Assembly (NCBI RefSeq): GCF_003575965.1
Contig: NZ_QWJJ01000010.1
Span: 124,001 to 188,000, forward strand
DNA length: 64,000 bases
From: Pseudooceanicola sediminis
GTDB taxonomy: Bacteria; Pseudomonadota; Alphaproteobacteria; Rhodobacterales; Rhodobacteraceae
Direction: 5' to 3'
Positions 1 to 64,000 of this stretch are shown in pieces (the stretch's first letter is position 1; each line of letters begins with the position of its first letter). The notes under the pieces are model-generated. The model was not told the origin of the DNA. It searched no databases and saw only the letters and a program-made list of their open reading frames with translations. The translations under genes were made by a program, and so were the position numbers.

Positions 1-2
1 GC

Positions 3-128
3 GGCATCTGGCACGGAGTGCTGACGCCGCTGGCAGAACCCGGTCTCTTCGCGGTCATCGACCGCATCGGAGACACGACCAACCTACAAGAGCACTTCCT
101 AGACCGGCCATTTACTGTAACCTCCTGA
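3..128 (+). CDS. allA: Ureidoglycolate lyase, C-terminal end (partial)
   Basis: The window opens inside this reading frame, which gives 41 residues before a TGA. The tail contains WHGVLTPL, then FAVIDRIGD, then EHFLDRPFTV. This is the order seen at the C-terminus of ureidoglycolate lyases (WH..L, VDR.G, F..P). The family splits ureidoglycolate into glyoxylate and urea at the end of purine breakdown. The purine/uracil-type permease 50 bp downstream on the same strand fits a purine-catabolism locus. The N-terminal part lies outside the window, so the call rests on the tail motif and the neighbour. Confidence 0.7.
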   Translation, partial: GIWHGVLTPLAEPGLFAVIDRIGDTTNLQEHFLDRPFTVTS

Positions 129-180
129 CCCAGTGCCCCGGCAACAGGGGCGCATCGATAAGATCGAAGGGACAGAAGAT

Positions 181-1536
181 ATGGTCGACACATCCATGGG
201 CACGCCGGACCAACGGCGTGACCCGAACTACACACCACCGCTTGCCAAGGCGATACCCCTCGGAATCCAGCACGTCCTGGCGATGTTCGCCTCCAACGTC
301 ACACCCGCGATCATCATCGCAGGCGCGGCAGGCTTCGGCTTCGGCTCGGATCAGGGCGCCCTCGGCTTTCCCGACATGGCCTACATGATCCAGATGTCGA
401 TGCTGTTCGCAGGCGTCGCCACGCTGTTCCAGACCATCGGCTTCGGCCCCGTGGGCGCGCGCCTGCCCATCGTTCAGGGCACCTCCTTCGCCTTCCTGCC
501 GGTGATGATCCCGGCGGTCGCAGGGCAAGGCACAGCTGGCATGGGCGCGCTGATGACCGGCATCATGATCGGCGGGCTGTTCCACTTCTGCCTCGGCAGC
601 GTGATCGGCCGCATCCGCTTTGCCCTGCCGCCACTGGTCACCGGCCTGATCGTGCTGATGATCGGCCTCGCGCTGCTGAAAACCGGCATCCAATATGCGG
701 CAGGCGGCGTCCCCCTTGTCGGCACACCCGAATTCGGCTCGGCCGCAATGTGGATTCCGGCCCTCGTGGTGATCGTGGTGTCCCTCGCCCTCAGCTTCTT
801 CGCACGCGGCCTGCTCTCGGTCTCCGCCGTCCTCGTCGGCCTGCTGGCAGGCTACGTCGTTGCCCTGCTGATGGGCCAGGTCACCTTCTCGGGCGTCTCC
901 CGCGCCCCGGTTTTCGACCTGCCCAACCCGCTCATGTGGGGCGTCGGCTTCGACCCCGCGATCATCGTCGGCATGTGCTTCATGGCGGTGATCTCGGCAA
1001 TCGAAACGGTCGGCGACGTCTCCGGCATCACCAAGGGCGGCGCCGGGCGTGAGGCAACGGACACCGAGATCTCCGGCGCCACCTACGCCGACGGCCTCGG
1101 CTCCGCCATCGCCGGTGTCTTCGGCGGCCTGCCCAACACGTCGTTCAGCCAGAACGTCGGCCTGATCTCGATGACAGGGGTGATGAGCCGCCATGTCGTC
1201 ACCATCGGCGCGGTCTTCCTGATCCTCTGCGGCGTGATCCCGAAATTCGGCGCCGTCGTCTCCACCGTGCCGATCAACGTCCTCGGCGGCGGTGTCGTGG
1301 TGATGTTCGGCATGGTCGCCGCCGCAGGCATCAACATGCTGTCGGACGTCGCCTGGAACCGCCGCAACATGGTCATCTTCGCGGTCTCGCTCTCGGTCGG
1401 CTTCGGCCTGCAACTCGAACCGACTGCCCTGCAACACCTGCCGCGCACGCTGCAAATCCTGCTGACCTCGGGCCTGCTGCCCGCCGCGGCCCTCTCGATC
1501 ATCCTCAACCTGCTCCTGCCGGACCACATGGACTGA
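181..1536 (+). CDS. NCS2 family purine/pyrimidine (uracil-xanthine) permease
   Basis: A 451-residue polytopic inner-membrane protein with about 12-14 hydrophobic segments. NCS2 signatures are present: SAIETVGDVSG near residue 275, with the substrate-binding Glu, and GLPNTSFSQNVG near residue 318. Family members import uracil, xanthine or urate with protons. With the ureidoglycolate lyase end just upstream, xanthine or urate is the likelier substrate, but this is inferred from context. The ATG at 181 is chosen because a GAAGGGA sequence precedes it; an earlier in-frame ATG at 133 lacks a clear ribosome site. A strong hairpin terminator follows. Confidence 0.9.
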   Translation: MVDTSMGTPDQRRDPNYTPPLAKAIPLGIQHVLAMFASNVTPAIIIAGAAGFGFGSDQGALGFPDMAYMIQMSMLFAGVATLFQTIGFGPVGARLPIVQGTSFAFLPVMIPAVAGQGTAGMGALMTGIMIGGLFHFCLGSVIGRIRFALPPLVTGLIVLMIGLALLKTGIQYAAGGVPLVGTPEFGSAAMWIPALVVIVVSLALSFFARGLLSVSAVLVGLLAGYVVALLMGQVTFSGVSRAPVFDLPNPLMWGVGFDPAIIVGMCFMAVISAIETVGDVSGITKGGAGREATDTEISGATYADGLGSAIAGVFGGLPNTSFSQNVGLISMTGVMSRHVVTIGAVFLILCGVIPKFGAVVSTVPINVLGGGVVVMFGMVAAAGINMLSDVAWNRRNMVIFAVSLSVGFGLQLEPTALQHLPRTLQILLTSGLLPAAALSIILNLLLPDHMD

Positions 1537-1583
1537 GCGCCCCCGGCTCTCTCATCTGGCCGGAAATACCCCCCGCCGGAGGC

Positions 1584-1611
1584 AAGGGCGCGCCGCAAGG
1601 CGCGCCCTTTT
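1584..1611 (+). terminator. Hairpin terminator between permease and thiolase
   Basis: An 11-bp perfect stem (1584-1594 with 1599-1609) closed by a GCAA loop and ending in a T run. It lies between two convergent genes and the A/T ends are symmetrical, so it may serve both. A degenerate copy of the dispersed palindromic repeat core (CATCTGGCCGGAAATACCCC) sits directly before it at 1552-1572. Confidence 0.8.
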
Positions 1612-1627
1612 CACGTCTCCAGCCCCC

Positions 1628-2806
1628 TCAGATCCGTTCGATGGCCAGCGCAATCCCCTGCCCGCCGCCGATGCACATGGTGATCAAGGCGCGCCCGCCA
1701 CCCGTGCGCTCCAGCTCGTACAGTGCCTTGACGGTGATGATCGCGCCGGTCGCACCCACCGGGTGCCCCAATGCAATCGCGCCGCCATTCGGGTTCACGC
1801 GGGCCGCGTCCAGCCCCAGCCCGGCGTTCACCGCCAGCGCCTGCGCCGCAAAGGCCTCGTTGGACTCAACGACATCGAAATCCGCCACGCTCAGCCCGGT
1901 GCGCTTCAACAGCGCCTGCACCGCCGGGATCGGCCCGACGCCCATGACCTCGGGGCGCACCCCGGCATGGGCATAGCCCAGCACCCGTGCGCGCGCCACC
2001 AGACCGGCGCGCTCCGCCGCATCGGCGCGCGCCAGCACCAGCGCCGCCGCCCCGTCGTTCAACCCCGAGGCATTGCCCGCCGTGACCGAGCCATCCTTCT
2101 GGAACGCTGGCTGCAGCCCCGCCAGCGCCTCGGCGGTGGTCTTGGGCTTCACATGTTCGTCGACCTCGAAATGCACGCTCTGCCGCTTCACACGGGTCTC
2201 GACCGGCACGATCTGCTCTGCGAAATACCCCGCCTCGATGGCCGCCGCCGCGCGCCGCTGGCTCTCCAGCGCAAAGGCATCCTGTGCCGCGCGGCTCACA
2301 CCATGCTCGGCGGCGACGTTTTCCGCCGTCACGCCCATGTGGCCGGTGCCGAACGGGCAGTTCAACGTGCCCAGCAGCATGTCCAGGGTGCGCACGTCGC
2401 CCATCTTGGCCCCCCAGCGTTGGTCGGGCACGATATAGGGCGCGCGACTCATGCTCTCGGCCCCCCCGGCCAGCGCGAAATCCGCGTCGCCCAGGGCCAG
2501 CGCCTGCACCATCGACACGATGGCCTGCGCCCCCGATCCGCACAGCCGGTTGACGTTCATCGCCGGGGTGGTGTCGGGAATGCCAGCCTGCATCGCGGCG
2601 ACACGGCCCAGGTACATGTCCTGCGGCTCCGTGTTGATGACCTGGCCATAGGCCACATGGCCGATCTGGCCGCCCTCGACCCCCGCACGTTCCAGCGCCG
2701 CGCGGGCCACGATGGTGCCCAGCTCCACCGGCGGCACAGCCGACAGGCTGCCGCCAAAGGTGCCGATGGCGGTGCGGGCACCGCTCAGGATGACGATATC
2801 GTCCAT
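1628..2806 (-). CDS. Acetyl-CoA acetyltransferase / beta-ketothiolase, BktB-like
   Basis: A 392-residue cytosolic type II (biosynthetic) thiolase that condenses or cleaves acyl-CoA with acetyl-CoA. The nucleophile Cys89 is in NRLCGSGAQA, the His motif is GHPVGATGA near residue 348, and the second catalytic Cys is in CIGGGQG near residue 378. Stretches such as RTAIGTFGGSL, TEPQDMYLGR and ESMSRAPY resemble the BktB ketothiolase of Cupriavidus more closely than PhaA, as remembered. The ATG at 2806 is preceded by AGGGAGGAAA. A 22-bp tandem duplication lies just upstream. The gene follows the phosphatase on the same strand after a 99-bp gap. Confidence 0.9.
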   Translation of the reverse strand: MDDIVILSGARTAIGTFGGSLSAVPPVELGTIVARAALERAGVEGGQIGHVAYGQVINTEPQDMYLGRVAAMQAGIPDTTPAMNVNRLCGSGAQAIVSMVQALALGDADFALAGGAESMSRAPYIVPDQRWGAKMGDVRTLDMLLGTLNCPFGTGHMGVTAENVAAEHGVSRAAQDAFALESQRRAAAAIEAGYFAEQIVPVETRVKRQSVHFEVDEHVKPKTTAEALAGLQPAFQKDGSVTAGNASGLNDGAAALVLARADAAERAGLVARARVLGYAHAGVRPEVMGVGPIPAVQALLKRTGLSVADFDVVESNEAFAAQALAVNAGLGLDAARVNPNGGAIALGHPVGATGAIITVKALYELERTGGGRALITMCIGGGQGIALAIERI

Positions 2807-2821
2807 GATCTTTCCTCCCTC

Positions 2822-2865
2822 AAACCTCGCTTGCCTGTCTTGCAAACCTTGCTTGCCTGTCTTGC
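2822..2865. repeat. 22-bp tandem duplication upstream of the thiolase
   Basis: Two adjacent 22-bp copies (2822-2843 and 2844-2865) differ at one base and share GCTTGCCTGTCTTGC. They lie 16 bp upstream of the thiolase start codon, just before its ribosome site, and so fall in the leader or promoter of that gene. Confidence 0.8.
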
Positions 2866-2905
2866 CCGGCCCATCACCGCCACGCAACAGATCCGCCGAA
2901 TGACG

Positions 2906-3661
2906 TTACGTGGCGGGCCGCAGCGGCACCCGGCCACTGTCCTCCAGCACGAAACACTCCCGCCCTTCAAAGACCGCCGCCGTCAGGAATCGCGGCCCGC
3001 CATTGGCCCCTGCCCCGGTATCCAGGTTGATGCGATTGCCGAAATGCATTGGCCGTTCCATGATCGTGTGCCCATGCACCACCAGCCAGGGATGCGGGCG
3101 GACATAATCCTCGAACCCCGGCCCCCGGATCCACGTCAGATCGGAAATCGTCTGTTCCACCAGCGGCACCTCGGGGCGGATGCCCGCGTGTACGAACAGC
3201 AACTCGCCACGCTCGGCCCAGAACGGTGTCTCGTTCAGAAAGTCACGATGCGCCGCCGGCACCAGCGCCCGCGCCTCGGCCCAGATCTCGGACAGGGCGC
3301 GCCCTTCGGCCACGTCCACGCCATAGCTCTGCATCGTCGCCAATCCGCCCAGGCGGCGATGCGTCCAGGCCAGATCGCTCTTGATCTCCGCGTGCCAGAC
3401 CACGCCGCCGGTCAGGAACTTGCGGAACATATCGTCGTGATTGCCCCGAATCGCCGTCCAGTTGCGCCCCTCGGCAATGCCTGCGCGCACCCGCTCGATC
3501 ACCTCGCGGCTGTGCGGCCCCCGGTCGACCAGGTCCCCCAGAAAGATCAGCTCATCCGCGCCGCCCGGCCCGGTCTGCCCGCCATCGGCCTCGATCCTGG
3601 CCAGTGCCGCCTCCAGCATCTCGATCTGTCCGTGAATGTCTCCAATGGCATAGATGCTCAT
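2906..3661 (-). CDS. Metallophosphoesterase of the PPP/diadenosine tetraphosphatase type
   Basis: A 251-residue calcineurin-like phosphatase. The ordered metal-binding motifs are all visible: GDIHG at residues 7-11, GDLVDRG at 42-48, RGNHD at 72-76, then VHAG and VHGHT. It probably acts in the cytoplasm as a serine/threonine protein phosphatase or an Ap4A-type hydrolase; sequence alone does not separate these. The ATG at 3661 has a CAGGAG site upstream. The gene is divergent from the small membrane protein at 3848 and codirectional with the thiolase. Confidence 0.85.
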   Translation of the reverse strand: MSIYAIGDIHGQIEMLEAALARIEADGGQTGPGGADELIFLGDLVDRGPHSREVIERVRAGIAEGRNWTAIRGNHDDMFRKFLTGGVVWHAEIKSDLAWTHRRLGGLATMQSYGVDVAEGRALSEIWAEARALVPAAHRDFLNETPFWAERGELLFVHAGIRPEVPLVEQTISDLTWIRGPGFEDYVRPHPWLVVHGHTIMERPMHFGNRINLDTGAGANGGPRFLTAAVFEGRECFVLEDSGRVPLRPAT

Positions 3662-3847
3662 GACACCGCTCCTGCTGCTGCGCCGCGAAGGAAGCAGCTT
3701 TCGCCCCCGATGGCCAGAGGCGCGCGCCCGAAAGTGACCGCGTTCTGCGGCGCAATATTTCGTGCTTTGTCGCCGCAGGTCCCGGCAGTAGAAAAGCGCA
3801 GCATCCTCAAGACCAACCGAAGGATGCACCCCAACGGGAGGACACCC

Positions 3848-4225
3848 ATGAAAGGCATTTCCTACCTCTTTTTCGTTGCTGCCACGATCTGCGCCGTCGT
3901 CGGCATGGGCTGGGGCATCCAGATGTCTGCCAGCGGCGACCATATGCTCAGCCCGGCCCATGCGCACCTGAACCTGATCGGCTGGGTCAGCATGGCGATC
4001 TTCGGCATCTACTACCACGTCACGCCCAAGGCCGCGCTTGGCATGCTGCCGAAACTCCACCTCGGCCTCGCCATCCTCGGCGTCATCACCATCGTTCCCG
4101 GCATCGTCATGGCAATCAACGCGACCGGAGAGGCGCTGGCCAAGATCGGCTCGGTACTGACCATCCTGTCGATGATCCTCTTCCTGGTCATCGTGCTGAC
4201 CAAGGGCCGCGACACCAGCACCTGA
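3848..4225 (+). CDS. Small four-helix membrane protein with heme-copper-oxidase-like His motif
   Basis: A 125-residue protein with four predicted transmembrane segments (about 5-25, 40-57, 72-90 and 99-117). Histidines cluster in and near the membrane: HAHLNLIGW at 38-46, H57 and H71. The HAHLNLIG pattern recalls subunit I of cbb3-type heme-copper oxidases and NnrS-like proteins, so heme or copper binding is possible but not shown. The start follows a GGGAGGAC ribosome site. Comparable short proteins in related bacteria are usually left as hypothetical or oxidase-like, as remembered. No oxidase genes are nearby. Confidence 0.7.
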   Translation: MKGISYLFFVAATICAVVGMGWGIQMSASGDHMLSPAHAHLNLIGWVSMAIFGIYYHVTPKAALGMLPKLHLGLAILGVITIVPGIVMAINATGEALAKIGSVLTILSMILFLVIVLTKGRDTST

Positions 4226-4242
4226 CCTGTCAACATACGAAA

Positions 4243-4268
4243 AGGGCCGCCCCAACCGGGACGGCCCT
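4243..4268. terminator. Terminator-like hairpin between small membrane protein and serA
   Basis: The stem AGGGCCGCCCC with GGGACGGCCCT has one mismatch and a 4-base loop, with flanking A and T residues. It lies between two convergent genes and can serve either strand. Confidence 0.6.
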
Positions 4269-4294
4269 GTCGTCAATGTCGCTCGATCAGCCGA

Positions 4295-5890
4295 TCAGGC
4301 CATGGTGAATTCCAGCGGGCGCACCTGCTCGAACAGACCCGTGGCCTTCAGCGCCTCGACCGCGTCCGGCTTGGCCTTCTCGTCAAGATACAGAACCGCA
4401 ATCGCCTGACCGTTGGCCGCAGCGCGCCCCAGCGTAAAGTTGGCGATGTTCTGACCCTTTTCGCCCAGCACAGACCCCAGCGTCCCGATGGTACCGGGGG
4501 TGTCGATGTTGGTGGTATAGAGCATGTGCGGCCCGACCTCGGCATCGATGTTGATGCCCTTGATCTGGATAAAGCGCGGCTTGCCATCGCTGAACACCGT
4601 GCCCGCGATCGACCGTTCCCGCGTCGGGGTCTTGATCGTCACCTTGACGTAGCCATCGAAGGTGCCCGATTTCGCCTGATTGGTGGTGCTGATCTTGATG
4701 CCACGCTCCTTGGCGACAACCGGTGCGGACACCAGGTTCACGTCCGGGTTGGCCTTTTTCATGATCCCCGCCACGACCGAACAGTTCAGCGCGGGCAGGT
4801 TCATCTCGGCCACGACACCATCATACAGGATGTTGATCGCCGTGATCGGCTCGTCCGTCAGCTGGCCGATAAAGCTGCCGAGGTGCCCCGACAGGGCAAC
4901 CCAGGGGCCCATGACCTTGGCCTCTTCGGCGGTCATCGACGGCATGTTCAGCGCGTTTTCCACCGCGCCGTCCAGCAGATAGTTCGCCATCTGCTCGGCC
5001 ACCTGAAGGGCGACGTTTTCCTGCGCCTCCGTGGTCGCGGCGCCAAGGTGCGGCGTGCAGACGACATTGGGCAGGTTGAACAGCGGGTTTTCCTTGGCAG
5101 GCTCCTCGGCAAAGACGTCAAAGGCCGCGCCCGCGACATGGCCGTCCTTCAGCAGTTCGGCCAGGGCAACCTCGTCCACCAGACCGCCACGGGCGCAGTT
5201 GATGATGCGCACGCCCTTCTTGGTCTTGGCCAGGTTTTCACGGCCCAGGATGTTCTTTGTCGTGTCGGTCAGCGGCACGTGCAGCGTGATGAAATCGGCA
5301 CGCTTCAGCAGCTCGTCCAGCTCGACCTTCTCGACACCCATCTGCTTGGCTTTTTCAGCGCCAAGGAAGGGGTCATAGGCGACAACCTTCATCTTCAGGC
5401 CCAGTGCCCGGTTGCACACGATGCCACCGATGTTGCCTGCGCCGATCACGCCCAGGGTCTTGCCGGTCAGCTCGACGCCCATGAACTTGGATTTCTCCCA
5501 TTTGCCGGCGTGGGTCGAGGCGCTGGCCTCCGGGATCTGGCGCGCCACGGCAAACATCATCGCGATGGCGTGTTCCGCCGTCGTGATCATGTTGCCGAAC
5601 GGCGTGTTCATGACGATCACGCCCTTCTTGGAGGCCGCTTCCTTGTCGATATTGTCAGTGCCGATCCCGGCACGGCCAATCACCTTCAGGTTGGTGGCAT
5701 TCTCCAGGATCTTCTCGGTCACCTTCGTGGCCGAGCGGATGGCAAGACCATCATACTGGCCAATGACCTCGGCCAGCTTGTCCTTGTCCTTGCCAAGGGT
5801 CGGTTCGAAATCAACCTCGATGCCGCGATCCTTGAAGATCTGAACGGCGGCGTCGGAAAGGCTGTCGGAAATGAGTACGCGGGGGGCCAT
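4295..5890 (-). CDS. serA: D-3-phosphoglycerate dehydrogenase
   Basis: A 531-residue long-form enzyme that oxidises 3-phosphoglycerate to 3-phosphohydroxypyruvate with NAD, the first step of serine synthesis. The nucleotide-binding motif is GAGNIGG near residue 150, followed by INCARGGLVDE and the catalytic-His segment CTPHLGAAT. An intervening domain follows, and then a C-terminal ACT domain starting near GTIGTLGSVLGEKG, which in this family senses serine. It is transcribed after serC with a 115-bp gap that contains a strong hairpin. Confidence 0.97.
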   Translation of the reverse strand: MAPRVLISDSLSDAAVQIFKDRGIEVDFEPTLGKDKDKLAEVIGQYDGLAIRSATKVTEKILENATNLKVIGRAGIGTDNIDKEAASKKGVIVMNTPFGNMITTAEHAIAMMFAVARQIPEASASTHAGKWEKSKFMGVELTGKTLGVIGAGNIGGIVCNRALGLKMKVVAYDPFLGAEKAKQMGVEKVELDELLKRADFITLHVPLTDTTKNILGRENLAKTKKGVRIINCARGGLVDEVALAELLKDGHVAGAAFDVFAEEPAKENPLFNLPNVVCTPHLGAATTEAQENVALQVAEQMANYLLDGAVENALNMPSMTAEEAKVMGPWVALSGHLGSFIGQLTDEPITAINILYDGVVAEMNLPALNCSVVAGIMKKANPDVNLVSAPVVAKERGIKISTTNQAKSGTFDGYVKVTIKTPTRERSIAGTVFSDGKPRFIQIKGINIDAEVGPHMLYTTNIDTPGTIGTLGSVLGEKGQNIANFTLGRAAANGQAIAVLYLDEKAKPDAVEALKATGLFEQVRPLEFTMA

Positions 5891-5960
5891 CGGCGGGCTC
5901 CTTGAATATATCTGTCAGGGGGGAAGGCAGGCGGGGATTTCCCCGCCCTGCCCTTGGGCC

Positions 5961-5999
5961 GTGTCGCGCGGCGCGGGGATCACACCCGCCGCGCGACAC
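5961..5999 (-). other. Strong intercistronic hairpin between serC and serA
   Basis: A perfect 13-bp GC-rich stem (5961-5973 with 5987-5999) and a 13-base loop lie directly after the serC stop. No T run follows on the minus strand, so it looks more like an mRNA processing or stability element, or a leaky terminator, than a standard intrinsic terminator. Confidence 0.7.
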
Positions 6000-6005
6000 C
6001 AGCCT

Positions 6006-7160
6006 TCATGCCGCTTCGGTCTGCTCTTGCAGGCAGGCCTCAAACGCCCATTTCAGCCAGAGCGTCAGCGCTTCGACATCCGACGCTTCAACCGTCGCGC
6101 CACACCAGATCCGCAGACCGGCCGGGGCATCGCGATAGGCACCCACGTCATAGGCCGCGTTATAGGCTTCCAGCTTCTTGGCGACAGCCTTGGCAAAGGC
6201 CGCACCGTCCTTGATGCGATCGTCGGTGAACTTCAGGCAGACGCTGGTGTTCGATCGCGTCGCAGGATCTTCGGCCAGATTGGCGATCCAGTCGTTGCGG
6301 TCGCAGAAATCCCACAGAACCTTGGCATTGGTATCGGCCCGCGCCATCAGCTTGGGCAGACCCCCGATGGATTTGCCCCACTCTAGCGCGACCAGGTAAT
6401 CCTCGACCGCCAGCATGGACGGCGTGTTGATCGTCTCGCCCTTGAAGATACCCTCGATCAGCTTGCCGCCCTTGGTCATGCGAAAGATCTTCGGCAGCGG
6501 CCATGCTGGGGTGTACGTCTCCAGCCGCTCGACGGCACGAGGGCTAAGGATCAGCATGCCATGCGCCGCTTCACCGCCCATGACCTTCTGCCAGGAGAAG
6601 GTCGTCACATCCAGCTTGTCCCAGGGCAGGTCCTGAGCGAATGCGGCACTGGTCGCGTCGCAGATCGTCAGACCTTCGCGATCGGCAGGGATCTTGTCGC
6701 CGTTCGGCAGACGCACACCAGATGTGGTGCCATTCCAGGTGAACACGACGTCGGTGTTGAAATCGACCTCGTCGAAATCGACGATCTGGCCATAGTCGGC
6801 CGTCTTGACCTCGGCCTCGATCTTCAGCTGCTTGACGACATCCGTCACCCAGCCCGCACCAAAGCTCTCCCATGCGATCATCGTCGCGGGGCGCGCCCCC
6901 AGCATCGACCACATGGCCATCTCGACGGCACCGGTGTCCGAGGCGGGAACGATACCGATCTTGTAATCGGCGGGCACGCCCAGAATGGCACGCGTCTCTT
7001 CGATCGCGGCTTTCAGCTTGTCCTTGCCGACGGCAGCACGGTGGCTGCGGCCCAATGCGGCATCGGACAGCTTGTCGAGCGTGAATGTGGGGATCTTGGC
7101 ACAGGGGCCAGAGGAGAAACGCGGATTTTCCGGCCGCGTTGCCGGTTTCGTCGTAGCCAT
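6006..7160 (-). CDS. serC: Phosphoserine aminotransferase (alphaproteobacterial type)
   Basis: A 384-residue PLP enzyme that converts 3-phosphohydroxypyruvate and glutamate to phosphoserine. It starts with a run ending in [11 protein letters not shown], followed by HRAAVGK, and the PLP-lysine region reads [17 protein letters not shown]. These features match the shorter alphaproteobacterial SerC subfamily. It is the first gene of the minus-strand serC-serA pair, with a promoter-like sequence about 60 bp upstream. SerB, the third step, lies 1.2 kb away on the other strand. Confidence 0.96.
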
Positions 7161-7216
7161 TGCTAGCTATCCTTCCAGATAAGCGCCCTTCGTTGGGGAA
7201 GGGTGTCCCGCCGACG

Positions 7217-7245
7217 CATATACGGACGATTCGGGACCCGCGCAA
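7217..7245 (-). promoter_or_regulatory. Candidate sigma-70 promoter of serC-serA
   Basis: On the minus strand TTGCGC (7240-7245) is followed after exactly 17 bp by TATATG (7217-7222). The start of transcription would fall near 7210, about 50 bases before the serC ATG. The call rests on sequence match and position only. Confidence 0.5.
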
Positions 7246-7340
7246 GCGAGCTTATGACGCGTTCAGACCAACCAAGGTCGCTTTTGAATAAAACGCACTC
7301 TGGCCCGACGCCTATCGGAAACTTTGGCAGCTGCGCTCAT

Positions 7341-7508
7341 AAGGGGGGCTCTGCCCCCGCCTGCGGCTCCCCCGGGGTATTTTCCCGCCAGATGAGGACG
7401 AGCCTGCCAACGCGATTCAGGATAACACTGACCCTGGTCTCCCTGTCATCTGGCGGGAAAATACCCCGGGGGGAGTCGGCATGGCCGACGGGGGGCAGAG
7501 CCCCCTTT
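7341..7508. repeat. Inverted pair of the dispersed palindromic repeat
   Basis: Two copies of the family face each other. A perfect 26-bp inverted repeat (7370-7395 with 7446-7471) is separated by 50 bp, and each arm carries an outer G/C palindrome of the type GGGGGCAGAGCCCCC. The pair occupies most of the 350-bp gap between serC and the D-lyxose isomerase gene. The right arm ends 2 bp before that gene's stop codon, so on the minus strand it can act as the gene's terminator. Apart from this pair and the serC promoter, nothing else is seen in 7161-7510. Confidence 0.85.
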
Positions 7509-7510
7509 CT

Positions 7511-8197
7511 TCACACCAGGGTATCGTAATCCGAGACAAGCAGGTGCAGCGCCTCCTCGTCTTCATCGACGCTTGAAAACCGGCCGATAGGCGCTTCGAA
7601 GATATTGTCGGTGCGATCGTCATTCACGGTCGAAACCTCGCCGATGCAGACTCGTCCACCATCCCCCCAGAAAGCATGCCAGACATCCGGCGTCAGCGTC
7701 ACGCTTTCACCAGGATGCAAGGCCAGCAACCCGCCGGCCGACATCCTGCGCCATAGACCGTCGGTCATCACATCGAACTCCGCCTCGCGGTCGATACTGC
7801 CATCAGGGGCCGCCTTGAACAGCTCAAGCACCAGCACCCCGCCACCGCGGTTGATGATATCCTCGGTCTTCACGATATGGCGGTGCATGGGCGAGATCTG
7901 GTCTTGCGCTGAAATGAGCAGCTTTTCAGCATAGACGCGACCACCACCGGCTTTTCCCAGGTCCGACGCGTCGCCGTTGCGCAGGGTGAACAGGAACAGC
8001 CCCAGGGCATCGTAGTCGCCATTGCCGTAATCGGTGACATCCCACCCCAGACCCGCATCCAGGATCAGGGCTGCGTCGGCCTTGCGATCCCGCATTTCCG
8101 CCGGGCTCCAATAGGCGAAGGGTGGCATGACAAAGCCGTGCTGGCGAAAGAAGGCGTCGCCTTCGCGAATGAGCTCGTTGATATCAGATCGCAGCAT
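7511..8197 (-). CDS. D-lyxose (D-mannose) ketol-isomerase
   Basis: A 228-residue cupin-fold sugar isomerase. It carries FAYWSPAEM near the N-terminus, the metal-binding stretch SPMHRHIVKTEDI, GGGVLVLELF, and PDVWHAFWGDGG near the C-terminus. Together these match the YdaE-type D-lyxose isomerase family, which interconverts D-lyxose and D-xylulose or D-mannose and D-fructose in the cytoplasm using a metal ion. The inner ATG at 8197 is preferred, because it has an AGGA site 8 bp upstream and aligns with the family N-terminus (MxRSxIN); an ATG at 8215 is also possible. Confidence 0.85.
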   Translation of the reverse strand: MLRSDINELIREGDAFFRQHGFVMPPFAYWSPAEMRDRKADAALILDAGLGWDVTDYGNGDYDALGLFLFTLRNGDASDLGKAGGGRVYAEKLLISAQDQISPMHRHIVKTEDIINRGGGVLVLELFKAAPDGSIDREAEFDVMTDGLWRRMSAGGLLALHPGESVTLTPDVWHAFWGDGGRVCIGEVSTVNDDRTDNIFEAPIGRFSSVDEDEEALHLLVSDYDTLV

Positions 8198-8341
8198 GGG
8201 GGGTATCCTGGCCATAAATGTTTGCGCTCACCTAATACGCCCACATCCCCCTTGACCAGTCCCTCTCAGCGCTTTCGCCTCTGGCTCTTCGCCCTGCCGC
8301 ATGAGAAAAGCCCCCAAGCCCCGCAAGGAGAGAGAGACCCG

Positions 8342-9217
8342 ATGTTCACCGCCACCCTGCTTACCAGCCCAGAGGCGCGCACGCTCGACACCGCGCTGAT
8401 CACCTCCCTGAGAAATGCCTGGGGCGGCGGCGAGATCACCGTCCTCGCAGATGCCGAGGCGGTCGAATTCCCCCTCGTCAATTTCCCGGACAATTTCCAG
8501 GCCGTCTGGGCCGACCTGCAGGCCCGGCGCGTTGACCTCTGCCTCCAACCCACCGAGGGACGCCGCAAGAAGATGCTGCTCGCCGACATGGATTCGACGA
8601 TGATCCAGCAGGAATGCATAGACGAGCTGGCAGACGAGGCAGGCGTCGGGGCACGCGTCAAGGATATCACCGCCCGCGCGATGAACGGAGAGCTGGATTT
8701 CGACGGCGCCCTCACCGAACGTGTCGGCCTGCTCAGGGGCCTGCCCGTCTCCGTCATCGACCGCGTTCTCGACACCCGCATCACCCTGATGCCCGGCGGA
8801 CCCGCCCTGCTGGCCACGATGAAGGCGAACGGCGCCTACTGCGCTCTCGTCTCCGGTGGCTTCACGGCCTTTACCGCCCGCATCGCCGCCACCCTCGGCT
8901 TCGACGAAAACCGCGCCAATACGCTGCTGACCGAAGGCGACCGCCTCTCGGGTCAGGTCGCCCGCCCGATCCTCGGACGCCAGGCAAAGGTCCAGGCGCT
9001 CGACGAGATCACGGCCCGCCTCGGCCTCACCGATGCCGACGTGCTCGCGGTCGGTGACGGCGCCAACGACCTCGGCATGCTGACCCGTGCCGGTGCGGGC
9101 GTCGCTCTGCATGCCAAACCCTCGGTTGCTGCCGAATGCGACCTGCGCATCAACTTCGGCGACCTGACTGCGCTGCTCTACCTCCAGGGCTACGCCAGGG
9201 CCGACTTCGCCGGCTGA
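8342..9217 (+). CDS. serB: Phosphoserine phosphatase
   Basis: A 291-residue HAD-superfamily enzyme that releases serine from phosphoserine. The nucleophile motif DMDST is at residues 82-86, followed by the acid-base and specificity stretch QQECIDELAD, the motif II region SGGFTAFT and the motif III/IV GDGANDLGML. The N-terminal 75 residues form the usual small leader domain. The ATG at 8342 follows an AAGGAGAGAGA site. It completes the serine pathway with the neighbouring serC and serA, although it is on the other strand. Confidence 0.96.
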   Translation: MFTATLLTSPEARTLDTALITSLRNAWGGGEITVLADAEAVEFPLVNFPDNFQAVWADLQARRVDLCLQPTEGRRKKMLLADMDSTMIQQECIDELADEAGVGARVKDITARAMNGELDFDGALTERVGLLRGLPVSVIDRVLDTRITLMPGGPALLATMKANGAYCALVSGGFTAFTARIAATLGFDENRANTLLTEGDRLSGQVARPILGRQAKVQALDEITARLGLTDADVLAVGDGANDLGMLTRAGAGVALHAKPSVAAECDLRINFGDLTALLYLQGYARADFAG

Positions 9218-9257
9218 TGCGCACCGCGCGGCCCGTGCCTGCCACCACCCTGCCCGT

Positions 9258-9311
9258 TTCCCTGTTCCAAATATCCCCGCCGGAGGCTTCGGGCAGCCCC
9301 GGCTGCCCGAA
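9258..9311 (+). repeat. Degenerate dispersed repeat with hairpin after serB
   Basis: It contains the core CCTGTTCCAAATATCCCC of the dispersed family. An 11-bp perfect hairpin follows (9288-9298 with 9301-9311, 2-base loop) without a T run. It lies in the 206-bp gap after serB and may help end or stabilise that transcript. Confidence 0.6.
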
Positions 9312-9423
9312 AACCCCTCGCTCCCGGCCGCCTGCACACCGAAATGCCCCGGTCAGGATTGCGGCACGACCCTGCGCCGCGTAACCCTGACACCCGAACC
9401 GACCGCTGCGAAGGACCGCGCTG

Positions 9424-10296
9424 ATGCCGACCGAAACCACGATCACCAGCCCCGACCTCTCCGTCACCCTCAGCGACCTCGGCGCGGAACTGCAAAGCAT
9501 CACGACCGCGGCCGGGGATGCGCTGCTGTGGCATGGCGATCCGGCGTTCTGGGGCGGGCGTGCCCCGATCCTGTTCCCCATCGTCGGGCGCGGACCGAAC
9601 GACCGGATTGCCGTCAACGGGCAAGAGGCCGCGATGCGCCAGCACGGATTCGCCCGACACAGCACCTTCCAGCTGGTCGAGGTCACGCCCGACCGCTGCG
9701 TCTACGCGTTGAACGACAGTGCAGAAAGCCGGGCCGTCTACCCCTTTGCCTTCCGGCTGACGCTGACCTACCACCTCATCGGCCCGACCCTTTCGGTGAC
9801 GGCCGAGGTGACGAATGCCAGCGAAACCGCCATGCCCTTCGGCCTCGGCTTTCACCCCGCCTTTGCCTGGCCGCTGCCCGGTGCGGGCAAGGCCGCGCAT
9901 CGCATCACCCTGGCCAACGGCGCCGAACCCGCCCTGGCCCGGCTGGTCGACGGTCACCTGGCCCCCGAACGCAGCGCCTCGCCGTTTGACGCCGGGGTCC
10001 TGCCCCTGCACCCCGACCTGTTCGATGCCGATGCGCTGATCTTTCCAGGCGGCGCCGGCGACGCGCTGAGCTATCGCGCCCCGGACAGCGCCGCGCCGGC
10101 CCTGCACTTCACCTTTTCCAACACCCCCAACCTGGGCATCTGGTCAAAACCCGGCGCGCCCTTCGTGTGCATCGAACCCTGGCATGGCATGGCCGCGCGT
10201 ACCGGCGACGGCCCCGAAATTGCCGACCGCCCGCACACCACCATCCTTGCGCCGGGCAAGACCGCATCCTTCGGATATGCGCTCAGGGTGGAGTGA
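9424..10296 (+). CDS. Aldose 1-epimerase family protein (LacX/YeaD-like)
   Basis: A 290-residue galactose-mutarotase-fold protein. Visible family features are ILFPIVGRGPNDRI, the His stretch MRQHGFARHSTF near residue 73, GLGFHPAFAWPLP near residue 140 and CIEPWHGMA near residue 250. These proteins interconvert sugar anomers or bind phosphorylated or free hexoses; the substrate cannot be told from sequence. It begins 206 bp after serB and runs towards the epimerase gene on the same strand. Confidence 0.85.
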   Translation: MPTETTITSPDLSVTLSDLGAELQSITTAAGDALLWHGDPAFWGGRAPILFPIVGRGPNDRIAVNGQEAAMRQHGFARHSTFQLVEVTPDRCVYALNDSAESRAVYPFAFRLTLTYHLIGPTLSVTAEVTNASETAMPFGLGFHPAFAWPLPGAGKAAHRITLANGAEPALARLVDGHLAPERSASPFDAGVLPLHPDLFDADALIFPGGAGDALSYRAPDSAAPALHFTFSNTPNLGIWSKPGAPFVCIEPWHGMAARTGDGPEIADRPHTTILAPGKTASFGYALRVE

Positions 10297-10442
10297 TCCC
10301 GCTCACCGCCCCGCCTCCCCCTAGACCCCGACGGCGAATCCTCTAAATACCCAAAGACCGCAATTGCCGCTCCGACCCCCGTGCCTGATCTCGCCGTGGT
10401 GCCGGCCCCGGCCTTGCAATTGAAGTTACTGGAGGAGCCGAG

Positions 10443-11345
10443 ATGAGGATTCTTTTCACGGGCGGCGCGGGCAAGGCCGGTCGCCATGCCGTCGCATACC
10501 TCGTCGCGCAGGGCCACCGGGTCCTCAACGTCGATCGCACGCCGCTGGACATGCCCGGTGTCGACAACCGGATCATCGACGTCACCGACGCCGGCCAGGT
10601 CTATGACGTGATGATGAGCTATGCCGCCCCGGACGAACTCGAATCCGGCGACGGCATGCCCAGGTTCGACGCCGTGGTGCATTTCGCCGCCATCCCCCGC
10701 GTCATGATCACCTCCGACAACGAATGCTTCCGCATCAATACGCTGGGCACCTACAACATCATCGATGCCGCGCTCAAGTTCGGCATCCGCAAGGTCATCT
10801 TCGCCTCCTCCGAAACCACCTATGGCATCTGCTTCACCGATGGCGAACGCCGCCCCGCCTACCTCCCGATAGACGAGGACCACCCGACCGAGCCCGAAGA
10901 CAGCTACGCCATGTCCAAGGTCGTGAACGAGGCGACGGCCCGTGCCTTTCAGCAGCGCAGCGGCTTCGACATCTACGGCCTGCGCATCAACAACGTGATC
11001 GAGCCGGACGAATACAAGACCAATTTCCCCGCCTATTTCGCCGACCCCGCCCTGCGGCTGCGCAACATCTTTGCCTATATCGACGCCCGCGACCTCGGGC
11101 AGATGGTCGAGTGCTGCCTCAGGACCGACGGCCTGGGCTACCAGGTCTTCAACGTCTCGAACGACGATCACTCCGTGGCCGAAACCTCTTCCGAGCTGAT
11201 TGCCCGCTTCTACGACGATGTCCCCGTCAGAGGCACGCTCGGCGAGACGCAGACCTTCTATTCCAACGCGCGCGCCAAGCAGCTCGTCGGCTTTCAGCCC
11301 CGTCATTCCTGGCGCGACGTTCTGGACGATCCGAAATCGGCCTGA
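10443..11345 (+). CDS. NAD-dependent epimerase/dehydratase (extended SDR)
   Basis: A 300-residue extended short-chain dehydrogenase. The Rossmann motif GGAGKAG lies at residues 7-13, HFAAIPR follows, SSETTYGI supplies the catalytic Ser/Thr region, and YAMSK near residue 155 supplies Tyr and Lys. Nucleotide-sugar 4-epimerases and uronate dehydrogenases have this layout, and the substrate is not determined. The start has a GGAGG site. It forms a possible unit with the aldose epimerase gene 146 bp upstream and is followed by a clear terminator. Confidence 0.85.
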   Translation: MRILFTGGAGKAGRHAVAYLVAQGHRVLNVDRTPLDMPGVDNRIIDVTDAGQVYDVMMSYAAPDELESGDGMPRFDAVVHFAAIPRVMITSDNECFRINTLGTYNIIDAALKFGIRKVIFASSETTYGICFTDGERRPAYLPIDEDHPTEPEDSYAMSKVVNEATARAFQQRSGFDIYGLRINNVIEPDEYKTNFPAYFADPALRLRNIFAYIDARDLGQMVECCLRTDGLGYQVFNVSNDDHSVAETSSELIARFYDDVPVRGTLGETQTFYSNARAKQLVGFQPRHSWRDVLDDPKSA

Positions 11346-11370
11346 CCTCGCGATCCCTGCCAGCAGAACA

Positions 11371-11405
11371 GAAAAAGCCCCGGCATCGAACCGGGGCTTT
11401 TTGCC
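11371..11405 (+). terminator. Intrinsic terminator after the SDR epimerase
   Basis: The hairpin AAAAAGCCCCGG / CCGGGGCTTTTT has a short loop and ends in a T run, 26 bp after the stop codon. The symmetrical A and T runs would allow it to act on the convergent ALDH transcript as well. Confidence 0.85.
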
Positions 11406-11420
11406 TTGGCGGCGGCTGTC

Positions 11421-11464
11421 GCTGCACCGCTCGGTTACCGTTCGGATACCGTCAAGATACCGAC
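11421..11464 (+). repeat. 44-bp array of four 11-bp ACCG units (copy 1)
   Basis: Four consecutive 11-bp units end in ACCGCT, ACCGTT, ACCGTC and ACCGAC. The third and fourth carry GATACCG. The array is followed by GTCGGAAATACG. It lies between the convergent epimerase and ALDH16 genes, 26 bp beyond the ALDH16 stop. Two equal-length arrays occur at 34591-34634 and 58756-58799. Confidence 0.8.
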
Positions 11465-11489
11465 GTCGGAAATACGTGATTTCAAAGGC

Positions 11490-13829
11490 TTACTCGCCGT
11501 AGGGGATCCACACCGATTTCACCTCGGTCGCCGCGTCCAAAAAGGCACGTCCCTCGCCCTCCGCCGCGAACCAATCACGTGCGCGCCCGTCGTTCACCCA
11601 GGTCCGCTTCAGGTTCGTCGCACTCTCCGCCTCGATGACACCGCTGACATCGGATGACGAAAACGACCAGACGGCATCGACGTCCATATGTGACGCCATG
11701 ACCGGGGCCAGTTCGGCGTGACTGCCCGTCAGGATATTGACCACACCGCCCGGAAGATCAGATGTATCAAGCACTTGGTAAAAGTCAGTCGCGCTCAGCG
11801 GCCCATGTTCGCTGGCCACCAGAACCACCCGGTTGCCCATGGCGATCGCCGGCGCCATCACCGAGATCAACCCCAGCAACGGGGCCTCGTCCGGGCAAAG
11901 CGCACCGATCACGCCCACGGGTTCGCGCATCGCCAGCGCGGTGCCCCGCATGGGAACGGCGCGCACGTCGCCGCCGAACTTGTCCGCCCAGGCAGCATAG
12001 GTGAACAACCGCGACACCGCTGCCGCCACCTCGTCAGCGCCCGTTTTTCCACCATTCAAATCATTGATCCGGCTCGAAAATTCTGCCCCACGCGCCTCAA
12101 GGTTCTCGGCGATGTAGTACAGGATCTGCGCCCGCAGATGCCCCGTGGCCGCCGACCAGCCCCTGGCCCCGCGCGCCGCCTCGACCGCATTGCGCAGATC
12201 CTTGCGATTGGCGATCCCGACCTGCCCCAGAACCTTGCCGCCCTTGCCGAAAACGGGGCGGACATAGCCTCCGTCCGGCCGCGCCTGCTTGCCTCCGACA
12301 TACAGCTTCGCGGTACGATCCAGACCCTCGGTCGCAGCCCCCTCTCCGGAAAACTTGTCGAGCTTTTTCAGAGGCTTCGACTTCAGGATCGGTCGCGTAT
12401 AAGCGCTCAGCCCTTCCCATCCGCCTTCCCGGCCAAAGCCGCTCTCGCGCACTCCGCCAAAGCCGACCGCGGCATCGAACATGTTGGTCCCGTTGATCCA
12501 GACGACCCCCGCCACCAGCTTCGGCGCAACATCCAGTGCCAGGTTGATGTTCTCGCTCCACAGCGTCGCGGCCAGGCCATACCGCGTGTCATTGGCCACA
12601 GCGACCGCCTCCTCCGGCGTCCGAAAGGTCGTCGCAACCAGAACCGGCCCGAAAATCTCTTCCTGCATCAAGGGGTTGGCGCTCTCCAACCCGGTGATCA
12701 GGGTCGGCGGATAATAGCAGCCCGCCGGCATGTCGCAGGCTGGCTGATAGATCTCGCCATCGCTACTCGCAACCATTCCGCGAATACGCTCATGCTGCAC
12801 GGGATCGACAATGGCCCCGACATCGATGCACTTGTCCATCGGATCGCCGACGCGCAATTTATCCATGCGCGCCCGCACCTTGGCATAAAAGGTCTCGGCA
12901 ATTCCTTCCTGCACCAGCAGGCGCGATCCGGCACAGCACACCTGCCCGCCATTGAACCAGATCGCATCGACCAGCCCCTCGACCGCGCTGTCCAGATCCG
13001 CATCCTCGAACACGATATAGGGGCTCTTGCCGCCCAGCTCCAGCGTCAGCGATTTCCCCGAACCCGCTGTCGCGACACGGATTTTCCGACCGACCTCGGT
13101 CGAGCCGGTAAACGCCACCTTGTCCACGCCGGCATGAGACACCACCATTTCGCCCACGGCCCCATCGCCGGTCACGATGTTCACGACACCCTTCGGCACT
13201 CCGGCCTGCACGCAGATCTCGGCAAACAGCAAGGCGGTCAGCGATGTATACTCGGCCGGCTTCAACACCACCGCGTTTCCCATCGCCAGCGCCGGCGCAA
13301 CCTTCCACGCCAGCATCAGCAAGGGAAAGTTCCACGGGATCACCTGACCACAGACCCCAACCGCCTCACGCCCCGGCAGCTCGGCCTGCATCAGCTGCGC
13401 CATCCCGGCATGATAGTAGAAATGCCGATGAACCAGAGGGATATCAATGTCGCGGCTCTCGCGAATGGGCTTGCCGTTGTCCAGCGTCTCCAGCACAGCA
13501 AACAACCGCGCATTCTTCTGGACCAGGCGCGCCAGCGCATACATCACGCGCGCCCGACCATGCCCGCCCAGCTTGGCCCACTTGCCCTGTGCCGCCTGCG
13601 CCGCCGCCACAGCCTCATCCACATCCCCTTGGGACGCTTGCGAAATCTCCGCCAGGGCGTCTCCGCTCGCCGGGTTGCGCGTGGCAAACAGGGCCGCCGG
13701 CTTGGTAAACCGACCGTCGATGAAATGGCCGAAACGCCCGTCGTGCGCTGCGATCCACGCCATCGCCTCGGCCGCCGATTCCGGCGCGGGTCCATAGTCC
13801 ATCGTCTCGAAAATCTCGCTCACACCCAT
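11490..13829 (-). CDS. Two-domain aldehyde dehydrogenase (ALDH16 type)
   Basis: A 779-residue fusion of two aldehyde dehydrogenase domains. The first (about 1-490) is complete: PWNFPLLML, ELGGKSPYIVFEDADLDSA and the nucleophile in GGQVCCAGSR. The second (about 500-779) keeps REPVGVIG and VVLVASEHGPLSA but has no GQxC catalytic segment. This layout is that of the ALDH16 family, in which the C-terminal domain is non-catalytic. It probably oxidises an aldehyde with NAD; the adjacent deoC suggests acetaldehyde. The ATG at 13829 is preceded by GGAG at good distance, and an upstream in-frame start is less likely. Confidence 0.9.
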   Translation of the reverse strand: MGVSEIFETMDYGPAPESAAEAMAWIAAHDGRFGHFIDGRFTKPAALFATRNPASGDALAEISQASQGDVDEAVAAAQAAQGKWAKLGGHGRARVMYALARLVQKNARLFAVLETLDNGKPIRESRDIDIPLVHRHFYYHAGMAQLMQAELPGREAVGVCGQVIPWNFPLLMLAWKVAPALAMGNAVVLKPAEYTSLTALLFAEICVQAGVPKGVVNIVTGDGAVGEMVVSHAGVDKVAFTGSTEVGRKIRVATAGSGKSLTLELGGKSPYIVFEDADLDSAVEGLVDAIWFNGGQVCCAGSRLLVQEGIAETFYAKVRARMDKLRVGDPMDKCIDVGAIVDPVQHERIRGMVASSDGEIYQPACDMPAGCYYPPTLITGLESANPLMQEEIFGPVLVATTFRTPEEAVAVANDTRYGLAATLWSENINLALDVAPKLVAGVVWINGTNMFDAAVGFGGVRESGFGREGGWEGLSAYTRPILKSKPLKKLDKFSGEGAATEGLDRTAKLYVGGKQARPDGGYVRPVFGKGGKVLGQVGIANRKDLRNAVEAARGARGWSAATGHLRAQILYYIAENLEARGAEFSSRINDLNGGKTGADEVAAAVSRLFTYAAWADKFGGDVRAVPMRGTALAMREPVGVIGALCPDEAPLLGLISVMAPAIAMGNRVVLVASEHGPLSATDFYQVLDTSDLPGGVVNILTGSHAELAPVMASHMDVDAVWSFSSSDVSGVIEAESATNLKRTWVNDGRARDWFAAEGEGRAFLDAATEVKSVWIPYGE

Positions 13830-13883
13830 GCCCCTAGCTCCGCCCTGCCCAGGTTTCCCTGTCATAAATATCCAAATCCCGGC

Positions 13884-14882
13884 CTATCCGGCAGCATGCC
13901 GCCAGCTGGCCGAATAGGCGCCGGTCACATGATGCTCCAGCTGCCGCTCGATATCGCCCAGCAAGGATGACGCGCCAAATCGGAACAGGTCCGGGCGCAG
14001 CCAGCGGTCGCCAAGCTCTTCCTTGATCAGGCTCAGATAAACCAGCGAATCCTTCGCCTTGGAGATCCCTCCAGCGGGCTTGTAGCCGACACGGATACCC
14101 GTCCGCTCGTAATATTCCCGGATCGCCCGGATCATGACCAGAGACACCGGCAAGGTTGCATTGACGCTTTCCTTGCCCGTCGACGTCTTGATGAAATCGG
14201 CCCCCGCCATCATGCAAACAAGGCTGGCACGCGCGACATTGCGCAGCGATCCCAGTTCGCCCGTGGCCAGGATCGCCTTGACATGCGCCTCGCCGCAAGC
14301 TGCACGAAAGGCCTTCATCTCGTCATACAGCGCCTGCCAGTTACCGCTCAGCACATGCCGCCGTGAAATCACGATATCGATCTCGGCGGCGCCCTCGCTC
14401 ACGCTTTCGCCGATTTCCGCCAGCCGCAGATGAAACGGCGACAACCCGGCAGGAAAGCCTGTCGACACGGCCGCCACGGGGATGCCCGACCGCTTCAGGG
14501 CCTTTACCGCAGCCGGGACCATGTCGTGATAGACGCAGACGGCGCCGGTCGTCAGCCCCTGCATGCCCAAGGCGTCCAGCAGATCGCGCCGCACCGGTTG
14601 CCTGGCCTTGGCACACAGACGGCGCACGCGGCCCTCGGTGTCGTCTCCGGCCAGTGTGGTCAGGTCGATACACGAAATCGCCCGGCACAACCAAGCGGCC
14701 TGATAGTCTTTCTTGACGCTGCGCCGACCCGGCAGGCTGGCCGCGCGGCGCTCGATGGCAGATCGGTTCGCCTGCGCACTCCGGACCCAGTCCATATCCA
14801 GCGGCATGCCAGGGTTGCGCGGCTCTATCGCCTGCGGAAGCTGCGAGGACACCACCATTCTGTCCGCCTGTTCGGTCTGCAT
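13884..14882 (-). CDS. deoC: Deoxyribose-phosphate aldolase
   Basis: A 332-residue class I aldolase that cleaves 2-deoxyribose 5-phosphate to glyceraldehyde 3-phosphate and acetaldehyde. Characteristic segments are CIDLTTLAGDDTE, AAEIDIVISRR, VKAILATGELG with the Schiff-base region ADFIKTSTGKE, and VGYKPAGGIS. The long N-terminal extension of about 70 residues is usual for the longer DeoC subfamily. The ATG at 14882 follows GGAGGATTC. The ALDH16 gene begins 54 bp downstream, forming an aldolase-dehydrogenase pair. Confidence 0.93.
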   Translation of the reverse strand: MQTEQADRMVVSSQLPQAIEPRNPGMPLDMDWVRSAQANRSAIERRAASLPGRRSVKKDYQAAWLCRAISCIDLTTLAGDDTEGRVRRLCAKARQPVRRDLLDALGMQGLTTGAVCVYHDMVPAAVKALKRSGIPVAAVSTGFPAGLSPFHLRLAEIGESVSEGAAEIDIVISRRHVLSGNWQALYDEMKAFRAACGEAHVKAILATGELGSLRNVARASLVCMMAGADFIKTSTGKESVNATLPVSLVMIRAIREYYERTGIRVGYKPAGGISKAKDSLVYLSLIKEELGDRWLRPDLFRFGASSLLGDIERQLEHHVTGAYSASWRHAAG

Positions 14883-14950
14883 GAATCCTCCATCCGTCGT
14901 CCGGCCGCGTATCAGGGCACAACCGTCGCGTCGCCCCGAAAGACCCTTGG

Positions 14951-14992
14951 TTCACTGGCCTTTGTTCACTGGCCTTTGTTCACTGGGCCTCG
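14951..14992. repeat. Three tandem 14-bp units
   Basis: The unit TTCACTGGCCTTTG occurs at 14951-14964 and 14965-14978, with a diverged third copy at 14979-14992. It lies in the 181-bp gap upstream of deoC, about 70-110 bp before its start codon, where promoter elements would be expected. Confidence 0.75.
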
Positions 14993-15063
14993 CCATTGTC
15001 AGGGCAGACTTTCACACGGCGCGCAGGATCGTGCAAGGCAACCGACACCTGGCTGGCGTTGCG

Positions 15064-15735
15064 TCAGTCGCTTGCGACAAAGGTCCGGGCCAGGGCGCGA
15101 AATCCCTCGCGCACCAACGCCGCGTCCATCGTTTCCGTCACCGGCACGTACAACCCGCGAAGCGCTGCGAGGTAGGCATGTGCCAGCGGCCCCTGCCCGA
15201 TCAACACCGCCTGCTGGCCCAGCCACAGCCGTTTCGCCGCGGCCATTTCGGCCCCCAGCAGCGCCGCCAACCGCGCCCCCGGCCCGGTGGCCTCGGCCAA
15301 CTGAAAGGGCAGACGTTCGGCCAGCGACATTGCTTCATCCAGCCCCTCCGGCACCGCCGCCTCGCACCCGAGCGCGATGGCCAATTGCCCCGTGGCGCTG
15401 GCCTGCACGTGAATGGCCTCGCCCGCGCTCAGCGTCACCCACAACGTTCGTTCGGATTGCACGATCAGGGCAACCCCGTCCCAATAGGGGTTGAGCGTCT
15501 GGAACCCCAGCAGCCGAAGCCGCTCGCCCGAGGTCATCTGCCCCAGCCCGGGCAGGCACAGCCCGTCAGCTCCGCGATGCAAGTCCTCCGGGCACAGCTT
15601 GCCGGGTATCTTGTGGGCGGGCAGGCCAGTTGCGCCGACGATCAGCCGGTGCTCCGTTGCCACGCCCTGCGGAGCGCATTCCCCCTCAGGGCCCCAGTGC
15701 CGATTTTCGTCGATTTCGATGCCAAGCCATTCCAT
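15064..15735 (-). CDS. Divergent 2-dehydro-3-deoxygalactonokinase-like protein, probably non-catalytic
   Basis: A 223-residue protein that aligns along its length with DgoK (KDGal kinase) but lacks key residues. The N-terminal phosphate motif (DWGTxNLR in the family) reads EIDENRHW here, MRGEETQ reads TSGERLR, and PGTHxKWV reads QSERTLWV. The later ATGQLAIALG and LAALLGAEMAAAK regions are conserved. It is also shorter than the usual 290-310 residues. The ATG at 15735 is preferred to a TTG at 15771. It could be a sugar-binding relative or a decaying gene; the frame is intact. Confidence 0.6.
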   Translation of the reverse strand: MEWLGIEIDENRHWGPEGECAPQGVATEHRLIVGATGLPAHKIPGKLCPEDLHRGADGLCLPGLGQMTSGERLRLLGFQTLNPYWDGVALIVQSERTLWVTLSAGEAIHVQASATGQLAIALGCEAAVPEGLDEAMSLAERLPFQLAEATGPGARLAALLGAEMAAAKRLWLGQQAVLIGQGPLAHAYLAALRGLYVPVTETMDAALVREGFRALARTFVASD

Positions 15736-15821
15736 ACCCAACGGGATAGGCCCGCCCGCCGCCGCGGTCAATCACCGGGCCGCACCGGAAATGATCCCGG
15801 CGACATGAGGCGAGGTTCGAC

Positions 15822-16514
15822 CTAACCAAGGTACCGGCGCAGTGCCTCTGGCGGATCAGCCAGCATCTGACCCGCCTCGGCCGGAGGATATGCGTGACCG
15901 TCATCGACCAGCATGATGTCTTGCGCGATGCGGCGCGCATCCGCCGGATCGTGGCTGACCATCAACAGGGTGACACCGGTTTCATCCACGAGATCGGACA
16001 CCAGATCCAGCATTTCCGCCCGCAATGCGGGGCCAAGCGCGGCAAAGGGTTCGTCCAGCAGCAGCAGCGGGCGGTTCTGTACCAAAATCCTCGCCAACGC
16101 CGCCCGGCTTTGCTGCCCGCCCGACAGTGCAGCCGGCGTGCGCCCGCCCATGCCGCCAAGCCCGACACGCTGCAAGGCATCCTCGACCCGCGCCCGATCC
16201 TGCTCGGACAGGCGCAGCGATGGCGCGATCCCAAGGCCAATATTGCGCGCGATATCAAGGTGAGGAAACAGGTTTCCGTCCTGAAACAGCATCGAGATGG
16301 GGCGTTTGCCCGGCGCGACACCGTCCAGCGGGCGTCCCTGCCACACCACCTGGCCAGAGGTCTGCCTGAAGAACCCCGCGATGGTCGACAACAATGTCGA
16401 CTTGCCCGCACCTGACGGGCCGATCACCGCCACCTTTCGGCCCGTCGCGACGGCAAGATCAGCCCGGAGACGGAAATCATCCTGCCGGATGTCCACGGCC
16501 CTCAACTCAAGCAT
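15822..16514 (-). CDS. thiQ: Thiamine ABC transporter, ATP-binding protein
   Basis: A 230-residue ABC ATPase that powers thiamine/TPP uptake at the inner face of the membrane. Walker A is GPSGAGKST near residue 34, the signature is LSGGQQSRAALAR and Walker B is LLLLDEPFAAL. The switch His lies in MVSHDPADA. The ATG at 16514 has a GGAGG site 8 bp upstream and overlaps the end of thiP by 8 bp, which implies coupled translation. It is the last gene of thiB-thiP-thiQ under a TPP riboswitch. Confidence 0.92.
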   Translation of the reverse strand: MLELRAVDIRQDDFRLRADLAVATGRKVAVIGPSGAGKSTLLSTIAGFFRQTSGQVVWQGRPLDGVAPGKRPISMLFQDGNLFPHLDIARNIGLGIAPSLRLSEQDRARVEDALQRVGLGGMGGRTPAALSGGQQSRAALARILVQNRPLLLLDEPFAALGPALRAEMLDLVSDLVDETGVTLLMVSHDPADARRIAQDIMLVDDGHAYPPAEAGQMLADPPEALRRYLG

Positions 16515-18048
16515 TCGATTTGCCTCCACCCTGATCGAACAGCCAGAAGATGCCGAAACTCAGCGCCATCAGGATTAACCCGCAACTTGCTGCCGCCTCG
16601 GTGCGGTATGCCCCCATCAGGCGAAACATCAACAGCGGCAGCGTCTGCCGATCCGCGCTGCCGAACAGCGTGATGACGCCCAGATCCCCCATGGACAGCG
16701 CTGCGGCCAGCCCGGCGGCAAACCCGATCGGCGCGCGCAGGCGCGGCAGCAGCAGCCAACGCAACCGCGCCAGACCCCGCAGCGCCAATGTATCGGCAAG
16801 GCGCCCGAAATCGGCCTCGACCCGGACATATGCAGGTGCCAGAACGCGCAGCGAAAAGGGCAACGCCATCAGAGTATTCACCAAAACCGTCACCGGCAGG
16901 GCAAGCCGCCCCGGCACGATCACCGGGTTCAGGATCAGAAAATAGCCTGTTCCCAGAACCAGCGGTGACAAGGCAAGCGGCAACAGGCCGATACCCTGCA
17001 CGACGCGGCTTTGCGCCGCCGACAGTGCAAGCGCGACGATCACCGTGGTCAGCGCCGACAACAGAGATACAATCAGAGAATTGGCGATCGCGGGCCAAAG
17101 CCCCGGAGGCAGATCACCAAACCCAGACAGACCGGCCAGCGCCACAGCCACCAGCGGACCGACCAGAAACGCACCGGCTGCGATCAGCCCCAGAACGTCG
17201 GCCAGCCGCCGCCAACCACCGGGGCTGTCCCATCGCGGCAAGGCGCGATCCAGCCCGGTGCCGCTGCCATCCATCCGCGTGACAAGCAGTGCCAAGATGG
17301 CGGCAGCCGCGACAAGGGCCGTCTGCATCAAGGCCAGCACCGCGGCGCGACCCAGATCGAAATCGAACATGAACGCCTGGTAGATCCCGAGTTCCACCGT
17401 GGTGGCGCGCGGACCGCCGCCCAGAATCAGCGCCACCGCGAAACTGGCAAGGCAGATCGCGAAAATCGCTGCCAACGCGCCCGGAACGACCTGCCGCAGC
17501 ATCGGCCATTCCAACAGGCGAAACACTCCGCCGGGGGACAGATCCAGCTGCGCAGCGAGGCGGAACCGCTCAGACGGGATTCCCTGCCAGCCTTGCAGGA
17601 TCATGCGTACCGCCAGCGGCATGTTGAAAAACACATGGGCCAGGACAACACCGTGCAGCCCGTAGATCCGCCAGGGACCGAGGCCGACCTGGGCGGCGAG
17701 CGTATTCAGCAGGCCGTGCGCGCCGAAGATCGCCAGCAACCCCATAACTGCGACGACCACGGGCAGGATGAACGGTGCGCCCGTCAGCGCCACCATCATC
17801 CGCCGCCCCGGAAATCGCCGCCGCGCCAGGGCCCGCGCCACCGGCAACGCCAGAAAAACGGAAAACAGCGCAGAGAGCGACGCCTGCGTCAGCGTGAAGC
17901 GCAGGGCAGCCCAATCGGACGGGCCGGGCAGCACACCGCCCCCGGCCCGAAGAAAGATCGCCAACAGCGGCACCCCAAGCAAGGTCAGGAGCAGCGCCGC
18001 CGCCAGATATCCCAGGCTGCGTCCTATTGCGACAGGGCGTTGCGCCAC
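16507..18048 (-). CDS. thiP: Thiamine ABC transporter, permease
   Basis: A 513-residue inner-membrane protein with two fused permease halves and about 12 transmembrane segments, as expected for ThiP. Each half carries an EAA-type loop (near QLDLSPGGVFRLLEWPML and LADTLALRGLARLRWLLLP). The GTG at 18048 overlaps the end of thiB by 25 bases and has no well-spaced ribosome site, so translational coupling is likely. It passes thiamine from ThiB into the cell using ATP hydrolysis by ThiQ. Confidence 0.92.
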   Translation of the reverse strand: MAQRPVAIGRSLGYLAAALLLTLLGVPLLAIFLRAGGGVLPGPSDWAALRFTLTQASLSALFSVFLALPVARALARRRFPGRRMMVALTGAPFILPVVVAVMGLLAIFGAHGLLNTLAAQVGLGPWRIYGLHGVVLAHVFFNMPLAVRMILQGWQGIPSERFRLAAQLDLSPGGVFRLLEWPMLRQVVPGALAAIFAICLASFAVALILGGGPRATTVELGIYQAFMFDFDLGRAAVLALMQTALVAAAAILALLVTRMDGSGTGLDRALPRWDSPGGWRRLADVLGLIAAGAFLVGPLVAVALAGLSGFGDLPPGLWPAIANSLIVSLLSALTTVIVALALSAAQSRVVQGIGLLPLALSPLVLGTGYFLILNPVIVPGRLALPVTVLVNTLMALPFSLRVLAPAYVRVEADFGRLADTLALRGLARLRWLLLPRLRAPIGFAAGLAAALSMGDLGVITLFGSADRQTLPLLMFRLMGAYRTEAAASCGLILMALSFGIFWLFDQGGGKSNA

Positions 18049-19001
18049 TCTTCCAGCGCCCCGCTCCTTGCGGCCTCGGCCTGATCCGGCGCCATCAGCA
18101 AGGCCTTGCCCGGCGCGACGATCTGCTCGAACGCCTCGGGTAGTCCACCCGCCGGCATGACCGCCGGGTACATCCAGTTCGTCGTCGGCAGAATACCTTG
18201 TGCGGTTTCCTCGACCAGAAAGGCCAGAAAGCGGTCTGCCAGCTCAGATTGGTCGGAACTGGCAACTTTGGCCGCCACTTCGATCTGCGTATAATTGCCC
18301 TCGTCGAACGCCACTGCCTGCTTCGAGGAATCGTCCTCGGCAATGACGTGGTAGGCGGGCGACGTGGTATAGCTCAGCACCATGTCGGCCTCTCCATCCA
18401 GAAACATGCCGTAAGCCTCGGACCAGCCGGGGGTCACGGTCACGATATTGTCGGCCAGCGCCTCCCATATCTCCGGCGCTTCGTCGCCATAGGCTGCCTT
18501 GACCCACATCAGCAGGCCCAGACCGGGGGTCGAGCTGCGGGGATCTTCGATCACGATGGTGGTGTCGCTGTCGGCCAACGCGCGGAACGATGTCGGGTGA
18601 TCCTCTCCGGCATTGCCGACAAAGGCGAAATACCCCCAGTCGTAGGGCACGAAGGTCTTGTCGCTCCATGCGACCGGCAAATCATAGGCCGCGTCGACAT
18701 CGGTCTCTGCAAAAAGGCCGGTCGCCCTGGCCTGGGCGATCAGGCTGGTGTCCAGACCCAACACCACGTCGGCCTCGGTGCGCTCACCCTCCAACCGGAT
18801 GCGCGACAGCAACGCAGCGCCATCGCCGGCCGCTGTAAAGACCACATCGCAGCCGCACTTGGTCTCAAACGCCTTTTCGATGGCCGGGCCGGGGCCCCAT
18901 TCGGGAACGAAACTGTCGTAGGTATAGACGTTCAGAACGGGAGTCTGCGCCGCCGCTTGCGTGGCCAACAGACAACCCGCAACAAATCCAAGATGCTTCA
19001 T
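18024..19001 (-). CDS. thiB: Thiamine-binding periplasmic protein
   Basis: A 325-residue solute-binding protein with a signal peptide (MKHLGFVAGCLLATQAAA, cleavage after AQA or AAA). The mature start LNVYTYDSFVPEWGPGP, followed by ETKCGCDVVF and LGLDTSLIAQARATGLF, is typical of ThiB. It captures thiamine and its phosphates for ThiPQ. The ATG at 19001 is chosen over an ATG 9 bp upstream because AGGATGG sits at good distance. The TPP riboswitch ends about 55 bases upstream. Confidence 0.93.
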   Translation of the reverse strand: MKHLGFVAGCLLATQAAAQTPVLNVYTYDSFVPEWGPGPAIEKAFETKCGCDVVFTAAGDGAALLSRIRLEGERTEADVVLGLDTSLIAQARATGLFAETDVDAAYDLPVAWSDKTFVPYDWGYFAFVGNAGEDHPTSFRALADSDTTIVIEDPRSSTPGLGLLMWVKAAYGDEAPEIWEALADNIVTVTPGWSEAYGMFLDGEADMVLSYTTSPAYHVIAEDDSSKQAVAFDEGNYTQIEVAAKVASSDQSELADRFLAFLVEETAQGILPTTNWMYPAVMPAGGLPEAFEQIVAPGKALLMAPDQAEAARSGALEEWRNALSQ

Positions 19002-19056
19002 GGCATCCATCCTTACTGTTACGGGCGGAGAAAGATTGGCGACGCTGAGCCGCCCG

Positions 19057-19136
19057 ACCTTCCCTCCGCCGGTTTTAACCGGATCAGGTTCGACGGGTTC
19101 GCATCATTGCATCTCAGCCCTTGCAGGCACCCCGAG
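19057..19136 (-). promoter_or_regulatory. TPP riboswitch (THI element) controlling thiBPQ
   Basis: On the minus strand the conserved blocks appear in order: CGGGGTGCC (19126-19134), GGCTGAGA (19112-19119), AACCCG (19094-19099), GAACCTGATC (19082-19091) and CGGAGGGAA (19060-19068). This is the classic THI-box. Downstream, CGGGCGG can pair with CCGCCCG to form a stem just before the thiB ribosome site. No T run follows it, so control of translation initiation is the likelier mode. Confidence 0.95.
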
Positions 19137-19297
19137 GTGGCCCCGACACTAGGGCGCAGTCGGCACAGGCGCAAGAGGCGCAGATACTGCCCGAGATCGG
19201 CTCTTTCGTGTCCGACCATGTGAAATGCCAGCCTGCGCGGAATTGCGTGTCTTTGCGCATTGGGGTAACCCGGCGACAAAGCCGCCCGGAGAGCCTC

Positions 19298-20401
19298 ATG
19301 TCGATCAACAGTTTCGGTCACCTGTTCCGTGTCACGACCTGGGGCGAAAGCCACGGGCCCTCCCTTGGGGCGACGGTCGATGGCTGCCCGCCGGGCATCG
19401 ACGTCGACCCGGAACTGCTGCAATACTGGCTGGATCAGCGCAAACCCGGCCAATCGAAATACACCACCCAGCGGCGCGAGGCTGACGAGGTCGAGATCCT
19501 GTCAGGCGTATTCGAGGGCAAGACCACCGGCACCCCGGTGCAACTCATGATCCGCAACACCGATCAGCGGTCCAAGGATTACGGTGATATCGCAGAAAAG
19601 TTTCGTCCCGGTCATGCCGATATCACGTACTGGCTGAAATACGGCATCCGCGACTATCGCGGTGGCGGGCGCTCCTCGGCCCGCGAAACGGCGGCGCGCG
19701 TTGCCGCAGGCGGGCTGGCCCGCGCGGCGCTGGCAACGCTGGCGCCCGAAGTGCAGATCCGTGGCTACATGACCCGGATTGGCCCGCACGGCATTGACCG
19801 CGAACGCTTCGATGCCGCCCAGATCAGCGAAAATCCGTTCTTTTGCCCCGATGCTGACGCCGCAGACAGCTGGGCCGACTACCTCGACGGTCTGCGCAAA
19901 TCCGGCAACTCGGTTGGCGCGGTGATCGAAGTTGTTGCCAAAGGGGTGCCCGCCGGCCTTGGTGCCCCGGTCTATGGCAAGCTCGACACCGATCTTGCCG
20001 CCGCGATGATGTCGATCAATGCGGTCAAGGGCGTGGAAATCGGCGAGGGCATGAACGCCGCCTGCCTGACCGGCGAGGAGAACGCCGACGAGATTTTCCT
20101 TGGCAACGACGGCAAGCCGATGTTTTCCTCGAACCACGCGGGCGGGATCCTCGGGGGGATATCCTCGGGTCAGGACATCGTGGTGCGTTTCGCGGTCAAA
20201 CCGACGTCATCCATCCTGAAAACCCGCCAGACCATCACCAAATCCGGCGAAGCGACCGAGATCATCACCAAGGGCCGGCATGACCCCTGCGTCGGTATCC
20301 GCGCCGTGCCGGTAGGCGAGGCGATGATGGCCTGCGTGATCCTCGATCATCTGCTGTTGCATCGCGGCCAGGTCGGGGATGCCGGCGGTAAAATCGGCTG
20401 A
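19298..20401 (+). CDS. aroC: Chorismate synthase
   Basis: A 367-residue FMN-dependent enzyme that makes chorismate from EPSP, the last shikimate-pathway step. Signature segments are [19 protein letters not shown] near the start, [20 protein letters not shown] near residue 125 and a [16 protein letters not shown] stretch near the end. The ATG at 19298 has GGAGAG upstream. It is divergent from the thiBPQ operon. One base separates its stop from the start of the transporter gene, suggesting coupled translation. Confidence 0.97.
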
Positions 20402-20402
20402 T

Positions 20403-21347
20403 ATGCTGTCGATCCTCGCCATTACATTTCCGATCTTTGCCTTGGTCGGACTTGGGTATGTGCTGACCCGGATCGAGGTCTTTGACCTGCGCGACATGAC
20501 GGCCCTGGGCAATTTCGTGATGTATCTTGCGCTGCCGTCGTTGCTGTTCCGGGCGACCGCAACGCAGCCGTTTCAGGATCTGATCGACCCAGGTTTCTTT
20601 CTGGCCATGCTCTGCGCCGGGTTGGGGACGCAACTGCTGATGTGGATCACGCTGCGCCTGCGCGGCCTTGGACCTGCGCGCCGCGCGGTCGGTGTACTTG
20701 GCACCGCGACACCGAATTCGGCCTTTCTCGCCTTTCCCATCATGCAATCGGTCTATCCGGATTACGCACCCTCGATCCTCGCGATGTGCCTGCTGGTGGA
20801 AAACTTCTTTCTAAACCCCATCGGCCTGACCCTGATCGAAGCCGCCAATCCGCGCGAGCGGAGCACCCCATTGCACACCATCGCCATCATTGCCTGGTCC
20901 GTCATACGCCGTCCGATGATTTCCGGTCTGATCCTTGGCGCAGTCGTCTCACTCCTGGGTATTCCCCTGCCCTATCCAGCGGATCGCGCCCTCGAATTGC
21001 TCAGCTATGCAGCGTCGCCGATTGCGCTGTTCTTTATCGGTGGCTCGCTGGTTGGATTACCCATGCAGGGCAACCTGAGGCTTGCGGTCGTGATTTCGGC
21101 GTTCAAACTTCTGGTGCATCCGCTTGTCGCATTCGGCATCCTGTCGGCCTTTGTCGTCCTTGGCTTTCCTGTACCCAAAGGCGACATGGCCATTGCCCTG
21201 ATCCTGTCGACCGCCATGCCGATTTTCGGTGTATTTCCGCTGCTGACCCAGAATACCGAGCATTCAGGCGCAGCGGCGCTCTCTGTCATGATCTCGACCG
21301 TGGCGGCATTTTTCACCCTGACTGCCTTGATGTCCTTTCTCGTCTGA
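20403..21347 (+). CDS. AEC family transporter (auxin efflux carrier-like)
   Basis: A 314-residue membrane protein with about 10 hydrophobic segments. The family layout shows in the N-terminal PIFALVGLGYVLTR, the conserved NSAFLAFPIMQSVYP near residue 105, ENFFLNPIGLTL, and a C-terminal half starting near RRPMISGLILGAVVSL. Bacterial AEC proteins move organic acids such as malate or malonate; the substrate here is unknown. The ATG at 20403 lies one base after the aroC stop, so the two genes are probably cotranscribed. Confidence 0.85.
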   Translation: MLSILAITFPIFALVGLGYVLTRIEVFDLRDMTALGNFVMYLALPSLLFRATATQPFQDLIDPGFFLAMLCAGLGTQLLMWITLRLRGLGPARRAVGVLGTATPNSAFLAFPIMQSVYPDYAPSILAMCLLVENFFLNPIGLTLIEAANPRERSTPLHTIAIIAWSVIRRPMISGLILGAVVSLLGIPLPYPADRALELLSYAASPIALFFIGGSLVGLPMQGNLRLAVVISAFKLLVHPLVAFGILSAFVVLGFPVPKGDMAIALILSTAMPIFGVFPLLTQNTEHSGAAALSVMISTVAAFFTLTALMSFLV

Positions 21348-21444
21348 CCGGGTAGCTGCGCCTACCCGGCGGAACCGATCTTCGCGATTTGTTAACTCTC
21401 CTGCGCCAACTCTGGGAATGGGTGGCAGTACAGGAGGTTAACTT

Positions 21445-21771
21445 TTGGCACATTCAGGGAAACATGGCGCCTTCCAGCGCCACTCTGGCGTCCTGCACGA
21501 TCGGCTTGTTCCGGCAGCGCGCAAAAGAGCCGCCCAAGTCAGGATATTGCCCCAGTCAGAGATGCAAATCGGTCTGCTGGGCCTCAGCCTCGCGCTGGTC
21601 GCGATGATTTCGGGTGGGTTTGGGTTGTCGTCAGGTTGGTTCGGGGCACCGCCACCGGCACTGACGGAACGGTCGACACATCTGCCGATGGCATCGTCAA
21701 AGGCCAGACTTTTCGAGGAAGGTATTGCACTCGAAGCACATCTTTTGCAGCGCGACGCGTCTGCAAGATAG
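21445..21771 (+). CDS. Hypothetical protein with one transmembrane segment, TTG start
   Basis: A 108-residue frame preceded by a perfect AGGAGG seven bases before a TTG codon, which is the main support. There is a basic N-terminal region (residues 1-38), one hydrophobic segment (about 42-62, IGLLGLSLALVAMISGGFG) and a soluble tail. I do not recognise the family. It lies 97 bp after the AEC transporter gene on the same strand and convergent with the thioredoxin-like gene. The lack of an ATG keeps confidence moderate. Confidence 0.5.
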   Translation: MAHSGKHGAFQRHSGVLHDRLVPAARKRAAQVRILPQSEMQIGLLGLSLALVAMISGGFGLSSGWFGAPPPALTERSTHLPMASSKARLFEEGIALEAHLLQRDASAR

Positions 21772-21791
21772 CCTATGCCATCGCATAGGTC

Positions 21792-22223
21792 CTAACCGGC
21801 CCTGGCCGCTGCCGTCGCAATTGACAGAAGACCCCTTATCTTTTCTTCGCCGGTGTCTGCGACGATACGGCCAAGCTCCTCGTCGCCTTTCAGCACGACG
21901 AGAGTTCCGTGGCGGGGTATACGCATTCGAGTAGCAAATTGCGCCCGTCCATAAGTATCCCAGTCCGCGTCGATGAAGGTGACAAGCCGCACATCAGCCG
22001 CGTTTTCAGCCTTAAGCTTTTCCAGCACGCGGGTCTGCGCGGCACATGTTGCGCACCAACTTGCCTTGAACGTCAGGAAGACCGTCGCCCCCTTTCGCAA
22101 GTGTTCGGCAAGGACACCCGGTTTGAATGTCAGGGCATCACGTCCAGTTTCAGCTCTCCCCCGCAGGGGCGACACCGCCGCAAAAGCGGAGCTGATGGCA
22201 AGAAAGTCGCGCCGGATCATCAT
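21792..22223 (-). CDS. Exported thioredoxin-fold protein
   Basis: A 143-residue protein whose N-terminus MMIRRDFLAISSAFA carries a twin-arginine-like RRDFL motif and a short hydrophobic stretch, suggesting Tat export or membrane anchoring. The thioredoxin active site is WCATC in FKASWCATCAAQ, followed by the cis-Pro region MRIPRHGTLVV. It probably reduces or transfers disulfides in the periplasm. The start may be ATG 22223 or 22220. It is related to the C-terminal domain of DsbD and YyaL-type thioredoxins in general form only. Confidence 0.75.
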   Translation of the reverse strand: MMIRRDFLAISSAFAAVSPLRGRAETGRDALTFKPGVLAEHLRKGATVFLTFKASWCATCAAQTRVLEKLKAENAADVRLVTFIDADWDTYGRAQFATRMRIPRHGTLVVLKGDEELGRIVADTGEEKIRGLLSIATAAARAG

Positions 22224-22385
22224 GTTACCGTCCACTCAGACAGACCCAGATTGCAGCAGGCGGTCCAAGCCCGCCCCTTACGTTGCACTGTGAATTCTAT
22301 CGTCAGTCTGGTGACAATGCATCCGTTTTGCCGCGCACCCCGGGGTTTCGGCAAAGTCAGGCTTGTGGCGAATGCCCGGCTTGTC

Positions 22386-23258
22386 TCAGGTTATCGGTCG
22401 TTGCTTGGAAAGCTGGACCGCCAGAATGCCCGCTGCCACGATTGCCACGCCCACCAGATCCAGCGGGCCGATCGCCTCGCCCAGCACCAGCGCAGCGACC
22501 AGAACACCAAAGAATGGATTCAAAAAGTGAAAGGTCGCGGCCTTAACCGCTCCGATCCGGTTCACCAGGGTAAACCAGACCCAGGTCGCCCCGATACCCG
22601 GGACCAGCACCGTATAAGCAAAGGCGCCCAGCAATCCGGGGCTCCAATTCACGTGCCACTCTTCGAATGCGACGGCGGCTATGCCCAGACAGGCTGCTCC
22701 GACCAGCATTTGCAGCCCCACGACCATCATCACATTGCCACCGCCGGAGGCGCCGCGCGCACTTAGCGTCGCCACGCTGAGCGCGGCCGTGCCGATGACG
22801 CAGAGGAACAGCCCGAACAGGTCGGCACCGGCACCGATCCGCGTGCCCATGATAAGACCGGCGCCGATAATTCCCAGGAAAAGCCCCAGTATGGCAAGAG
22901 GTTTCAACTTGTCCCCCAGCACCAGCCAGCCGAACAGCCCCACCATCAGCGGCATGGTCGAAGCGAGGATCGAGGCAAGAGATGCTTCGATCCACTGCAT
23001 CGCGATAAAGAAAAGCCCGAGGTAGAGCGCATTCTGACAGACGCCGAAGATTATCGTCGCGCGCCACTGCGACCGGGATAACTTCAGGTTCTGGCCCATG
23101 GACTTGGCAAGGGCGATGGCAATCAGCCCCGAGATCAGGAACCGCAATGCAAGGGAGGTCATTGGCGGCGCATGAGCCACGATGATCCGCGCAGACGTAA
23201 ATGCGCTCGACCACATGAAGGCAAAGGCGAGCCCCATGAAAATGGCTTTGATGTCCAT
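22386..23258 (-). CDS. EamA/DMT family transporter
   Basis: A 290-residue membrane protein with ten transmembrane segments arranged as two EamA repeats (about 5-135 and 150-280). The first repeat starts with FAFMWSSAFTSARIIV and the second with GLFLCVIGTAALSVATL. Members export amino acids or other small metabolites; the substrate is unknown. The ATG at 23258 has AGGAG five bases upstream. The frame continues upstream to 23360 but that part has no transporter homology. Confidence 0.85.
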   Translation of the reverse strand: MDIKAIFMGLAFAFMWSSAFTSARIIVAHAPPMTSLALRFLISGLIAIALAKSMGQNLKLSRSQWRATIIFGVCQNALYLGLFFIAMQWIEASLASILASTMPLMVGLFGWLVLGDKLKPLAILGLFLGIIGAGLIMGTRIGAGADLFGLFLCVIGTAALSVATLSARGASGGGNVMMVVGLQMLVGAACLGIAAVAFEEWHVNWSPGLLGAFAYTVLVPGIGATWVWFTLVNRIGAVKAATFHFLNPFFGVLVAALVLGEAIGPLDLVGVAIVAAGILAVQLSKQRPIT

Positions 23259-23446
23259 GCGAACTCCTGTCTGAACCGGGAACAGGTGCCCGGACATTCC
23301 GGCGCGACGTAAACAGAATTGCGCGATGGAAGGAAGGGTCGGCACCGCCAATCTGTACATGCAAGCAGTGCGAGGCGGAGGGCGGTCACCTGGTTAGGCG
23401 GCAACGATATTCCCAAGTTAAATCAAGTCATTGCACCGCGACAAAA

Positions 23447-23477
23447 ATAGAAAAGGCCGCCCCAGGGCAGCCTTTTC
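23447..23477 (-). terminator. Intrinsic terminator of the HU gene
   Basis: On the minus strand a hairpin of AAAAGGCTGCCC pairing with GGGCGGCCTTTT ends in a T run, about 45 bp after the HU stop codon. Confidence 0.8.
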
Positions 23478-23519
23478 TTATGTCAGTATCGTAAATCCGA
23501 TATGCGGATCAGGCAGAGC

Positions 23520-23807
23520 TTAGCCGTTCACGCTGTCTTTGAGAGCTTTCGCAATGGTCATCTTGACCACCTTGTCAGCTTCTTTCTTGATCTGCTCGCC
23601 CGTTGCGGGGTTGCGGACCATGCGCTCGGGGCGCTCCCGGCAATAGATCTTGCCAACGCCGGGCAGGGTCACTGCGCCGCCTTCGGACACTTCTTTGGTG
23701 ATGATTGCAACTACAGCATCCAAAGCGGCAGAAGCGGTTTTCTTATCTTCGCCCATTTCGTCGGCCAGAGCGGCCACAAGCTGGGTCTTGGTCATCGGCT
23801 TTGCCAT
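23520..23807 (-). CDS. hup: HU family DNA-binding protein
   Basis: A 95-residue nucleoid protein. It has the N-terminal helical dimerisation part with TKTQLVAALADEMGEDKKTA, then the beta-arm signature LPGVGKIYCRERPERMVRNP. It bends DNA without strong sequence preference. The ATG at 23807 has an AGGAGA site. A candidate promoter lies 50-75 bp upstream and a terminator downstream, so it is a single-gene unit. Codon choice is strongly GC-biased but with an AT-rich leader, as in highly expressed genes. Confidence 0.93.
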   Translation of the reverse strand: MAKPMTKTQLVAALADEMGEDKKTASAALDAVVAIITKEVSEGGAVTLPGVGKIYCRERPERMVRNPATGEQIKKEADKVVKMTIAKALKDSVNG

Positions 23808-23853
23808 TTGATGGTCTCCTTTTACTGCCCGATGTCTTGGGCCTCGTGCGCCG

Positions 23854-23883
23854 CATATAACCGGATGTAGAGGACAGACACAA
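23854..23883 (-). promoter_or_regulatory. Candidate HU promoter
   Basis: On the minus strand TTGTGT (23878-23883) and TATATG (23854-23859) are separated by 18 bp, about 47 bp before the start codon and within an AT-rich stretch. Based on sequence match only. Confidence 0.4.
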
Positions 23884-23950
23884 CAAATAGCGTATATTTT
23901 CTTGGCTTTTTTGACAGTCGCCAGTCATTCCGGCAATGCTCCGCCACATG

Positions 23951-25420
23951 TCATAAAAAGGCAGTTTCGTCGAAGCTTCTCAACTTGCGGCTGTGCAACC
24001 GTTCAAGTGGCATGTCCCGCAGGCTTTCCATGGCCCGAATACCGATCATGAGATGGCGTGCAACCTGTGTTTTATAGAAATCACTGGCCATTCCGGGCAG
24101 TTTCAGCTCGCCGTGCAGCGGCTTGTCGGAAATGCAGAGCAAGGTGCCGTAGGGCACGCGGAACCGGAACCCGTTTGCGGCGATCGTTGCACTTTCCATA
24201 TCCAGGGCAACGGCGCGCGATTGCGACAGCCGCTGTACCGGGCCACGCTGATCCCGCAGCTCCCAGTTCCGGTTGTCCAGGCTGGCGACGGTGCCGGTGC
24301 GCATGATACGTTTCAGATCATACCCTTCCAATTCCGTAACTTTTTCAACGGCTTCCTCCAGCGCGACCTGGATTTCGGCCAGCGCCGGGATCGGGACCCA
24401 CACCGGCAGGTCATCATCCAGAACCTTGTCCTCGCGCAGGTAGGCATGGGCCAGAACAAAATCGCCCAGCGTCTGGCTGTTGCGCAGCCCGGCACAATGG
24501 CCGACCATGATCCAGGCATGCGGACGCAGAACCGCAATGTGGTCGGTCGCTGTCTTTGCATTGGACGGACCGACACCGATATTCACCAGCGTGATCCCTG
24601 CTCCACCGGGGCGCTTGAGGTGATAGGTCGGCATCTGGGGGGTCTTGGTCGTGTCCGGTATGATCCCATCCGCATCCGTGATTTCCACGTTACCGGTGCT
24701 GACGAAACTGGTGTATCCACTGTCCGGATCGGCCAGCATCCTGCGCGCGAAGGCTTCGAATTCGCTGACGTAGAACTGGTAGTTCGTGAACAGAACGTGA
24801 TTCTGGAAATGCGCCGGGTCCGTGGCCGTGTAGTGGGTGAGTCGGGCCAGCGAATAATCGACACGCTGGGCGGTAAAGGGTGCCAGCGGCTCTACACCAT
24901 CAGCACCGACAACATTGGTACCATTGACGATATCATCATTGGTCGTTGTCAGGTCGGGTACATCGAAGACGTCGCGCAACGTGAAAGAGGCAGCGCCTTC
25001 GTGGGGTACCGTGACACTGTCATCCGCAGCGACGGCAAAATGGACGGGCATCGGCGTCGAGGAGGCACCGACGACGACCTCGACACCGTAATTCTTGATC
25101 AGTTGGCCGATTTGCTGAACCAGATAGTGCCGGAACAGGGCGGGTCGGGTGATCGTGGCCGCATGGGTTCCGGGCGCGGAAACGTGACCAAAGCTCAGAC
25201 GGCTGTCGATCTTTGCGAAACTCGTCGTGGTGATACGCACTTCGGGATAAAAGGCGCGCACGCGGCATTCGGGTTGACCATCCATCATCGCCGAAATGAA
25301 ATGGGCCCGCAGAAAACTGGTCGCCTGTTCGTAAAGATCGCACAGGCGGTCGACCGCCTGTTCAGCGTCGGCGAAGGATTCAGCGGCGCAAACGTCCGGG
25401 CTCAGGATGCTCTCGGTCAT
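23951..25420 (-). CDS. amn: AMP nucleosidase
   Basis: A 489-residue cytosolic enzyme that hydrolyses AMP to adenine and ribose 5-phosphate. It has the N-terminal AMN-specific domain (about 1-180) with YNPRAL-like fold elements, and a C-terminal nucleoside-phosphorylase domain containing ITLVNIGVGPSNAKT, MVGHCAGLRNSQTLGD and a VALDMESATIAANGFRFRVP stretch. The ATG at 25420 follows AAAGGAG. It faces the YeeZ-like gene across a 152-bp divergent region. Confidence 0.94.
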   Translation of the reverse strand: MTESILSPDVCAAESFADAEQAVDRLCDLYEQATSFLRAHFISAMMDGQPECRVRAFYPEVRITTTSFAKIDSRLSFGHVSAPGTHAATITRPALFRHYLVQQIGQLIKNYGVEVVVGASSTPMPVHFAVAADDSVTVPHEGAASFTLRDVFDVPDLTTTNDDIVNGTNVVGADGVEPLAPFTAQRVDYSLARLTHYTATDPAHFQNHVLFTNYQFYVSEFEAFARRMLADPDSGYTSFVSTGNVEITDADGIIPDTTKTPQMPTYHLKRPGGAGITLVNIGVGPSNAKTATDHIAVLRPHAWIMVGHCAGLRNSQTLGDFVLAHAYLREDKVLDDDLPVWVPIPALAEIQVALEEAVEKVTELEGYDLKRIMRTGTVASLDNRNWELRDQRGPVQRLSQSRAVALDMESATIAANGFRFRVPYGTLLCISDKPLHGELKLPGMASDFYKTQVARHLMIGIRAMESLRDMPLERLHSRKLRSFDETAFL

Positions 25421-25572
25421 TCAAAACTCCTTTCCGCCCTTTCTGTCGCGATGATGCAGGCTGTGCAAGCGCACAAGTGCCGTTCCGTCGGGCCCCGCCT
25501 GCACCGCCTTGTTCGCTGCGGGATTACAGGCGCCACTTGAAACGTCGCGCGGTTGCTTCCAAGACTGTCGCC

Positions 25573-26451
25573 ATGAACAAGGTGATGATCTCTTTCGGAC
25601 ACGGATATTCGGCCCGCGCCGCGGCACGCCTGCTGGGCCCGACGGGCATGCAGATACATGGAACGACGCGCAAACCCGAACGTCTGGCGCAGATCCGTGC
25701 CAGCGGCGTGACGCCGCATCTTTTTCCCGGCGATGCCTTTGGCCCACTGATTGCAGAGGCATCGCACCTGCTGATTTCCGTGGCCCCCGACGCCGATGGC
25801 GACCCGGTGCTGAGGGAACTCGGCGATATCATAGCAACGCACGCCGAACGCCTGCAGTGGGTCGGGTATCTTTCAACCACTGGCGTTTATGGCGACCACG
25901 ATGGCGGATGGGTAGACGAGACTACCCCCCTGACACCGTCCACCCGACGAGGTCAGTGGCGCGCCCAGGCCGAGGCCGCCTGGCAGGCCATTCCCGGTCT
26001 GCCCCTGCATATTTTCCGCCTTGCAGGGATTTACGGACCCGGGCGCGGCCCGTTCAGCAAGGTTCGCGCGGGAACTGCGCGGCGGATCATCAAACCCGGC
26101 CAGGTCTTCAGCCGCATTCACGCCGAAGACATCGCACAGGTGATCGCCGCCTCTGTCGCGCGACCAGACCCGGGTGCCATCTACAACCTGTGCGACGACG
26201 ATCCGGCCCCGCCACAGGACGTCATCTGCCACGCGGCCGAACTTCTGGGTCTTCCCCTACCGCCCGAAGAAGACTTCGCCGCGGCTGAGATGACGCCCAT
26301 GGCGCGCAGCTTTTACGCCGAAAGCAAACGCGTGCGAAATGACCGCATAAAACACGATCTCGGCATCCGCTTGATCTACCCCACCTATCGCCAGGGGCTT
26401 GCGGCCTTGCTGGCGCAAGAGCGTGGTGCGGAAAACACATCTGGCAACTGA
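25573..26451 (+). CDS. YeeZ-like NAD(P)-binding SDR protein
   Basis: A 292-residue extended SDR relative. The N-terminal SFGHGYSARAAARLLG is a variant nucleotide-binding loop, YLSTTGVYGDHDGGWVDE is the active-site region and RLAGIYGPGRGP is the conserved post-catalytic motif. The usual YxxxK is not evident: the region after the Ser/Thr reads RGQWRAQAE, where the family's YeeZ group has R..A. The reaction is unknown. The ATG at 25573 is the first start consistent with the fold. Confidence 0.7.
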   Translation: MNKVMISFGHGYSARAAARLLGPTGMQIHGTTRKPERLAQIRASGVTPHLFPGDAFGPLIAEASHLLISVAPDADGDPVLRELGDIIATHAERLQWVGYLSTTGVYGDHDGGWVDETTPLTPSTRRGQWRAQAEAAWQAIPGLPLHIFRLAGIYGPGRGPFSKVRAGTARRIIKPGQVFSRIHAEDIAQVIAASVARPDPGAIYNLCDDDPAPPQDVICHAAELLGLPLPPEEDFAAAEMTPMARSFYAESKRVRNDRIKHDLGIRLIYPTYRQGLAALLAQERGAENTSGN

Positions 26452-26481
26452 ACAAAGCGCACGCTGGGGCGTTCCTCCTTC

Positions 26482-27117
26482 ATGCAGACAGCAACCCGCA
26501 CCAAACCCGCCAAGCACGACGAACTTCGCAGCCTCGGCGATATCCTCGATGCGCTGGAAAATTCCAGCCACGATGGCAGCGTCTCTGTCGGCGATGTGCT
26601 TGACGAGGTCGGGGTGCGCAGTTTTGCACCCATCATTCTGGTCCCTGCGCTGATCCTGGTGTCGCCCCTGTCGGGCATCATCGGCTTGCCGACCATCGGG
26701 GCGACGTTCATCTTTCTGATCACCATCCAGAAATTGCTGGGGCGTCCGCAGGTCTGGATGCCCGGCATCCTGAAACGGCGCCGCGTCAAGGAAGAAAAGT
26801 TGAACAAGGCGGTCGACTGGCTGCGCAAACCCACCCGATGGATAGATCAACGCACCCACAAACGCCTGACCGCACTGGTCAGCCGCCCGGCAAACATCAT
26901 CACGCTGCTTCTGATCCTGGCAATATGCCTGATCATTCCGGCGCTTGAGATCCTGCCGATGGTCACGTCGATCTTTGCAGCGGCAATATCGTTTCTGGCG
27001 ATTGGCCTGCTGGCAAGGGACGGACTGTTCACATTGCTGGGTTACATTCAGGCGGCGATCAGCTGTGGCGTCATCTGGTGGATGATCTCCAGCGGAATTG
27101 GCGGGTTCGGCGGCTGA
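26482..27117 (+). CDS. exoD: Exopolysaccharide synthesis protein ExoD family
   Basis: A 211-residue membrane protein. A soluble N-terminus containing LGDILDALENS and GDVLDEVGVRSFAP is followed by hydrophobic segments near residues 47-82, 136-155, 157-175 and 185-205. This is the layout of the ExoD family, linked in rhizobia to exopolysaccharide production and alkali tolerance, with the molecular role unknown. It follows the YeeZ-like gene by 30 bp and probably shares its transcript. Its stop codon directly abuts that of dxs on the other strand (TGATCA). Confidence 0.85.
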   Translation: MQTATRTKPAKHDELRSLGDILDALENSSHDGSVSVGDVLDEVGVRSFAPIILVPALILVSPLSGIIGLPTIGATFIFLITIQKLLGRPQVWMPGILKRRRVKEEKLNKAVDWLRKPTRWIDQRTHKRLTALVSRPANIITLLLILAICLIIPALEILPMVTSIFAAAISFLAIGLLARDGLFTLLGYIQAAISCGVIWWMISSGIGGFGG

Positions 27118-29043
27118 TCAGGCCCGTTTGCCCAGCCGTTCGACACCCAGCACATCCAGAACCTTTGCCTCGATGTCCTGACAGCTCAGCCCCGCTACCG
27201 CGTACATGTCGGCCGGGCTGGCCTGATCTATAAAGATGTCCGGCAGAACCATTGATCGGTACTTGAGACCGGTGTCGAACATACCTTCTTCGGCCAGCAA
27301 TTGCGCGACGTGGCTGCCAAAGCCCCCGATCGCGCCCTCTTCCAGGGTGATCAAGGCCTCGTGGTCGCGCGCCAGCTTCAGGATCAGATCACGGTCCAGC
27401 GGCTTGGCAAAACGCGCGTCGGCGACGGTGGGGTGGATGCCCCGCGCCTCCAGGGCCTCGCAGGCTTTCATGACTTCGGACAGGCGGGTGCCAAAGCTCA
27501 ACAGGGCGATGCGGCCGCCCTCACGGATCATGCGGCCCTTGCCGATTTCAAGCGGCTGTCCAACCTCCGGCATCTCGACGCCAGCACCCTCGCCCCGCGG
27601 GTAGCGAAAGGCGATAGGGCCATCGTCGTGCGCGGCAGCGGTGGCGACCATGTGTTTCAGCTCGGCTTCATCGGCAGCCGCCATCACGACCATCCCGGGC
27701 AGGTTCGCCATATAGGCAATGTCGTAGCTGCCCGCGTGGGTGGCGCCATCGGCGCCGACCAGCCCGGCGCGGTCGATGGCAAAGCGCACCGGCAATCGCT
27801 GGATCGCCACGTCGTGGACAACCTGATCGTATCCGCGCTGCAGGAATGTCGAATACATCGTGCAGAAGGGGCGCATCCCCCCCGCCGCTAGGGCCGCGGC
27901 GAAGGTGACGCCGTGCTGCTCCGCGATCCCGACATCGAACAGGCGCGACGGAAACCGCTCTGCCATCAGGTTCAGCCCTGTACCGTCAGGCATCGCCGCC
28001 GTTACCGCGCAGATCCGGCTGTCTTCTGCCGCCAGACGCACCAGTTCCTTGCCGAAAACGCTGGTATAACTGGGTGCATTCGACGGCGCCTTGACCTGCT
28101 TGCCCGACGGCACATCGAATTTCGCTGTCGCATGTCCCTTGTCGCTGGCCCGTTCGGCCGGGGCATAACCCTTGCCCTTTTTCGTCACGATATGGATCAG
28201 AACCGGGCCTGTCGCGCGGGCCTTGACCGTCCGCAACACCGGCAGCAACTGGCCCATGTCATGCCCATCCAGGGGACCGATGTAGGAAAAACCCAGCTCT
28301 TCGAACAGCGTGCCGCCGACGGCCATCCCCTTGAGGATCTCCTTGGCACGCTTGGCCCCCTCCTTGAAGGGCGGCGGCAGAAAGCTGGCAGCCCCCTTGG
28401 CGGCGGCCTTGAACTGGTGGAACGGATCGCCGGTATAGAGCCGCGTCAGATAGGTCGACAACGCGCCGACGGGGGGCGCGATCGACATCTCGTTGTCGTT
28501 CAGGATGACGATCATGCGCTTTTTCAGGTGGCCCGCATTGTTCATCGCCTCAAAGGCCATGCCGGCGCTCATCGCGCCGTCCCCGATCACGGCAATCGCA
28601 TCGCCAAGGCCCTCGGGAACCGAGCCGCCCAGATCGCGCGCCACGGAAAACCCGAGCGCGGCGGAAATCGAGGTAGAGCTGTGGGCCGCACCGAAAGGAT
28701 CGAACGGGCTTTCGCTGCGCTTGGTGAACCCTGACAGGCCGCCTTTCTGACGCAGGGTGCGGATGCGGTCGCGGCGCCCGGTCAGGATCTTGTGCGGATA
28801 GCTCTGGTGGCTGACGTCCCAGATGATCTTGTCGCGCGGGGCGTCAAAGACGGCATGCAGCGCGACCGTCAGTTCGACCACGCCCAGCCCGGCACCAAGA
28901 TGCCCACCGGTTTCCGACACGGCGGCAATCGTCTCGGTGCGCAGCTCGTTCGCAAGCTGGCGCAGCTGTGGATCCGACAGGCCCTTCATGTCGGCAGGCG
29001 TCACCACCTTGTCGAGAAGCGGGGTATCTGTTTTCTGGGTCAT
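27118..29043 (-). CDS. dxs: 1-deoxy-D-xylulose-5-phosphate synthase
   Basis: A 641-residue thiamine-diphosphate enzyme that condenses pyruvate and glyceraldehyde 3-phosphate, the entry step of the MEP isoprenoid pathway. The TPP-binding motif [18 protein letters not shown] lies near residue 155, the phosphate region is [10 protein letters not shown] and the transketolase motif is [15 protein letters not shown] near residue 425. The ATG at 29043 follows GGAGG. It lies 51 bp after ispA in an isoprenoid operon. Confidence 0.97.
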
Positions 29044-29094
29044 GTCCGCCTCCAAATCCACCGTCGACCTGCTGCCTCGAAAGGCCGGACAGGC

Positions 29095-29955
29095 TCAGCC
29101 TTGCCGCGAGATAACGAAGCGCGCGGCCTGCCGCAAGTTCTCTGCGCCCGTACCATAAGGACGCAAGGCGTCGCAGGCCTCCTCGACAAGACGCTGGGCC
29201 GCAGTCCGCGCCGCCTCCAGCCCCATGAGAGAGACGAAGGTCGCCTTGCCAGCTTGACTGTCCTTCTGCACTCGCTTGCCTGTCTGGGCCTCGTCCCCTT
29301 CGACATCCAGGATGTCGTCAGCGATCTGAAAGGCAAGCCCGAGCGCATTGGCGTAAGCGGAAAGAGGCGCGGCATCTGCATCCGCCATCACCGCCCCGGC
29401 GGTCGCGGACCATCCGAAAAGCGCCCCGGTCTTGTGCGCCTGAAGCCGTTTGATCTGATCGAGCGATAAGGGCGCATCTGCCGTTTCGGCTGCGATATCC
29501 AGTGCTTGCCCCAAGACCATACCCTGACCACCGGCGCAGCGCGCCAGGTCCGCAATCAGGGCCAGCCTGCGCGAGCCATCCAGATTGGCACCGGCCAACA
29601 GGGCGAAGGCATGGCTCTGCAAGGCATCCCCGACCAGGATGCCGGTTGCCTCGTTCCATTTCACGTGCACGGTTGGCAGGCCCCGGCGCAGATCGTCATC
29701 GTCCATGCTGGGAAGGTCGTCATGCACCAGGCTGTAGGCGTGGATAGCCTCGATGGCCGCAGCGGCGTCGAGCGCGGGGTCCAGCGGCACGTCGTGCAGG
29801 CGCGCGCCCTCCAGCACGAGAAAGGCGCGCAACCGCTTGCCCCCGCTACAGGCGTAGCGCATCGCGGCCCCCAACTCGCCCTCGTACGGGGCGAGCGTCT
29901 GTTCCAGGTGGGCCGAAACGGCCTGTGCCGAGTCGGCCAGCGCCGCATCGAACAC
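29095..29955 (-). CDS. ispA: Farnesyl/geranyl diphosphate synthase
   Basis: A 286-residue trans-prenyltransferase. The first aspartate-rich motif is DDLPSMDDDDLRRG and the second is FQIADDILDVEGDE. GGKRLRAFLVLE and HAYSLVHDD are also standard. It builds C10-C15 prenyl diphosphates for quinones, carotenoids or undecaprenol. A GTG at 29955, one base after the xseB stop and with GAGGGT upstream, is the most likely start; an in-frame TTG at 29985 is an alternative that overlaps xseB. Confidence 0.94.
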   Translation of the reverse strand: MFDAALADSAQAVSAHLEQTLAPYEGELGAAMRYACSGGKRLRAFLVLEGARLHDVPLDPALDAAAAIEAIHAYSLVHDDLPSMDDDDLRRGLPTVHVKWNEATGILVGDALQSHAFALLAGANLDGSRRLALIADLARCAGGQGMVLGQALDIAAETADAPLSLDQIKRLQAHKTGALFGWSATAGAVMADADAAPLSAYANALGLAFQIADDILDVEGDEAQTGKRVQKDSQAGKATFVSLMGLEAARTAAQRLVEEACDALRPYGTGAENLRQAARFVISRQG

Positions 29956-29956
29956 G

Positions 29957-30199
29957 TCAGAGACCCTCGACCGGCTTTGTCCCAATGGGGTTACCCTCGC
30001 CGTCCAGCGTAATGGCCGCGACCTTTTCCTCGGCCTCGGCCAGTTTCTTTTCGCAATGTTTCTTCAGCTCGGCGCCGCGTTCATACAACTTGATCGAGGC
30101 TTCGAGTTCGACATCGCCGCGTTCAAGCTGGGTCACGACGGCCTCAAGCTCTTTCATTGCGGCCTCGAAGGACATCTCGGAAAGGGGGGTATCGCTCAT
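29957..30199 (-). CDS. xseB: Exodeoxyribonuclease VII small subunit
   Basis: An 80-residue protein with the XseB signature SFEAAMKELEAVVTQLERGD followed by LEASIKLYERGAELKKHCE, a coiled-coil-forming helix pair that binds the XseA large subunit. ExoVII degrades single-stranded DNA from both ends. The gene opens the xseB-ispA-dxs operon, an order seen in many proteobacteria. The 183 bp upstream of it (30200-30382) show no gene. Confidence 0.94.
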   Translation of the reverse strand: MSDTPLSEMSFEAAMKELEAVVTQLERGDVELEASIKLYERGAELKKHCEKKLAEAEEKVAAITLDGEGNPIGTKPVEGL

Positions 30200-30382
30200 C
30201 AGGGGTCCTCGGCGTAGGGCTGGTTGCCGGCACCTTATCCCCGGCAGGGGCCGGGTTCAATTGCGCGCTGGCATCTCACCGCTTTGCGTAAATCGCGGTC
30301 TACAGGTGGCAACGGCTGCCGCTGACGCGTCTGTGACTGGTGCGGCAGCGTCCGGCGGGATCTCCAGCGACAAGACAAGCGA

Positions 30383-31096
30383 TCAGTCGGGGGCCAGCAT
30401 ATAGCCGGCTCCGCGCACGGTTTGCAGGTAGCGGGGTTGTTTCGGGTCGATTTCGATCTTGCGGCGCAGGCGGGTGATCTGGACATCGACGGCGCGTTCC
30501 TGGGCGCCGGGCTGTTCCTGGGATCCGGCGCGGCCCAGTTCCTCGACCAGTTGCAGGCGCGACAGGGGTTCGCCGGGATGCGCCGAAAACACCCGCATCA
30601 GCTGAACTTCGGTCGCGGTCAGGCGGACAGGGGCATCGCCCCGCCACAATTCGGCGCGGTCCATGTCATAGCGTACGGCCCCCAAATGCAACACCTTGGG
30701 AATGAGGCTGGCAACAGGTGTTTCAGGGACGCGGCGGAGGATCGCATTGATCCGCAATAGCAATTCGCGGGGCTCGAAGGGTTTGACGAGGTAATCGTCG
30801 GCACCGGCCTCAAGCCCGCGGATGCGGTCTTCGATTTCCCCGCGCGCCGTCAGCAGCAGGATCGGCGTCAGGAGCTGGCCCCGCAGGCTTTCGGTCAGGG
30901 AAATCCCGTCTTCGCCGGGCATCATCACATCGAGAACAATCAGATCGAATTCCAGACCGGTCAGCAGCCGGCGGGCATGGGCCGCGTCGCGCGCCGTCGA
31001 GATCAGAAATCCGTGTCGTTTCAGGAACCTGGCCAGCAGGTCGCGGATGCGTTCATCGTCATCCACGATCAGCAGATGCGGATCAGGGTCGCTCAT
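30383..31096 (-). CDS. petR: OmpR-family response regulator PetR
   Basis: A 237-residue two-domain regulator. The receiver has the acidic pocket VDDDE, phospho-acceptor Asp56 in IVLDVMMPGEDG and the Lys in ADDYLVKPFEPREL. The C-terminal winged helix carries LTATEVQLMRVF and RAVDVQITRLRRKIE with GYML at the end. Its start overlaps the petP stop (ATGA), the arrangement of petP-petR in Rhodobacter capsulatus, where the pair affects cytochrome bc1 gene expression. No cognate kinase or petABC is in the window. Confidence 0.9.
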   Translation of the reverse strand: MSDPDPHLLIVDDDERIRDLLARFLKRHGFLISTARDAAHARRLLTGLEFDLIVLDVMMPGEDGISLTESLRGQLLTPILLLTARGEIEDRIRGLEAGADDYLVKPFEPRELLLRINAILRRVPETPVASLIPKVLHLGAVRYDMDRAELWRGDAPVRLTATEVQLMRVFSAHPGEPLSRLQLVEELGRAGSQEQPGAQERAVDVQITRLRRKIEIDPKQPRYLQTVRGAGYMLAPD

Positions 31097-31590
31097 TGAC
31101 CACCATCCCTGAGCGACGCGTAGCTCTTGCGCATTTCGCCATCCATCATAGCCTCGAGCACCTGCCGAAAGCCGGCCACGGCGTCCGGCCCCGCCTTGCG
31201 ATAGGCGTCGCGCACCCATTTGCGCTGGCCCTCGGACAATCGCGTTTCCAGCGCCGCGCCCTTGTCCGTCAGATAAAGGTGGCGTTCACGCTTGTCCGCG
31301 CGCCCGACGCGACTTTCCACAAGGCCGTCTGCGATCAGGGTGCGCAGCACCCGGTTCAGGCTTTGCTTCGTGACACCCAGAATCGTCAGCAGCCGATTCA
31401 CCTTCATCCCCTGGCTGCGGGAAATGAAATGCAGCGCACGATGGTGGGCGCGCCCGTAGGCCATGCCTTCCAGGATCTGGTCCGGCGCTGCGGTGAAACC
31501 GCGGTAGGCGAAGAACATCGCCTCGATGCCCTGACGCAGCTGTTCATCCGTCAGGAAGAGAAGATTATCACCGAGTTGAGTGTCCGACAT
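31093..31590 (-). CDS. petP: MarR-family regulator PetP
   Basis: A 165-residue winged-helix regulator. The recognition region is VNRLLTILGVTKQSLNRVLRT-like, followed by the wing GLVESRVGRADKRERHLYLTD. The N-terminal FTDEQ-like segment (FLTDEQLRQGIEAMFFAYRG) is typical of PetP. It overlaps petR by four bases and is divergent from ilvE. The 206-bp region between them contains three CCAAGAAT repeats that could be its operator, which is inference. Confidence 0.88.
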   Translation of the reverse strand: MSDTQLGDNLLFLTDEQLRQGIEAMFFAYRGFTAAPDQILEGMAYGRAHHRALHFISRSQGMKVNRLLTILGVTKQSLNRVLRTLIADGLVESRVGRADKRERHLYLTDKGAALETRLSEGQRKWVRDAYRKAGPDAVAGFRQVLEAMMDGEMRKSYASLRDGGQ

Positions 31591-31642
31591 TGGCCCTCCT
31601 GCCAGGATTTCGCTGTGACGTTACGCGTTGACGTGACCATAG

Positions 31643-31697
31643 CCAAGAATTTCCCGCTTGGCCAAGAATACGTCAGGCTTGTTGACTTTCCAAGAAT
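31643..31697. promoter_or_regulatory. Three CCAAGAAT repeats in the petP-ilvE intergenic region
   Basis: CCAAGAAT occurs at 31643-31650, 31662-31669 and 31690-31697 on the plus strand, in a 206-bp divergent promoter region. The third copy lies between the -35 and -10 of the candidate ilvE promoter. It is a candidate operator. Confidence 0.5.
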
Positions 31698-31710
31698 CAA
31701 ACGCTAGCTA
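31682..31710 (+). promoter_or_regulatory. Candidate ilvE promoter
   Basis: TTGACT (31682-31687) and TAGCTA (31705-31710) are separated by 17 bp, about 86 bp before the ilvE start. One CCAAGAAT copy falls in the spacer. Confidence 0.5.
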
Positions 31711-31796
31711 AACCCCATTGCGGCGAAACTTTATGTCAGAGAGACCGGCTTTTGACGCAACTTATGGAATAATCACGGCACTTCAGGAGGTTCGCG

Positions 31797-32663
31797 ATGA
31801 GCGCATATGATGACCGCGACGGCAAGATTTGGATGGACGGCAAACTGGTGGAATGGCGCGATGCCAATGTACACCTTCTGACCCATGCGCTTCACTATGC
31901 CTCCTCCGTATTCGAAGGCGAGCGGTGCTATAACGGCAAGATCTTCAAGGGGATCGAGCATTCCAAGCGCCTGCGCGCCTCGGCCAGCATGCTGGATTTC
32001 GAGATCCCCTATTCGGTCGAGGAAATCGAGGCGGCGAAATACGCCATGCTTGAGGCGAACGGCTGGACCGACGCCTATGTGCGCGCCGTTGCCTGGCGCG
32101 GTGCGGGCGAAGACATGGGCGTTTCGGCAGCGCGCAACCCCGTCCGTCTGGCCGTGGCCGGCTGGGAATGGGGCAACTACTATGGCGACGCCAAGTTCAA
32201 GGGCGCCAAGCTGGACATCTCCAAGTGGAAGCGCCCCAGCCCCGAGACGATTCCGGTTCATGCAAAGGCCGCCGGCCTCTACATGATCTGCACCATGTCG
32301 AAACATGCTGCCGAAGCAAAGGGTTGCTCGGACGCGCTGTTCATGGACTACCGGGGCTACGTGGCCGAATGCACCGGCGCGAACATCTTCTTCGTCAAGG
32401 GCGGCGAAGTGCACACGCCGCTGGCCGATGCCTTTCTGAACGGGATCACCCGCCAGACGGTCATCGCCATGCTGAAGGAAAAGGGCATCACGGTGCATGA
32501 GCGCCATATCATGCCCGAAGAACTGGCGAGCTTTGAGCAATGCTGGCTGACCGGGACAGCGGCAGAGGTGACGCCCGTTGGCCAGATCGGCGACTATACC
32601 TTCGAGGTCGGCGCCCTGACCCGCGATATCGCGGAAAGCTATGAAAAGATGGTGCGCGCCTGA
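31797..32663 (+). CDS. ilvE: Branched-chain amino acid aminotransferase
   Basis: A 288-residue fold-type IV PLP enzyme that transaminates leucine, isoleucine and valine with 2-oxoglutarate. Family segments are HLLTHALHYASSVFEGER near residue 24, GYVAECTGANIFFVKGGEV near residue 185 and LNGITRQTVI with CWLTGTAAEVTPV towards the end. The ATG at 31797 has an AGGAGG site seven bases upstream. It is followed by a clear terminator and is divergent from petP. Confidence 0.95.
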   Translation: MSAYDDRDGKIWMDGKLVEWRDANVHLLTHALHYASSVFEGERCYNGKIFKGIEHSKRLRASASMLDFEIPYSVEEIEAAKYAMLEANGWTDAYVRAVAWRGAGEDMGVSAARNPVRLAVAGWEWGNYYGDAKFKGAKLDISKWKRPSPETIPVHAKAAGLYMICTMSKHAAEAKGCSDALFMDYRGYVAECTGANIFFVKGGEVHTPLADAFLNGITRQTVIAMLKEKGITVHERHIMPEELASFEQCWLTGTAAEVTPVGQIGDYTFEVGALTRDIAESYEKMVRA

Positions 32664-32688
32664 GGCGACAAACCTGATTAGACGATGA

Positions 32689-32720
32689 AAGACGGCGTGC
32701 CGATGGCGCGCCGTTTTTTA
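32689..32720 (+). terminator. Intrinsic terminator of ilvE
   Basis: The hairpin ACGGCGTGCC / GGCGCGCCGT, with one mismatch and a short loop, is followed by TTTTTTATTTT, 26 bp after the stop. Confidence 0.85.
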
Positions 32721-32732
32721 TTTTATTTCAGC

Positions 32733-32794
32733 GAGTTACCACTCAGTTACAAATCTTTCGCCGCTCTGTCGCCCAAGCGTCAGGGAGCTGTTGC
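32733..32794 (+). promoter_or_regulatory. Eleven-bp-spaced direct repeats upstream of phoD (possible PhoB sites)
   Basis: Two 7-mers GAGTTAC and CAGTTAC (32733 and 32744) are 11 bp apart. A second set, CTGTCGC, GCGTCAG and CTGTTGC, starts at 32766, 32777 and 32788, again 11 bp apart. PhoB-type boxes are 7-bp repeats with 4-bp spacers and consensus CTGTCAT. The matches are partial, but the spacing and the phosphatase gene 55 bp downstream make phosphate control plausible. Confidence 0.4.
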
Positions 32795-32848
32795 ATTTTC
32801 CCTCCATGTCCAGCCCATCGTCTGACCCCTGACATTGAAGGAAGCCCT

Positions 32849-34408
32849 ATGGCCAAGCTTTTCCAGCCCCGGCTGACCCGCCGCAGCATGTTGATCGGCA
32901 CCGCCGCTGCCACCGCAACCCTTGCCATGCCGTCGATCTCCCGCGCGGCATCGCGTCCGATGTTCACCCATGGTGTGCAGTCGGGCGATGTCACGACCTC
33001 CTCCGGCATGATCTGGACGCGCACGGATCGCCCCGCCAAGGTGATGATGGAGGTCGCGACATCAGAAAGCTTTAACGATGCGCGCCGCCTCGCCCCGCTC
33101 GACACCAACCCCGCCAGCGATCTGACCGTCAAGCGCATGGTCCAGGGGCTGCCGGCCGATCAGGACATCTTCTACCGTTTCACCGCTGCTGACCTGAGCG
33201 ACGTGAATGCCGTGTCCGAGCCGATTGTCGGGCACTTCCGCACCGCGCCCGCGTCGCGCCGGTCGGTGCGTTTCGCCTGGTCTGGCGATACCGCTGGTCA
33301 GGGCTATGGCATCGACGAAGCCGGGATGCGCACCTACGCCACGATGGCCCAGCATGAGCCGGATTTCTTTCTGCATTCGGGCGACACCATCTATGCCGAT
33401 GGCGCGCTGTCAGACGAAATCACCGCAGGCGACGGCACCCAGTGGAAGAACCTGATCGTCACACCTGAAAAGTCCAAGGTCGCGGAAACACTGGATGAAT
33501 ATCGCGGCCAGTGGAAATACAACCTGATGGACGAACACCTGTTGGCGCTGAACGCGCAGGTGCCGACGTTCTTTCAGTGGGATGACCACGAGGTGATCAA
33601 CAACTGGTCCGCCTCCAAGGATCTGACCGCCGATGACCGCTATTCGGAAAAGTCGATCCATGTGCTGGCGGCGCGGGCGGCGCGGGCGTTTCACGAGATG
33701 ACCCCGATCAGCTATACCCCGTCTGAGCCGGGCCGGGTCTATCGCAAGATCGCCTATGGTCCGATGCTGGACATCTTCTTCCTGGACATGCGGTCCTATC
33801 GCGGGGCGAACGGGGCGAATTTGGAGAGCGAAATCAACGAGACCTCGACCTATCTGGGCCGCGACCAGATCGAGTGGTTGCAGGCCGAGCTGGCCGCGTC
33901 GAAAGCGACGTGGAAGGTTATCGCCTCGGATATGCCGCTGGGTCTGGTGGTGCGCGACGGCGAAAAGTTCGAGGCGGTGGCCAACGCCGATGGCGGGGCA
34001 CCGAAGGGACGCGAGCTGGAAATCGCGGACCTGCTGCGCTTTATCCGCGATGCGCAGGTCAGGAACACCGTCTGGCTGACCGCTGATGTGCATTATACCG
34101 CCGCCCACCACTACTCTCCGGAAAAGGCGCAATTTCAAGAGTTTGAGCCGTTCTGGGAGTTCGTCTCGGGCCCGTTGCACGCCGGGGCGTTCGGCCCGAA
34201 CGACCTGGACCCGACCTTTGGCCCCGAGGAACGCTTTGTCAAAGCGCCCGCACCGGGCGAGGTCAACCTGCCGCCCTCGGACGGGATGCAGTTCTTTGGT
34301 CTGGTCGATATCGACGGGGCGACCCAGCAGATGAAGGTGCGCCTGATGGATCGCGGCAATACCGAGCTTTGGTCGATCACGCTGGAACCCAAGGGCGCGA
34401 CGATCTGA
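32849..34408 (+). CDS. phoD: Alkaline phosphatase D family protein (Tat-exported)
   Basis: A 519-residue PhoD-type metallophosphoesterase. The N-terminus LTRRSMLIGTAAATATLAMP is a twin-arginine signal. The short N-terminal PhoD domain (about 40-130, FTHGVQSGDVTTSSGMIW) is followed by the metal-binding core: SGDTAGQG, FFLHSGDTIYADG, FQWDDHEVINNW and LTADVHYTAAHHY. It releases phosphate from organic phosphoesters in the periplasm, probably with Ca and Fe. Repeats resembling Pho boxes lie upstream. Confidence 0.92.
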   Translation: MAKLFQPRLTRRSMLIGTAAATATLAMPSISRAASRPMFTHGVQSGDVTTSSGMIWTRTDRPAKVMMEVATSESFNDARRLAPLDTNPASDLTVKRMVQGLPADQDIFYRFTAADLSDVNAVSEPIVGHFRTAPASRRSVRFAWSGDTAGQGYGIDEAGMRTYATMAQHEPDFFLHSGDTIYADGALSDEITAGDGTQWKNLIVTPEKSKVAETLDEYRGQWKYNLMDEHLLALNAQVPTFFQWDDHEVINNWSASKDLTADDRYSEKSIHVLAARAARAFHEMTPISYTPSEPGRVYRKIAYGPMLDIFFLDMRSYRGANGANLESEINETSTYLGRDQIEWLQAELAASKATWKVIASDMPLGLVVRDGEKFEAVANADGGAPKGRELEIADLLRFIRDAQVRNTVWLTADVHYTAAHHYSPEKAQFQEFEPFWEFVSGPLHAGAFGPNDLDPTFGPEERFVKAPAPGEVNLPPSDGMQFFGLVDIDGATQQMKVRLMDRGNTELWSITLEPKGATI

Positions 34409-34590
34409 GGCGAGTGCCTTGCGCAGGGAGGGGGCAGGGGCCGGTCGGTCGCTGCCCCTTTTCCCGTAATCAGGGGGTGGTCCGGGCCACCCGGACCGGG
34501 CCAGGAACAGCGCAGGACCGGGCCAGGAACGGCCCCGCCCGAGATGCCCGGCGAAGGTGCCCGGAGCCTGCAAAACCTTCGATTTCGCAC

Positions 34591-34634
34591 GTCGGTATCC
34601 TGTCGGTATCTTGACGGGACCCTGACGGTTTTCC
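34591..34634 (-). repeat. 44-bp array of four 11-bp ACCG units (copy 2)
   Basis: Read on the minus strand, four 11-bp units end in ACCGTC, CCCGTC, ACCGAC and ACCGAC. Two contain GATACCG, and the array is followed by GTGCGAAATCG. It lies between the convergent phoD and the 34684 gene. Same length and unit number as copies 1 and 3. Confidence 0.8.
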
Positions 34635-34683
34635 GGCAGGTCCGCATCGGGTCGGGTCTGCAACGCCTCAGCGCGCGTCGCGC

Positions 34684-35217
34684 TCAGCGCAGTTCGGGTG
34701 CATATCGGCCCTCGGCGCGCAGAGCGCGCAGCACGATGCCGACCCCCCGACCCAGGAACACACCGCTGCACAGGCCGACCAGCAGCGACAGTGCGCCGCC
34801 GACCTGAAGCAGGTCGAGCACGGTCGGTGCCACGGCGGCAAGCACCGAAAACGCGAAATGGCTTACGAAGATCGTCAGGCTGAGGCAGAGCGACAGCCAT
34901 TGGCCCCCCAGACGCAGGCGCCGGTCGGGCAGCACCTGCATCGCCAACCTGTTGGCCAGCCACAGACCCGCCAATGCACCGCAGCCCAGCCCAATGACCC
35001 AGAGCAGCGCAAAGACCCCGTCGCCCAGCATGGACCCGGAGGTGAGGCTGATCGCGAGGAATATCAGCGGCACGATCAACGGCTGAAACAGGCGCACGGT
35101 CCGGTCTCGGGTCGCGCGCAATCCCATGAAGATCACGAAGGCCAGCAGCGGCCAGACCCAGAGCGGCGTGTGTTGCACGATGGCGATCGGAAGCGAGAGA
35201 AGAGACGGCGTGGGCAT
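34684..35217 (-). CDS. Multi-pass membrane protein, DUF6622-like
   Basis: A 177-residue protein with about five transmembrane segments. The N-terminal stretch IVQHTPLWVWPLLAFVIFMG, followed by LRATRDRTV, resembles the DUF6622 group of unknown-function membrane proteins, as remembered. No catalytic motif is seen. The ATG at 35217 has a GGAG upstream; a start at 35244 is less likely. It is divergent from the LytTR-domain membrane regulator 139 bp away, a pairing that suggests the regulator controls it. Confidence 0.65.
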   Translation of the reverse strand: MPTPSLLSLPIAIVQHTPLWVWPLLAFVIFMGLRATRDRTVRLFQPLIVPLIFLAISLTSGSMLGDGVFALLWVIGLGCGALAGLWLANRLAMQVLPDRRLRLGGQWLSLCLSLTIFVSHFAFSVLAAVAPTVLDLLQVGGALSLLVGLCSGVFLGRGVGIVLRALRAEGRYAPELR

Positions 35218-35355
35218 TGCGAAAGGCTCCGTTTTTGGAAACAAATGGACAGGCCCCGGCGGGGCGCTGCCGGCCTTTTGCAGCAGCGGCGGGCGTGGCA
35301 GAACGAAGAATTCGTAAATGGGACCGGGCGGATCGTGAACGGCACAGAGGTACAG

Positions 35356-36174
35356 TTGACGCTTCGCAAGTGGTACGGGGTGCTGGTTTCGGCCCCCTTT
35401 GTCACCATCGTGGCGGTGGTCAGCCTGCTGTGCACCATCTACCTCGGGCCGGAAGATGCGGGGGCGGGTGATATCCTGGCGCTGTTTGCCTGGCAGCTGG
35501 CGTCATCGGCGCTGACTGCGGCGGCGGCGAGCCTGGTGATCCTGACGGGTGTCCGGGCGATGCGGGACACGGCGCTGCCGGTTGTGGTGCGTTACCTGTT
35601 GTCGGGCCTTGCGGCGGCGCTGCCCGTGCTGGGGATCGTGCTGATCCTGGGGATGTTGCGCGGGCAGGACCACTGGGACGCGGCCAGCCTGACGGCGGTG
35701 ACGCTGAACGTGGTCGTGACCGTGCCGTCGATTTCGCTGATCATCGGGGTGTTCATCGCCCGGCGCCCGCCGGAACCCGCGCCCGAGGCAATGGCCGCGA
35801 CACTGGACCAGACGACGCCCGGGACCGGCGGATCGCCCGCGATATCGGGCAACGCCTTTCTGAAACGTCTGCCCCCGGACCTGGGGCGCGACATCATCCG
35901 GGTGTCGGCGCTGGATCACTATGTCGAGGTGCAGACGCGCGCCGGAACCACCCTGTTGCTGATGCGGTTCGCCGATGCGCTGGAGGAACTGGAGGACATC
36001 GGCGGACTGCGCATTCACCGGTCGCACTGGGTGGCGCGGCAGGCGATCCGGCGGGTATTGCGCCAGGATCGGGCGCTGCTGGTCGAGATGGTGGACGGTG
36101 CGCGTCTGCCGGTCAGCCGGTCGCAACAGGGCGGGGTGCGCGCCATCGGGCTGGAGGTGGAGCGGCTGCCCTGA
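35356..36174 (+). CDS. Membrane-anchored LytTR-domain DNA-binding protein
   Basis: A 272-residue protein with four transmembrane segments in the first 140 residues and a C-terminal LytTR domain (about 165-268) marked by DIIRVSALDHYVEVQTR, LRIHRSHWVAR and RLPVSRSQ. There is no receiver domain, so the membrane part is likely the sensor. No ATG is available. TTG 35356 with AGAGG five bases upstream is preferred, and GTG 35335 is the alternative. It probably regulates the divergent membrane-protein gene; that is inference. Confidence 0.75.
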   Translation: MTLRKWYGVLVSAPFVTIVAVVSLLCTIYLGPEDAGAGDILALFAWQLASSALTAAAASLVILTGVRAMRDTALPVVVRYLLSGLAAALPVLGIVLILGMLRGQDHWDAASLTAVTLNVVVTVPSISLIIGVFIARRPPEPAPEAMAATLDQTTPGTGGSPAISGNAFLKRLPPDLGRDIIRVSALDHYVEVQTRAGTTLLLMRFADALEELEDIGGLRIHRSHWVARQAIRRVLRQDRALLVEMVDGARLPVSRSQQGGVRAIGLEVERLP

Positions 36175-36225
36175 GGGAGGGTCCGCCGCATTTGCCGGAC
36201 GGGTGTGACGCAAGCGGTGAACGGG

Positions 36226-36288
36226 AAGGGGGCGCTGCCCCCGTCAGCGAGACGCTGACTCCCCCGGGATATTTCGAACAGGGAAACA
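36226..36288. repeat. Dispersed palindromic repeat copy
   Basis: It contains, in order, the palindrome GGGGGCGCTGCCCCC, a small hairpin GTCAGC/GCTGAC, CCCCCGGG, and the core ATATTTCGAACAGGGAAACA. It is nearly identical to the left arm at 51932-51992. It lies between the LytTR gene and the aminotransferase gene. Confidence 0.8.
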
Positions 36289-36338
36289 TCTCCGGGGGGG
36301 GGAAACAAGCGGGGGCAGCGCGGTGGGGGCCACAGTGA

Positions 36339-36377
36339 CAGGGGCCAGTGTCAGGGGCCAGTGTCAGGGGCCAGTGG
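36339..36377. repeat. Three tandem 13-bp units
   Basis: CAGGGGCCAGTGT occurs at 36339-36351 and 36352-36364, and with one change at 36365-36377. It lies 12 bp beyond the stop of the aminotransferase gene. Confidence 0.85.
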
Positions 36378-36388
36378 TGGGGGCGGGG

Positions 36389-37774
36389 TTATTCGAAGAG
36401 ACCGGCGGCCCGGACATTGGCCATGGCCTCGTCAAGAGAGGTCCAGGCGCGCTCGATCAGGATGTCGATTTCGGCCTTCGAGATCACCAGCGGTGGCGAG
36501 ATGATCATGCGATCCCCGACGTGGCGCATCACCAGGTTGTTGGCAAAGCAGCGTTCGCGCACCATGTAGCCGACGGTGCCCGCCTCGGCCTTGAAGGGCG
36601 CGCGCGTGGCCTTGTTGGGCGTCAGGGCGATGGAGCCCATGGCGCCGATGATCTGCGCCTCGCCCACCATCGGGTGTTCGGCCAGGCTGCGGAATTTTTC
36701 CTGAAGGTAGGGGCCGGTGTCGTCGCGCAGGGTGTCGACGATCTTTTCCTCTTCGAGGATGCGCAGGTTTTCCAGCGCCACGGCGCAGGCGACCGGGTGG
36801 CCCGAGTAGGTATAGCCGTGGTTGAATTCGGTCGCGCCGATCACCGCCGCCACCTCGTCGCTGACGATCGAGCCGCCGATGGGCTGATAGCCGGAGGACA
36901 GGCCCTTGGCGATCGTCATGATGTCGGGCCTGATGCCCATGGTTTCGCAGCCGAACCAGTTGCCGGTGCGCCCGAAGCCGCAGATCACCTCGTCCGCGAT
37001 CAGCAGGATTTCGTACTTGTCGCAGATGCGCTGGATTTCGGGCCAGTAGGTGGCAGGCGGGATGATGACACCGCCGGCGCCCTGGACCGGTTCGGCGATG
37101 AAGGCGGCGACATTCTCCTCTCCAATTTCGAGGATCGCCTGTTCGAGTTGCTGCGCGCGTTCCAATCCGAAGTCTTCGGGGGTGCTTTCGCCGCCTTCGG
37201 ACCACCAGTTGGGCTGGTCGATGTGGTGCATGTCGGGAATATAGCCGCTTTGGGCGTGCATGCCCTTCATGCCGCCGAGCGAGGAGGAGGCGACGGAGGA
37301 GCCGTGGTAGGCATTCCAGCGCGAGATGATGGTCTTTTTCGCGGGCTTGCCCTTTTCCTGCCAGTAGGTGCGCACCAGGCGGATATTGGTGTCGTTCGCC
37401 TCGGACCCGGAGGAGGCGAAGAAGACGTGGTTCAGGTCACCGGGCGCCAGTTCGGCCAGTTTCGCGGCCAGCGCGATGACCGGCACGTGGGTCGTCATGA
37501 AGAAGGTGTTGTAATAGGGCAGTTCCTTCATCTGGCGGGCGGCGGCTTCGGCCAGTTCGTCGCGGCCATAGCCGATGTTGACGCACCAAAGCCCCGCCAT
37601 GGCATCCAGCACATCCTCGCCTTCACTGTCCTTGAGCCAGACGCCCTTGGCGCTGGTGATGACGCGCGCGCCCTTCTTCAGCAAATCGTCCTGGGTGGAG
37701 AAAGGGTGGATGTGATGCGCACTGTCGAGCGATTGAAGTTCGGCGGTGGGCATGTGGTTGCTGATCTGGGGCAT
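36389..37774 (-). CDS. Class III aminotransferase, putrescine/polyamine:pyruvate type
   Basis: A 461-residue PLP enzyme. It has the substrate loop HPFSTQ, HVFFASSGSEANDTNIRLVR, the aspartate in LIADEVICGFGRTGNWFG, the PLP-lysine in TIAKGLSSGYQPIGG and the phosphate motif GYTYSGHPVACAVAL. It resembles SpuC-type enzymes that transfer an amino group from putrescine, spermidine or another omega-amine to pyruvate. It is cotranscribed after gntR and faces the potFGHI uptake operon, which supports a polyamine substrate. The ATG at 37774 has AAAGG upstream. Confidence 0.85.
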   Translation of the reverse strand: MPQISNHMPTAELQSLDSAHHIHPFSTQDDLLKKGARVITSAKGVWLKDSEGEDVLDAMAGLWCVNIGYGRDELAEAAARQMKELPYYNTFFMTTHVPVIALAAKLAELAPGDLNHVFFASSGSEANDTNIRLVRTYWQEKGKPAKKTIISRWNAYHGSSVASSSLGGMKGMHAQSGYIPDMHHIDQPNWWSEGGESTPEDFGLERAQQLEQAILEIGEENVAAFIAEPVQGAGGVIIPPATYWPEIQRICDKYEILLIADEVICGFGRTGNWFGCETMGIRPDIMTIAKGLSSGYQPIGGSIVSDEVAAVIGATEFNHGYTYSGHPVACAVALENLRILEEEKIVDTLRDDTGPYLQEKFRSLAEHPMVGEAQIIGAMGSIALTPNKATRAPFKAEAGTVGYMVRERCFANNLVMRHVGDRMIISPPLVISKAEIDILIERAWTSLDEAMANVRAAGLFE

Positions 37775-37870
37775 TAGGGAACCTTTCTGACGGACGGTGA
37801 AAACCGGATGCGCGCAGAATATGATCAAATTATGCCCTGTCAATCGAATCACACCCCCCGGACAGGGGCA

Positions 37871-38572
37871 TCACAGGGCCTGGGCGATCATCTCCATTCC
37901 CTGTTCGACATCGCCCGCCATGGCCATCGCGGCAGCCTCGGCATTGCCCATTTTCATGGCATCTATCAGATCCTTGTGCATGTCCGGCAGGTTGCGCGTG
38001 CCGAACTGGCCGCAGACGACGCGCAGCGAAGGGCCGAAGCGCAGCCAGAGCCCTTCGACCAGACCCCAGAGGATCGGCGCCCCGGCCAGCGCATTGAGAT
38101 GCGCGTGAAAGTGGTGATTCTCGACCAGGTACCCATGCACGTTGCCGCGCCGGATGGCCTCGTCCAGCTTGGCATCGATCGCCTGAAGCGCGGCGATGTC
38201 CTGCGGGCGGGCGGTCAGGCAGGCCCGGCGCGCCAGATCAGGTTCCAGCGCCAGGCGGGCATGGCGCAGCTGTTCGACGTCGGACGCGGTCAGAACCGGC
38301 ACCGAAATGCGGCGATTTCCGCGAAATTCCAGCGCCCCTTCGGCCATCAGGCGACGCAGCGCCTCTCTCACCGGGGTCATGCCCGCGCCCAGGTCCTGCG
38401 TCAGGCCCTGGATCGTGACCGCCTGCCCCGGCGCAAGCACGCCGTGCAGGACGCGGGCGCGCAGATCACGATAGACGACCTCGTGCGCCGGCAGGCCCGC
38501 AGCGGCACCCGCGTCGCCCGTTGCGCCCTGCCGCGCGCCGCCACCCCCCTGACGTGCTGCCTGCAAATTCAT
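37871..38572 (-). CDS. GntR/FadR-family transcriptional regulator
   Basis: A 233-residue regulator. After an Ala/Gly-rich lead of about 28 residues comes the winged helix with RDLRARVLHGVLAPGQAVTI and GMTPVREALRRLMAEGALEF. The C-terminal FCD ligand domain carries ARLALEPDLARRA, ENHHFHAHLNALAG and the metal-binding His pattern near HKDLIDAM. It is divergent from potF and cotranscribed with the aminotransferase, so it likely represses both in the absence of polyamine. Two adjacent ATGs (38575, 38572) share the GGAGG site. Confidence 0.88.
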   Translation of the reverse strand: MNLQAARQGGGGARQGATGDAGAAAGLPAHEVVYRDLRARVLHGVLAPGQAVTIQGLTQDLGAGMTPVREALRRLMAEGALEFRGNRRISVPVLTASDVEQLRHARLALEPDLARRACLTARPQDIAALQAIDAKLDEAIRRGNVHGYLVENHHFHAHLNALAGAPILWGLVEGLWLRFGPSLRVVCGQFGTRNLPDMHKDLIDAMKMGNAEAAAMAMAGDVEQGMEMIAQAL

Positions 38573-38719
38573 CATCGCCCTCCGATATCCGGCTCAGGCC
38601 TTTATCTTGCACGGCGCGGCCACCCATGAAAACATCTGCTTGTTGCTTTTTCGGGCAGCGTTTGATCAAATTCCGGACCAAGGGGCACAAGAGACCCTGC
38701 CATTCAACGGGAGATTACG

Positions 38720-39805
38720 ATGAAGACACCTCTGCTGAGCTTGACTGCGACCCTTGCCCTGACCGCCGCCGCGGTTCAGGCCGAAGAGGTCCACGTCTAC
38801 AACTGGTCCGACTACATCGACGAATCGCTGCTGAGCAAATTCGAGGAAGAGACCGGCATCGACCTGGTCTACGACGTGTTCGATTCCAACGAACTGCTGG
38901 AAACCAAGATGCTGGCGGGCGGATCGGGCTATGACGTGGTGGTCCCCACGGGCACCTTCCTGCAACGTCAGATCATGGCCGGCGCCTTCCAGAAGCTGGA
39001 CAAATCCAAGCTGCCGAACCTCGACAACATGTGGGACGTCATCGAAAAGCGCACCGACGCCTATGATCCGGGTGGGGAGTATTCGATCAACTACATGTGG
39101 GGCACCACCGGCATCGGCGTGAACATGCCCGCGGTCGAGGACGCCCTGGGCGCGGATGCCCCCGTCGACAGCCTGTCGCTGATCTTCGATCCCGCGAACA
39201 TGGAAAAACTGGCATCCTGCGGGGTGCATTTCCTCGATGCCCCGACCGAGATGATCCCGGCGGCGCTGGCCTATGCCGGCCTCGACCCTGATCGCAAGGA
39301 CGAAGAAGCGCTGGCCAAGGCCGAAGAAGTGCTGATGGCCGTGCGTCCCTACATCCAGAAATTCCACAGCTCGGAATACATCAACGCCCTGGCCAACGGC
39401 GACATCTGCGTCGCCTTCGGCTGGTCCGGTGACATCCTTCAGGCGCGCGACCGCGCGGCCGAGGCGGAAAATGGTGTCGAGATCGCCTATAACGCGCCCA
39501 AGGAAGGCGCGCTGATGTGGTTCGACATGATGGCGATCCCGGTGGATGCGCCCAACCCCGAGGCCGCGCATACCTTCCTGAACTTCATCATGGACCCCGA
39601 AAACATGGCGGCGGCGTCGAACTACGTCTATTACGCCAACGGCAACAAGGCGAGCCAGGAGTTCCTGTCCGAGGACGTGATCGGCGATCCGGCGATCTAT
39701 CCGAGCGAGGAAACGCTGGAAAAACTCTACACCGTCACGCCCTTCGGCCCCAAGGAACAGCGTACGCTGACCCGCCTGTGGACCAAGGTCAAATCGGGCA
39801 CCTGA
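38720..39805 (+). CDS. potF: Polyamine ABC transporter, periplasmic binding protein
   Basis: A 361-residue solute-binding protein with signal peptide MKTPLLSLTATLALTAAAVQ. The mature start EEVHVYNWSDYIDESLL is the hallmark of PotD/PotF, and DVVVPTGTFLQRQIMAGAF and NYMWGTTGIGVN are also typical. It binds putrescine or spermidine; the exact ligand is not determined. It opens the potFGHI operon, divergent from gntR. The ATG at 38720 has a GGGAG site. Confidence 0.92.
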   Translation: MKTPLLSLTATLALTAAAVQAEEVHVYNWSDYIDESLLSKFEEETGIDLVYDVFDSNELLETKMLAGGSGYDVVVPTGTFLQRQIMAGAFQKLDKSKLPNLDNMWDVIEKRTDAYDPGGEYSINYMWGTTGIGVNMPAVEDALGADAPVDSLSLIFDPANMEKLASCGVHFLDAPTEMIPAALAYAGLDPDRKDEEALAKAEEVLMAVRPYIQKFHSSEYINALANGDICVAFGWSGDILQARDRAAEAENGVEIAYNAPKEGALMWFDMMAIPVDAPNPEAAHTFLNFIMDPENMAAASNYVYYANGNKASQEFLSEDVIGDPAIYPSEETLEKLYTVTPFGPKEQRTLTRLWTKVKSGT

Positions 39806-39923
39806 CCGATACGGGGGGCACCGGGGCCTGAACCGGCCCCGCATCGCCCCTGCGGCCCCACCAGACCCTGCGCCGCGACCGTGGCGCAGGGAACGCTCCC
39901 CCAGAATTTGCGGATAGTGCCGG

Positions 39924-41045
39924 ATGCCCCAAACCGTTTTCGCGCCGTGGGAAAACCCCGACGAGAAGCCCCTGATCCAGTTCAGGAACGTCACCAAGAA
40001 ATTCGGTGACTTCACCGCCATCGCCAATCTCGACCTCGACATCTACGCTCAGGAATTCTTTGCCCTCCTCGGCCCGTCCGGCTGCGGCAAGACCACGCTG
40101 ATGCGGATGCTCGCGGGCTTCGAGATGCCGACCTCCGGCAAGATCCTGCTGGGCGGCGAAGACATCGCCGCGGTGCCGCCGAACAAGCGCCCCGTCAACA
40201 TGATGTTCCAGAGCTATGCGCTGTTTCCGCACCTCTCCGTCTGGGACAATGTCGCCTTCGGGCTCAAGCGCGAAGGGCGCGACAAGTCCGAGATCGAAAC
40301 CCGCGTTTCGGACATGATCCGCCTGACCCGGCTGGAAAAATTCGCCCGCCGCAAGCCGCACCAGCTCTCGGGTGGCCAGCGCCAGCGGGTCGCCCTCGCC
40401 CGCTCCCTCGCCAAGGCACCGAAACTGCTGCTGCTCGACGAACCGCTCGGCGCGCTCGACCGCAAGCTGCGCGAGGAAACCCAGTTCGAACTGATGGACA
40501 TCCAGGAAAAGACCGGCACCACCTTCGTCATCGTCACCCACGACCAGGAAGAGGCGATGACCGTCGCCTCCCGCGTCGCGGTCATGGACGAAGGCCGCCT
40601 CGTCCAGGTCTCCACCCCCGACCGGATCTACGAAAACCCCAATTCCGTCTACGTGGCCGACTTCATCGGTGACGTGAACATCATCGAAGGCAGCGCCAAC
40701 CAGACCGGCGACAAGGTGCTGGTGAACTGGGCCGAAGGCCACTCTCCCCTCGTCGCCACCACCGCGGCGGTGCTGCAAAAGGACCAGACCTGCTACCTCG
40801 CGATCCGCCCGGAAAAGATCGCCATCACCGCCGAACAACCCGACGCCGCCAATGTCGTCCAGGGCGAAATCCTCGATATCGGCTATCTCGGCAATATCTC
40901 GACCTACCACGTCAAGCTGCCCAGCGGTCACGTCATCAAGGCCCAAAGCGCCAATACCCGCCGCATCGCCCGCCGGTCCTTCACCTGGGAAGACAAGGTC
41001 TGGCTCAGCTGGTCCGACACCGCCGCCATCCTGCTGGAGCGCTAG
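39924..41045 (+). CDS. potG: Polyamine ABC transporter, ATP-binding protein
   Basis: A 373-residue ABC ATPase. Walker A is GPSGCGKTTLMRM near residue 51, the signature is LSGGQRQRVALARSL, Walker B is LLLLDEPLGALD and the switch His is in VTHDQEEAM. A C-terminal TOBE domain (about 285-370) contains CYLAIRPEKIAI. It drives import through PotH/PotI. A 118-bp gap separates it from potF. A dispersed palindromic repeat follows it inside the operon. Confidence 0.93.
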   Translation: MPQTVFAPWENPDEKPLIQFRNVTKKFGDFTAIANLDLDIYAQEFFALLGPSGCGKTTLMRMLAGFEMPTSGKILLGGEDIAAVPPNKRPVNMMFQSYALFPHLSVWDNVAFGLKREGRDKSEIETRVSDMIRLTRLEKFARRKPHQLSGGQRQRVALARSLAKAPKLLLLDEPLGALDRKLREETQFELMDIQEKTGTTFVIVTHDQEEAMTVASRVAVMDEGRLVQVSTPDRIYENPNSVYVADFIGDVNIIEGSANQTGDKVLVNWAEGHSPLVATTAAVLQKDQTCYLAIRPEKIAITAEQPDAANVVQGEILDIGYLGNISTYHVKLPSGHVIKAQSANTRRIARRSFTWEDKVWLSWSDTAAILLER

Positions 41046-41078
41046 GATGCAGCATCCGCACCCCGACGCGCCCCGCTC

Positions 41079-41141
41079 CCTGTCATCTGGCCCGAAATAC
41101 CCCCGGGGGGTCGGCGCAGCCGACGGGGGCAGCGCCCCCTC
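41079..41141 (+). repeat. Dispersed palindromic repeat inside the pot operon
   Basis: CCTGTCATCTGGCCCGAAAT is followed by ACCCCCGGGGGG, a GTCGGC/GCCGAC hairpin and GGGGGCAGCGCCCCC. It occupies most of the 127-bp gap between potG and potH, so it lies within a transcription unit rather than at its end. Confidence 0.85.
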
Positions 41142-41172
41142 TTCTCCCCGCCCCGGAAAGGGAGGCCACTGA

Positions 41173-42063
41173 ATGCGCCGCCTCGTCCTGATCCTCGTGC
41201 CCTACCTGTGGCTGATCGCGCTTTTCCTCATCCCCTTCGTGATCGTCGTCAAGATCTCGCTGTCCGATGTCGCGCTGGCCCGCCCCCCCTATTTCCCCCA
41301 ACTCGACCTCACGGCCGGCTGGGCAGGCATCCGCACCTTCTTCTCCGAACTGGATTTCGAGAATTTCACCTTCCTCACCACCGACGACCTCTACTGGAAG
41401 GCCTACCTCTCCTCGCTCAAGATCGCCGCTATCTCGACCGCACTGACCCTGCTGATCGGCTACCCGATCGCCTATGGCATGGCCTCGGCCCGTCCCGAAT
41501 GGCGCGCCACGCTGATGATGCTGGTGATCCTGCCGTTCTGGACCTCCTTCCTGATCCGCGTCTATTCCTGGATCGGCATCCTCAGCCAGGGCGGGTTGCT
41601 CAACACATTCCTGCTCTGGCTCGGGGTGATCGACCAGCCGCTGACGATCCTGAACACGGAAATCGCGGTCTATATCGGCATCGTCTACACCTACCTGCCC
41701 TTCATGATCCTGCCGATCTACGCCAACCTGGAAAAACTCGACGGCGCGCTGATCGAGGCCGCCGAGGATCTCGGCTGCTCGCGCACCTCCGCCTTCTGGC
41801 TGGTGACCATCCCGCTGTCGAAATCCGGCATCATCGCGGGCTGTTTCCTGGTCTTCATCCCCGCCATCGGTGAATTCGTCATCCCCTCGCTGCTCGGGGG
41901 CTCGCAAACCCTGATGATCGGCAAGGTGCTGTACGAGGAGTTCTTCTCCAACCGCGACTGGCCCGTCGCCTCGGCCGTCGCCGTGGTGCTGCTGGTGATC
42001 CTGATCGTGCCCATCATCCTGTTCCAGCGCAACGAACAGAAAAACCGCGAGGCCAGCCAATAA
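41173..42063 (+). CDS. potH: Polyamine ABC transporter, permease 1
   Basis: A 296-residue permease with six transmembrane segments. The EAA loop reads EAAEDLGCSRTSAFWLVTIPLS-like near residue 195, and the N-terminal LIPFVIVVKISLSDVA is typical of PotB/PotH. It forms the membrane channel with PotI. The start at 41173 has GGGAGGCC upstream. Its stop overlaps the potI start by one base. Confidence 0.92.
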   Translation: MRRLVLILVPYLWLIALFLIPFVIVVKISLSDVALARPPYFPQLDLTAGWAGIRTFFSELDFENFTFLTTDDLYWKAYLSSLKIAAISTALTLLIGYPIAYGMASARPEWRATLMMLVILPFWTSFLIRVYSWIGILSQGGLLNTFLLWLGVIDQPLTILNTEIAVYIGIVYTYLPFMILPIYANLEKLDGALIEAAEDLGCSRTSAFWLVTIPLSKSGIIAGCFLVFIPAIGEFVIPSLLGGSQTLMIGKVLYEEFFSNRDWPVASAVAVVLLVILIVPIILFQRNEQKNREASQ

Positions 42064-42884
42064 TGAGACGCATGTCCGGCTTCAATATCGTCTCGCTGAC
42101 ATTCGGCCTGGCCTTCCTCTACCTGCCGATGCTGATCCTGGTGATCTATTCGTTCAACGCCTCGAAACTGGTGACCGTCTGGGCCGGCTTTTCGACCAGG
42201 TGGTACGGCGAACTGCTGCGCAACGAAGCCTTCCTCGACGCCGCCCTCGTCACGCTCAAGGTCGGCGTGATTTCCTCGACGCTGGCGACGGTGCTGGGCA
42301 CCATGGCCGCCTTCCTGCTGGTGCGGCTGGGGCGGTTTTCCGGGCGCACGCTGTTTTCCGGCATGATCTACGCACCGCTGGTCATGCCCGACGTCATCAC
42401 CGGCCTGGCGCTTCTGCTGCTGTTCATCGGCATCGACATGGATCGCGGCGTCACCACCATCGTGCTGGCCCATACCACCTTCGCCATGTGTTATGTCTCG
42501 GTCGTCGTCTCGTCGCGCCTGTCCAGCTTCGACACCTCCCTGGAAGAAGCCGCCCTCGACCTCGGCTGCACCCCGTGGAGCGCATTTCGCCTCGTCACCC
42601 TGCCGATCATCGCCCCCGCGGTGATCTCGGGCTGGCTGCTGGCGTTCACCCTGTCGCTGGACGACCTGGTGATCGCCTCCTTCACCGCCGGCCCCTCCTC
42701 GACCACCCTGCCGATGAAGATCTTCTCGGCGGTCCGCCTCGGCGTCAGCCCCGAAATCAACGCGCTGTCGACCCTGATGATCGGCGTGGTCGCCTTTGGC
42801 GTGGTGATCTTCTCGATCCTGTCCAAACGCAACACCGCCCTCAAGCTGCAAGAGGAACGCGACGCGGTCGACGGGCGCACCTGA
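42063..42884 (+). CDS. potI: Polyamine ABC transporter, permease 2
   Basis: A 273-residue permease with six transmembrane segments. It has the PotC/PotI features NIVSLTFGLAFLYLPMLILV and YSFNASKLVTVWAGFSTRWY, and an EAA loop EEAALDLGCTPWSAFRLVTL. The ATG at 42063 overlaps the potH stop (TAATG); a second ATG lies at 42072. It pairs with PotH. A 12-bp perfect hairpin terminator follows 22 bp later. Confidence 0.92.
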   Translation: MRRMSGFNIVSLTFGLAFLYLPMLILVIYSFNASKLVTVWAGFSTRWYGELLRNEAFLDAALVTLKVGVISSTLATVLGTMAAFLLVRLGRFSGRTLFSGMIYAPLVMPDVITGLALLLLFIGIDMDRGVTTIVLAHTTFAMCYVSVVVSSRLSSFDTSLEEAALDLGCTPWSAFRLVTLPIIAPAVISGWLLAFTLSLDDLVIASFTAGPSSTTLPMKIFSAVRLGVSPEINALSTLMIGVVAFGVVIFSILSKRNTALKLQEERDAVDGRT

Positions 42885-42905
42885 ACGACGCCCCCCAGAC
42901 GTTTC

Positions 42906-42942
42906 ACCGGCGCGCCCCTCCTTGCGGGCGCGCCGGTCATTT
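42906..42942 (+). terminator. Terminator-like hairpin after potI
   Basis: The stem ACCGGCGCGCCC (42906-42917) pairs perfectly with GGGCGCGCCGGT (42926-42937), and CATTTT follows. The oxidase gene begins 36 bp later and may be read through. Two direct copies of TGACGAAAGCCCTGT, 17 bp apart, lie at 42943-42957 and 42960-42974 in between. Confidence 0.75.
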
Positions 42943-42977
42943 TGACGAAAGCCCTGTTGTGACGAAAGCCCTGTGAC

Positions 42978-44327
42978 GTGAATACCCCGGAACTCCGCCG
43001 CCTCTATCCCGACTACACCTATTCCCGCGATGTCATCGCGTCCTGCTTCTGGGCCGATGCCGTGCCTGCCGCGGCCCTTGAACATCCCCCCGTCAGCGGT
43101 CCGCAACGCACCCGCGTCGCGGTCATCGGGGCTGGCTACACCGGCCTCAACGCCACGCTGGCACTGGCGCAGGCGGGCGTCGATGTCACCCTGCTCGACG
43201 CCGAATTTCCCGGCTTCGGCGCCTCGGGCCGCAACGGCGGCTTCTGCTGCCTGGGCAGCCACCGCGCCAGCGACCTGATGCTGCGCCGCTTCGGCCCCGA
43301 TGCCCCGGCGCAGGTGCGCCGCGCCGAAGCTGCCGCCATCGCCCACGTCGACGCCCTGCTCACCACCCACGACATCGATGTCGATCGCCATTCCACCGGC
43401 GAAGTCATCCTCGCCCATTCCGAAAAAGCGATGCAGGCCCTGCGCAGGAAGGCGCCCCATTTCGCCCGCGACTTCGGCGCCGATGCGACGCTGATCGAAA
43501 AATCCGACCTCGCCGCCCACGGCCTCTCCGGCCCGAACTGGCACGGCGCGCTGCAAACCCCGCTCGGCTTCGCCCTGCACCCGCGCAAGTACCTCGCCGG
43601 ACTGGTGCGCGCCGCCACGGCGGCGGGCGCGCGCATCCATGGGCAAAGCCCGGTGCTCTCGGTGCAAAAGACCGGGGCAACCTTCACGCTCATCACGCCC
43701 GCGGCGGTGATCGAGGCCGACCGCGTGATCTTCGCCACCAACGGCTACACGGCGGAAAACCTCATACCCTGGCTCCGCGGGCGTATCCTGCCCGCGCAAA
43801 GCTCGGTCATCGCCACCCGCCCGATGAGCGACGATGAACTCGCCGCCCAGGGCTTCACCTCGCGGCAAATGAGCTACGAGGACCGCCGCCTGCTGCACTA
43901 CTTCCACCTGACACCCGATGGCCGCATGGTCTTCGGCCAGCGCGGCGGCCTGCTGTCCTCACCGCGCAACGAAGCCCGCGTCACCGCCGGGGTCCGCGCC
44001 GATTTCGACGCCGCCTTCCCCGCCTGGCGCCACGTCGAAACGCCGTTCCACTGGTCCGGCATGGTCTGCCTGACGGCCTCGCTCACCCCCTACTGCGGCC
44101 CCGTCCCCGGACTTGAGGGCGCCTACGCGGGCTTCGGCTATCACGGCAACGGCGTCGCCATGGCCAGCTACACCGGCACGATCCTGGCCGACCTCGCGCA
44201 GGACCGGCCCTCGCGCTACCTGCTGCCCACGGCCTTTGCGGCACCACCGCCCCGCTTCCCGCTGGGGCGCTTTCGCCGCGCCATCCTCGCCAGCGAATAC
44301 ACCATGGCCCGCCTGCTGGAACGCTGA
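42978..44327 (+). CDS. FAD-dependent oxidoreductase, gamma-glutamylputrescine oxidase-like
   Basis: A 449-residue DAO-family flavoprotein. The FAD-binding motif VIGAGYTGLNATLALAQAG is near residue 50, followed by GFGASGRNGGFC. The C-terminal FGYHGNGVAMASYTG is the second FAD contact. N-terminal YPDYTYSRDVIASCFWAD is like PuuB/OrdL proteins. It probably oxidises an amine linked to polyamine use, given the pot operon, although no PuuA ligase is in the window. GTG start at 42978. It lies 93 bp after potI. Confidence 0.82.
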   Translation: MNTPELRRLYPDYTYSRDVIASCFWADAVPAAALEHPPVSGPQRTRVAVIGAGYTGLNATLALAQAGVDVTLLDAEFPGFGASGRNGGFCCLGSHRASDLMLRRFGPDAPAQVRRAEAAAIAHVDALLTTHDIDVDRHSTGEVILAHSEKAMQALRRKAPHFARDFGADATLIEKSDLAAHGLSGPNWHGALQTPLGFALHPRKYLAGLVRAATAAGARIHGQSPVLSVQKTGATFTLITPAAVIEADRVIFATNGYTAENLIPWLRGRILPAQSSVIATRPMSDDELAAQGFTSRQMSYEDRRLLHYFHLTPDGRMVFGQRGGLLSSPRNEARVTAGVRADFDAAFPAWRHVETPFHWSGMVCLTASLTPYCGPVPGLEGAYAGFGYHGNGVAMASYTGTILADLAQDRPSRYLLPTAFAAPPPRFPLGRFRRAILASEYTMARLLER

Positions 44328-44397
44328 TCCCGGACGCCTCCCGCCCCAACACCGCGATCCCCAACGCCTCTCTCCCGCCACCCTCTCTCCCGGGCCT

Positions 44398-44463
44398 CCC
44401 TGTCATCTGGCCGAAAATACCCCGGGGGGCCGCACCGCAGGGGCGGCGGGGGCAGCGCCCCCT
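44398..44463 (+). repeat. Dispersed palindromic repeat copy
   Basis: CCTGTCATCTGGCCGAAAAT is followed by ACCCCGGGGGG, a degenerate GC hairpin and GGGGGCAGCGCCCCC. It lies between the convergent oxidase and DMT transporter genes, where it could end both transcripts. Confidence 0.85.
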
Positions 44464-44484
44464 CTCGCCCGCGCCGGCAGCGCG

Positions 44485-45408
44485 CTACCCGGCAGGCGTC
44501 CGCGATGCCCGCGCCTTGTCCCGCTCCAACCCCAGGTGGCGCTCGCGCAGGATGATGATCACCCCGGCGGTGACGATGATCAGCGCCCCCAGCAGCATCT
44601 GCCCCGTCGGCACCTCGGCAAAGACGAAATAGCCGATGACCAGCGCGAACAGGATCGAGGCATAGTCGAACGGCGCCACCACGCTGGCGTCCGCATAGCG
44701 ATAGCACGACGTCAGGAAAATCTGCCCCGTGCCCCCCAGAAGGCCCGCCACCACCAGGTACACCACCTCGCGCCCCGTCGGGATCACCCAGCCGAACGGA
44801 ATCGTCGCCAACGCCAGCACGGTCGACGTGATCGAGAACCAGAACACGATGGCCGAGGTCTGCTCGACCCGCACCATGTTGCGGATATGCACCTGCGCCA
44901 GCGCCCCGCAGGTCGCCCCGAACAGCACGATCATCGCCCCCACGGCCTCGCTGACCTGTACGGTGCCGCCATCCAGCGCCGTCACCCGCGGCGCCAGCAC
45001 GATCAGCACGCCCAGCATCCCCAGCGCGACCGCGCCCAGGCGGAACACCCCCACCCGCTCGTCCAGGAACATCGCGGCAAAGACCACGACCAGCAGCGGC
45101 ATCGCGTATCCCAGCACCGTCACCTCGGGCAGCGGCAGGAACGCCAGCCCGGCGAACAGGCACCCCATCGAGGTGGTGCCGATGAAACCGCGCCAGACAT
45201 GCGCCATCGGTGCCTTCACCTTCAGCCCGGTCGCCAGATCGCCCCGCATCGCCAGCCAGCCGATGATGATCGGCAAGGCGCAGAAACCGCGAAAGAACAC
45301 GGCCTCGCCCGGCGGCACATGCGGCGACGCCGCCTTGATCAGCGCGTTCATGCAGATGAAACAGACGACCGCGACAAGCTTGATCAGGATACCTTTGACG
45401 GGCTGCAT
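44485..45408 (-). CDS. EamA/DMT family transporter
   Basis: A 307-residue membrane protein with ten transmembrane segments in two EamA repeats. The N-terminus is GILIKLVAVVCFICMNALIK. VFFRGFCALPII and the second-repeat ASVVAPFDYASILFALVIGY match the drug/metabolite transporter family (RarD/RhaT-like). Substrate unknown. The ATG at 45408 is preferred, because the upstream extension of the frame to 45627 lacks homology and overlaps the divergent matB. The 191-bp region between them holds both promoters. Confidence 0.85.
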   Translation of the reverse strand: MQPVKGILIKLVAVVCFICMNALIKAASPHVPPGEAVFFRGFCALPIIIGWLAMRGDLATGLKVKAPMAHVWRGFIGTTSMGCLFAGLAFLPLPEVTVLGYAMPLLVVVFAAMFLDERVGVFRLGAVALGMLGVLIVLAPRVTALDGGTVQVSEAVGAMIVLFGATCGALAQVHIRNMVRVEQTSAIVFWFSITSTVLALATIPFGWVIPTGREVVYLVVAGLLGGTGQIFLTSCYRYADASVVAPFDYASILFALVIGYFVFAEVPTGQMLLGALIIVTAGVIIILRERHLGLERDKARASRTPAG

Positions 45409-45599
45409 GAAGTCTCTTTCCCTGGTGGAACGTGCGCCACGACAAGGCCCGGCCGGGCCTGCCGCGCAAATCCGGGTAACAGTCCGGCAGCCCGGCGTGA
45501 AGGTCAATTGCACAGGCGTGCTTGCAATCCGGCCACAGGCGGGAAAACATCGCCCCACCGCTGGCCCCATCGGGGCCGCGCCCTGCGACCGGAGGAACC

Positions 45600-47123
45600 A
45601 TGTACGATCAGAACCACCTGCTGACACGGCTGGCGCGCCATGCCGCCCTGACCCCCGATCACCTGTTTGCCGAACGTCCCGGCCGTGCCGGTGTCAGCTA
45701 TGGCGGATTGTTCGACCTGGCCGAACGCATCGCCACCGCGCTGACCGACGCAGGCCTGACCCCGGGTGATCGTGTCGCCGTACAGGTCGAAAAAAGCACC
45801 GAGGCCATCGCCCTCTACCTCGGTACGGTGATGGCGGGGGGCATCTTCCTGCCGCTCAACACCGCCTACACCGGCCCCGAGGTCGCCTATTTCCTGAATG
45901 ACGCCACCCCGCGTATCGTCGTCTGCGACCCGGCAAGGCGGGACGAGATCGCCCCCCTGTCCCCCGCCGGTACGCAGACCACCACACTGACCCTGGCCGA
46001 GGATGGCAGCGGCACGTTGATGGACGCCCTGCCCGCACAGGCCGATTTTGCCGCCGTGCCGCGCGACGCGGATGACCTGGCGGCGATCCTCTATACATCA
46101 GGCACCACGGGGCGATCCAAGGGCGCGATGCTCAGCCATGCCAACCTTGCATCGAACTCCGAAATGCTGCGCGATTACTGGCGGTTCGACCGCGAGGACG
46201 TGCTGATTCACGCGCTGCCGATCTTTCACACCCACGGGCTGTTCGTCGCCACCAACGTGGCGCTGCTGTCGGGCGCCTCGACCGTGTTCCTGCCGCGCTT
46301 CGATCCGCGCGCCATCCTTCGCGCGATGCCCCGCGCCACCGCGCTGATGGGCGTGCCGACCTTCTACACCCGCCTGCTGGCCGAACCCGACCTGACGCGG
46401 GACCTTGCCGCCAACATGCGTCTGTTCATCTCGGGCTCGGCCCCGATGCTGGTCGACACCCACCGCCAGTGGCAGGAACGTACGGGCCACACGGTGCTGG
46501 AACGCTATGGCATGACCGAAACCAACATGTCGACCTCGAACCCCTATGATCACGAACGCCGCCCCGGCACTGTCGGCCTGCCGCTGCCCGGGGTCGAACT
46601 GCGCATCGTGGACGACACCGGCGCCGAGGTCCCGGACGGTGATATCGGCACGATCCAGGTGCGCGGCGCCAATGTATTCCAGGGCTACTGGCAGATGCCC
46701 GAAAAGACCGCCGAGGAGCTTTCGCCCGACGGCTGGTTCCTGACCGGCGACCTGGCCACCCGCGATACCGACGGCTACATCACCATCGTCGGGCGCGCCA
46801 AGGACCTGATCATCACCGGCGGCTTCAACGTCTATCCGAAAGAGATCGAAAGCCTGATCGACGACCTGCCCGGTGTCATCGAAAGCGCCGTGATCGGCAT
46901 CCCCCATCCCGACTTCGGAGAGGCGGTGGTGGCCATCGTGGTGCCCGAAGGCGACGCCAACCCACCCGAGACCGAGGCCGCGATCTGGGCCGCGCTGGCG
47001 CAGAACCTGGCCCGTTTCAAGCAACCCAAACGCATCATCTTTGCGCCGGATCTGCCGCGCAACACCATGGGAAAGGTGCAAAAGAACGCCCTCCGAGACA
47101 CACATGATGGTATGTTTTTCTGA
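45600..47123 (+). CDS. matB: Malonyl-CoA synthetase
   Basis: A 507-residue acyl-adenylate-forming enzyme. The phosphate-binding motif is ILYTSGTTGRSKGAMLSHAN, followed by HALPIFHTHGLFVATNV, ERYGMTETNMSTSNPYD and the C-terminal FKQPKRIIFAPDLPRNTMGK. These match rhizobial MatB almost residue for residue in the core, as remembered. It makes malonyl-CoA from malonate, ATP and CoA, which allows growth on malonate. The ATG at 45600 has GGAGGA upstream. No malonyl-CoA decarboxylase is adjacent. Confidence 0.92.
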   Translation: MYDQNHLLTRLARHAALTPDHLFAERPGRAGVSYGGLFDLAERIATALTDAGLTPGDRVAVQVEKSTEAIALYLGTVMAGGIFLPLNTAYTGPEVAYFLNDATPRIVVCDPARRDEIAPLSPAGTQTTTLTLAEDGSGTLMDALPAQADFAAVPRDADDLAAILYTSGTTGRSKGAMLSHANLASNSEMLRDYWRFDREDVLIHALPIFHTHGLFVATNVALLSGASTVFLPRFDPRAILRAMPRATALMGVPTFYTRLLAEPDLTRDLAANMRLFISGSAPMLVDTHRQWQERTGHTVLERYGMTETNMSTSNPYDHERRPGTVGLPLPGVELRIVDDTGAEVPDGDIGTIQVRGANVFQGYWQMPEKTAEELSPDGWFLTGDLATRDTDGYITIVGRAKDLIITGGFNVYPKEIESLIDDLPGVIESAVIGIPHPDFGEAVVAIVVPEGDANPPETEAAIWAALAQNLARFKQPKRIIFAPDLPRNTMGKVQKNALRDTHDGMFF

Positions 47124-47220
47124 CGAACCACAACATATGGGAAAGTTCAGCGCAAAATTGAATTGACCTTGCCGCAGTGCGGCGGCAGTTTGGCGCGACA
47201 CCAGACCCGAGGTACCCCCG

Positions 47221-47808
47221 ATGCGCTCCGCCCCCAAGACGCTGCTACTTTCCCTGATCTTCACGCTGGGCGCCGCCGCCGCGCAGGCCCACACCGGCCT
47301 GCCGGAAGGCGGGTTCGCCAGCGGGTTCACCCATCCGATCCTGGGCTGGGATCACGTCATCGCCATGGTCGCGGTCGGTCTCTGGGGCGCCTTTCTGGGC
47401 GCACCCGCGATATGGGCGCTGCCGGTGGTGTTTCCCATGGTCATGGCGGTCGGCGGCGCGCTCGGCATTCTCGGGGTGCCGCTGCCGGCGGTGGAAACCG
47501 GGATCGCGCTGTCCGGCGTCGTGCTGGGCCTGCTGGTGGCCTTTGCGGTGCGTGCGCCGCTGTGGGTCGCAGGCATGATCGTCGGCGTCTTCGCAGTGTT
47601 CCACGGCCATGCCCACGGCACCGAGCTGCCGCAGGCGGCCAACCCGCTGGCCTATGGCATCGGCTTCGTCATTGCCACCGGCCTGCTGCACCTGGTCGGC
47701 ATCGGCTTCGGCTTCCTGACCGCCAGCCCGGCCGGGCGGATCGCGGTGCGCGGTATCGGCGTGCTGATCGCGGCCATGGGCGGGGCCTACCTCGCCGGGA
47801 TCGCCTGA
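47221..47808 (+). CDS. HupE/UreJ family membrane protein
   Basis: A 195-residue protein with a signal peptide (MRSAPKTLLLSLIFTLGAAAAQA) and about six transmembrane segments. The family motifs HTGLPEGGFASGFTHPILGWDH at the mature N-terminus and FHGHAHGTELP near residue 125 are histidine-rich metal-binding sites. HupE/UreJ proteins move nickel or cobalt. No urease or hydrogenase genes are in the window. Its stop codon overlaps the probable start of a related membrane-protein gene. Confidence 0.88.
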   Translation: MRSAPKTLLLSLIFTLGAAAAQAHTGLPEGGFASGFTHPILGWDHVIAMVAVGLWGAFLGAPAIWALPVVFPMVMAVGGALGILGVPLPAVETGIALSGVVLGLLVAFAVRAPLWVAGMIVGVFAVFHGHAHGTELPQAANPLAYGIGFVIATGLLHLVGIGFGFLTASPAGRIAVRGIGVLIAAMGGAYLAGIA

Positions 47809-48407
47809 TCCGCGCGCTTCGCCTGTCGCTGCTGCTGGTGTCTGTGCCCCTTGCCGCACAGGCCCATGGCTTTGGCGCGATGGACACACCGATGCAGGCC
47901 GTGCTGTCGGGGGCGGCGGCGCTTGCGGCCTATCCGGAAACAGGGCTGCCCCTGATCGCCCTCGGCCTTTGGCTGGCCTTCTGCGGCGGCATCGCCCGCG
48001 GCGGCATCGCCCTTGTCGCGGGCCTCGGCGCGGGCATCCTGCTGGCCCCCTTCGCGCCGGGGGCAGTCTCCGTGCTCTCACTGGTGGCCGGCACGCTGGT
48101 GGCGGCGGGAACGGCCCTGATCGGACCGCGGCTGCCCGGCCGAGCCGGCCCGCCCATCGCGGCCCTGACCACCACCATGGCGCTGGCAAGCCTGCTGCAC
48201 GGCCAGGGCTTTGACAGCCTGCCGGTCGCCTTTGTCGCGGGGGTTATGGGGGCCGCGCTGCTGGCCGTGATCCTGCCATCGACGCTGGCCGGAGTCGTAT
48301 TGCGCGGCGGCGGCGCGGCGTGGCGCGCCCTTGCGGTCAGGATCGCGGCAAGCTGGCTCACCGCGATCCTCGTGCTGGTCATCGCCTTCGGTCTGAGATC
48401 CGCCTGA
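47805..48407 (+). CDS. Second HupE-like/unknown membrane protein, probable CTG start
   Basis: About 200 residues with a good signal sequence (IRALRLSLLLVSVPLAAQAHG) and five or six hydrophobic segments. The mature protein starts AHGFGAMDTPMQA, and HGQGFDSLP lies near residue 130. No ATG, GTG or TTG lies before the signal region. The only start that keeps it is CTG 47805, in the sequence CTGA where the HupE stop TGA overlaps. A GTG at 47838 would remove most of the signal. It is probably a partner of the HupE protein. Function unknown. Confidence 0.6.
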   Translation: MIRALRLSLLLVSVPLAAQAHGFGAMDTPMQAVLSGAAALAAYPETGLPLIALGLWLAFCGGIARGGIALVAGLGAGILLAPFAPGAVSVLSLVAGTLVAAGTALIGPRLPGRAGPPIAALTTTMALASLLHGQGFDSLPVAFVAGVMGAALLAVILPSTLAGVVLRGGGAAWRALAVRIAASWLTAILVLVIAFGLRSA

Positions 48408-48434
48408 AGGCTCTTCGCGCGATCCGGGCAGGCT

Positions 48435-48959
48435 CTATTCTGCGGCGGCGCGCCGTGGCAGAACCCAGTCGGGGCGCGCAAAGTGGCAGGTATACCCGTT
48501 CGGAATACGCTTCAGGTAATCCTGATGCTCCGGCTCGGCCTCCCAGAAATCCCCCACCGGGGCGACCTCGGTCACCACCTTGCCCGGCCAGATGCCGCTG
48601 GCATCGACATCGGCAATCGTCTCCTCCGCCACGGCCTTTTGCGCCTCGTCAACATAATAGATGGCCGACCGGTACGACATGCCAAGGTCATTGCCCTGCC
48701 GGTTCAACGTCGTCGGATCGTGGATCTGAAAGAAGAACTCCAGGATCTTGCGATAGCTGAGCGTTTCAGGGTCGAACATGATCTCGATCGCCTCGGCATG
48801 GGTGCCGTGGTTGCGATAGGTTGCGTTCGGCACGTCACCGCCGGAATAACCGACACGGGTGCTCTGCACGCCGGGCATCCGCCGGATCAGATCCTGCATG
48901 CCCCAGAAACAGCCCCCCGCCAGCACGGCGCGTTCGATATTGCCCTGTGCAATGGTCAT
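48435..48959 (-). CDS. msrA: Peptide-methionine (S)-S-oxide reductase
   Basis: A 174-residue cytosolic repair enzyme. The nucleophile Cys17 lies in GGCFWGMQ, followed by [22 protein letters not shown] and the [18 protein letters not shown] region. It reduces the S epimer of methionine sulfoxide. Its ATG overlaps the msrB stop by four bases, so the two are made together. It is convergent with the second HupE-like gene at only 27 bp. Confidence 0.95.
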
Positions 48960-49405
48960 GCCAATTCCTCCACCTGATCAATGTAGGAGGCATATCCTTC
49001 GGCCTCCATGTCCTCTTTCGCGATAAAGCGCAGCGAGGCCGAGTTGATGCAATAGCGCAGCCCCCCCCGATCCCGCGGACCATCGGGAAAGACGTGGCCC
49101 AGGTGGCTGTCGCCATGTTTCGAGCGGACCTCGATGCGCACCATGCCGTGGCTTTCATCGCGCAGCTCGACCACGTTGTCGGGTTCGATGGGTTTGACAA
49201 AGCTGGGCCAACCGCACCCGCTCTCATACTTTGCGGCACTGGCGAACAGCGGCTCACCCGAGACGATGTCGACATAGATGCCGCTGGCCTTGTTGTCGTT
49301 CAGCGGCCCGGTGCCGGGCCGTTCGGTGCCATTTTGCTGGGTGACGCGGAATTGTTCCGGTGTCAGCCGGGCGATGGCCTCTTCACTCTTGCTGTATTGG
49401 GACAT
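48956..49405 (-). CDS. msrB: Peptide-methionine (R)-S-oxide reductase
   Basis: A 149-residue enzyme that reduces the R epimer of methionine sulfoxide. [12 protein letters not shown] and [20 protein letters not shown] carry the family motifs, with the catalytic Cys in RYCINS. The two CxxC zinc pairs of many MsrB proteins are absent: the position that reads CGNCDAHLG in E. coli reads SKHGDSHLG here. Zinc-free MsrB enzymes are known. The ATG at 49405 follows GGAGGCGTC, and a long upstream extension of the frame is rejected. Confidence 0.94.
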
Positions 49406-49840
49406 GACGCCTCCTGATGTCTTTGGGGGCAATGTGGGCGCTTGCCAGCGTTTTGGAAAGCCCCCGTCGCGCAAAGGTGACACACCGGCGCCGCGCCGCG
49501 CAGGCACGATACGCACCAAGACTATCGTTTAAATTGTATGTACTCATGCGAATCCGTCGTCATGAAACACGCCAACCCGACATGATCACACCCGCCCTTA
49601 GCCATTGTTATAAAACGTATTTTCACACCGAAAACGAAAAGCATCCGATCCCATTCCGAAAATAAAATATATGTTTTCACAATAAATTTGGATCAATTCA
49701 CTCGCCCCTTGCGTTTCTAAAGCACCTGCCCCGCGAAACGCATTGCGGCAGGGCCGCGGGCATCCCATGCAAAATACTGGTGCATCTTTCGCCGCGCGGA
49801 GCAGTCGCATTCAAGCGCATCCAAGGAGGAAGAGACCAAG
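49406..49840. other. 435-bp non-coding gap with an AT-rich core
   Basis: No convincing gene. The part from about 49520 to 49720 is markedly AT-rich against the GC-rich background, with runs such as AAAATAAAATATATG. It separates msrB (leftward) from the secreted Gly/Ser-rich protein (rightward), so it probably holds both promoters. The right 120 bp return to high GC. Confidence 0.6.
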
Positions 49841-50728
49841 ATGAAACTCATTCAAACAGGACTAAAGTCGATTCAACCGCGTCAGGCCCTCAGCGTTCTC
49901 GCGGTGATCGCGGTAATGGCACCACCGGCCACGATGGCCCAGGTCAGTGCCACGGCCGATGTCGGGATTGGCGGCGGGGACGGCGTTGGCGTGTCGGCCG
50001 ATGTCGGGATCGGCGGCGGGGACGGCGTTGGCGTCTCGGCCGATGTCGGGATCGGTGGCGGTTCAGGGGTCAACGCAAGCGCCGATGTCGGCGTGGGCGG
50101 CTCTGGCAGCAGCTCCGGGGGCGGCTCCGGTGTCAGCGTCGATGCCGACGTCGGGATCGGCGGCTCCGGTGGCAGTTCCGGTGGCGGCACAGGCGGCGGT
50201 TCGGGCGGCAGCACCGGCGGCGGCACTGGTGGCAGCACCGGCGGATCTGGTGGCGGTACCGGCAGCGGCTCTGGGTCCGGATCAGGCTCCGGCACGGGCA
50301 GCGGCTCCGGATCTGGCACCGGGACAGGTGGCACCGGCGGCAGCGGCAGCGGAACTGGCAGCGGAACCGGTGGCAGCGGAACTGGCAGCGGCTCGGCATC
50401 AGGAGCGGGCAGTGCGGCAACGGCGGGCAATACGACCGGCGTGCAAACGACTACCCGCGCCATGTTCGACCTTCGTTATGTCACGCTTCAATCCTACGAC
50501 TACATCACGGTCAGCCAGCTTCAACGCGCCGGCAAACTGCGCCCCGCGACACTGGATCAACGCCTTGTCCAGGCCCGCGCTGAAATCAATGCGCTTCAGG
50601 ACAAGATATCGGGTGTCGATCCCCTGGTGCGCCGCCTGGCACAGGACGGATACCAACCCAATGACGTCGTTGGTGTCTATTCCGAAGGCAATGGCGAAAA
50701 CTGGCTGCTGGTCGACGACCGACCCTGA
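49841..50728 (+). CDS. Secreted Gly/Ser-rich low-complexity protein with imperfect repeats
   Basis: A 295-residue protein with three parts. Residues 1-35 are a signal peptide (cleavage near MAQ). About 40-110 hold five imperfect repeats of the type ADVGIGGGDGVGVS. About 110-195 are almost only Gly, Ser, Thr. The C-terminal 95 residues form a non-repetitive domain with TLQSYDYITVSQLQRAGKLR and a helical QARAEINALQDK. ADVGIGG-type repeats occur in other alphaproteobacterial exported proteins of unknown role. A GGAGGAAGAG site precedes the ATG. Function unknown; surface or matrix location is inferred. Confidence 0.8.
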   Translation: MKLIQTGLKSIQPRQALSVLAVIAVMAPPATMAQVSATADVGIGGGDGVGVSADVGIGGGDGVGVSADVGIGGGSGVNASADVGVGGSGSSSGGGSGVSVDADVGIGGSGGSSGGGTGGGSGGSTGGGTGGSTGGSGGGTGSGSGSGSGSGTGSGSGSGTGTGGTGGSGSGTGSGTGGSGTGSGSASGAGSAATAGNTTGVQTTTRAMFDLRYVTLQSYDYITVSQLQRAGKLRPATLDQRLVQARAEINALQDKISGVDPLVRRLAQDGYQPNDVVGVYSEGNGENWLLVDDRP

Positions 50729-50863
50729 AACCGGTGCTGAGCAGCGGACGAGGCGCGAACGCGCCCACCCCCAGACGACAACACCCAGGCCCCTCGATCC
50801 GCGTGATCGGGGGTCCGCATCATGAACCCATCCCGACAGGGCAGTCGAAGAGGCCGGCTCCTA

Positions 50864-51898
50864 TCAGCGCAGACGCGCCACGGCCCACCGGGCCGCATCG
50901 GCCACGGTGGCATCGGCATCCTCGGTCAACCCCTGCGCGACGGGCAGCAGAGACGGAACCGCAGAGTTCCCGATGGCATACAGCACATTGCGTACAAAGC
51001 GATCCCGCCCGATCCGCTTGATGGGCGATCCGCTGAAACGGGCGCGGAACCCGGCGTCATCCAATGCCGCCAGCTCGGCCAGGGACGGCGCGCGCAGATC
51101 GTCGCGGGCATGGTATTTCACTTCGCTGGCGCGGCGCGCGAACTTGTTCCAGGGGCAGACGGCCAGGCAATCGTCACAGCCATAGATGCGGTTGCCCATC
51201 CGCGCACGCAGTTCCTCGTCCACGGGCCCCTTGTGCTCGATGGTAAGGTAGGAAATGCAGCGCCGCGCATCCAGCTGGTACGGGGCGGGAAAGGCATCTG
51301 TCGGACATACATCCAAACAGCGCCGGCAGCCTCCGCAATGATCGCTCTCGGCCGCATCGGGAAAAAGCTCCAGCGTGGTAAAAATCGCGCCCAGAAAGAA
51401 CCAGCTTCCCAGATCGCGCGAGACAAGGTTGGTATGCTTGCCCTGCCAGCCAACACCCGCCGCCTGCCCCAGGGCCTTCTCGGGCACGGGGGCTGTGTCC
51501 ACGAACACCTTCACCTCACATCCGGGTGCCTCCGACACCAGCCAGCGCGCAACTCGCTTCAGCCGCTTCTTGACGACGTCATGGTAATCGCGATTCTGCG
51601 CATAGACGGAAATCGCGGCCCGGTCCCGCTGCGCCAGAACCGCCAGAGGATCGCTGTCCGGCCCATAGTTCTCGGCCAGCATCAGGACAGACCGGGCCTC
51701 GGGCCAGAGCGCGGTTGGATCCCCGCGCCATTGGCTGCGCTCCTCCAGCCAGCGCATCTGCCCGTGACGTCCGGCTTGCAGGAAAGCCGCCAGCCGCCCC
51801 GGCACCTCCGGCACGTCACCAGGCAGGCACAGCCGCGCCGCCGAAAACCCTTCGCCCCGAGCCTGCGCCAGAAGCCTGTCCCTGAGAAACTCCGTCAT
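50864..51898 (-). CDS. queG: Epoxyqueuosine reductase
   Basis: A 344-residue iron-sulfur and cobalamin enzyme that performs the last step of queuosine synthesis in tRNA. Two 4Fe-4S clusters are coordinated by [16 protein letters not shown] and [14 protein letters not shown]. The N-terminal half contains [16 protein letters not shown] and [20 protein letters not shown], the cobalamin-binding region. The C-terminus is HEAT-like ([16 protein letters not shown]). It is transcribed towards the Gly/Ser-rich gene. Confidence 0.94.
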
Positions 51899-51931
51899 GC
51901 CATGGTTATGACAGAATTATCGCGATGCGAC

Positions 51932-52084
51932 AGGGGGCTCTGCCCCCGTCAGCCAAAGGCTGACTCCCCCGGGATATTTCGAACAGGGAAACAATGCAGG
52001 TGGACCAGGGAATGATTGGTTTCCCTGTTCGAAATATCCTCGGGGGGAATGTGTCGAAGGCGCATGGGGGGCAGACAGCCCCCC
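51932..52084. repeat. Inverted pair of the dispersed palindromic repeat
   Basis: Two copies face each other. A perfect 21-bp inverted repeat (51972-51992 with 52019-52039) is separated by 26 bp and flanked by the palindromes GGGGGCTCTGCCCCC on the left and a diverged G/C arm on the right. The pair fills the gap between the queG start and the GST stop. The left arm is nearly identical to the copy at 36226-36288. Confidence 0.85.
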
Positions 52085-52095
52085 TCTTGTCTGCT

Positions 52096-52767
52096 TCAGA
52101 AATCCAGGTCGGCATAATGTGCCGGGGGCAGAAACCCCGGCACCTGGTCCATCAGGATATTGCGGAACGCAGGCCGCGATTTCACCTTGGCGTACCAGTC
52201 CTTGACTGCTGCGGAGCGGTTCCAGTCGACGTCACTGATATAGTCGAGAGAACTGAGATGGGCCGCCGCCGCGAAATCGGCCAGCGTCATGCGATCCCCG
52301 GCCAGCCAACGGCGGTGATCCAGCAACCATGTCATGTAGTCGAGGTGGAACTTGATCGCGCTCAGCCCGGCCCGGACGTTCTTGCTGTCGGGGAACCCCT
52401 GACCCGTGACCTTCTTGTTGACCCGCTCGTACAGCAGTTTCGACGTCACCTCGTGCTGGAACTTGTCGTCGAACCAGAACACGAGACGCCGCACCTCGTG
52501 ACGCTCAATCGGGTCGTCGGGCATCAGCGAGGGTTCGGGATAGACCTCTTCCAGATATTCGCAGATTGCTGCGCTTTCAGCCAGAACCTTGCCGTTCAGC
52601 TTCAGCACCGGCACCTTGCCCGCCGGGTTTCGGCGCAGGAAATCGGTGTCCTTTTCCCAGTAGCGCTCCTCGATCAGTTTGCACTCGATCTTCTTTTCGG
52701 CCAGCGACAGCCGCACCTTGCGGCAGAAGGGCGACAGGGGGACATGGTAGAGCTCAGCTGTAATCAT
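52096..52767 (-). CDS. Glutathione S-transferase family protein
   Basis: A 223-residue cytosolic protein with a thioredoxin-fold N-terminal domain (ELYHVPLSPFCRKVRLSLAEK, then KVPVLKLNGKVLAESAAICEYL) and a helical C-terminal domain (HRRWLAGDRMTLADFAAAAH). SPFC gives a Ser/Cys candidate active site. It probably conjugates or reduces small electrophiles with glutathione. ATG 52767 (or 52770) follows GGAAGG. It is cotranscribed in direction with mtgA, which ends 50 bp upstream. Confidence 0.88.
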   Translation of the reverse strand: MITAELYHVPLSPFCRKVRLSLAEKKIECKLIEERYWEKDTDFLRRNPAGKVPVLKLNGKVLAESAAICEYLEEVYPEPSLMPDDPIERHEVRRLVFWFDDKFQHEVTSKLLYERVNKKVTGQGFPDSKNVRAGLSAIKFHLDYMTWLLDHRRWLAGDRMTLADFAAAAHLSSLDYISDVDWNRSAAVKDWYAKVKSRPAFRNILMDQVPGFLPPAHYADLDF

Positions 52768-52816
52768 CATCACCTTCCGTAAACTGTCAGATGAATGCGC
52801 CCCCGGGGCGCAGACT

Positions 52817-53548
52817 TCAATCCTCGAAACAGGCGGCGCGGCCATCCTTGCGGATCGTGGCCGCCCCATCGCGGATTGCCGCCGCCCGTCTCAGCACGAA
52901 ATCGCTGGGACGAGAGGCGGAGCGATCTTTCGGTGCGGGCAGGATCGCCGCCAGACGCGCCGCCTGATCCGCGTTCAGATCCTTCGGCGCGACACCGAAG
53001 TAGTGCCATGCCGCGGCCTCGATGCCAAAGACCCCTTCGTCGAACTCGGCCACGTTCAGGTAGACCTCAAGGATGCGCCGCTTGCTCCACAGCAGTTCGA
53101 CCACCGGGGTGATCACCGTTTCCAGCGCCTTGCGTACGTAATTGCGGCCATGCCAGAGGTAGACGTTCTTGACCACCTGCTGACTGACGGTGGAGCCGCC
53201 ACGCCGCGCGCCGCCGTCGATGGCGTGCCGGATGGCGTTCATGTCGAACCCCCAATGCAGGCAGAAATTGCTGTCCTCTGCCGCCACGACCGAGCGCGCC
53301 ATCACCGGCGCCATTTCGCCCATGGGGACCCAGGTCCGATCGATCCTGCCCAGGCGCGCGCGTTCGCCGGCCATGTAACTGCCGCCCCAGGGGCGCACCA
53401 CCGAATGCATCGCGATGATCAGTACTGCCAGCACGACAAGGCCCAGCCCCGCCCGGACGCCCCAGCGTGTCAAACGCTTGCGCAACGGGGGGCTGGACGC
53501 TTTCGCGCGCGGTTTTCGCTTGGGTTTTGCCTGTTTTGCCACGCGCAC
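52817..53548 (-). CDS. mtgA: Monofunctional peptidoglycan glycosyltransferase
   Basis: A 243-residue GT51 enzyme anchored by one N-terminal transmembrane segment (about 33-50) after a very basic tail. The catalytic Glu lies in SVVAAEDSNFCLHWGFD, followed by RRGGSTVSQQVVKNVYLW, RKALETVITPVVELLWSKRR and LEVYLNVAEF. It polymerises lipid II glycan strands in the periplasm. The apparent start is GTG 53548 without a clear ribosome site. Confidence 0.93.
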   Translation of the reverse strand: MRVAKQAKPKRKPRAKASSPPLRKRLTRWGVRAGLGLVVLAVLIIAMHSVVRPWGGSYMAGERARLGRIDRTWVPMGEMAPVMARSVVAAEDSNFCLHWGFDMNAIRHAIDGGARRGGSTVSQQVVKNVYLWHGRNYVRKALETVITPVVELLWSKRRILEVYLNVAEFDEGVFGIEAAAWHYFGVAPKDLNADQAARLAAILPAPKDRSASRPSDFVLRRAAAIRDGAATIRKDGRAACFED

Positions 53549-53631
53549 AGCTATAGGCCAGACGGGGCCGGGGGCAAAGCAGGAAAGCCGGGCCCCGGCG
53601 CCAAGTTGCCCCCGGTGCCGGCGCCGGCCAC

Positions 53632-53668
53632 GAAACAGGGCGGCCCGCTCAGGCCGCCCTGTTTCATC
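53632..53668 (-). terminator. Terminator of gltB
   Basis: A perfect 14-bp stem (53632-53645 with 53652-53665) and a 6-base loop lie 16 bp after the gltB stop. The stem ends in GTTTC on both strands. Confidence 0.8.
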
Positions 53669-53683
53669 GTGATCAAACGCGGA

Positions 53684-56600
53684 TCACTCGGCCGGCATTG
53701 CCTGCTCTTCCTCGACCAGCGGGTGCGGGATGATCTTCAGCATCTCTTTCGGGCAGACCTGGACGAAATTGCCCAGTTCCATGTCCCAGTGCTGCAGGAT
53801 CTCCTGCGCCTTGCGGCTGCCGGTCTCTTCCAGGTGACGCTCGATCAGCCCTTCCAGCTGGCCGATCCAGTGCTTCACCGTCACCGGGCAGCTGACCAGG
53901 GTTTCCATGTTCATCATGTCCGCCGCACGCCCCTCGGGGTCGTAGAGGTAGGCCATGCCGCCGGTCATCCCCGCACCGAAGTTCGGCCCGATGGAGCCGA
54001 GGATCACCGCGACTCCGCCGGTCATGTATTCGCACCCGTTGCTGCCACAGCCCTCGATCACGACCTTGGCGCCGGAGTTGCGCACGCCAAAGCGTTCGCC
54101 CGCGCGACCTGAGGCGAACAGGTATCCATCCGTCGCACCATACAGCACCGTATTGCCGATGATGGTGTTCTGGCTGGCCATCAGCGGGCTGGCCATCGCC
54201 GGGCGCACCACGATGGTCCCCCCCGACAGGCCCTTGCCAACGTAATCGTTCGCCTCGCCCGACACCTCGATCTTGAGGCCCGGTGCCGCGAATGCGCCCA
54301 GCGACTGACCGGCGCTGCCGGTCAGCTTGACCGTCAGGTGATCGGGTTGCAGCGCGTTGCGCATCCCGAACTTCTGCACGATATGGCTCGATGTGCGCGT
54401 GCCGACCGAGCGGTGCGTGTTCTGCACCGCATAGGACAGCTGCATCTTTTCGCCGTCCTTGAGGAACCGCGCGGCGTCGCGCACGATTTCCACATCCAGC
54501 GTATCGGGCACCGGGTTGCGCGGCTTCAGGCGGTTGTAGACGATGTCCTTCGCGCCATCGACCGTGATCAGCAGCGGGTTGAGATCCAGATCATCCAGAT
54601 GCTCGGCGCCACGGCTGACCTGGTGCAGCAGATCGGCGCGCCCGATCACTTCGTCCAGGGAACGCGCACCGATGGAGGCGAGGATTTCCCGCACTTCCTG
54701 CGCATAGAAGGTGATCAGGTTCACCACCTTGTCCGCCGTCCCGGTAAAGCGCGCCCGCAGGCTTTCGTCCTGCGTACACACGCCCACGGGGCAGGTGTTG
54801 GACTGGCACTGACGCACCATGATGCAGCCCATGGCGATCAGCGCGGCGGTACCGATGCCGTATTCCTCGGCGCCCATCATCGCGGCCATGACAATGTCAC
54901 GCCCCGTGCGCAGCCCACCATCGGTGCGCAGCGTCACGCGGTCGCGCAGCTTGTTCATCGCCAGAACCTGATGCGCCTCGGTCAGGCCCATTTCCCACGG
55001 CAGACCAGCGAACTTGATGCTGGTCGCAGGCGACGCGCCCGTGCCGCCATTGTGGCCCGAGATCAGGATGATGTCGGCCTTGGCCTTGGCCACACCCGCC
55101 GCAATCGTGCCGACACCGGAGGAGCTGACCAGCTTGACCGTCACCTTCACCGTCGGGTTGATCTGTTTCAGGTCATAGATCAGCTGGGCAAGATCTTCGA
55201 TGGAATAGATGTCGTGGTGCGGCGGCGGCGAAATCAGGGTCACGCCCTTGGTTGAGTGGCGCAGACGCGCGATCAGCTCGGTCACCTTCATCCCCGGCAG
55301 CTGACCACCCTCACCGGGCTTGGCCCCCTGCGCGACCTTGATCTCCAGCTCTTCGCACTGGTTGAGGTATTCGGCCGTGACGCCGAAACGCCCGCTTGCC
55401 ACCTGCTTGATCTTGGCGCTCGGGTTGTCGCCGTTCGCCTCGGGCACAAAGTGTGCGGGATCCTCGCCGCCCTCGCCGCTGTCGGATTTCGCGCCGATGC
55501 GGTTCATCGCGACGTTCAGCGTCTTGTGCGCCTCCGGCCCCAGCGCGCCGAGGCTCATGCCCGGCGTCACGAACCGCTTGCGGATCGAGGTGATGCTCTC
55601 GACTTCCTCGATGGGAATCGCATTGCCGATGGGCTTGATCGCCAGCAGGTCGCGCAGATGGATCGGCGGGTTCGCCTGCATCCGGGCGCTGAACTGCTTC
55701 CAGATCTCGTAGGAGCCACGGTTGCACGCCGCCTGCAACATGTGCATCGTCTGCGCTTCCCAGGCGTGGGTCTCGCCCGACTTGCGGGATTTGTAGAACC
55801 CGCCGATGGGCAGCACGTCCTGGCCTTTCAGCCAGCCAAGCCTATGCACTTCCTCGACCTTCTTCTGCACACCGCTGACGCCGATACCGCTGATACGGCT
55901 CAACATGCCGGGGAAATATTCCGCAACCATGGCGCGGCTCAGCCCCACGGCCTCGAAGTTCAGGCCACCGCGATAGGACGACACGACCGAAATGCCCATC
56001 TTGGCCATGATCTTCAGCAGGCCCTGGTCGATGGCTTCGCGATAGTTGCGCATGTTCTCGGTCAGCGTGCCGTCCAGCAGGCCGCGCTTGATGCGATCGG
56101 CCAGCGAATCCTCGGCCAGGTAGGCGTTGACGATGGTCGCGCCACAGCCGATCAGCACGGCAAAGTAATGCGGGTCAATACATTCCGCCGTCCGCACACC
56201 CAGGCTGCAAAACGTCCGCAGACCCTTGCGCGTCAGCCAGCTGTGCACAGCGCTGGTCGCCAGGATCATCGGCATCGCCACGCGGTCGGCGCTCTGCATG
56301 TGGTCGGTCAGCACGATATGCCCCCCGCCCGAACGCACGGCCTCCTCGGCCTCGGCACGAATGCGCGCCAGCCCGGCTTGCAGGGCATCGTGATCGCCCC
56401 CCACCGGGAAGGTACAGTCGATCTCGACCATCTCGGCGTTGAAATGGGTCTTCAGCTCCTCGAACTGGGCGTTCGCGACAAAGGGGCTGTCCAGCACCAG
56501 GATTTCCGTCTGCGCGCTGCTCTCGTCCAGCACGTTCTTGAGGTTGCCGAACCGCGTCTTCAGGCTCATCACGCGGAATTCGCGCAAGCTGTCGATCGGC

Positions 56601-58219
56601 GGGTTGGTCACCTGGGAAAAGTTCTGGCGGAAGAAGTGGCTCAGCGGGCGGTACTTGTTGCTCAGCACCGCCGAAGGCGTGTCATCGCCCATCGAAACCA
56701 CGTTCTCTTTCGAATCCTCGGCCATCGGCGCCAGGACGTTCTCCAGCTCCTCGATGGTATAGCCCGCCGCGATCTGGCGCTTGCGCAGCTCTGCGCCCTC
56801 GAACATCGGCTTTTCCTCGACGTCCAGCGCCTCGTCCAGCTCGTTGATCTTGCCGACCCACTCGCCAAAGGGCTGGCCCGCGGCCAGGCGGTCCTTGATC
56901 TCGGTGTCGTGGTACAGCTTGCCTTCCTTGGTATCCACGGCCAGCAACTGACCCGGCCCCAGCGCGCCTTTTTCGCGCACCGTCGCCTCGTCCGTCGGCA
57001 CCATCCCGGCCTCCGACCCCGCGATCAGCAGGCCATCGCCCGTCACGACATAGCGCATCGGGCGCAGACCGTTGCGGTCCGTGCCGACGCAGGCCCAGCG
57101 GCCATCGGTCATCGCCAGCGCGGCGGGGCCATCCCATGGCTCCATCACGCCGTTGCAATAGGAATACATGTCGCGCCACGCCTGCGGCAGCTCGATCGCC
57201 TGTTTGGACCAGCTTTCGGGCACCAGCATCGTCTTGGCCATCGGCGCGGACCGACCGGCGCGCACCAGTACCTCGAACACCGCATCCAGCGCCGCCGAAT
57301 CCGACGACCCCTGCGGGATGATCGGCTTGATATCCTCGGCCAGGTCGCCAAACGTGCCGCTCGCCATGCGGATCTCGTGGCTCTTCATCCAGTTGACGTT
57401 GCCCTTCAGCGTGTTGATCTCGCCGTTGTGGGCCAACATGCGGAACGGCTGCGCCAGCCACCACTGCGGGAACGTGTTGGTGGAATAGCGCTGGTGATAC
57501 AGCGCAAAGGTGCTCTCGAACCGCGTATCCATCAGGTCGGGGTAGAAAACGGCAACCTGCTCGGCCAGCATCATGCCCTTGTAGATGATCGACCGGCACG
57601 ACAGCGACGCGATGTACAACCCGCCGACACCCTTGGCCTGCGCGGCCTTTTCGATCCGGCGACGAATGACATACAGCTCGCGCTCGAACGTTTCCTCGTC
57701 GACACCCTTGCAGTTCGAAATCAGGATCTGCTCGATCTCGGGGCGGGTCGAGTTGGCCTTTTCACCAAGGCATTCGATGTCCACCGGCACATGCCGCCAG
57801 CCATAGATGTAATAGCCCATCCGCAGCACTTCGGATTCGACGATGGTCCGGCAGGTTTCCTGGGCGTTGAAATCCGTGCGCGGCAGAAACACCTGGCCGA
57901 CGGCCATCAGTTCGTCCGTGCGCGGCTCGTGTCCCGTGCGGCGGATCTGGTCGTAAAAGAACGGCACCGGAATCTGCACGTGAATGCCCGCGCCATCGCC
58001 CGTCTTGCCATCCGCATCGACCGCGCCGCGGTGCCAGATCGCCTTCAGCGCCATGATCCCCGATTCGACCACCTTGCGGCTGGGTTTGCCGTCGATCGAC
58101 ACCACGAGGCCCACACCGCATGAGGCATGTTCGTGCTCTTCGCGGAAGAGAGAGTTCTCTTCCATGAACTTGCGTTTCGCGGCTTCGGCTGCGGCCCAAT
58201 TGTCATCATAGGTCGTCAT
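53684..58219 (-). CDS. gltB: Glutamate synthase (NADPH) large subunit
   Basis: A 1511-residue enzyme that makes glutamate from glutamine and 2-oxoglutarate. A short propeptide precedes Cys34 in ASCGVGLV, the class II amidotransferase nucleophile. The amidotransferase domain is about 34-430, followed by the central domain and the FMN/synthase domain with GAKPGEGGQLPG and SGHNGGTGASP. The Fe-S cysteines are in CIMVRQCQSNTCPVGVC. The C-terminal GXGXG beta-helix domain contains GGTIVVRP and GNTVLYGATDG. It partners with GltD, encoded 650 bp upstream on the same strand. Confidence 0.98.
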   Translation of the reverse strand: MTTYDDNWAAAEAAKRKFMEENSLFREEHEHASCGVGLVVSIDGKPSRKVVESGIMALKAIWHRGAVDADGKTGDGAGIHVQIPVPFFYDQIRRTGHEPRTDELMAVGQVFLPRTDFNAQETCRTIVESEVLRMGYYIYGWRHVPVDIECLGEKANSTRPEIEQILISNCKGVDEETFERELYVIRRRIEKAAQAKGVGGLYIASLSCRSIIYKGMMLAEQVAVFYPDLMDTRFESTFALYHQRYSTNTFPQWWLAQPFRMLAHNGEINTLKGNVNWMKSHEIRMASGTFGDLAEDIKPIIPQGSSDSAALDAVFEVLVRAGRSAPMAKTMLVPESWSKQAIELPQAWRDMYSYCNGVMEPWDGPAALAMTDGRWACVGTDRNGLRPMRYVVTGDGLLIAGSEAGMVPTDEATVREKGALGPGQLLAVDTKEGKLYHDTEIKDRLAAGQPFGEWVGKINELDEALDVEEKPMFEGAELRKRQIAAGYTIEELENVLAPMAEDSKENVVSMGDDTPSAVLSNKYRPLSHFFRQNFSQVTNPPIDSLREFRVMSLKTRFGNLKNVLDESSAQTEILVLDSPFVANAQFEELKTHFNAEMVEIDCTFPVGGDHDALQAGLARIRAEAEEAVRSGGGHIVLTDHMQSADRVAMPMILATSAVHSWLTRKGLRTFCSLGVRTAECIDPHYFAVLIGCGATIVNAYLAEDSLADRIKRGLLDGTLTENMRNYREAIDQGLLKIMAKMGISVVSSYRGGLNFEAVGLSRAMVAEYFPGMLSRISGIGVSGVQKKVEEVHRLGWLKGQDVLPIGGFYKSRKSGETHAWEAQTMHMLQAACNRGSYEIWKQFSARMQANPPIHLRDLLAIKPIGNAIPIEEVESITSIRKRFVTPGMSLGALGPEAHKTLNVAMNRIGAKSDSGEGGEDPAHFVPEANGDNPSAKIKQVASGRFGVTAEYLNQCEELEIKVAQGAKPGEGGQLPGMKVTELIARLRHSTKGVTLISPPPHHDIYSIEDLAQLIYDLKQINPTVKVTVKLVSSSGVGTIAAGVAKAKADIILISGHNGGTGASPATSIKFAGLPWEMGLTEAHQVLAMNKLRDRVTLRTDGGLRTGRDIVMAAMMGAEEYGIGTAALIAMGCIMVRQCQSNTCPVGVCTQDESLRARFTGTADKVVNLITFYAQEVREILASIGARSLDEVIGRADLLHQVSRGAEHLDDLDLNPLLITVDGAKDIVYNRLKPRNPVPDTLDVEIVRDAARFLKDGEKMQLSYAVQNTHRSVGTRTSSHIVQKFGMRNALQPDHLTVKLTGSAGQSLGAFAAPGLKIEVSGEANDYVGKGLSGGTIVVRPAMASPLMASQNTIIGNTVLYGATDGYLFASGRAGERFGVRNSGAKVVIEGCGSNGCEYMTGGVAVILGSIGPNFGAGMTGGMAYLYDPEGRAADMMNMETLVSCPVTVKHWIGQLEGLIERHLEETGSRKAQEILQHWDMELGNFVQVCPKEMLKIIPHPLVEEEQAMPAE

Positions 58220-58243
58220 GGCTGTCTCCTTGCATCAGGCGCG

Positions 58244-58702
58244 TCAATCCGGCGTCTCGTCCGAAGCGACGAAAGGAAATTTCTCTTCATATTCCGCTGC
58301 GGTCACCCGCTTGTGGTCGCCCTGAATCGTCAGGGCTGTCAGGCGTTGATCAATGTAGTTTTCGCTGATCGCCGCAAAATCGCGCGCCGCCTCGAAAAGA
58401 CCGGCGCAAAACTCGTATTCTTCCGACCCGTCATCGCGCAGCCAGATGCCGCTGCCGCAGGTCGGGCAAAAGGCCCGCTGGGCAAACGCCGAGGATCGGT
58501 AGACCTTCACCTCTCCCGTGATCTTCACCGCCGTCGCGGGCGCCGTGAACATCGCATAGATGCCCCCTGACCAGCGGCGGCACATGGTGCAATGGCACAG
58601 GCCGATTTCGGGGCGATGATCCGTCAGGTGCACGTGAACCGAGCCGCACAAGCACTGCCCGTCGATCCTGGTGTCATGTGACTGTGTCATCTCTTTGCCC
58701 AT
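58244..58702 (-). CDS. GFA family zinc protein
   Basis: A 152-residue protein with the GFA zinc-binding cysteine pattern: GQCLCGSV, then CHCTMCRRWSGG, then FCPTCGSGIW. The family includes glutathione-dependent formaldehyde-activating enzyme and many proteins with no known reaction. Its position between gltD and gltB, on the same strand and 24 bp before gltB, suggests cotranscription with glutamate synthase. The start may be 58702 or ATG 58690; neither has a strong ribosome site. Confidence 0.85.
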   Translation of the reverse strand: MGKEMTQSHDTRIDGQCLCGSVHVHLTDHRPEIGLCHCTMCRRWSGGIYAMFTAPATAVKITGEVKVYRSSAFAQRAFCPTCGSGIWLRDDGSEEYEFCAGLFEAARDFAAISENYIDQRLTALTIQGDHKRVTAAEYEEKFPFVASDETPD

Positions 58703-58755
58703 TCAGGTCAGCTTTGCTTACTTTCAACCTTTTGCCGCTGCGGCCCCGGCGGTGT

Positions 58756-58799
58756 CATTCACCGCCGATGAACCGCCCGGATACCGCCCAGATACCGAC
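58756..58799 (+). repeat. 44-bp array of four 11-bp ACCG units (copy 3)
   Basis: Four 11-bp units end in ACCGCC, ACCGCC, ACCGCC and ACCGAC. The last two carry GATACCG, and the array is followed by GTTGAAAAACTG. It lies in the 166-bp gap between the gltD stop and the GFA start, 54 bp upstream of the latter. Confidence 0.8.
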
Positions 58800-58868
58800 G
58801 TTGAAAAACTGCCTTTTCAGCGCGTTAGCAATTTCGTCGGTCCGTCGTGTCGGTGTGCCATCGCCGCC

Positions 58869-60338
58869 CTATTCGGCGGCGATGGCATCCGCTGTTTCCA
58901 GGTCTTCCAGGATCGCCGCCGCGCAATCGCGCCCGTCGCGGATCGCCCAGACAACCAGGCTCGCGCCGCGCACGATGTCGCCCACGGCATAGACGCGATC
59001 CAGGCTGGTGCGGCCCGATCCGAATTCGGCCCGCACGGTGCCCCAGCGGGTCACGTCCAACCCGTCGGTGTTCCACAGCTTGGGCAGGTCCTCGGGTTCA
59101 AAGCCAAGCGCCTTGATCACCAGGTCCGCGTGCTCGGTATAGTCGCTGCCGTCGATCACTTCGGGGCTCTGACGGCCACTGGTATCGGGCGCACCAAGGC
59201 GCATCCGCTGCACCATCGCGCCCTTGACGATCCCCGCCGCAGCGCCCGCGCCCTCGGGTTCAATGACCCCGGTGGTAAAGCCGACAGGCGCGGAAAGCCA
59301 AACGAACTCAACACCTTCTTCTTCGGCATTGGCCACTTCGCGCTGCGACCCCGGCATGTTGGCACGGTCACGGCGGTACAGGCATTTGACGCTCTCGGCA
59401 CCCTGACGGATGGCGGTGCGCACACAGTCCATCGCGGTATCGCCGCCGCCGATCACGACGACCTTCTTGCCCGCCGCGTTCAGCTCACCGCTGGTGAATT
59501 CCTCGACATCGTCGCCAAAGCTGACCTTGTTCGATGCGGTCAGGTAATCGATCGCGCGCACGATGCCCTCGGCCCCGGCATTTTCGCCCGACAGTTCGCG
59601 CGTCTTGTAGACGCCGGTGGCGATCAACACGGCGTCATGCTTGCCGCGAATGGCGTCAAAGCTCAGGTCTTCGCCGACATTGCAGTTCAGGACAAACTCG
59701 ACTCCGCCCTGCTCCAGCTGCTCGATCCGGCGCATGACGATGTCCTTCTCCAGCTTGAAGCTGGGGATGCCATAGGTCATCAGCCCGCCGGCGCGGTCGT
59801 AGCGGTCATAGACCGTGACCTGAACACCGGCCTGGCGCAGCATGTCCGCAGCGGCCAGCCCGCCGGGGCCTGCGCCAATGATTCCAACGCTTTCCTCGCG
59901 CTCGACATCCGGCATGACCGGCTTGACCCAGCCCTTTTCCCAGGCGGTATCGGTGATGTATTTCTCGACCGCCCCGATGGTCACGGTACCGTGGCCGGAC
60001 TGTTCGATGACGCAATTGCCCTCACAAAGGCGATCCTGCGGACAAATGCGGCCGCAGATCTCGGGGAAGGTATTCGTCGCCTGGCTGATGGCATAGGCTT
60101 CTTCCAGACGGTTCGTGGCCGTCAGGCGCAACCAGTCGGGGATATTGTTGTGCAACGGGCAGTGACTTTGGCAATACGGAACACCGCACTGGCTGCACCG
60201 GCTGGCTTGCTCTTCGGCTTTCGCGGCGGCAAACTCGGAATAGATCTCATCGAAATCGTGTGCGCGAACACTCGCGTCACGTTTCTCGGGCATATCCCGG
60301 TCAACGGTCACGAATTTCAGCATCGGTTGCTTCGCCAC
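58869..60338 (-). CDS. gltD: Glutamate synthase small subunit
   Basis: A 489-residue flavoprotein that passes electrons from NADPH to GltB. The N-terminal Fe-S motifs are CSQCGVPYCQSHCPLHNNIP and CGRICPQDRLCEGNC. The FAD site is VGIIGAGPGGLAAADML near residue 150 and the NADPH site is VVVIGGGDTAMDCVRTA near residue 290. The GTG at 60338 has AGGAG seven bases upstream. It is transcribed ahead of the GFA gene and gltB and is divergent from uppP. Confidence 0.97.
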   Translation of the reverse strand: MAKQPMLKFVTVDRDMPEKRDASVRAHDFDEIYSEFAAAKAEEQASRCSQCGVPYCQSHCPLHNNIPDWLRLTATNRLEEAYAISQATNTFPEICGRICPQDRLCEGNCVIEQSGHGTVTIGAVEKYITDTAWEKGWVKPVMPDVEREESVGIIGAGPGGLAAADMLRQAGVQVTVYDRYDRAGGLMTYGIPSFKLEKDIVMRRIEQLEQGGVEFVLNCNVGEDLSFDAIRGKHDAVLIATGVYKTRELSGENAGAEGIVRAIDYLTASNKVSFGDDVEEFTSGELNAAGKKVVVIGGGDTAMDCVRTAIRQGAESVKCLYRRDRANMPGSQREVANAEEEGVEFVWLSAPVGFTTGVIEPEGAGAAAGIVKGAMVQRMRLGAPDTSGRQSPEVIDGSDYTEHADLVIKALGFEPEDLPKLWNTDGLDVTRWGTVRAEFGSGRTSLDRVYAVGDIVRGASLVVWAIRDGRDCAAAILEDLETADAIAAE

Positions 60339-60556
60339 GGCCTAGCTCCTTTACGCGTCTGTCCCGAAGAGTTTTAAGCGAAGGTGAAAAGGAATAAAAG
60401 TCATAAACACTGACCCATTATACTACTTTTTCGCAAGCACCCCACACGACAGGCTATCGCAAATCGTTTTTTAGGTATTAAACCGGACCTATGTGTCAAA
60501 ATAACGTTCTATGACAAGGCGTTATAAAAACTGAATATTAGGAGACACCCCACTCA
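60339..60556. promoter_or_regulatory. AT-rich divergent promoter region between gltD and uppP
   Basis: A 218-bp gap that is AT-rich against the local background, especially 60400-60540, with no gene. Both flanking genes start here. I see several TATA-like hexamers but cannot choose one promoter with confidence. Confidence 0.5.
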
Positions 60557-61387
60557 ATGCCCTTGCTCCAACTCCTGCTTCTGGCGATCATCCAGGGCAT
60601 TACTGAATTTTTGCCGATCTCGTCGTCCGGCCACCTGATTCTCTTGCCCGGTCTGACGGGCCTTCAGGACCAGGGGCAGATGATCGACATCGCGGTACAT
60701 ATCGGCACGCTCGGGGCTGTCATCGTGTATTTCTGGAGCGATGTGAAAGACGCCCTGCTGGGCCTGCCACGATTGGTGCGTGGCAAGGCCGACACTCCGG
60801 GCGCGCGGCTGGCCTTGCTGCTGATCGTCGCCACCATTCCGGTGATCCTGTTCGGGCTGTTCCTGGCCCTGACCGGGATCGACGACATGTTGCGTTCGGT
60901 GGCCGTGATTGGCTGGACGATGCTCATTTTCGGGATCGTGCTCTACATCGCGGACCGGCGGGGCGACACCGGCCGCGCCACGCAGGACTGGAGCATGAAG
61001 CACGCCTGGATCCTCGGCCTCTGGCAGGCTGTCGCGCTGATCCCCGGCACCTCACGCTCGGGCATCACCATCACCGGCGCGCTGTTCGCGGGCTATGAAC
61101 GCCAATCCGCCGCCAAGATTTCCATGCTGATGTCGATCCCGACGATCATTGCCTCGGCTGTCTTTCTGGCGGGCGAAGTCATTGCCACCGCAGATGCCGC
61201 CGCCGCCCGCGACGGTGCAATTGCCGCGATCTTTGCCTTTCTGTCGGCACTTGTCGCGCTGACGCTGATGATGCGCCTGCTGAAATCGGTCAGCTTCACG
61301 CCATACGTGATCTATCGCATCATTCTGGGGCTGTTCCTGCTGTGGTACGCCTATATCCACGGCGCTGCAGTGCCAGCAGCTGCCTGA
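60557..61387 (+). CDS. uppP: Undecaprenyl-diphosphatase
   Basis: A 276-residue membrane enzyme with about eight transmembrane segments that recycles undecaprenyl diphosphate for cell-wall synthesis. The two active-site motifs are GITEFLPISSSGHLIL near residue 14 and IPGTSRSGITITGALF near residue 160, with the conserved Glu, Ser and Arg. It gives bacitracin resistance when overproduced. It is followed by a clear terminator. Confidence 0.96.
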   Translation: MPLLQLLLLAIIQGITEFLPISSSGHLILLPGLTGLQDQGQMIDIAVHIGTLGAVIVYFWSDVKDALLGLPRLVRGKADTPGARLALLLIVATIPVILFGLFLALTGIDDMLRSVAVIGWTMLIFGIVLYIADRRGDTGRATQDWSMKHAWILGLWQAVALIPGTSRSGITITGALFAGYERQSAAKISMLMSIPTIIASAVFLAGEVIATADAAAARDGAIAAIFAFLSALVALTLMMRLLKSVSFTPYVIYRIILGLFLLWYAYIHGAAVPAAA

Positions 61388-61410
61388 CCCAACGCGTTGG
61401 GGAAAAAGGA

Positions 61411-61440
61411 AAACCCGGCGCAGGACAGCGCCGGGTTTTC
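61411..61440 (+). terminator. Terminator of uppP
   Basis: An 11-bp perfect stem (AAACCCGGCGC with GCGCCGGGTTT), 6-base loop and T run, 24 bp after the uppP stop. It can also act on the convergent SDR gene. Confidence 0.85.
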
Positions 61441-61485
61441 GTATCTTGGACAGAGGCGGAAACCCTGCCCCCCAAGTGGCAGACG

Positions 61486-62469
61486 TCAGATCTTGAGGTT
61501 CTTCGCCGATGCCTTGATGGCCGCATATTGACCAGAGGGGCGATAGGGCCACAGGTAATCCGGCAGCACCGCTTCGACTGCGACAGGCTCGATTCCCAGA
61601 TCGGCAAAGGTCTTTTCCGAACCGCTGACAACATTGTCGACGCGCAGCGCGCGAACCTGGTCGCGGGTCAACATGCTGTTGTGCACCAATCCCAGCGATA
61701 CCGTCTGAACGCCATCCAGCACCCAGGCCATGAACTGCCCGACAAAGAACGGCAAGTTTGCAACCGCGCGGCGGCGCTGGATCACGCCCAGCATTTCGCG
61801 CAGCAGATCGGCAAAGCTGCCCTTGTCCGGGCCACCCAGCTCATAGATGCCGCCAGGCGCGGTGCCCAGAACGCCCTTTTCCGCCGCTGCGGCCACGTCA
61901 TCCACCCAGACCGGCTGAAATTGCGTCGTCCCGCCAAAGATGCCCAGGATCGGCGTGAACTTGGTCATGTTGGCAAAGCGGTTGTAAAACTGGTCTTCGG
62001 CCCCGAAAATCACCGACGGGCGCAGGATCATTGCATCCGGCATATGCGCCAGCACGGCGGCCTCGCCATCAGCCTTGGTGCGCGAATAGGTGCTTTCAGC
62101 CTCGGCATCGGCACCGATGGCCGAAATGTGGACCATGCGCAGCGCGCCTTCCTCGGCAGCGATGCGGGCGATTCGCCCGGCGCCGTCGACCTGAACGGCC
62201 TCGAAATTGTTCCGGCCCTTGGCATCGAAGGTTCCGACGCAATTCACGACCGCATCCGCCCCACGGGTCACCGCGCGCACCGAATCATCATCGCGAATGT
62301 TGCAAAAGACCGGCTCGACCTGGCCGACAACGCCATATGTTCTGACGAATCCGGCCTCATCGGGCCTGCGGCCGGCCACACGGACGCGCCACCCCTGTTG
62401 CGCCATGCGCAGGGCGACATAACGACCGACAAATCCCGATCCGCCGAAAATGGTGACGAGCTTGGACAT
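61486..62469 (-). CDS. Complex I NDUFA9-like atypical SDR protein
   Basis: A 327-residue atypical short-chain dehydrogenase. The nucleotide-binding motif TIFGGSGFVGRYVALRMAQQ is at the N-terminus, followed by VVNCVGTFDAKGRNNF and VHISAIGADAEAESTYSRTKADGE, with an S...Y..K-like arrangement. RPSVIFGAEDQFYNRFA is typical of the NDUFA9 subfamily, which binds NADPH and in mitochondria is a complex I accessory subunit. In bacteria its role is less clear. The ATG at 62469 has GGAGG nine bases upstream. Confidence 0.85.
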   Translation of the reverse strand: MSKLVTIFGGSGFVGRYVALRMAQQGWRVRVAGRRPDEAGFVRTYGVVGQVEPVFCNIRDDDSVRAVTRGADAVVNCVGTFDAKGRNNFEAVQVDGAGRIARIAAEEGALRMVHISAIGADAEAESTYSRTKADGEAAVLAHMPDAMILRPSVIFGAEDQFYNRFANMTKFTPILGIFGGTTQFQPVWVDDVAAAAEKGVLGTAPGGIYELGGPDKGSFADLLREMLGVIQRRRAVANLPFFVGQFMAWVLDGVQTVSLGLVHNSMLTRDQVRALRVDNVVSGSEKTFADLGIEPVAVEAVLPDYLWPYRPSGQYAAIKASAKNLKI

Positions 62470-62584
62470 AGGGAAAGACCTCCGGCTAGCCATGGTTTCC
62501 CTTTTCCTAGACCTCTGAAACCCTCCGGGCAAGGTGATATGGCGGATTGTGCAAAGCTGTTTACGAAAATGCCAAAAATCGTCG

Positions 62585-62613
62585 TTGACAGTATTTTCCG
62601 TCCCCCCTATACG
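62585..62613 (+). promoter_or_regulatory. Promoter of tRNA-Leu
   Basis: Consensus TTGACA (62585-62590) and TATACG (62608-62613) are exactly 17 bp apart and end 16 bp before the mature tRNA. This is the clearest sigma-70-type promoter in the window. Confidence 0.75.
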
Positions 62614-62629
62614 GCCCCTCACGACACCT

Positions 62630-62715
62630 GCCCAGGTGGCGGAATGGTAGACGCGCTAGCTTCAGGTGCTAGTGTTCGCAAGGACGTGGAGGTTCGAGTC
62701 CTCTCCTGGGCACCA
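62630..62715 (+). tRNA. tRNA-Leu (anticodon CAG)
   Basis: A class II tRNA with a long variable arm. The acceptor stem GCCCAGG pairs with CCTGGGC, the discriminator is A and the 3' CCA (62713-62715) is encoded. The anticodon stem CTAGC/GCTAG holds the loop TTCAGGT, giving anticodon CAG, which reads CUG. The T loop is GGTTCGAGTCC. It is preceded by a strong promoter and followed within 10 bp by the end of a degraded gene on the other strand. Confidence 0.95.
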
Positions 62716-62723
62716 CTACCCCC

Positions 62724-63412
62724 TCAAGGTAGTACGTTGGTTTCGCTCCGGTTTTTCCAGACCGGCTGCGCCTCGCAACCACGTGTCGACCATCCCTTGC
62801 ACTGCCATACCAGACCACCGCGCACCAACAGCACATCGCAGGGGCGCACGACGGCGGTACGGATCGGCGCGCGACCCTCGGTTGCCGCGATCAGCCGCGC
62901 ATATTGCGCGCCCTGCACATGTAGATGCACCTCCGTAAGAACCACCCGAGGGCGGCACACCTTGTCGCGCGGCGCGATCACCCGCGCCTCGCCCTCGATC
63001 ACCACCTTGCCGTGCTGGTTTCGGCAGGTGCACGCCAGCAACAGTCGGTCCCTGTCCTGCTTTTCCGTCACTTCGACCCGCACGATCACCGTGTCGCCCA
63101 TCCCGACCGGCGCGATCACCCGCAGGCGCTGGCTCAGAAAGACCGTCCGGGTCCGGGCACTTCGGTGCCCAGCACCGCCGAAATCAGCGCGCTACCCCAC
63201 ATGCCATTGGCGACGACACCATGAAACATGTCGGTGGCTGCACATTCGGCATCGACATGCGCCGGATTCACGTCACCCTACATCACCGCGAACAGGTCGG
63301 TGTCCTGGGGTTTCAACGTCCGCATCAGCGTCGCGCTGTCCCCCACGGCAATCTCGTCATAGGTCTTGTTCTCGACATAGCGCAGCGGCTCTGCGGCCTC
63401 AGGCACGGACAT
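62724..63412 (-). pseudogene. Decayed bifunctional enoyl-CoA hydratase (MaoC) / phosphate acetyltransferase gene
   Basis: Starting at ATG 63412, which overlaps fabI, the translation gives the MaoC hot-dog domain N-terminus (ENKTYDEIAVGDSATLMRTL, DLFAVM). A TAG then stands at 63278-63280 where relatives have Ser in FAVMSGDVNPAH. Reading through continues with GDVNPAHVDAE and GMWGSALISAVLGTEVPGPG. A one-base loss near 63148 shifts to the frame giving LSQRLRVIAPVGMGDTV. Homology continues to ATEGRAPIRTAVVRPCDV and then stops; the phosphotransacetylase domain is missing. At least three lesions make it a pseudogene unless they are sequencing errors. Confidence 0.8.
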
Positions 63413-64000
63413 GCAGCCCCCCGTCGACATAGGCAATATCGCCGGAAATCCGCCGCGCACGATCGCTGGCCAGCATGACGGCCATGTTCCCCACGTCCTC
63501 GATCGTCACCAGGCACTGCTCGGGCGCGCGGCGGCGTGCGGCATCGATCAGTTCGTCGAAATGCGCGATGCCCGACCCCGCCCGCGTGGCCAGCGGCCCT
63601 GGGGAAATCGCGTTCACCCGGATCTGGCAGGGGCCCAGCTCCACGGCAAGCGATCGCATCACCCCCTCCAGCGCCGCCTTGACAGGCCCCATGATGTTGT
63701 AGTGGTCGACCACCTTTTCGCCGCCGTAATACGTCATCGTCAGGATCGCGCCGCCGTCGGTCATCAGCGGCTCGGACAGCCGTGCCATGCGGATCAACGA
63801 GTGCACAGAGATATCCATCGCGCGGGCAAAGCCGGCACGCGAACATTCCGTCACACGACCGTGCAGATCTTCCGCCGGACAATACGCTATCGAATGGACA
63901 AGGATGTCCAACCGCCCCCACCGTGCGCGCACCGCCTCGAACGCCGCCTCCATCTGGCCCTCCGCCTCGACATCCAGCGGCAGCAACAGCGCCGCCCCAA
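63399..64000 (-). CDS. fabI: Enoyl-[acyl-carrier-protein] reductase (NADH), partial
   Basis: The C-terminal 199 residues of a FabI-type SDR; the N-terminus lies beyond the window. LDILVHSIAY holds the conserved region, the active-site Tyr/Lys pair is in YYGGEKVVDHYNIMGPVKAALE-like sequence, and RVNAISPGPLATRAGSGI is typical. It reduces enoyl-ACP in fatty-acid synthesis. Roseobacters often carry a second FabI next to a MaoC-phosphotransacetylase gene, as here, and this copy may belong to that unit. Its stop overlaps the decayed downstream gene by 14 bases. Confidence 0.88.
   Translation of the reverse strand, partial: GAALLLPLDVEAEGQMEAAFEAVRARWGRLDILVHSIAYCPAEDLHGRVTECSRAGFARAMDISVHSLIRMARLSEPLMTDGGAILTMTYYGGEKVVDHYNIMGPVKAALEGVMRSLAVELGPCQIRVNAISPGPLATRAGSGIAHFDELIDAARRRAPEQCLVTIEDVGNMAVMLASDRARRISGDIAYVDGGLHVRA

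Follow-up and report, generated by a model that had tools for sequence, protein, structure and literature searches.

The window, by which we mean the whole 64-kb stretch of DNA analysed, contains three short intergenic arrays, each built of four 11-bp direct repeats with ACCG, once CCCG, at the same place in every unit (Table 1). This is as the earlier note had described, and no fourth array is present in the window: a search requiring at least 15 of the 16 core bases found these three only (0 in 60 first-order Markov simulations), and the longer pattern GATACCG-N4-GATACCGACGTNNGAAA, with up to three mismatches, matched exactly the same three (0 in 100 dinucleotide shuffles). The core pattern alone, with up to three mismatches, gave eight overlapping or weak matches versus 1.4 expected. 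The related flank reported to follow all three arrays was likewise confirmed, and it is conserved genome-wide as ACGTtcgAATT (83 copies). As to the neighbours, the aldehyde dehydrogenase, PhoD and GltD-like genes are present as stated, but the gene end closest to array 2 is not that of the PhoD gene, which lies about 180 bp from the array; it belongs to a gene for a protein with a sub-threshold DUF6622 match.

Table 1. Arrays, array flanks and neighbouring genes, in positions of the window
Feature	Position	Strand	Basis
Array 1, four 11-bp units with the ACCG core at the same position in each: GCTGCACCGCT CGGTTACCGTT CGGATACCGTC AAGATACCGAC	11421-11464	+	exact genome match C2:135426
3-prime flank of array 1, GTCGGAAATACGTGATTTCAAAGGCTTA, up to the stop codon of the opposing aldehyde dehydrogenase gene	11465-11495	+	83-copy consensus, gene end
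Array 2, four units, core 2 being CCCG (read 34634-34591): GGAAAACCGTC AGGGTCCCGTC AAGATACCGAC AGGATACCGAC	34591-34634	-	window pattern searches
3-prime flank of array 2, GTGCGAAATC...	34563-34590	-	83-copy consensus
Array 3, four units: CATTCACCGCC GATGAACCGCC CGGATACCGCC CAGATACCGAC	58756-58799	+	exact genome match C2:182761
3-prime flank of array 3, GTTGAAAAACTG...	58800-58827	+	83-copy consensus
Aldehyde dehydrogenase gene, neighbour of array 1	11490-13829	-	
PhoD gene, neighbour of array 2	32849-34408	+	
Gene for protein with sub-threshold DUF6622 match, nearer gene end to array 2	34684-35217	-	
GltD-like protein gene, neighbour of array 3	58869-60323	-	

At the gathering threshold Rfam has three matches in the window, none of them at an array: a serC leader (RF00517, 7162-7213, minus strand), a TPP riboswitch (RF00059, 19044-19144, minus strand) and a tRNA gene (RF00005, 62630-62712, plus strand). 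Other repeats in the window are a 14-bp tandem repeat of CCTTTGTTCACTGG (three copies, 96% matching, 14945-14986), a 13-bp tandem repeat of CAGTGTCAGGGGC (3.4 copies, 96% matching, 36333-36376) and a degenerate repeat of GTTCCTGGCCCGGTCC with a period of 11 (or 22) bp, which lies at 34493-34532, some 60 bp away from array 2.

Copy number, anatomy and gene context

The pattern (ACCG N7)x3 ACCG has 101 exact matches (60 + 41) in the P. sediminis genome and none for the reversed control; with up to two mismatches, and overlapping registers counted, there are 132 + 90 matches against 19 + 11 controls. The three arrays of the window are thus three of about 100 in this genome. Four units are the modal number in all four sets of loci considered, both in those retrieved by a four-unit pattern (74 of 79 and 34 of 36) and in those retrieved by a three-unit pattern (24 of 29 and 77 of 117). 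The exact search matched six of 40 relatives, namely G016 (P. spongiae; 53 + 51, 104 in all), G015 (41 + 47, 88 in all), G017 (8 + 8), G001 (3 + 3), G019 (1 + 1) and G005, whose one GC-rich match is probably due to chance; the reversed control gave one match each in G014 and G017.

Among 295 genus representatives, three ATACCG units with up to one mismatch were matched in 22, of which 11 had at least five places, and four ATAC units were matched in 38. Nine further genomes had at least five four-ATAC places, with counts of the CATAC type (the units of G087 are not among the matches listed); together with the 11 ATACCG genomes these indicate that about 20 genera carry arrays of one type or the other, while single matches may be chance. 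The reversed-pattern control is valid for ACCG and ATACCG, and where it gave matches elsewhere, nine such genomes were searched again, and in five of them the matches proved to be differently spelled arrays. The reversal of CATAC is a nearly identical pattern, and the CATAC counts were therefore compared with the 257 of 295 genomes that gave no match. Among the matches listed, the ATACCGACG spelling occurs in Roseovarius, Salinihabitans, Shimia, Sulfitobacter, Silicimonas, Boseongicola, Pseudooceanicola and others. The family thus amounts to tens to about a hundred arrays per genome in the Roseobacter group, and none of the open-access papers listed in our searches describes such arrays. At one locus (L285, G146:C36, from 709), the only place among the matches listed for that genome, there is a perfect 11-bp tandem array of at least five units of ATACCTGTGCG. 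Searches of plasmids and phages with a ATACCGACG-type query gave three weak plasmid matches, outside the Rhodobacteraceae, and one phage match, and a CATACGCC-type query gave seven weak plasmid matches, none in Rhodobacteraceae; none of these was convincing, in a collection that has many Rhodobacteraceae plasmids, of which some may come from array-bearing species.

The 83 distinct P. sediminis copies with a terminal ACCGACG and 150 bp of sequence to either side gave the consensus gcACCGTTcagATACCGctc.GATACCGTCcAGATACCGACGTtg.AATt, with another conserved piece about 20 bp further on; conservation among the units is highest in the last. Of these copies, 51 belong to class A2, 13 to class B, which has GTTAACC, and 19 to neither. 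GTTAACC lies near 19 of the 83 arrays, compared with about 0.13 sites per 140 bp of intergenic background in G016. In several genera, with differing array units, this heptamer stands about 25-30 bp to either side of one class of array, often as TTGTTAACCAAGG followed by GATTCG; copies flanked in this way include class B in P. sediminis (e.g., L026, L203, L224) and many Roseovarius loci. Inverted repeats are not in excess, perfect stems of at least 7 bp being found in 2 of the 83 copies versus 6% of shuffles.

The period is strict. ATACCG pairs in the P. sediminis genome occur 120 times at 11 bp (ATACCG-N5-ATACCG) and not once at 10 or 12 bp (N4 or N6), which gives good support to the earlier proposal that the cores are held in helical phase. 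The corresponding ratios are 59:0 in G016, 42:0 in G306 and 261:0 at named loci, CATAC pairs number 69 at 11 bp and one at 12 bp, and a looser second unit in P. sediminis gives 133 pairs at 11 bp, one at 10 and five at 12, although most of the loci behind these spacings were retrieved with 11-bp patterns, which biases them towards 11. No strict 10- or 12-bp pair was added by sequence sampled evenly from G016 (400 kb) and G306 (300 kb).

With genes called by a simple codon-model gene finder made for this analysis, 82 of the 83 copies lie outside predicted genes and one lies inside; arrays within predicted genes number 1 of 30 in G016 and 2 of 17 in G306. The junctions occupied in P. sediminis are 25 convergent, 7 divergent and 26 + 22 co-directional, with one neighbour missing for two, as against 32 convergent, 50 divergent and 66 + 41 co-directional among 189 background junctions of at least 60 bp in 400 kb of G016. 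Set against this background, the arrays tend to follow gene ends and to avoid promoters. The neighbouring genes have no evident common function; some arrays lie between co-directional genes, for example upstream of lpd at four loci. In 52 copies the upstream gene is directed into the array and in 29 away from it. This preference for the transcript strand comes mainly from class B and the unclassed copies (26 versus 5), and class A2 has none (upstream gene '+' in 26, '-' in 24).

Shared sites and lineage spellings

Comparison of the first 30 arrays along the G016 chromosome with 89 arrays of P. sediminis showed that 14 have a counterpart at the orthologous junction, all on the same side and in the same orientation, 13 of these junctions being matched by both neighbours and one by a single neighbour. 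Around these arrays the flanks are 42-48% identical and the spacers 57%; the 100% identity of the cores is built into the search pattern. Upstream of arfB, an array is found in 6 of 23 genus members (G000, G016, G001, G010 with three units, G015 and G017). G006, without any four-unit match, has an apparently decayed array there. The presence in 6 of 23 could also reflect gain.

Arrays also persist beside the same genes across genera, in different spellings of the 11-mer, which include ATACCGACGTG, CATACGCCAGC, CATAACTCTTT and GGTGCACGCCC. A flanking or host gene is shared with an array elsewhere in 5 of 12 cases in G183, 5 of 26 in G306 and 21 of 119 named loci; in two of the five G183 cases the array has the opposite orientation relative to the gene. 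At arfB-yhhQ, P. sediminis and G183 share both genes and have two spellings, with G306 sharing the gene on the yhhQ side, and rpoA-rplQ and valS each have two spellings at a shared site.

The array in valS keeps the reading frame and is translated within a loop between TKLWNA and NKWI, with ATACCGACGTG units at L141 and CATACGCCAGC units in G183; the protein sequence of the loop thus follows the spelling of the lineage's array. Thirty further valS loci were inspected, of which 25 were readable and four have clear period-11 arrays of other spellings (GGTGCACGCCC in G056, TGTGCATnnnA in G070, CATATGGAATT in G057 and CATAACTCTTT in G023); G048 is borderline, and the valS of P. sediminis has no array. 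The valS loci with arrays are L141, L257, L324, L330, L334 and L345, in each of which a variable loop of an essential tRNA synthetase carries the repeats.

If valS shows the spelling used by its genome, the unit seen there should recur elsewhere in that genome, and this prediction was tested by de novo detection of period-11 repeats. In 400 kb of G023, all three strong period-11 repeats have the unit predicted from valS, and no strong repeats were found there at periods 10 or 12-16. Three repeats in 100 kb of G056 were valS itself, a repeat of the predicted unit at a distance of 60 kb and an unrelated repeat. G057 has 10 + 8 matches to CATA every 11 bp, found in the reversed control of the four-ATAC search. 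Strong period-11 repeats in 400 kb number 0 in the array-less G012 and 9, not itemised, in G016.

Spacing along the chromosome and orientation at dif

Arrays occur at about one per 35-80 kb, and their spacing is more even than chance in four of five genomes. Relative to uniform placement, the coefficient of variation of the gaps, pooled over contigs with at least four arrays, is 0.71 versus 0.92 in P. sediminis (P 0.0033, 76 arrays), 0.50 versus 0.92 in G183 (0 of 3000 simulations, P <0.0004, 37 arrays), 0.75 versus 0.99 in G016 (P 0.0017; 99 arrays, from 100 of the 104 matches with one overlapping register merged) and 0.61 versus 0.96 in G015 (P 0.0003, 52 arrays). Spacing in G306 is not more even than chance (0.91 versus 0.98, P 0.35, 40 arrays). 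On the 4.37-Mb (4,365,781-bp) chromosome of G016 the arrays lie all round and are not confined to the terminus, towards which their density does not rise: among the matches listed, which do not include four of the matches, there are 34 arrays in 0-1.6 Mb, the part that contains dif (21 per Mb), and 65 in the other 2.77 Mb (23 per Mb).

The orientation of the arrays changes at the terminus. We assigned dif by pattern, with up to two mismatches, and where there were several candidates (G000: C1, C14 twice, C19; G183: C5, C8; G105: C21, C28, C40) chose those with the core ATAATCNGTATTATGT, which they have in common with the other genomes; no convincing dif was found in G015. Within about 600 kb of dif, 53 of 61 arrays in seven genomes point away from it (P 3e-9), and 32 of 37 do so when the discovery genome is left out (P 7e-6). 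The counts are 21/24 in G016, 12/15 in G306, 10/10 in G183, 3/3 in G279, 5/6 in P. sediminis, 1/2 in G143 and 1/1 in G105, those for G279 and G105 being taken among the matches listed. Outside this total, and also among the matches listed, G254 has one array pointing towards dif, G298 has one pointing away and one doubtful match pointing towards it, and G017 and G319 have no array on the dif contig. Contig C14 of P. sediminis, if its dif candidate were taken, would not show the flip.

In G016 the arrays closest to the dif-like site (938,294) are at 918,213 '-' and 995,425 '+', and in G306 (dif at 990,999) twelve consecutive arrays are '+' after one at 1,012,492 (-). In both genomes the GC skew agrees with dif on the location of the terminus, flipping between 0.96 and 1.03 Mb in G016, where it is noisy on the far side, and between 0.95 and 1.04 Mb in G306. 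G183, which uses a different unit, has two '-' arrays before dif (C5:405,799) and eight '+' after; contig C1 of G279 reads '-', '-', dif (129,015), '+' among the matches listed, and contig C1 of P. sediminis reads 38,110 '-', 87,355 '-', dif (108,255), then '+', '+', '+', '-'. On both arms the ATAC/ACCG strand runs away from dif and the CGGTAT strand towards it. This polarity is limited to the terminus side and fades with distance. In G016, 21 of 24 arrays point away up to 600 kb from dif, 9 of 14 do so between 600 and 900 kb, and 31 of 61 farther out; in G306 the figures are 19 of 23 up to 900 kb and 8 of 17 farther out.

An artefact of gene direction was tested as the source of the polarity and rejected. 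Of the first 30 arrays of G016, 25 run against the fork, in ratios against to with of 3:1 between co-directional leading-strand genes, 8:1 between lagging-strand genes, 9:2 at convergent and 4:0 at divergent junctions; in G306, 14 of 17 run against the fork (leading 5:1, lagging 4:0). An unbiased, replication-oriented scan of octamers over 700 kb of G016 and G306 gave as the top polar octamer GGGCAGGG (85:14), which is the classical KOPS. Since it was recovered separately, FtsK already has a sequence of its own besides the arrays, and the arrays as an FtsK-orienting sequence were rejected as the main reading.

Known systems, rival explanations and a possible function

Several known systems share single features with the arrays. 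Operators made of 11-bp direct repeats, as for PhoB/OmpR, CtrA (TTAA-N7-TTAA) and alphaproteobacterial LexA (GTTC-N7-GTTC), have the same head-to-tail arrangement and step; they are few and lie in promoters, unlike the arrays, and we know of no polarity at dif or respelling of the whole set for them. REP and BIME elements are intergenic, follow gene ends and have many copies, as the arrays do, but REPs are palindromic, whereas the arrays are direct repeats, are kept at orthologous junctions and are oriented. The DNA uptake sequence dialects of Neisseriaceae are also lineage-specific spellings of one genome-wide signal; they are single 10-12-mers present a thousand times or more, serve DNA uptake, and to our knowledge have neither even spacing nor terminus polarity. 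The matS site of Enterobacteriaceae and Vibrionaceae is a 13-mer confined to the terminus region, with a spacing of about 35 kb.

MatP is restricted to Enterobacteriaceae and Vibrionaceae, and ZapT of Caulobacter gave 10 ChIP positions, most of them close to ter and in ORFs, that lack a consensus (PMC7188993). Both systems resemble the arrays in being chromosomal sites that link the terminus to division and segregation, matS with a spacing of similar order, and differ in that the arrays are spread over the entire chromosome and share a well-defined consensus. KOPS, the FtsK-orienting polar sequences (PMC2680272), are asymmetric, oriented towards the terminus and flip at dif, as the arrays near dif do; they are 8-mers, however, and the array unit has no GGGNAGGG-like 8-mer, the arrays being 44-bp elements of about 100 copies or fewer, evenly spaced in four of five genomes and spelled by lineage. 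AIMS are polar octamers that become more abundant towards the terminus, with strand bias strongest near it and most without an assigned function (PMC5993296). The rise of strand bias is shared by the arrays of G016 and the rise of abundance is not, and the arrays are phased multi-unit cassettes at conserved junctions instead of octamers. The available text of a paper on dif in Dinoroseobacter mentions KOPS and dif and no such arrays (PMC7901474).

Several explanations have to be weighed against these data. That the arrays are a short mobile or REP-like repeat, spreading and tolerated between genes, mostly after gene ends, is unlikely, even though about 100 interspersed copies, the preference for convergent junctions, the patchy presence among species (6 of 23 at the arfB site) and the occurrence in a single genome of the longer flank families A2 and B all favour it. 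Against it stand the lack of an inverted-repeat excess, the orthologous copies in the same orientation (14 of 30), some of them across genera, the differing spelling of units at shared sites, even in frame in valS, and the over-even spacing with polarity at dif. A second set of sequences telling FtsK, or an FtsK/SpoIIIE-like pump, where dif lies, in the manner of KOPS, would account for a CGGTAT strand that runs towards dif on both arms, flips there and loses its polarity with distance. We regard it as distinctly unlikely given that FtsK has its own KOPS (85 versus 14) in two array-bearing genomes, that one array per 35-80 kb is sparse, and that unpolarised arrays fill the remaining chromosome.

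The tetranucleotide-N7-tetranucleotide layout and 11-bp phase are typical of PhoB/OmpR-, LexA- and CtrA-like regulators, and a minority of copies do lie between co-directional genes, as before lpd; nevertheless, avoidance of promoter junctions (7 divergent versus 25 convergent), the many unrelated neighbouring genes, the arrays inside valS and a dif polarity unrelated to gene direction make operators of such a transcription regulator quite improbable. An RNA-level element, either a Rho-loading site or a binding site in 3-prime UTRs with CC every 11 nt, would suit arrays that frequently follow gene ends, have C in every unit at an 11-nt step and are more often read into by the upstream gene. 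It is very improbable, as the main class A2 lacks this preference, the CATAC, CATAACTCTTT and GGTGCACGCCC units keep no single C-rich core and Rfam has no match at the window arrays, while the polarity at dif suggests that the arrays act as DNA. Polar replication-fork barriers of the Tus-Ter kind, for which the consistent orientation on both sides of dif speaks, are scarcely credible: the arrays are not all permissive for normal forks, orientation being mixed more than 900 kb from dif in G016 and G306, where about half would face normal forks in the blocking orientation.

The even spacing, the flip at the terminus and the lineage spellings together make the arrays look like binding sites of a chromosome-organising protein. 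We suggest that they are probably chromosomal landmarks, read by a putative protein that binds DNA head to tail and organises or orients the chromosome. Of the three readings offered in the earlier note, this is the nucleoid-protein site, widened to a nucleoid or chromosome-organising site, which fits best; a gene-regulatory operator is disfavoured because divergent, promoter-bearing junctions are avoided and the neighbours have no evident common function, and a freely mobile repeat because junctions and orientation are conserved between orthologues.

The 44-bp cassette, usually of four 11-bp direct repeats, would span four turns of the helix, so that identical base contacts would recur on one helix face. 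Direct repeats on one face suggest head-to-tail subunits, a known mode of binding for OmpR-type and other proteins, and the putative protein that binds the arrays would probably be an oligomer of such subunits. Being asymmetric, an array has a direction, and this is kept within about 600-900 kb of dif, with the ATAC/ACCG strand outward on both arms. In the simplest case the arrays would serve to organise or segregate the chromosome, their direction being read near the terminus and mattering on that side alone. The preferred spelling has drifted between lineages, and the sites, at unchanged gene junctions, have followed it, perhaps in co-evolution with a protein; where the system is lost, arrays may vanish or decay, as one junction suggests. 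More tentatively, and at somewhat less than even chances, the landmarks may form a chromosome-addressing system of a new kind, made of even, phased and directional arrays, a putative fast-evolving reader and lineage dialects. Such a reader would tell condensin, a translocase or the replisome where the terminus lies, and as its DNA code shifted between lineages the whole set of sites would be respelled in place.

If this is true, it would be a chromosome-wide organising system distinct from the MatP, KOPS and parS sets known so far, recognised from sequence alone in a large group of ecological importance. For the organisation of the terminus in alphaproteobacteria, ZapT is one answer. The lineage dialects would offer a natural experiment on how a set of binding sites changes in step with a presumed DNA-binding protein, and the arrays themselves can serve as bait to isolate the putative protein that binds them.
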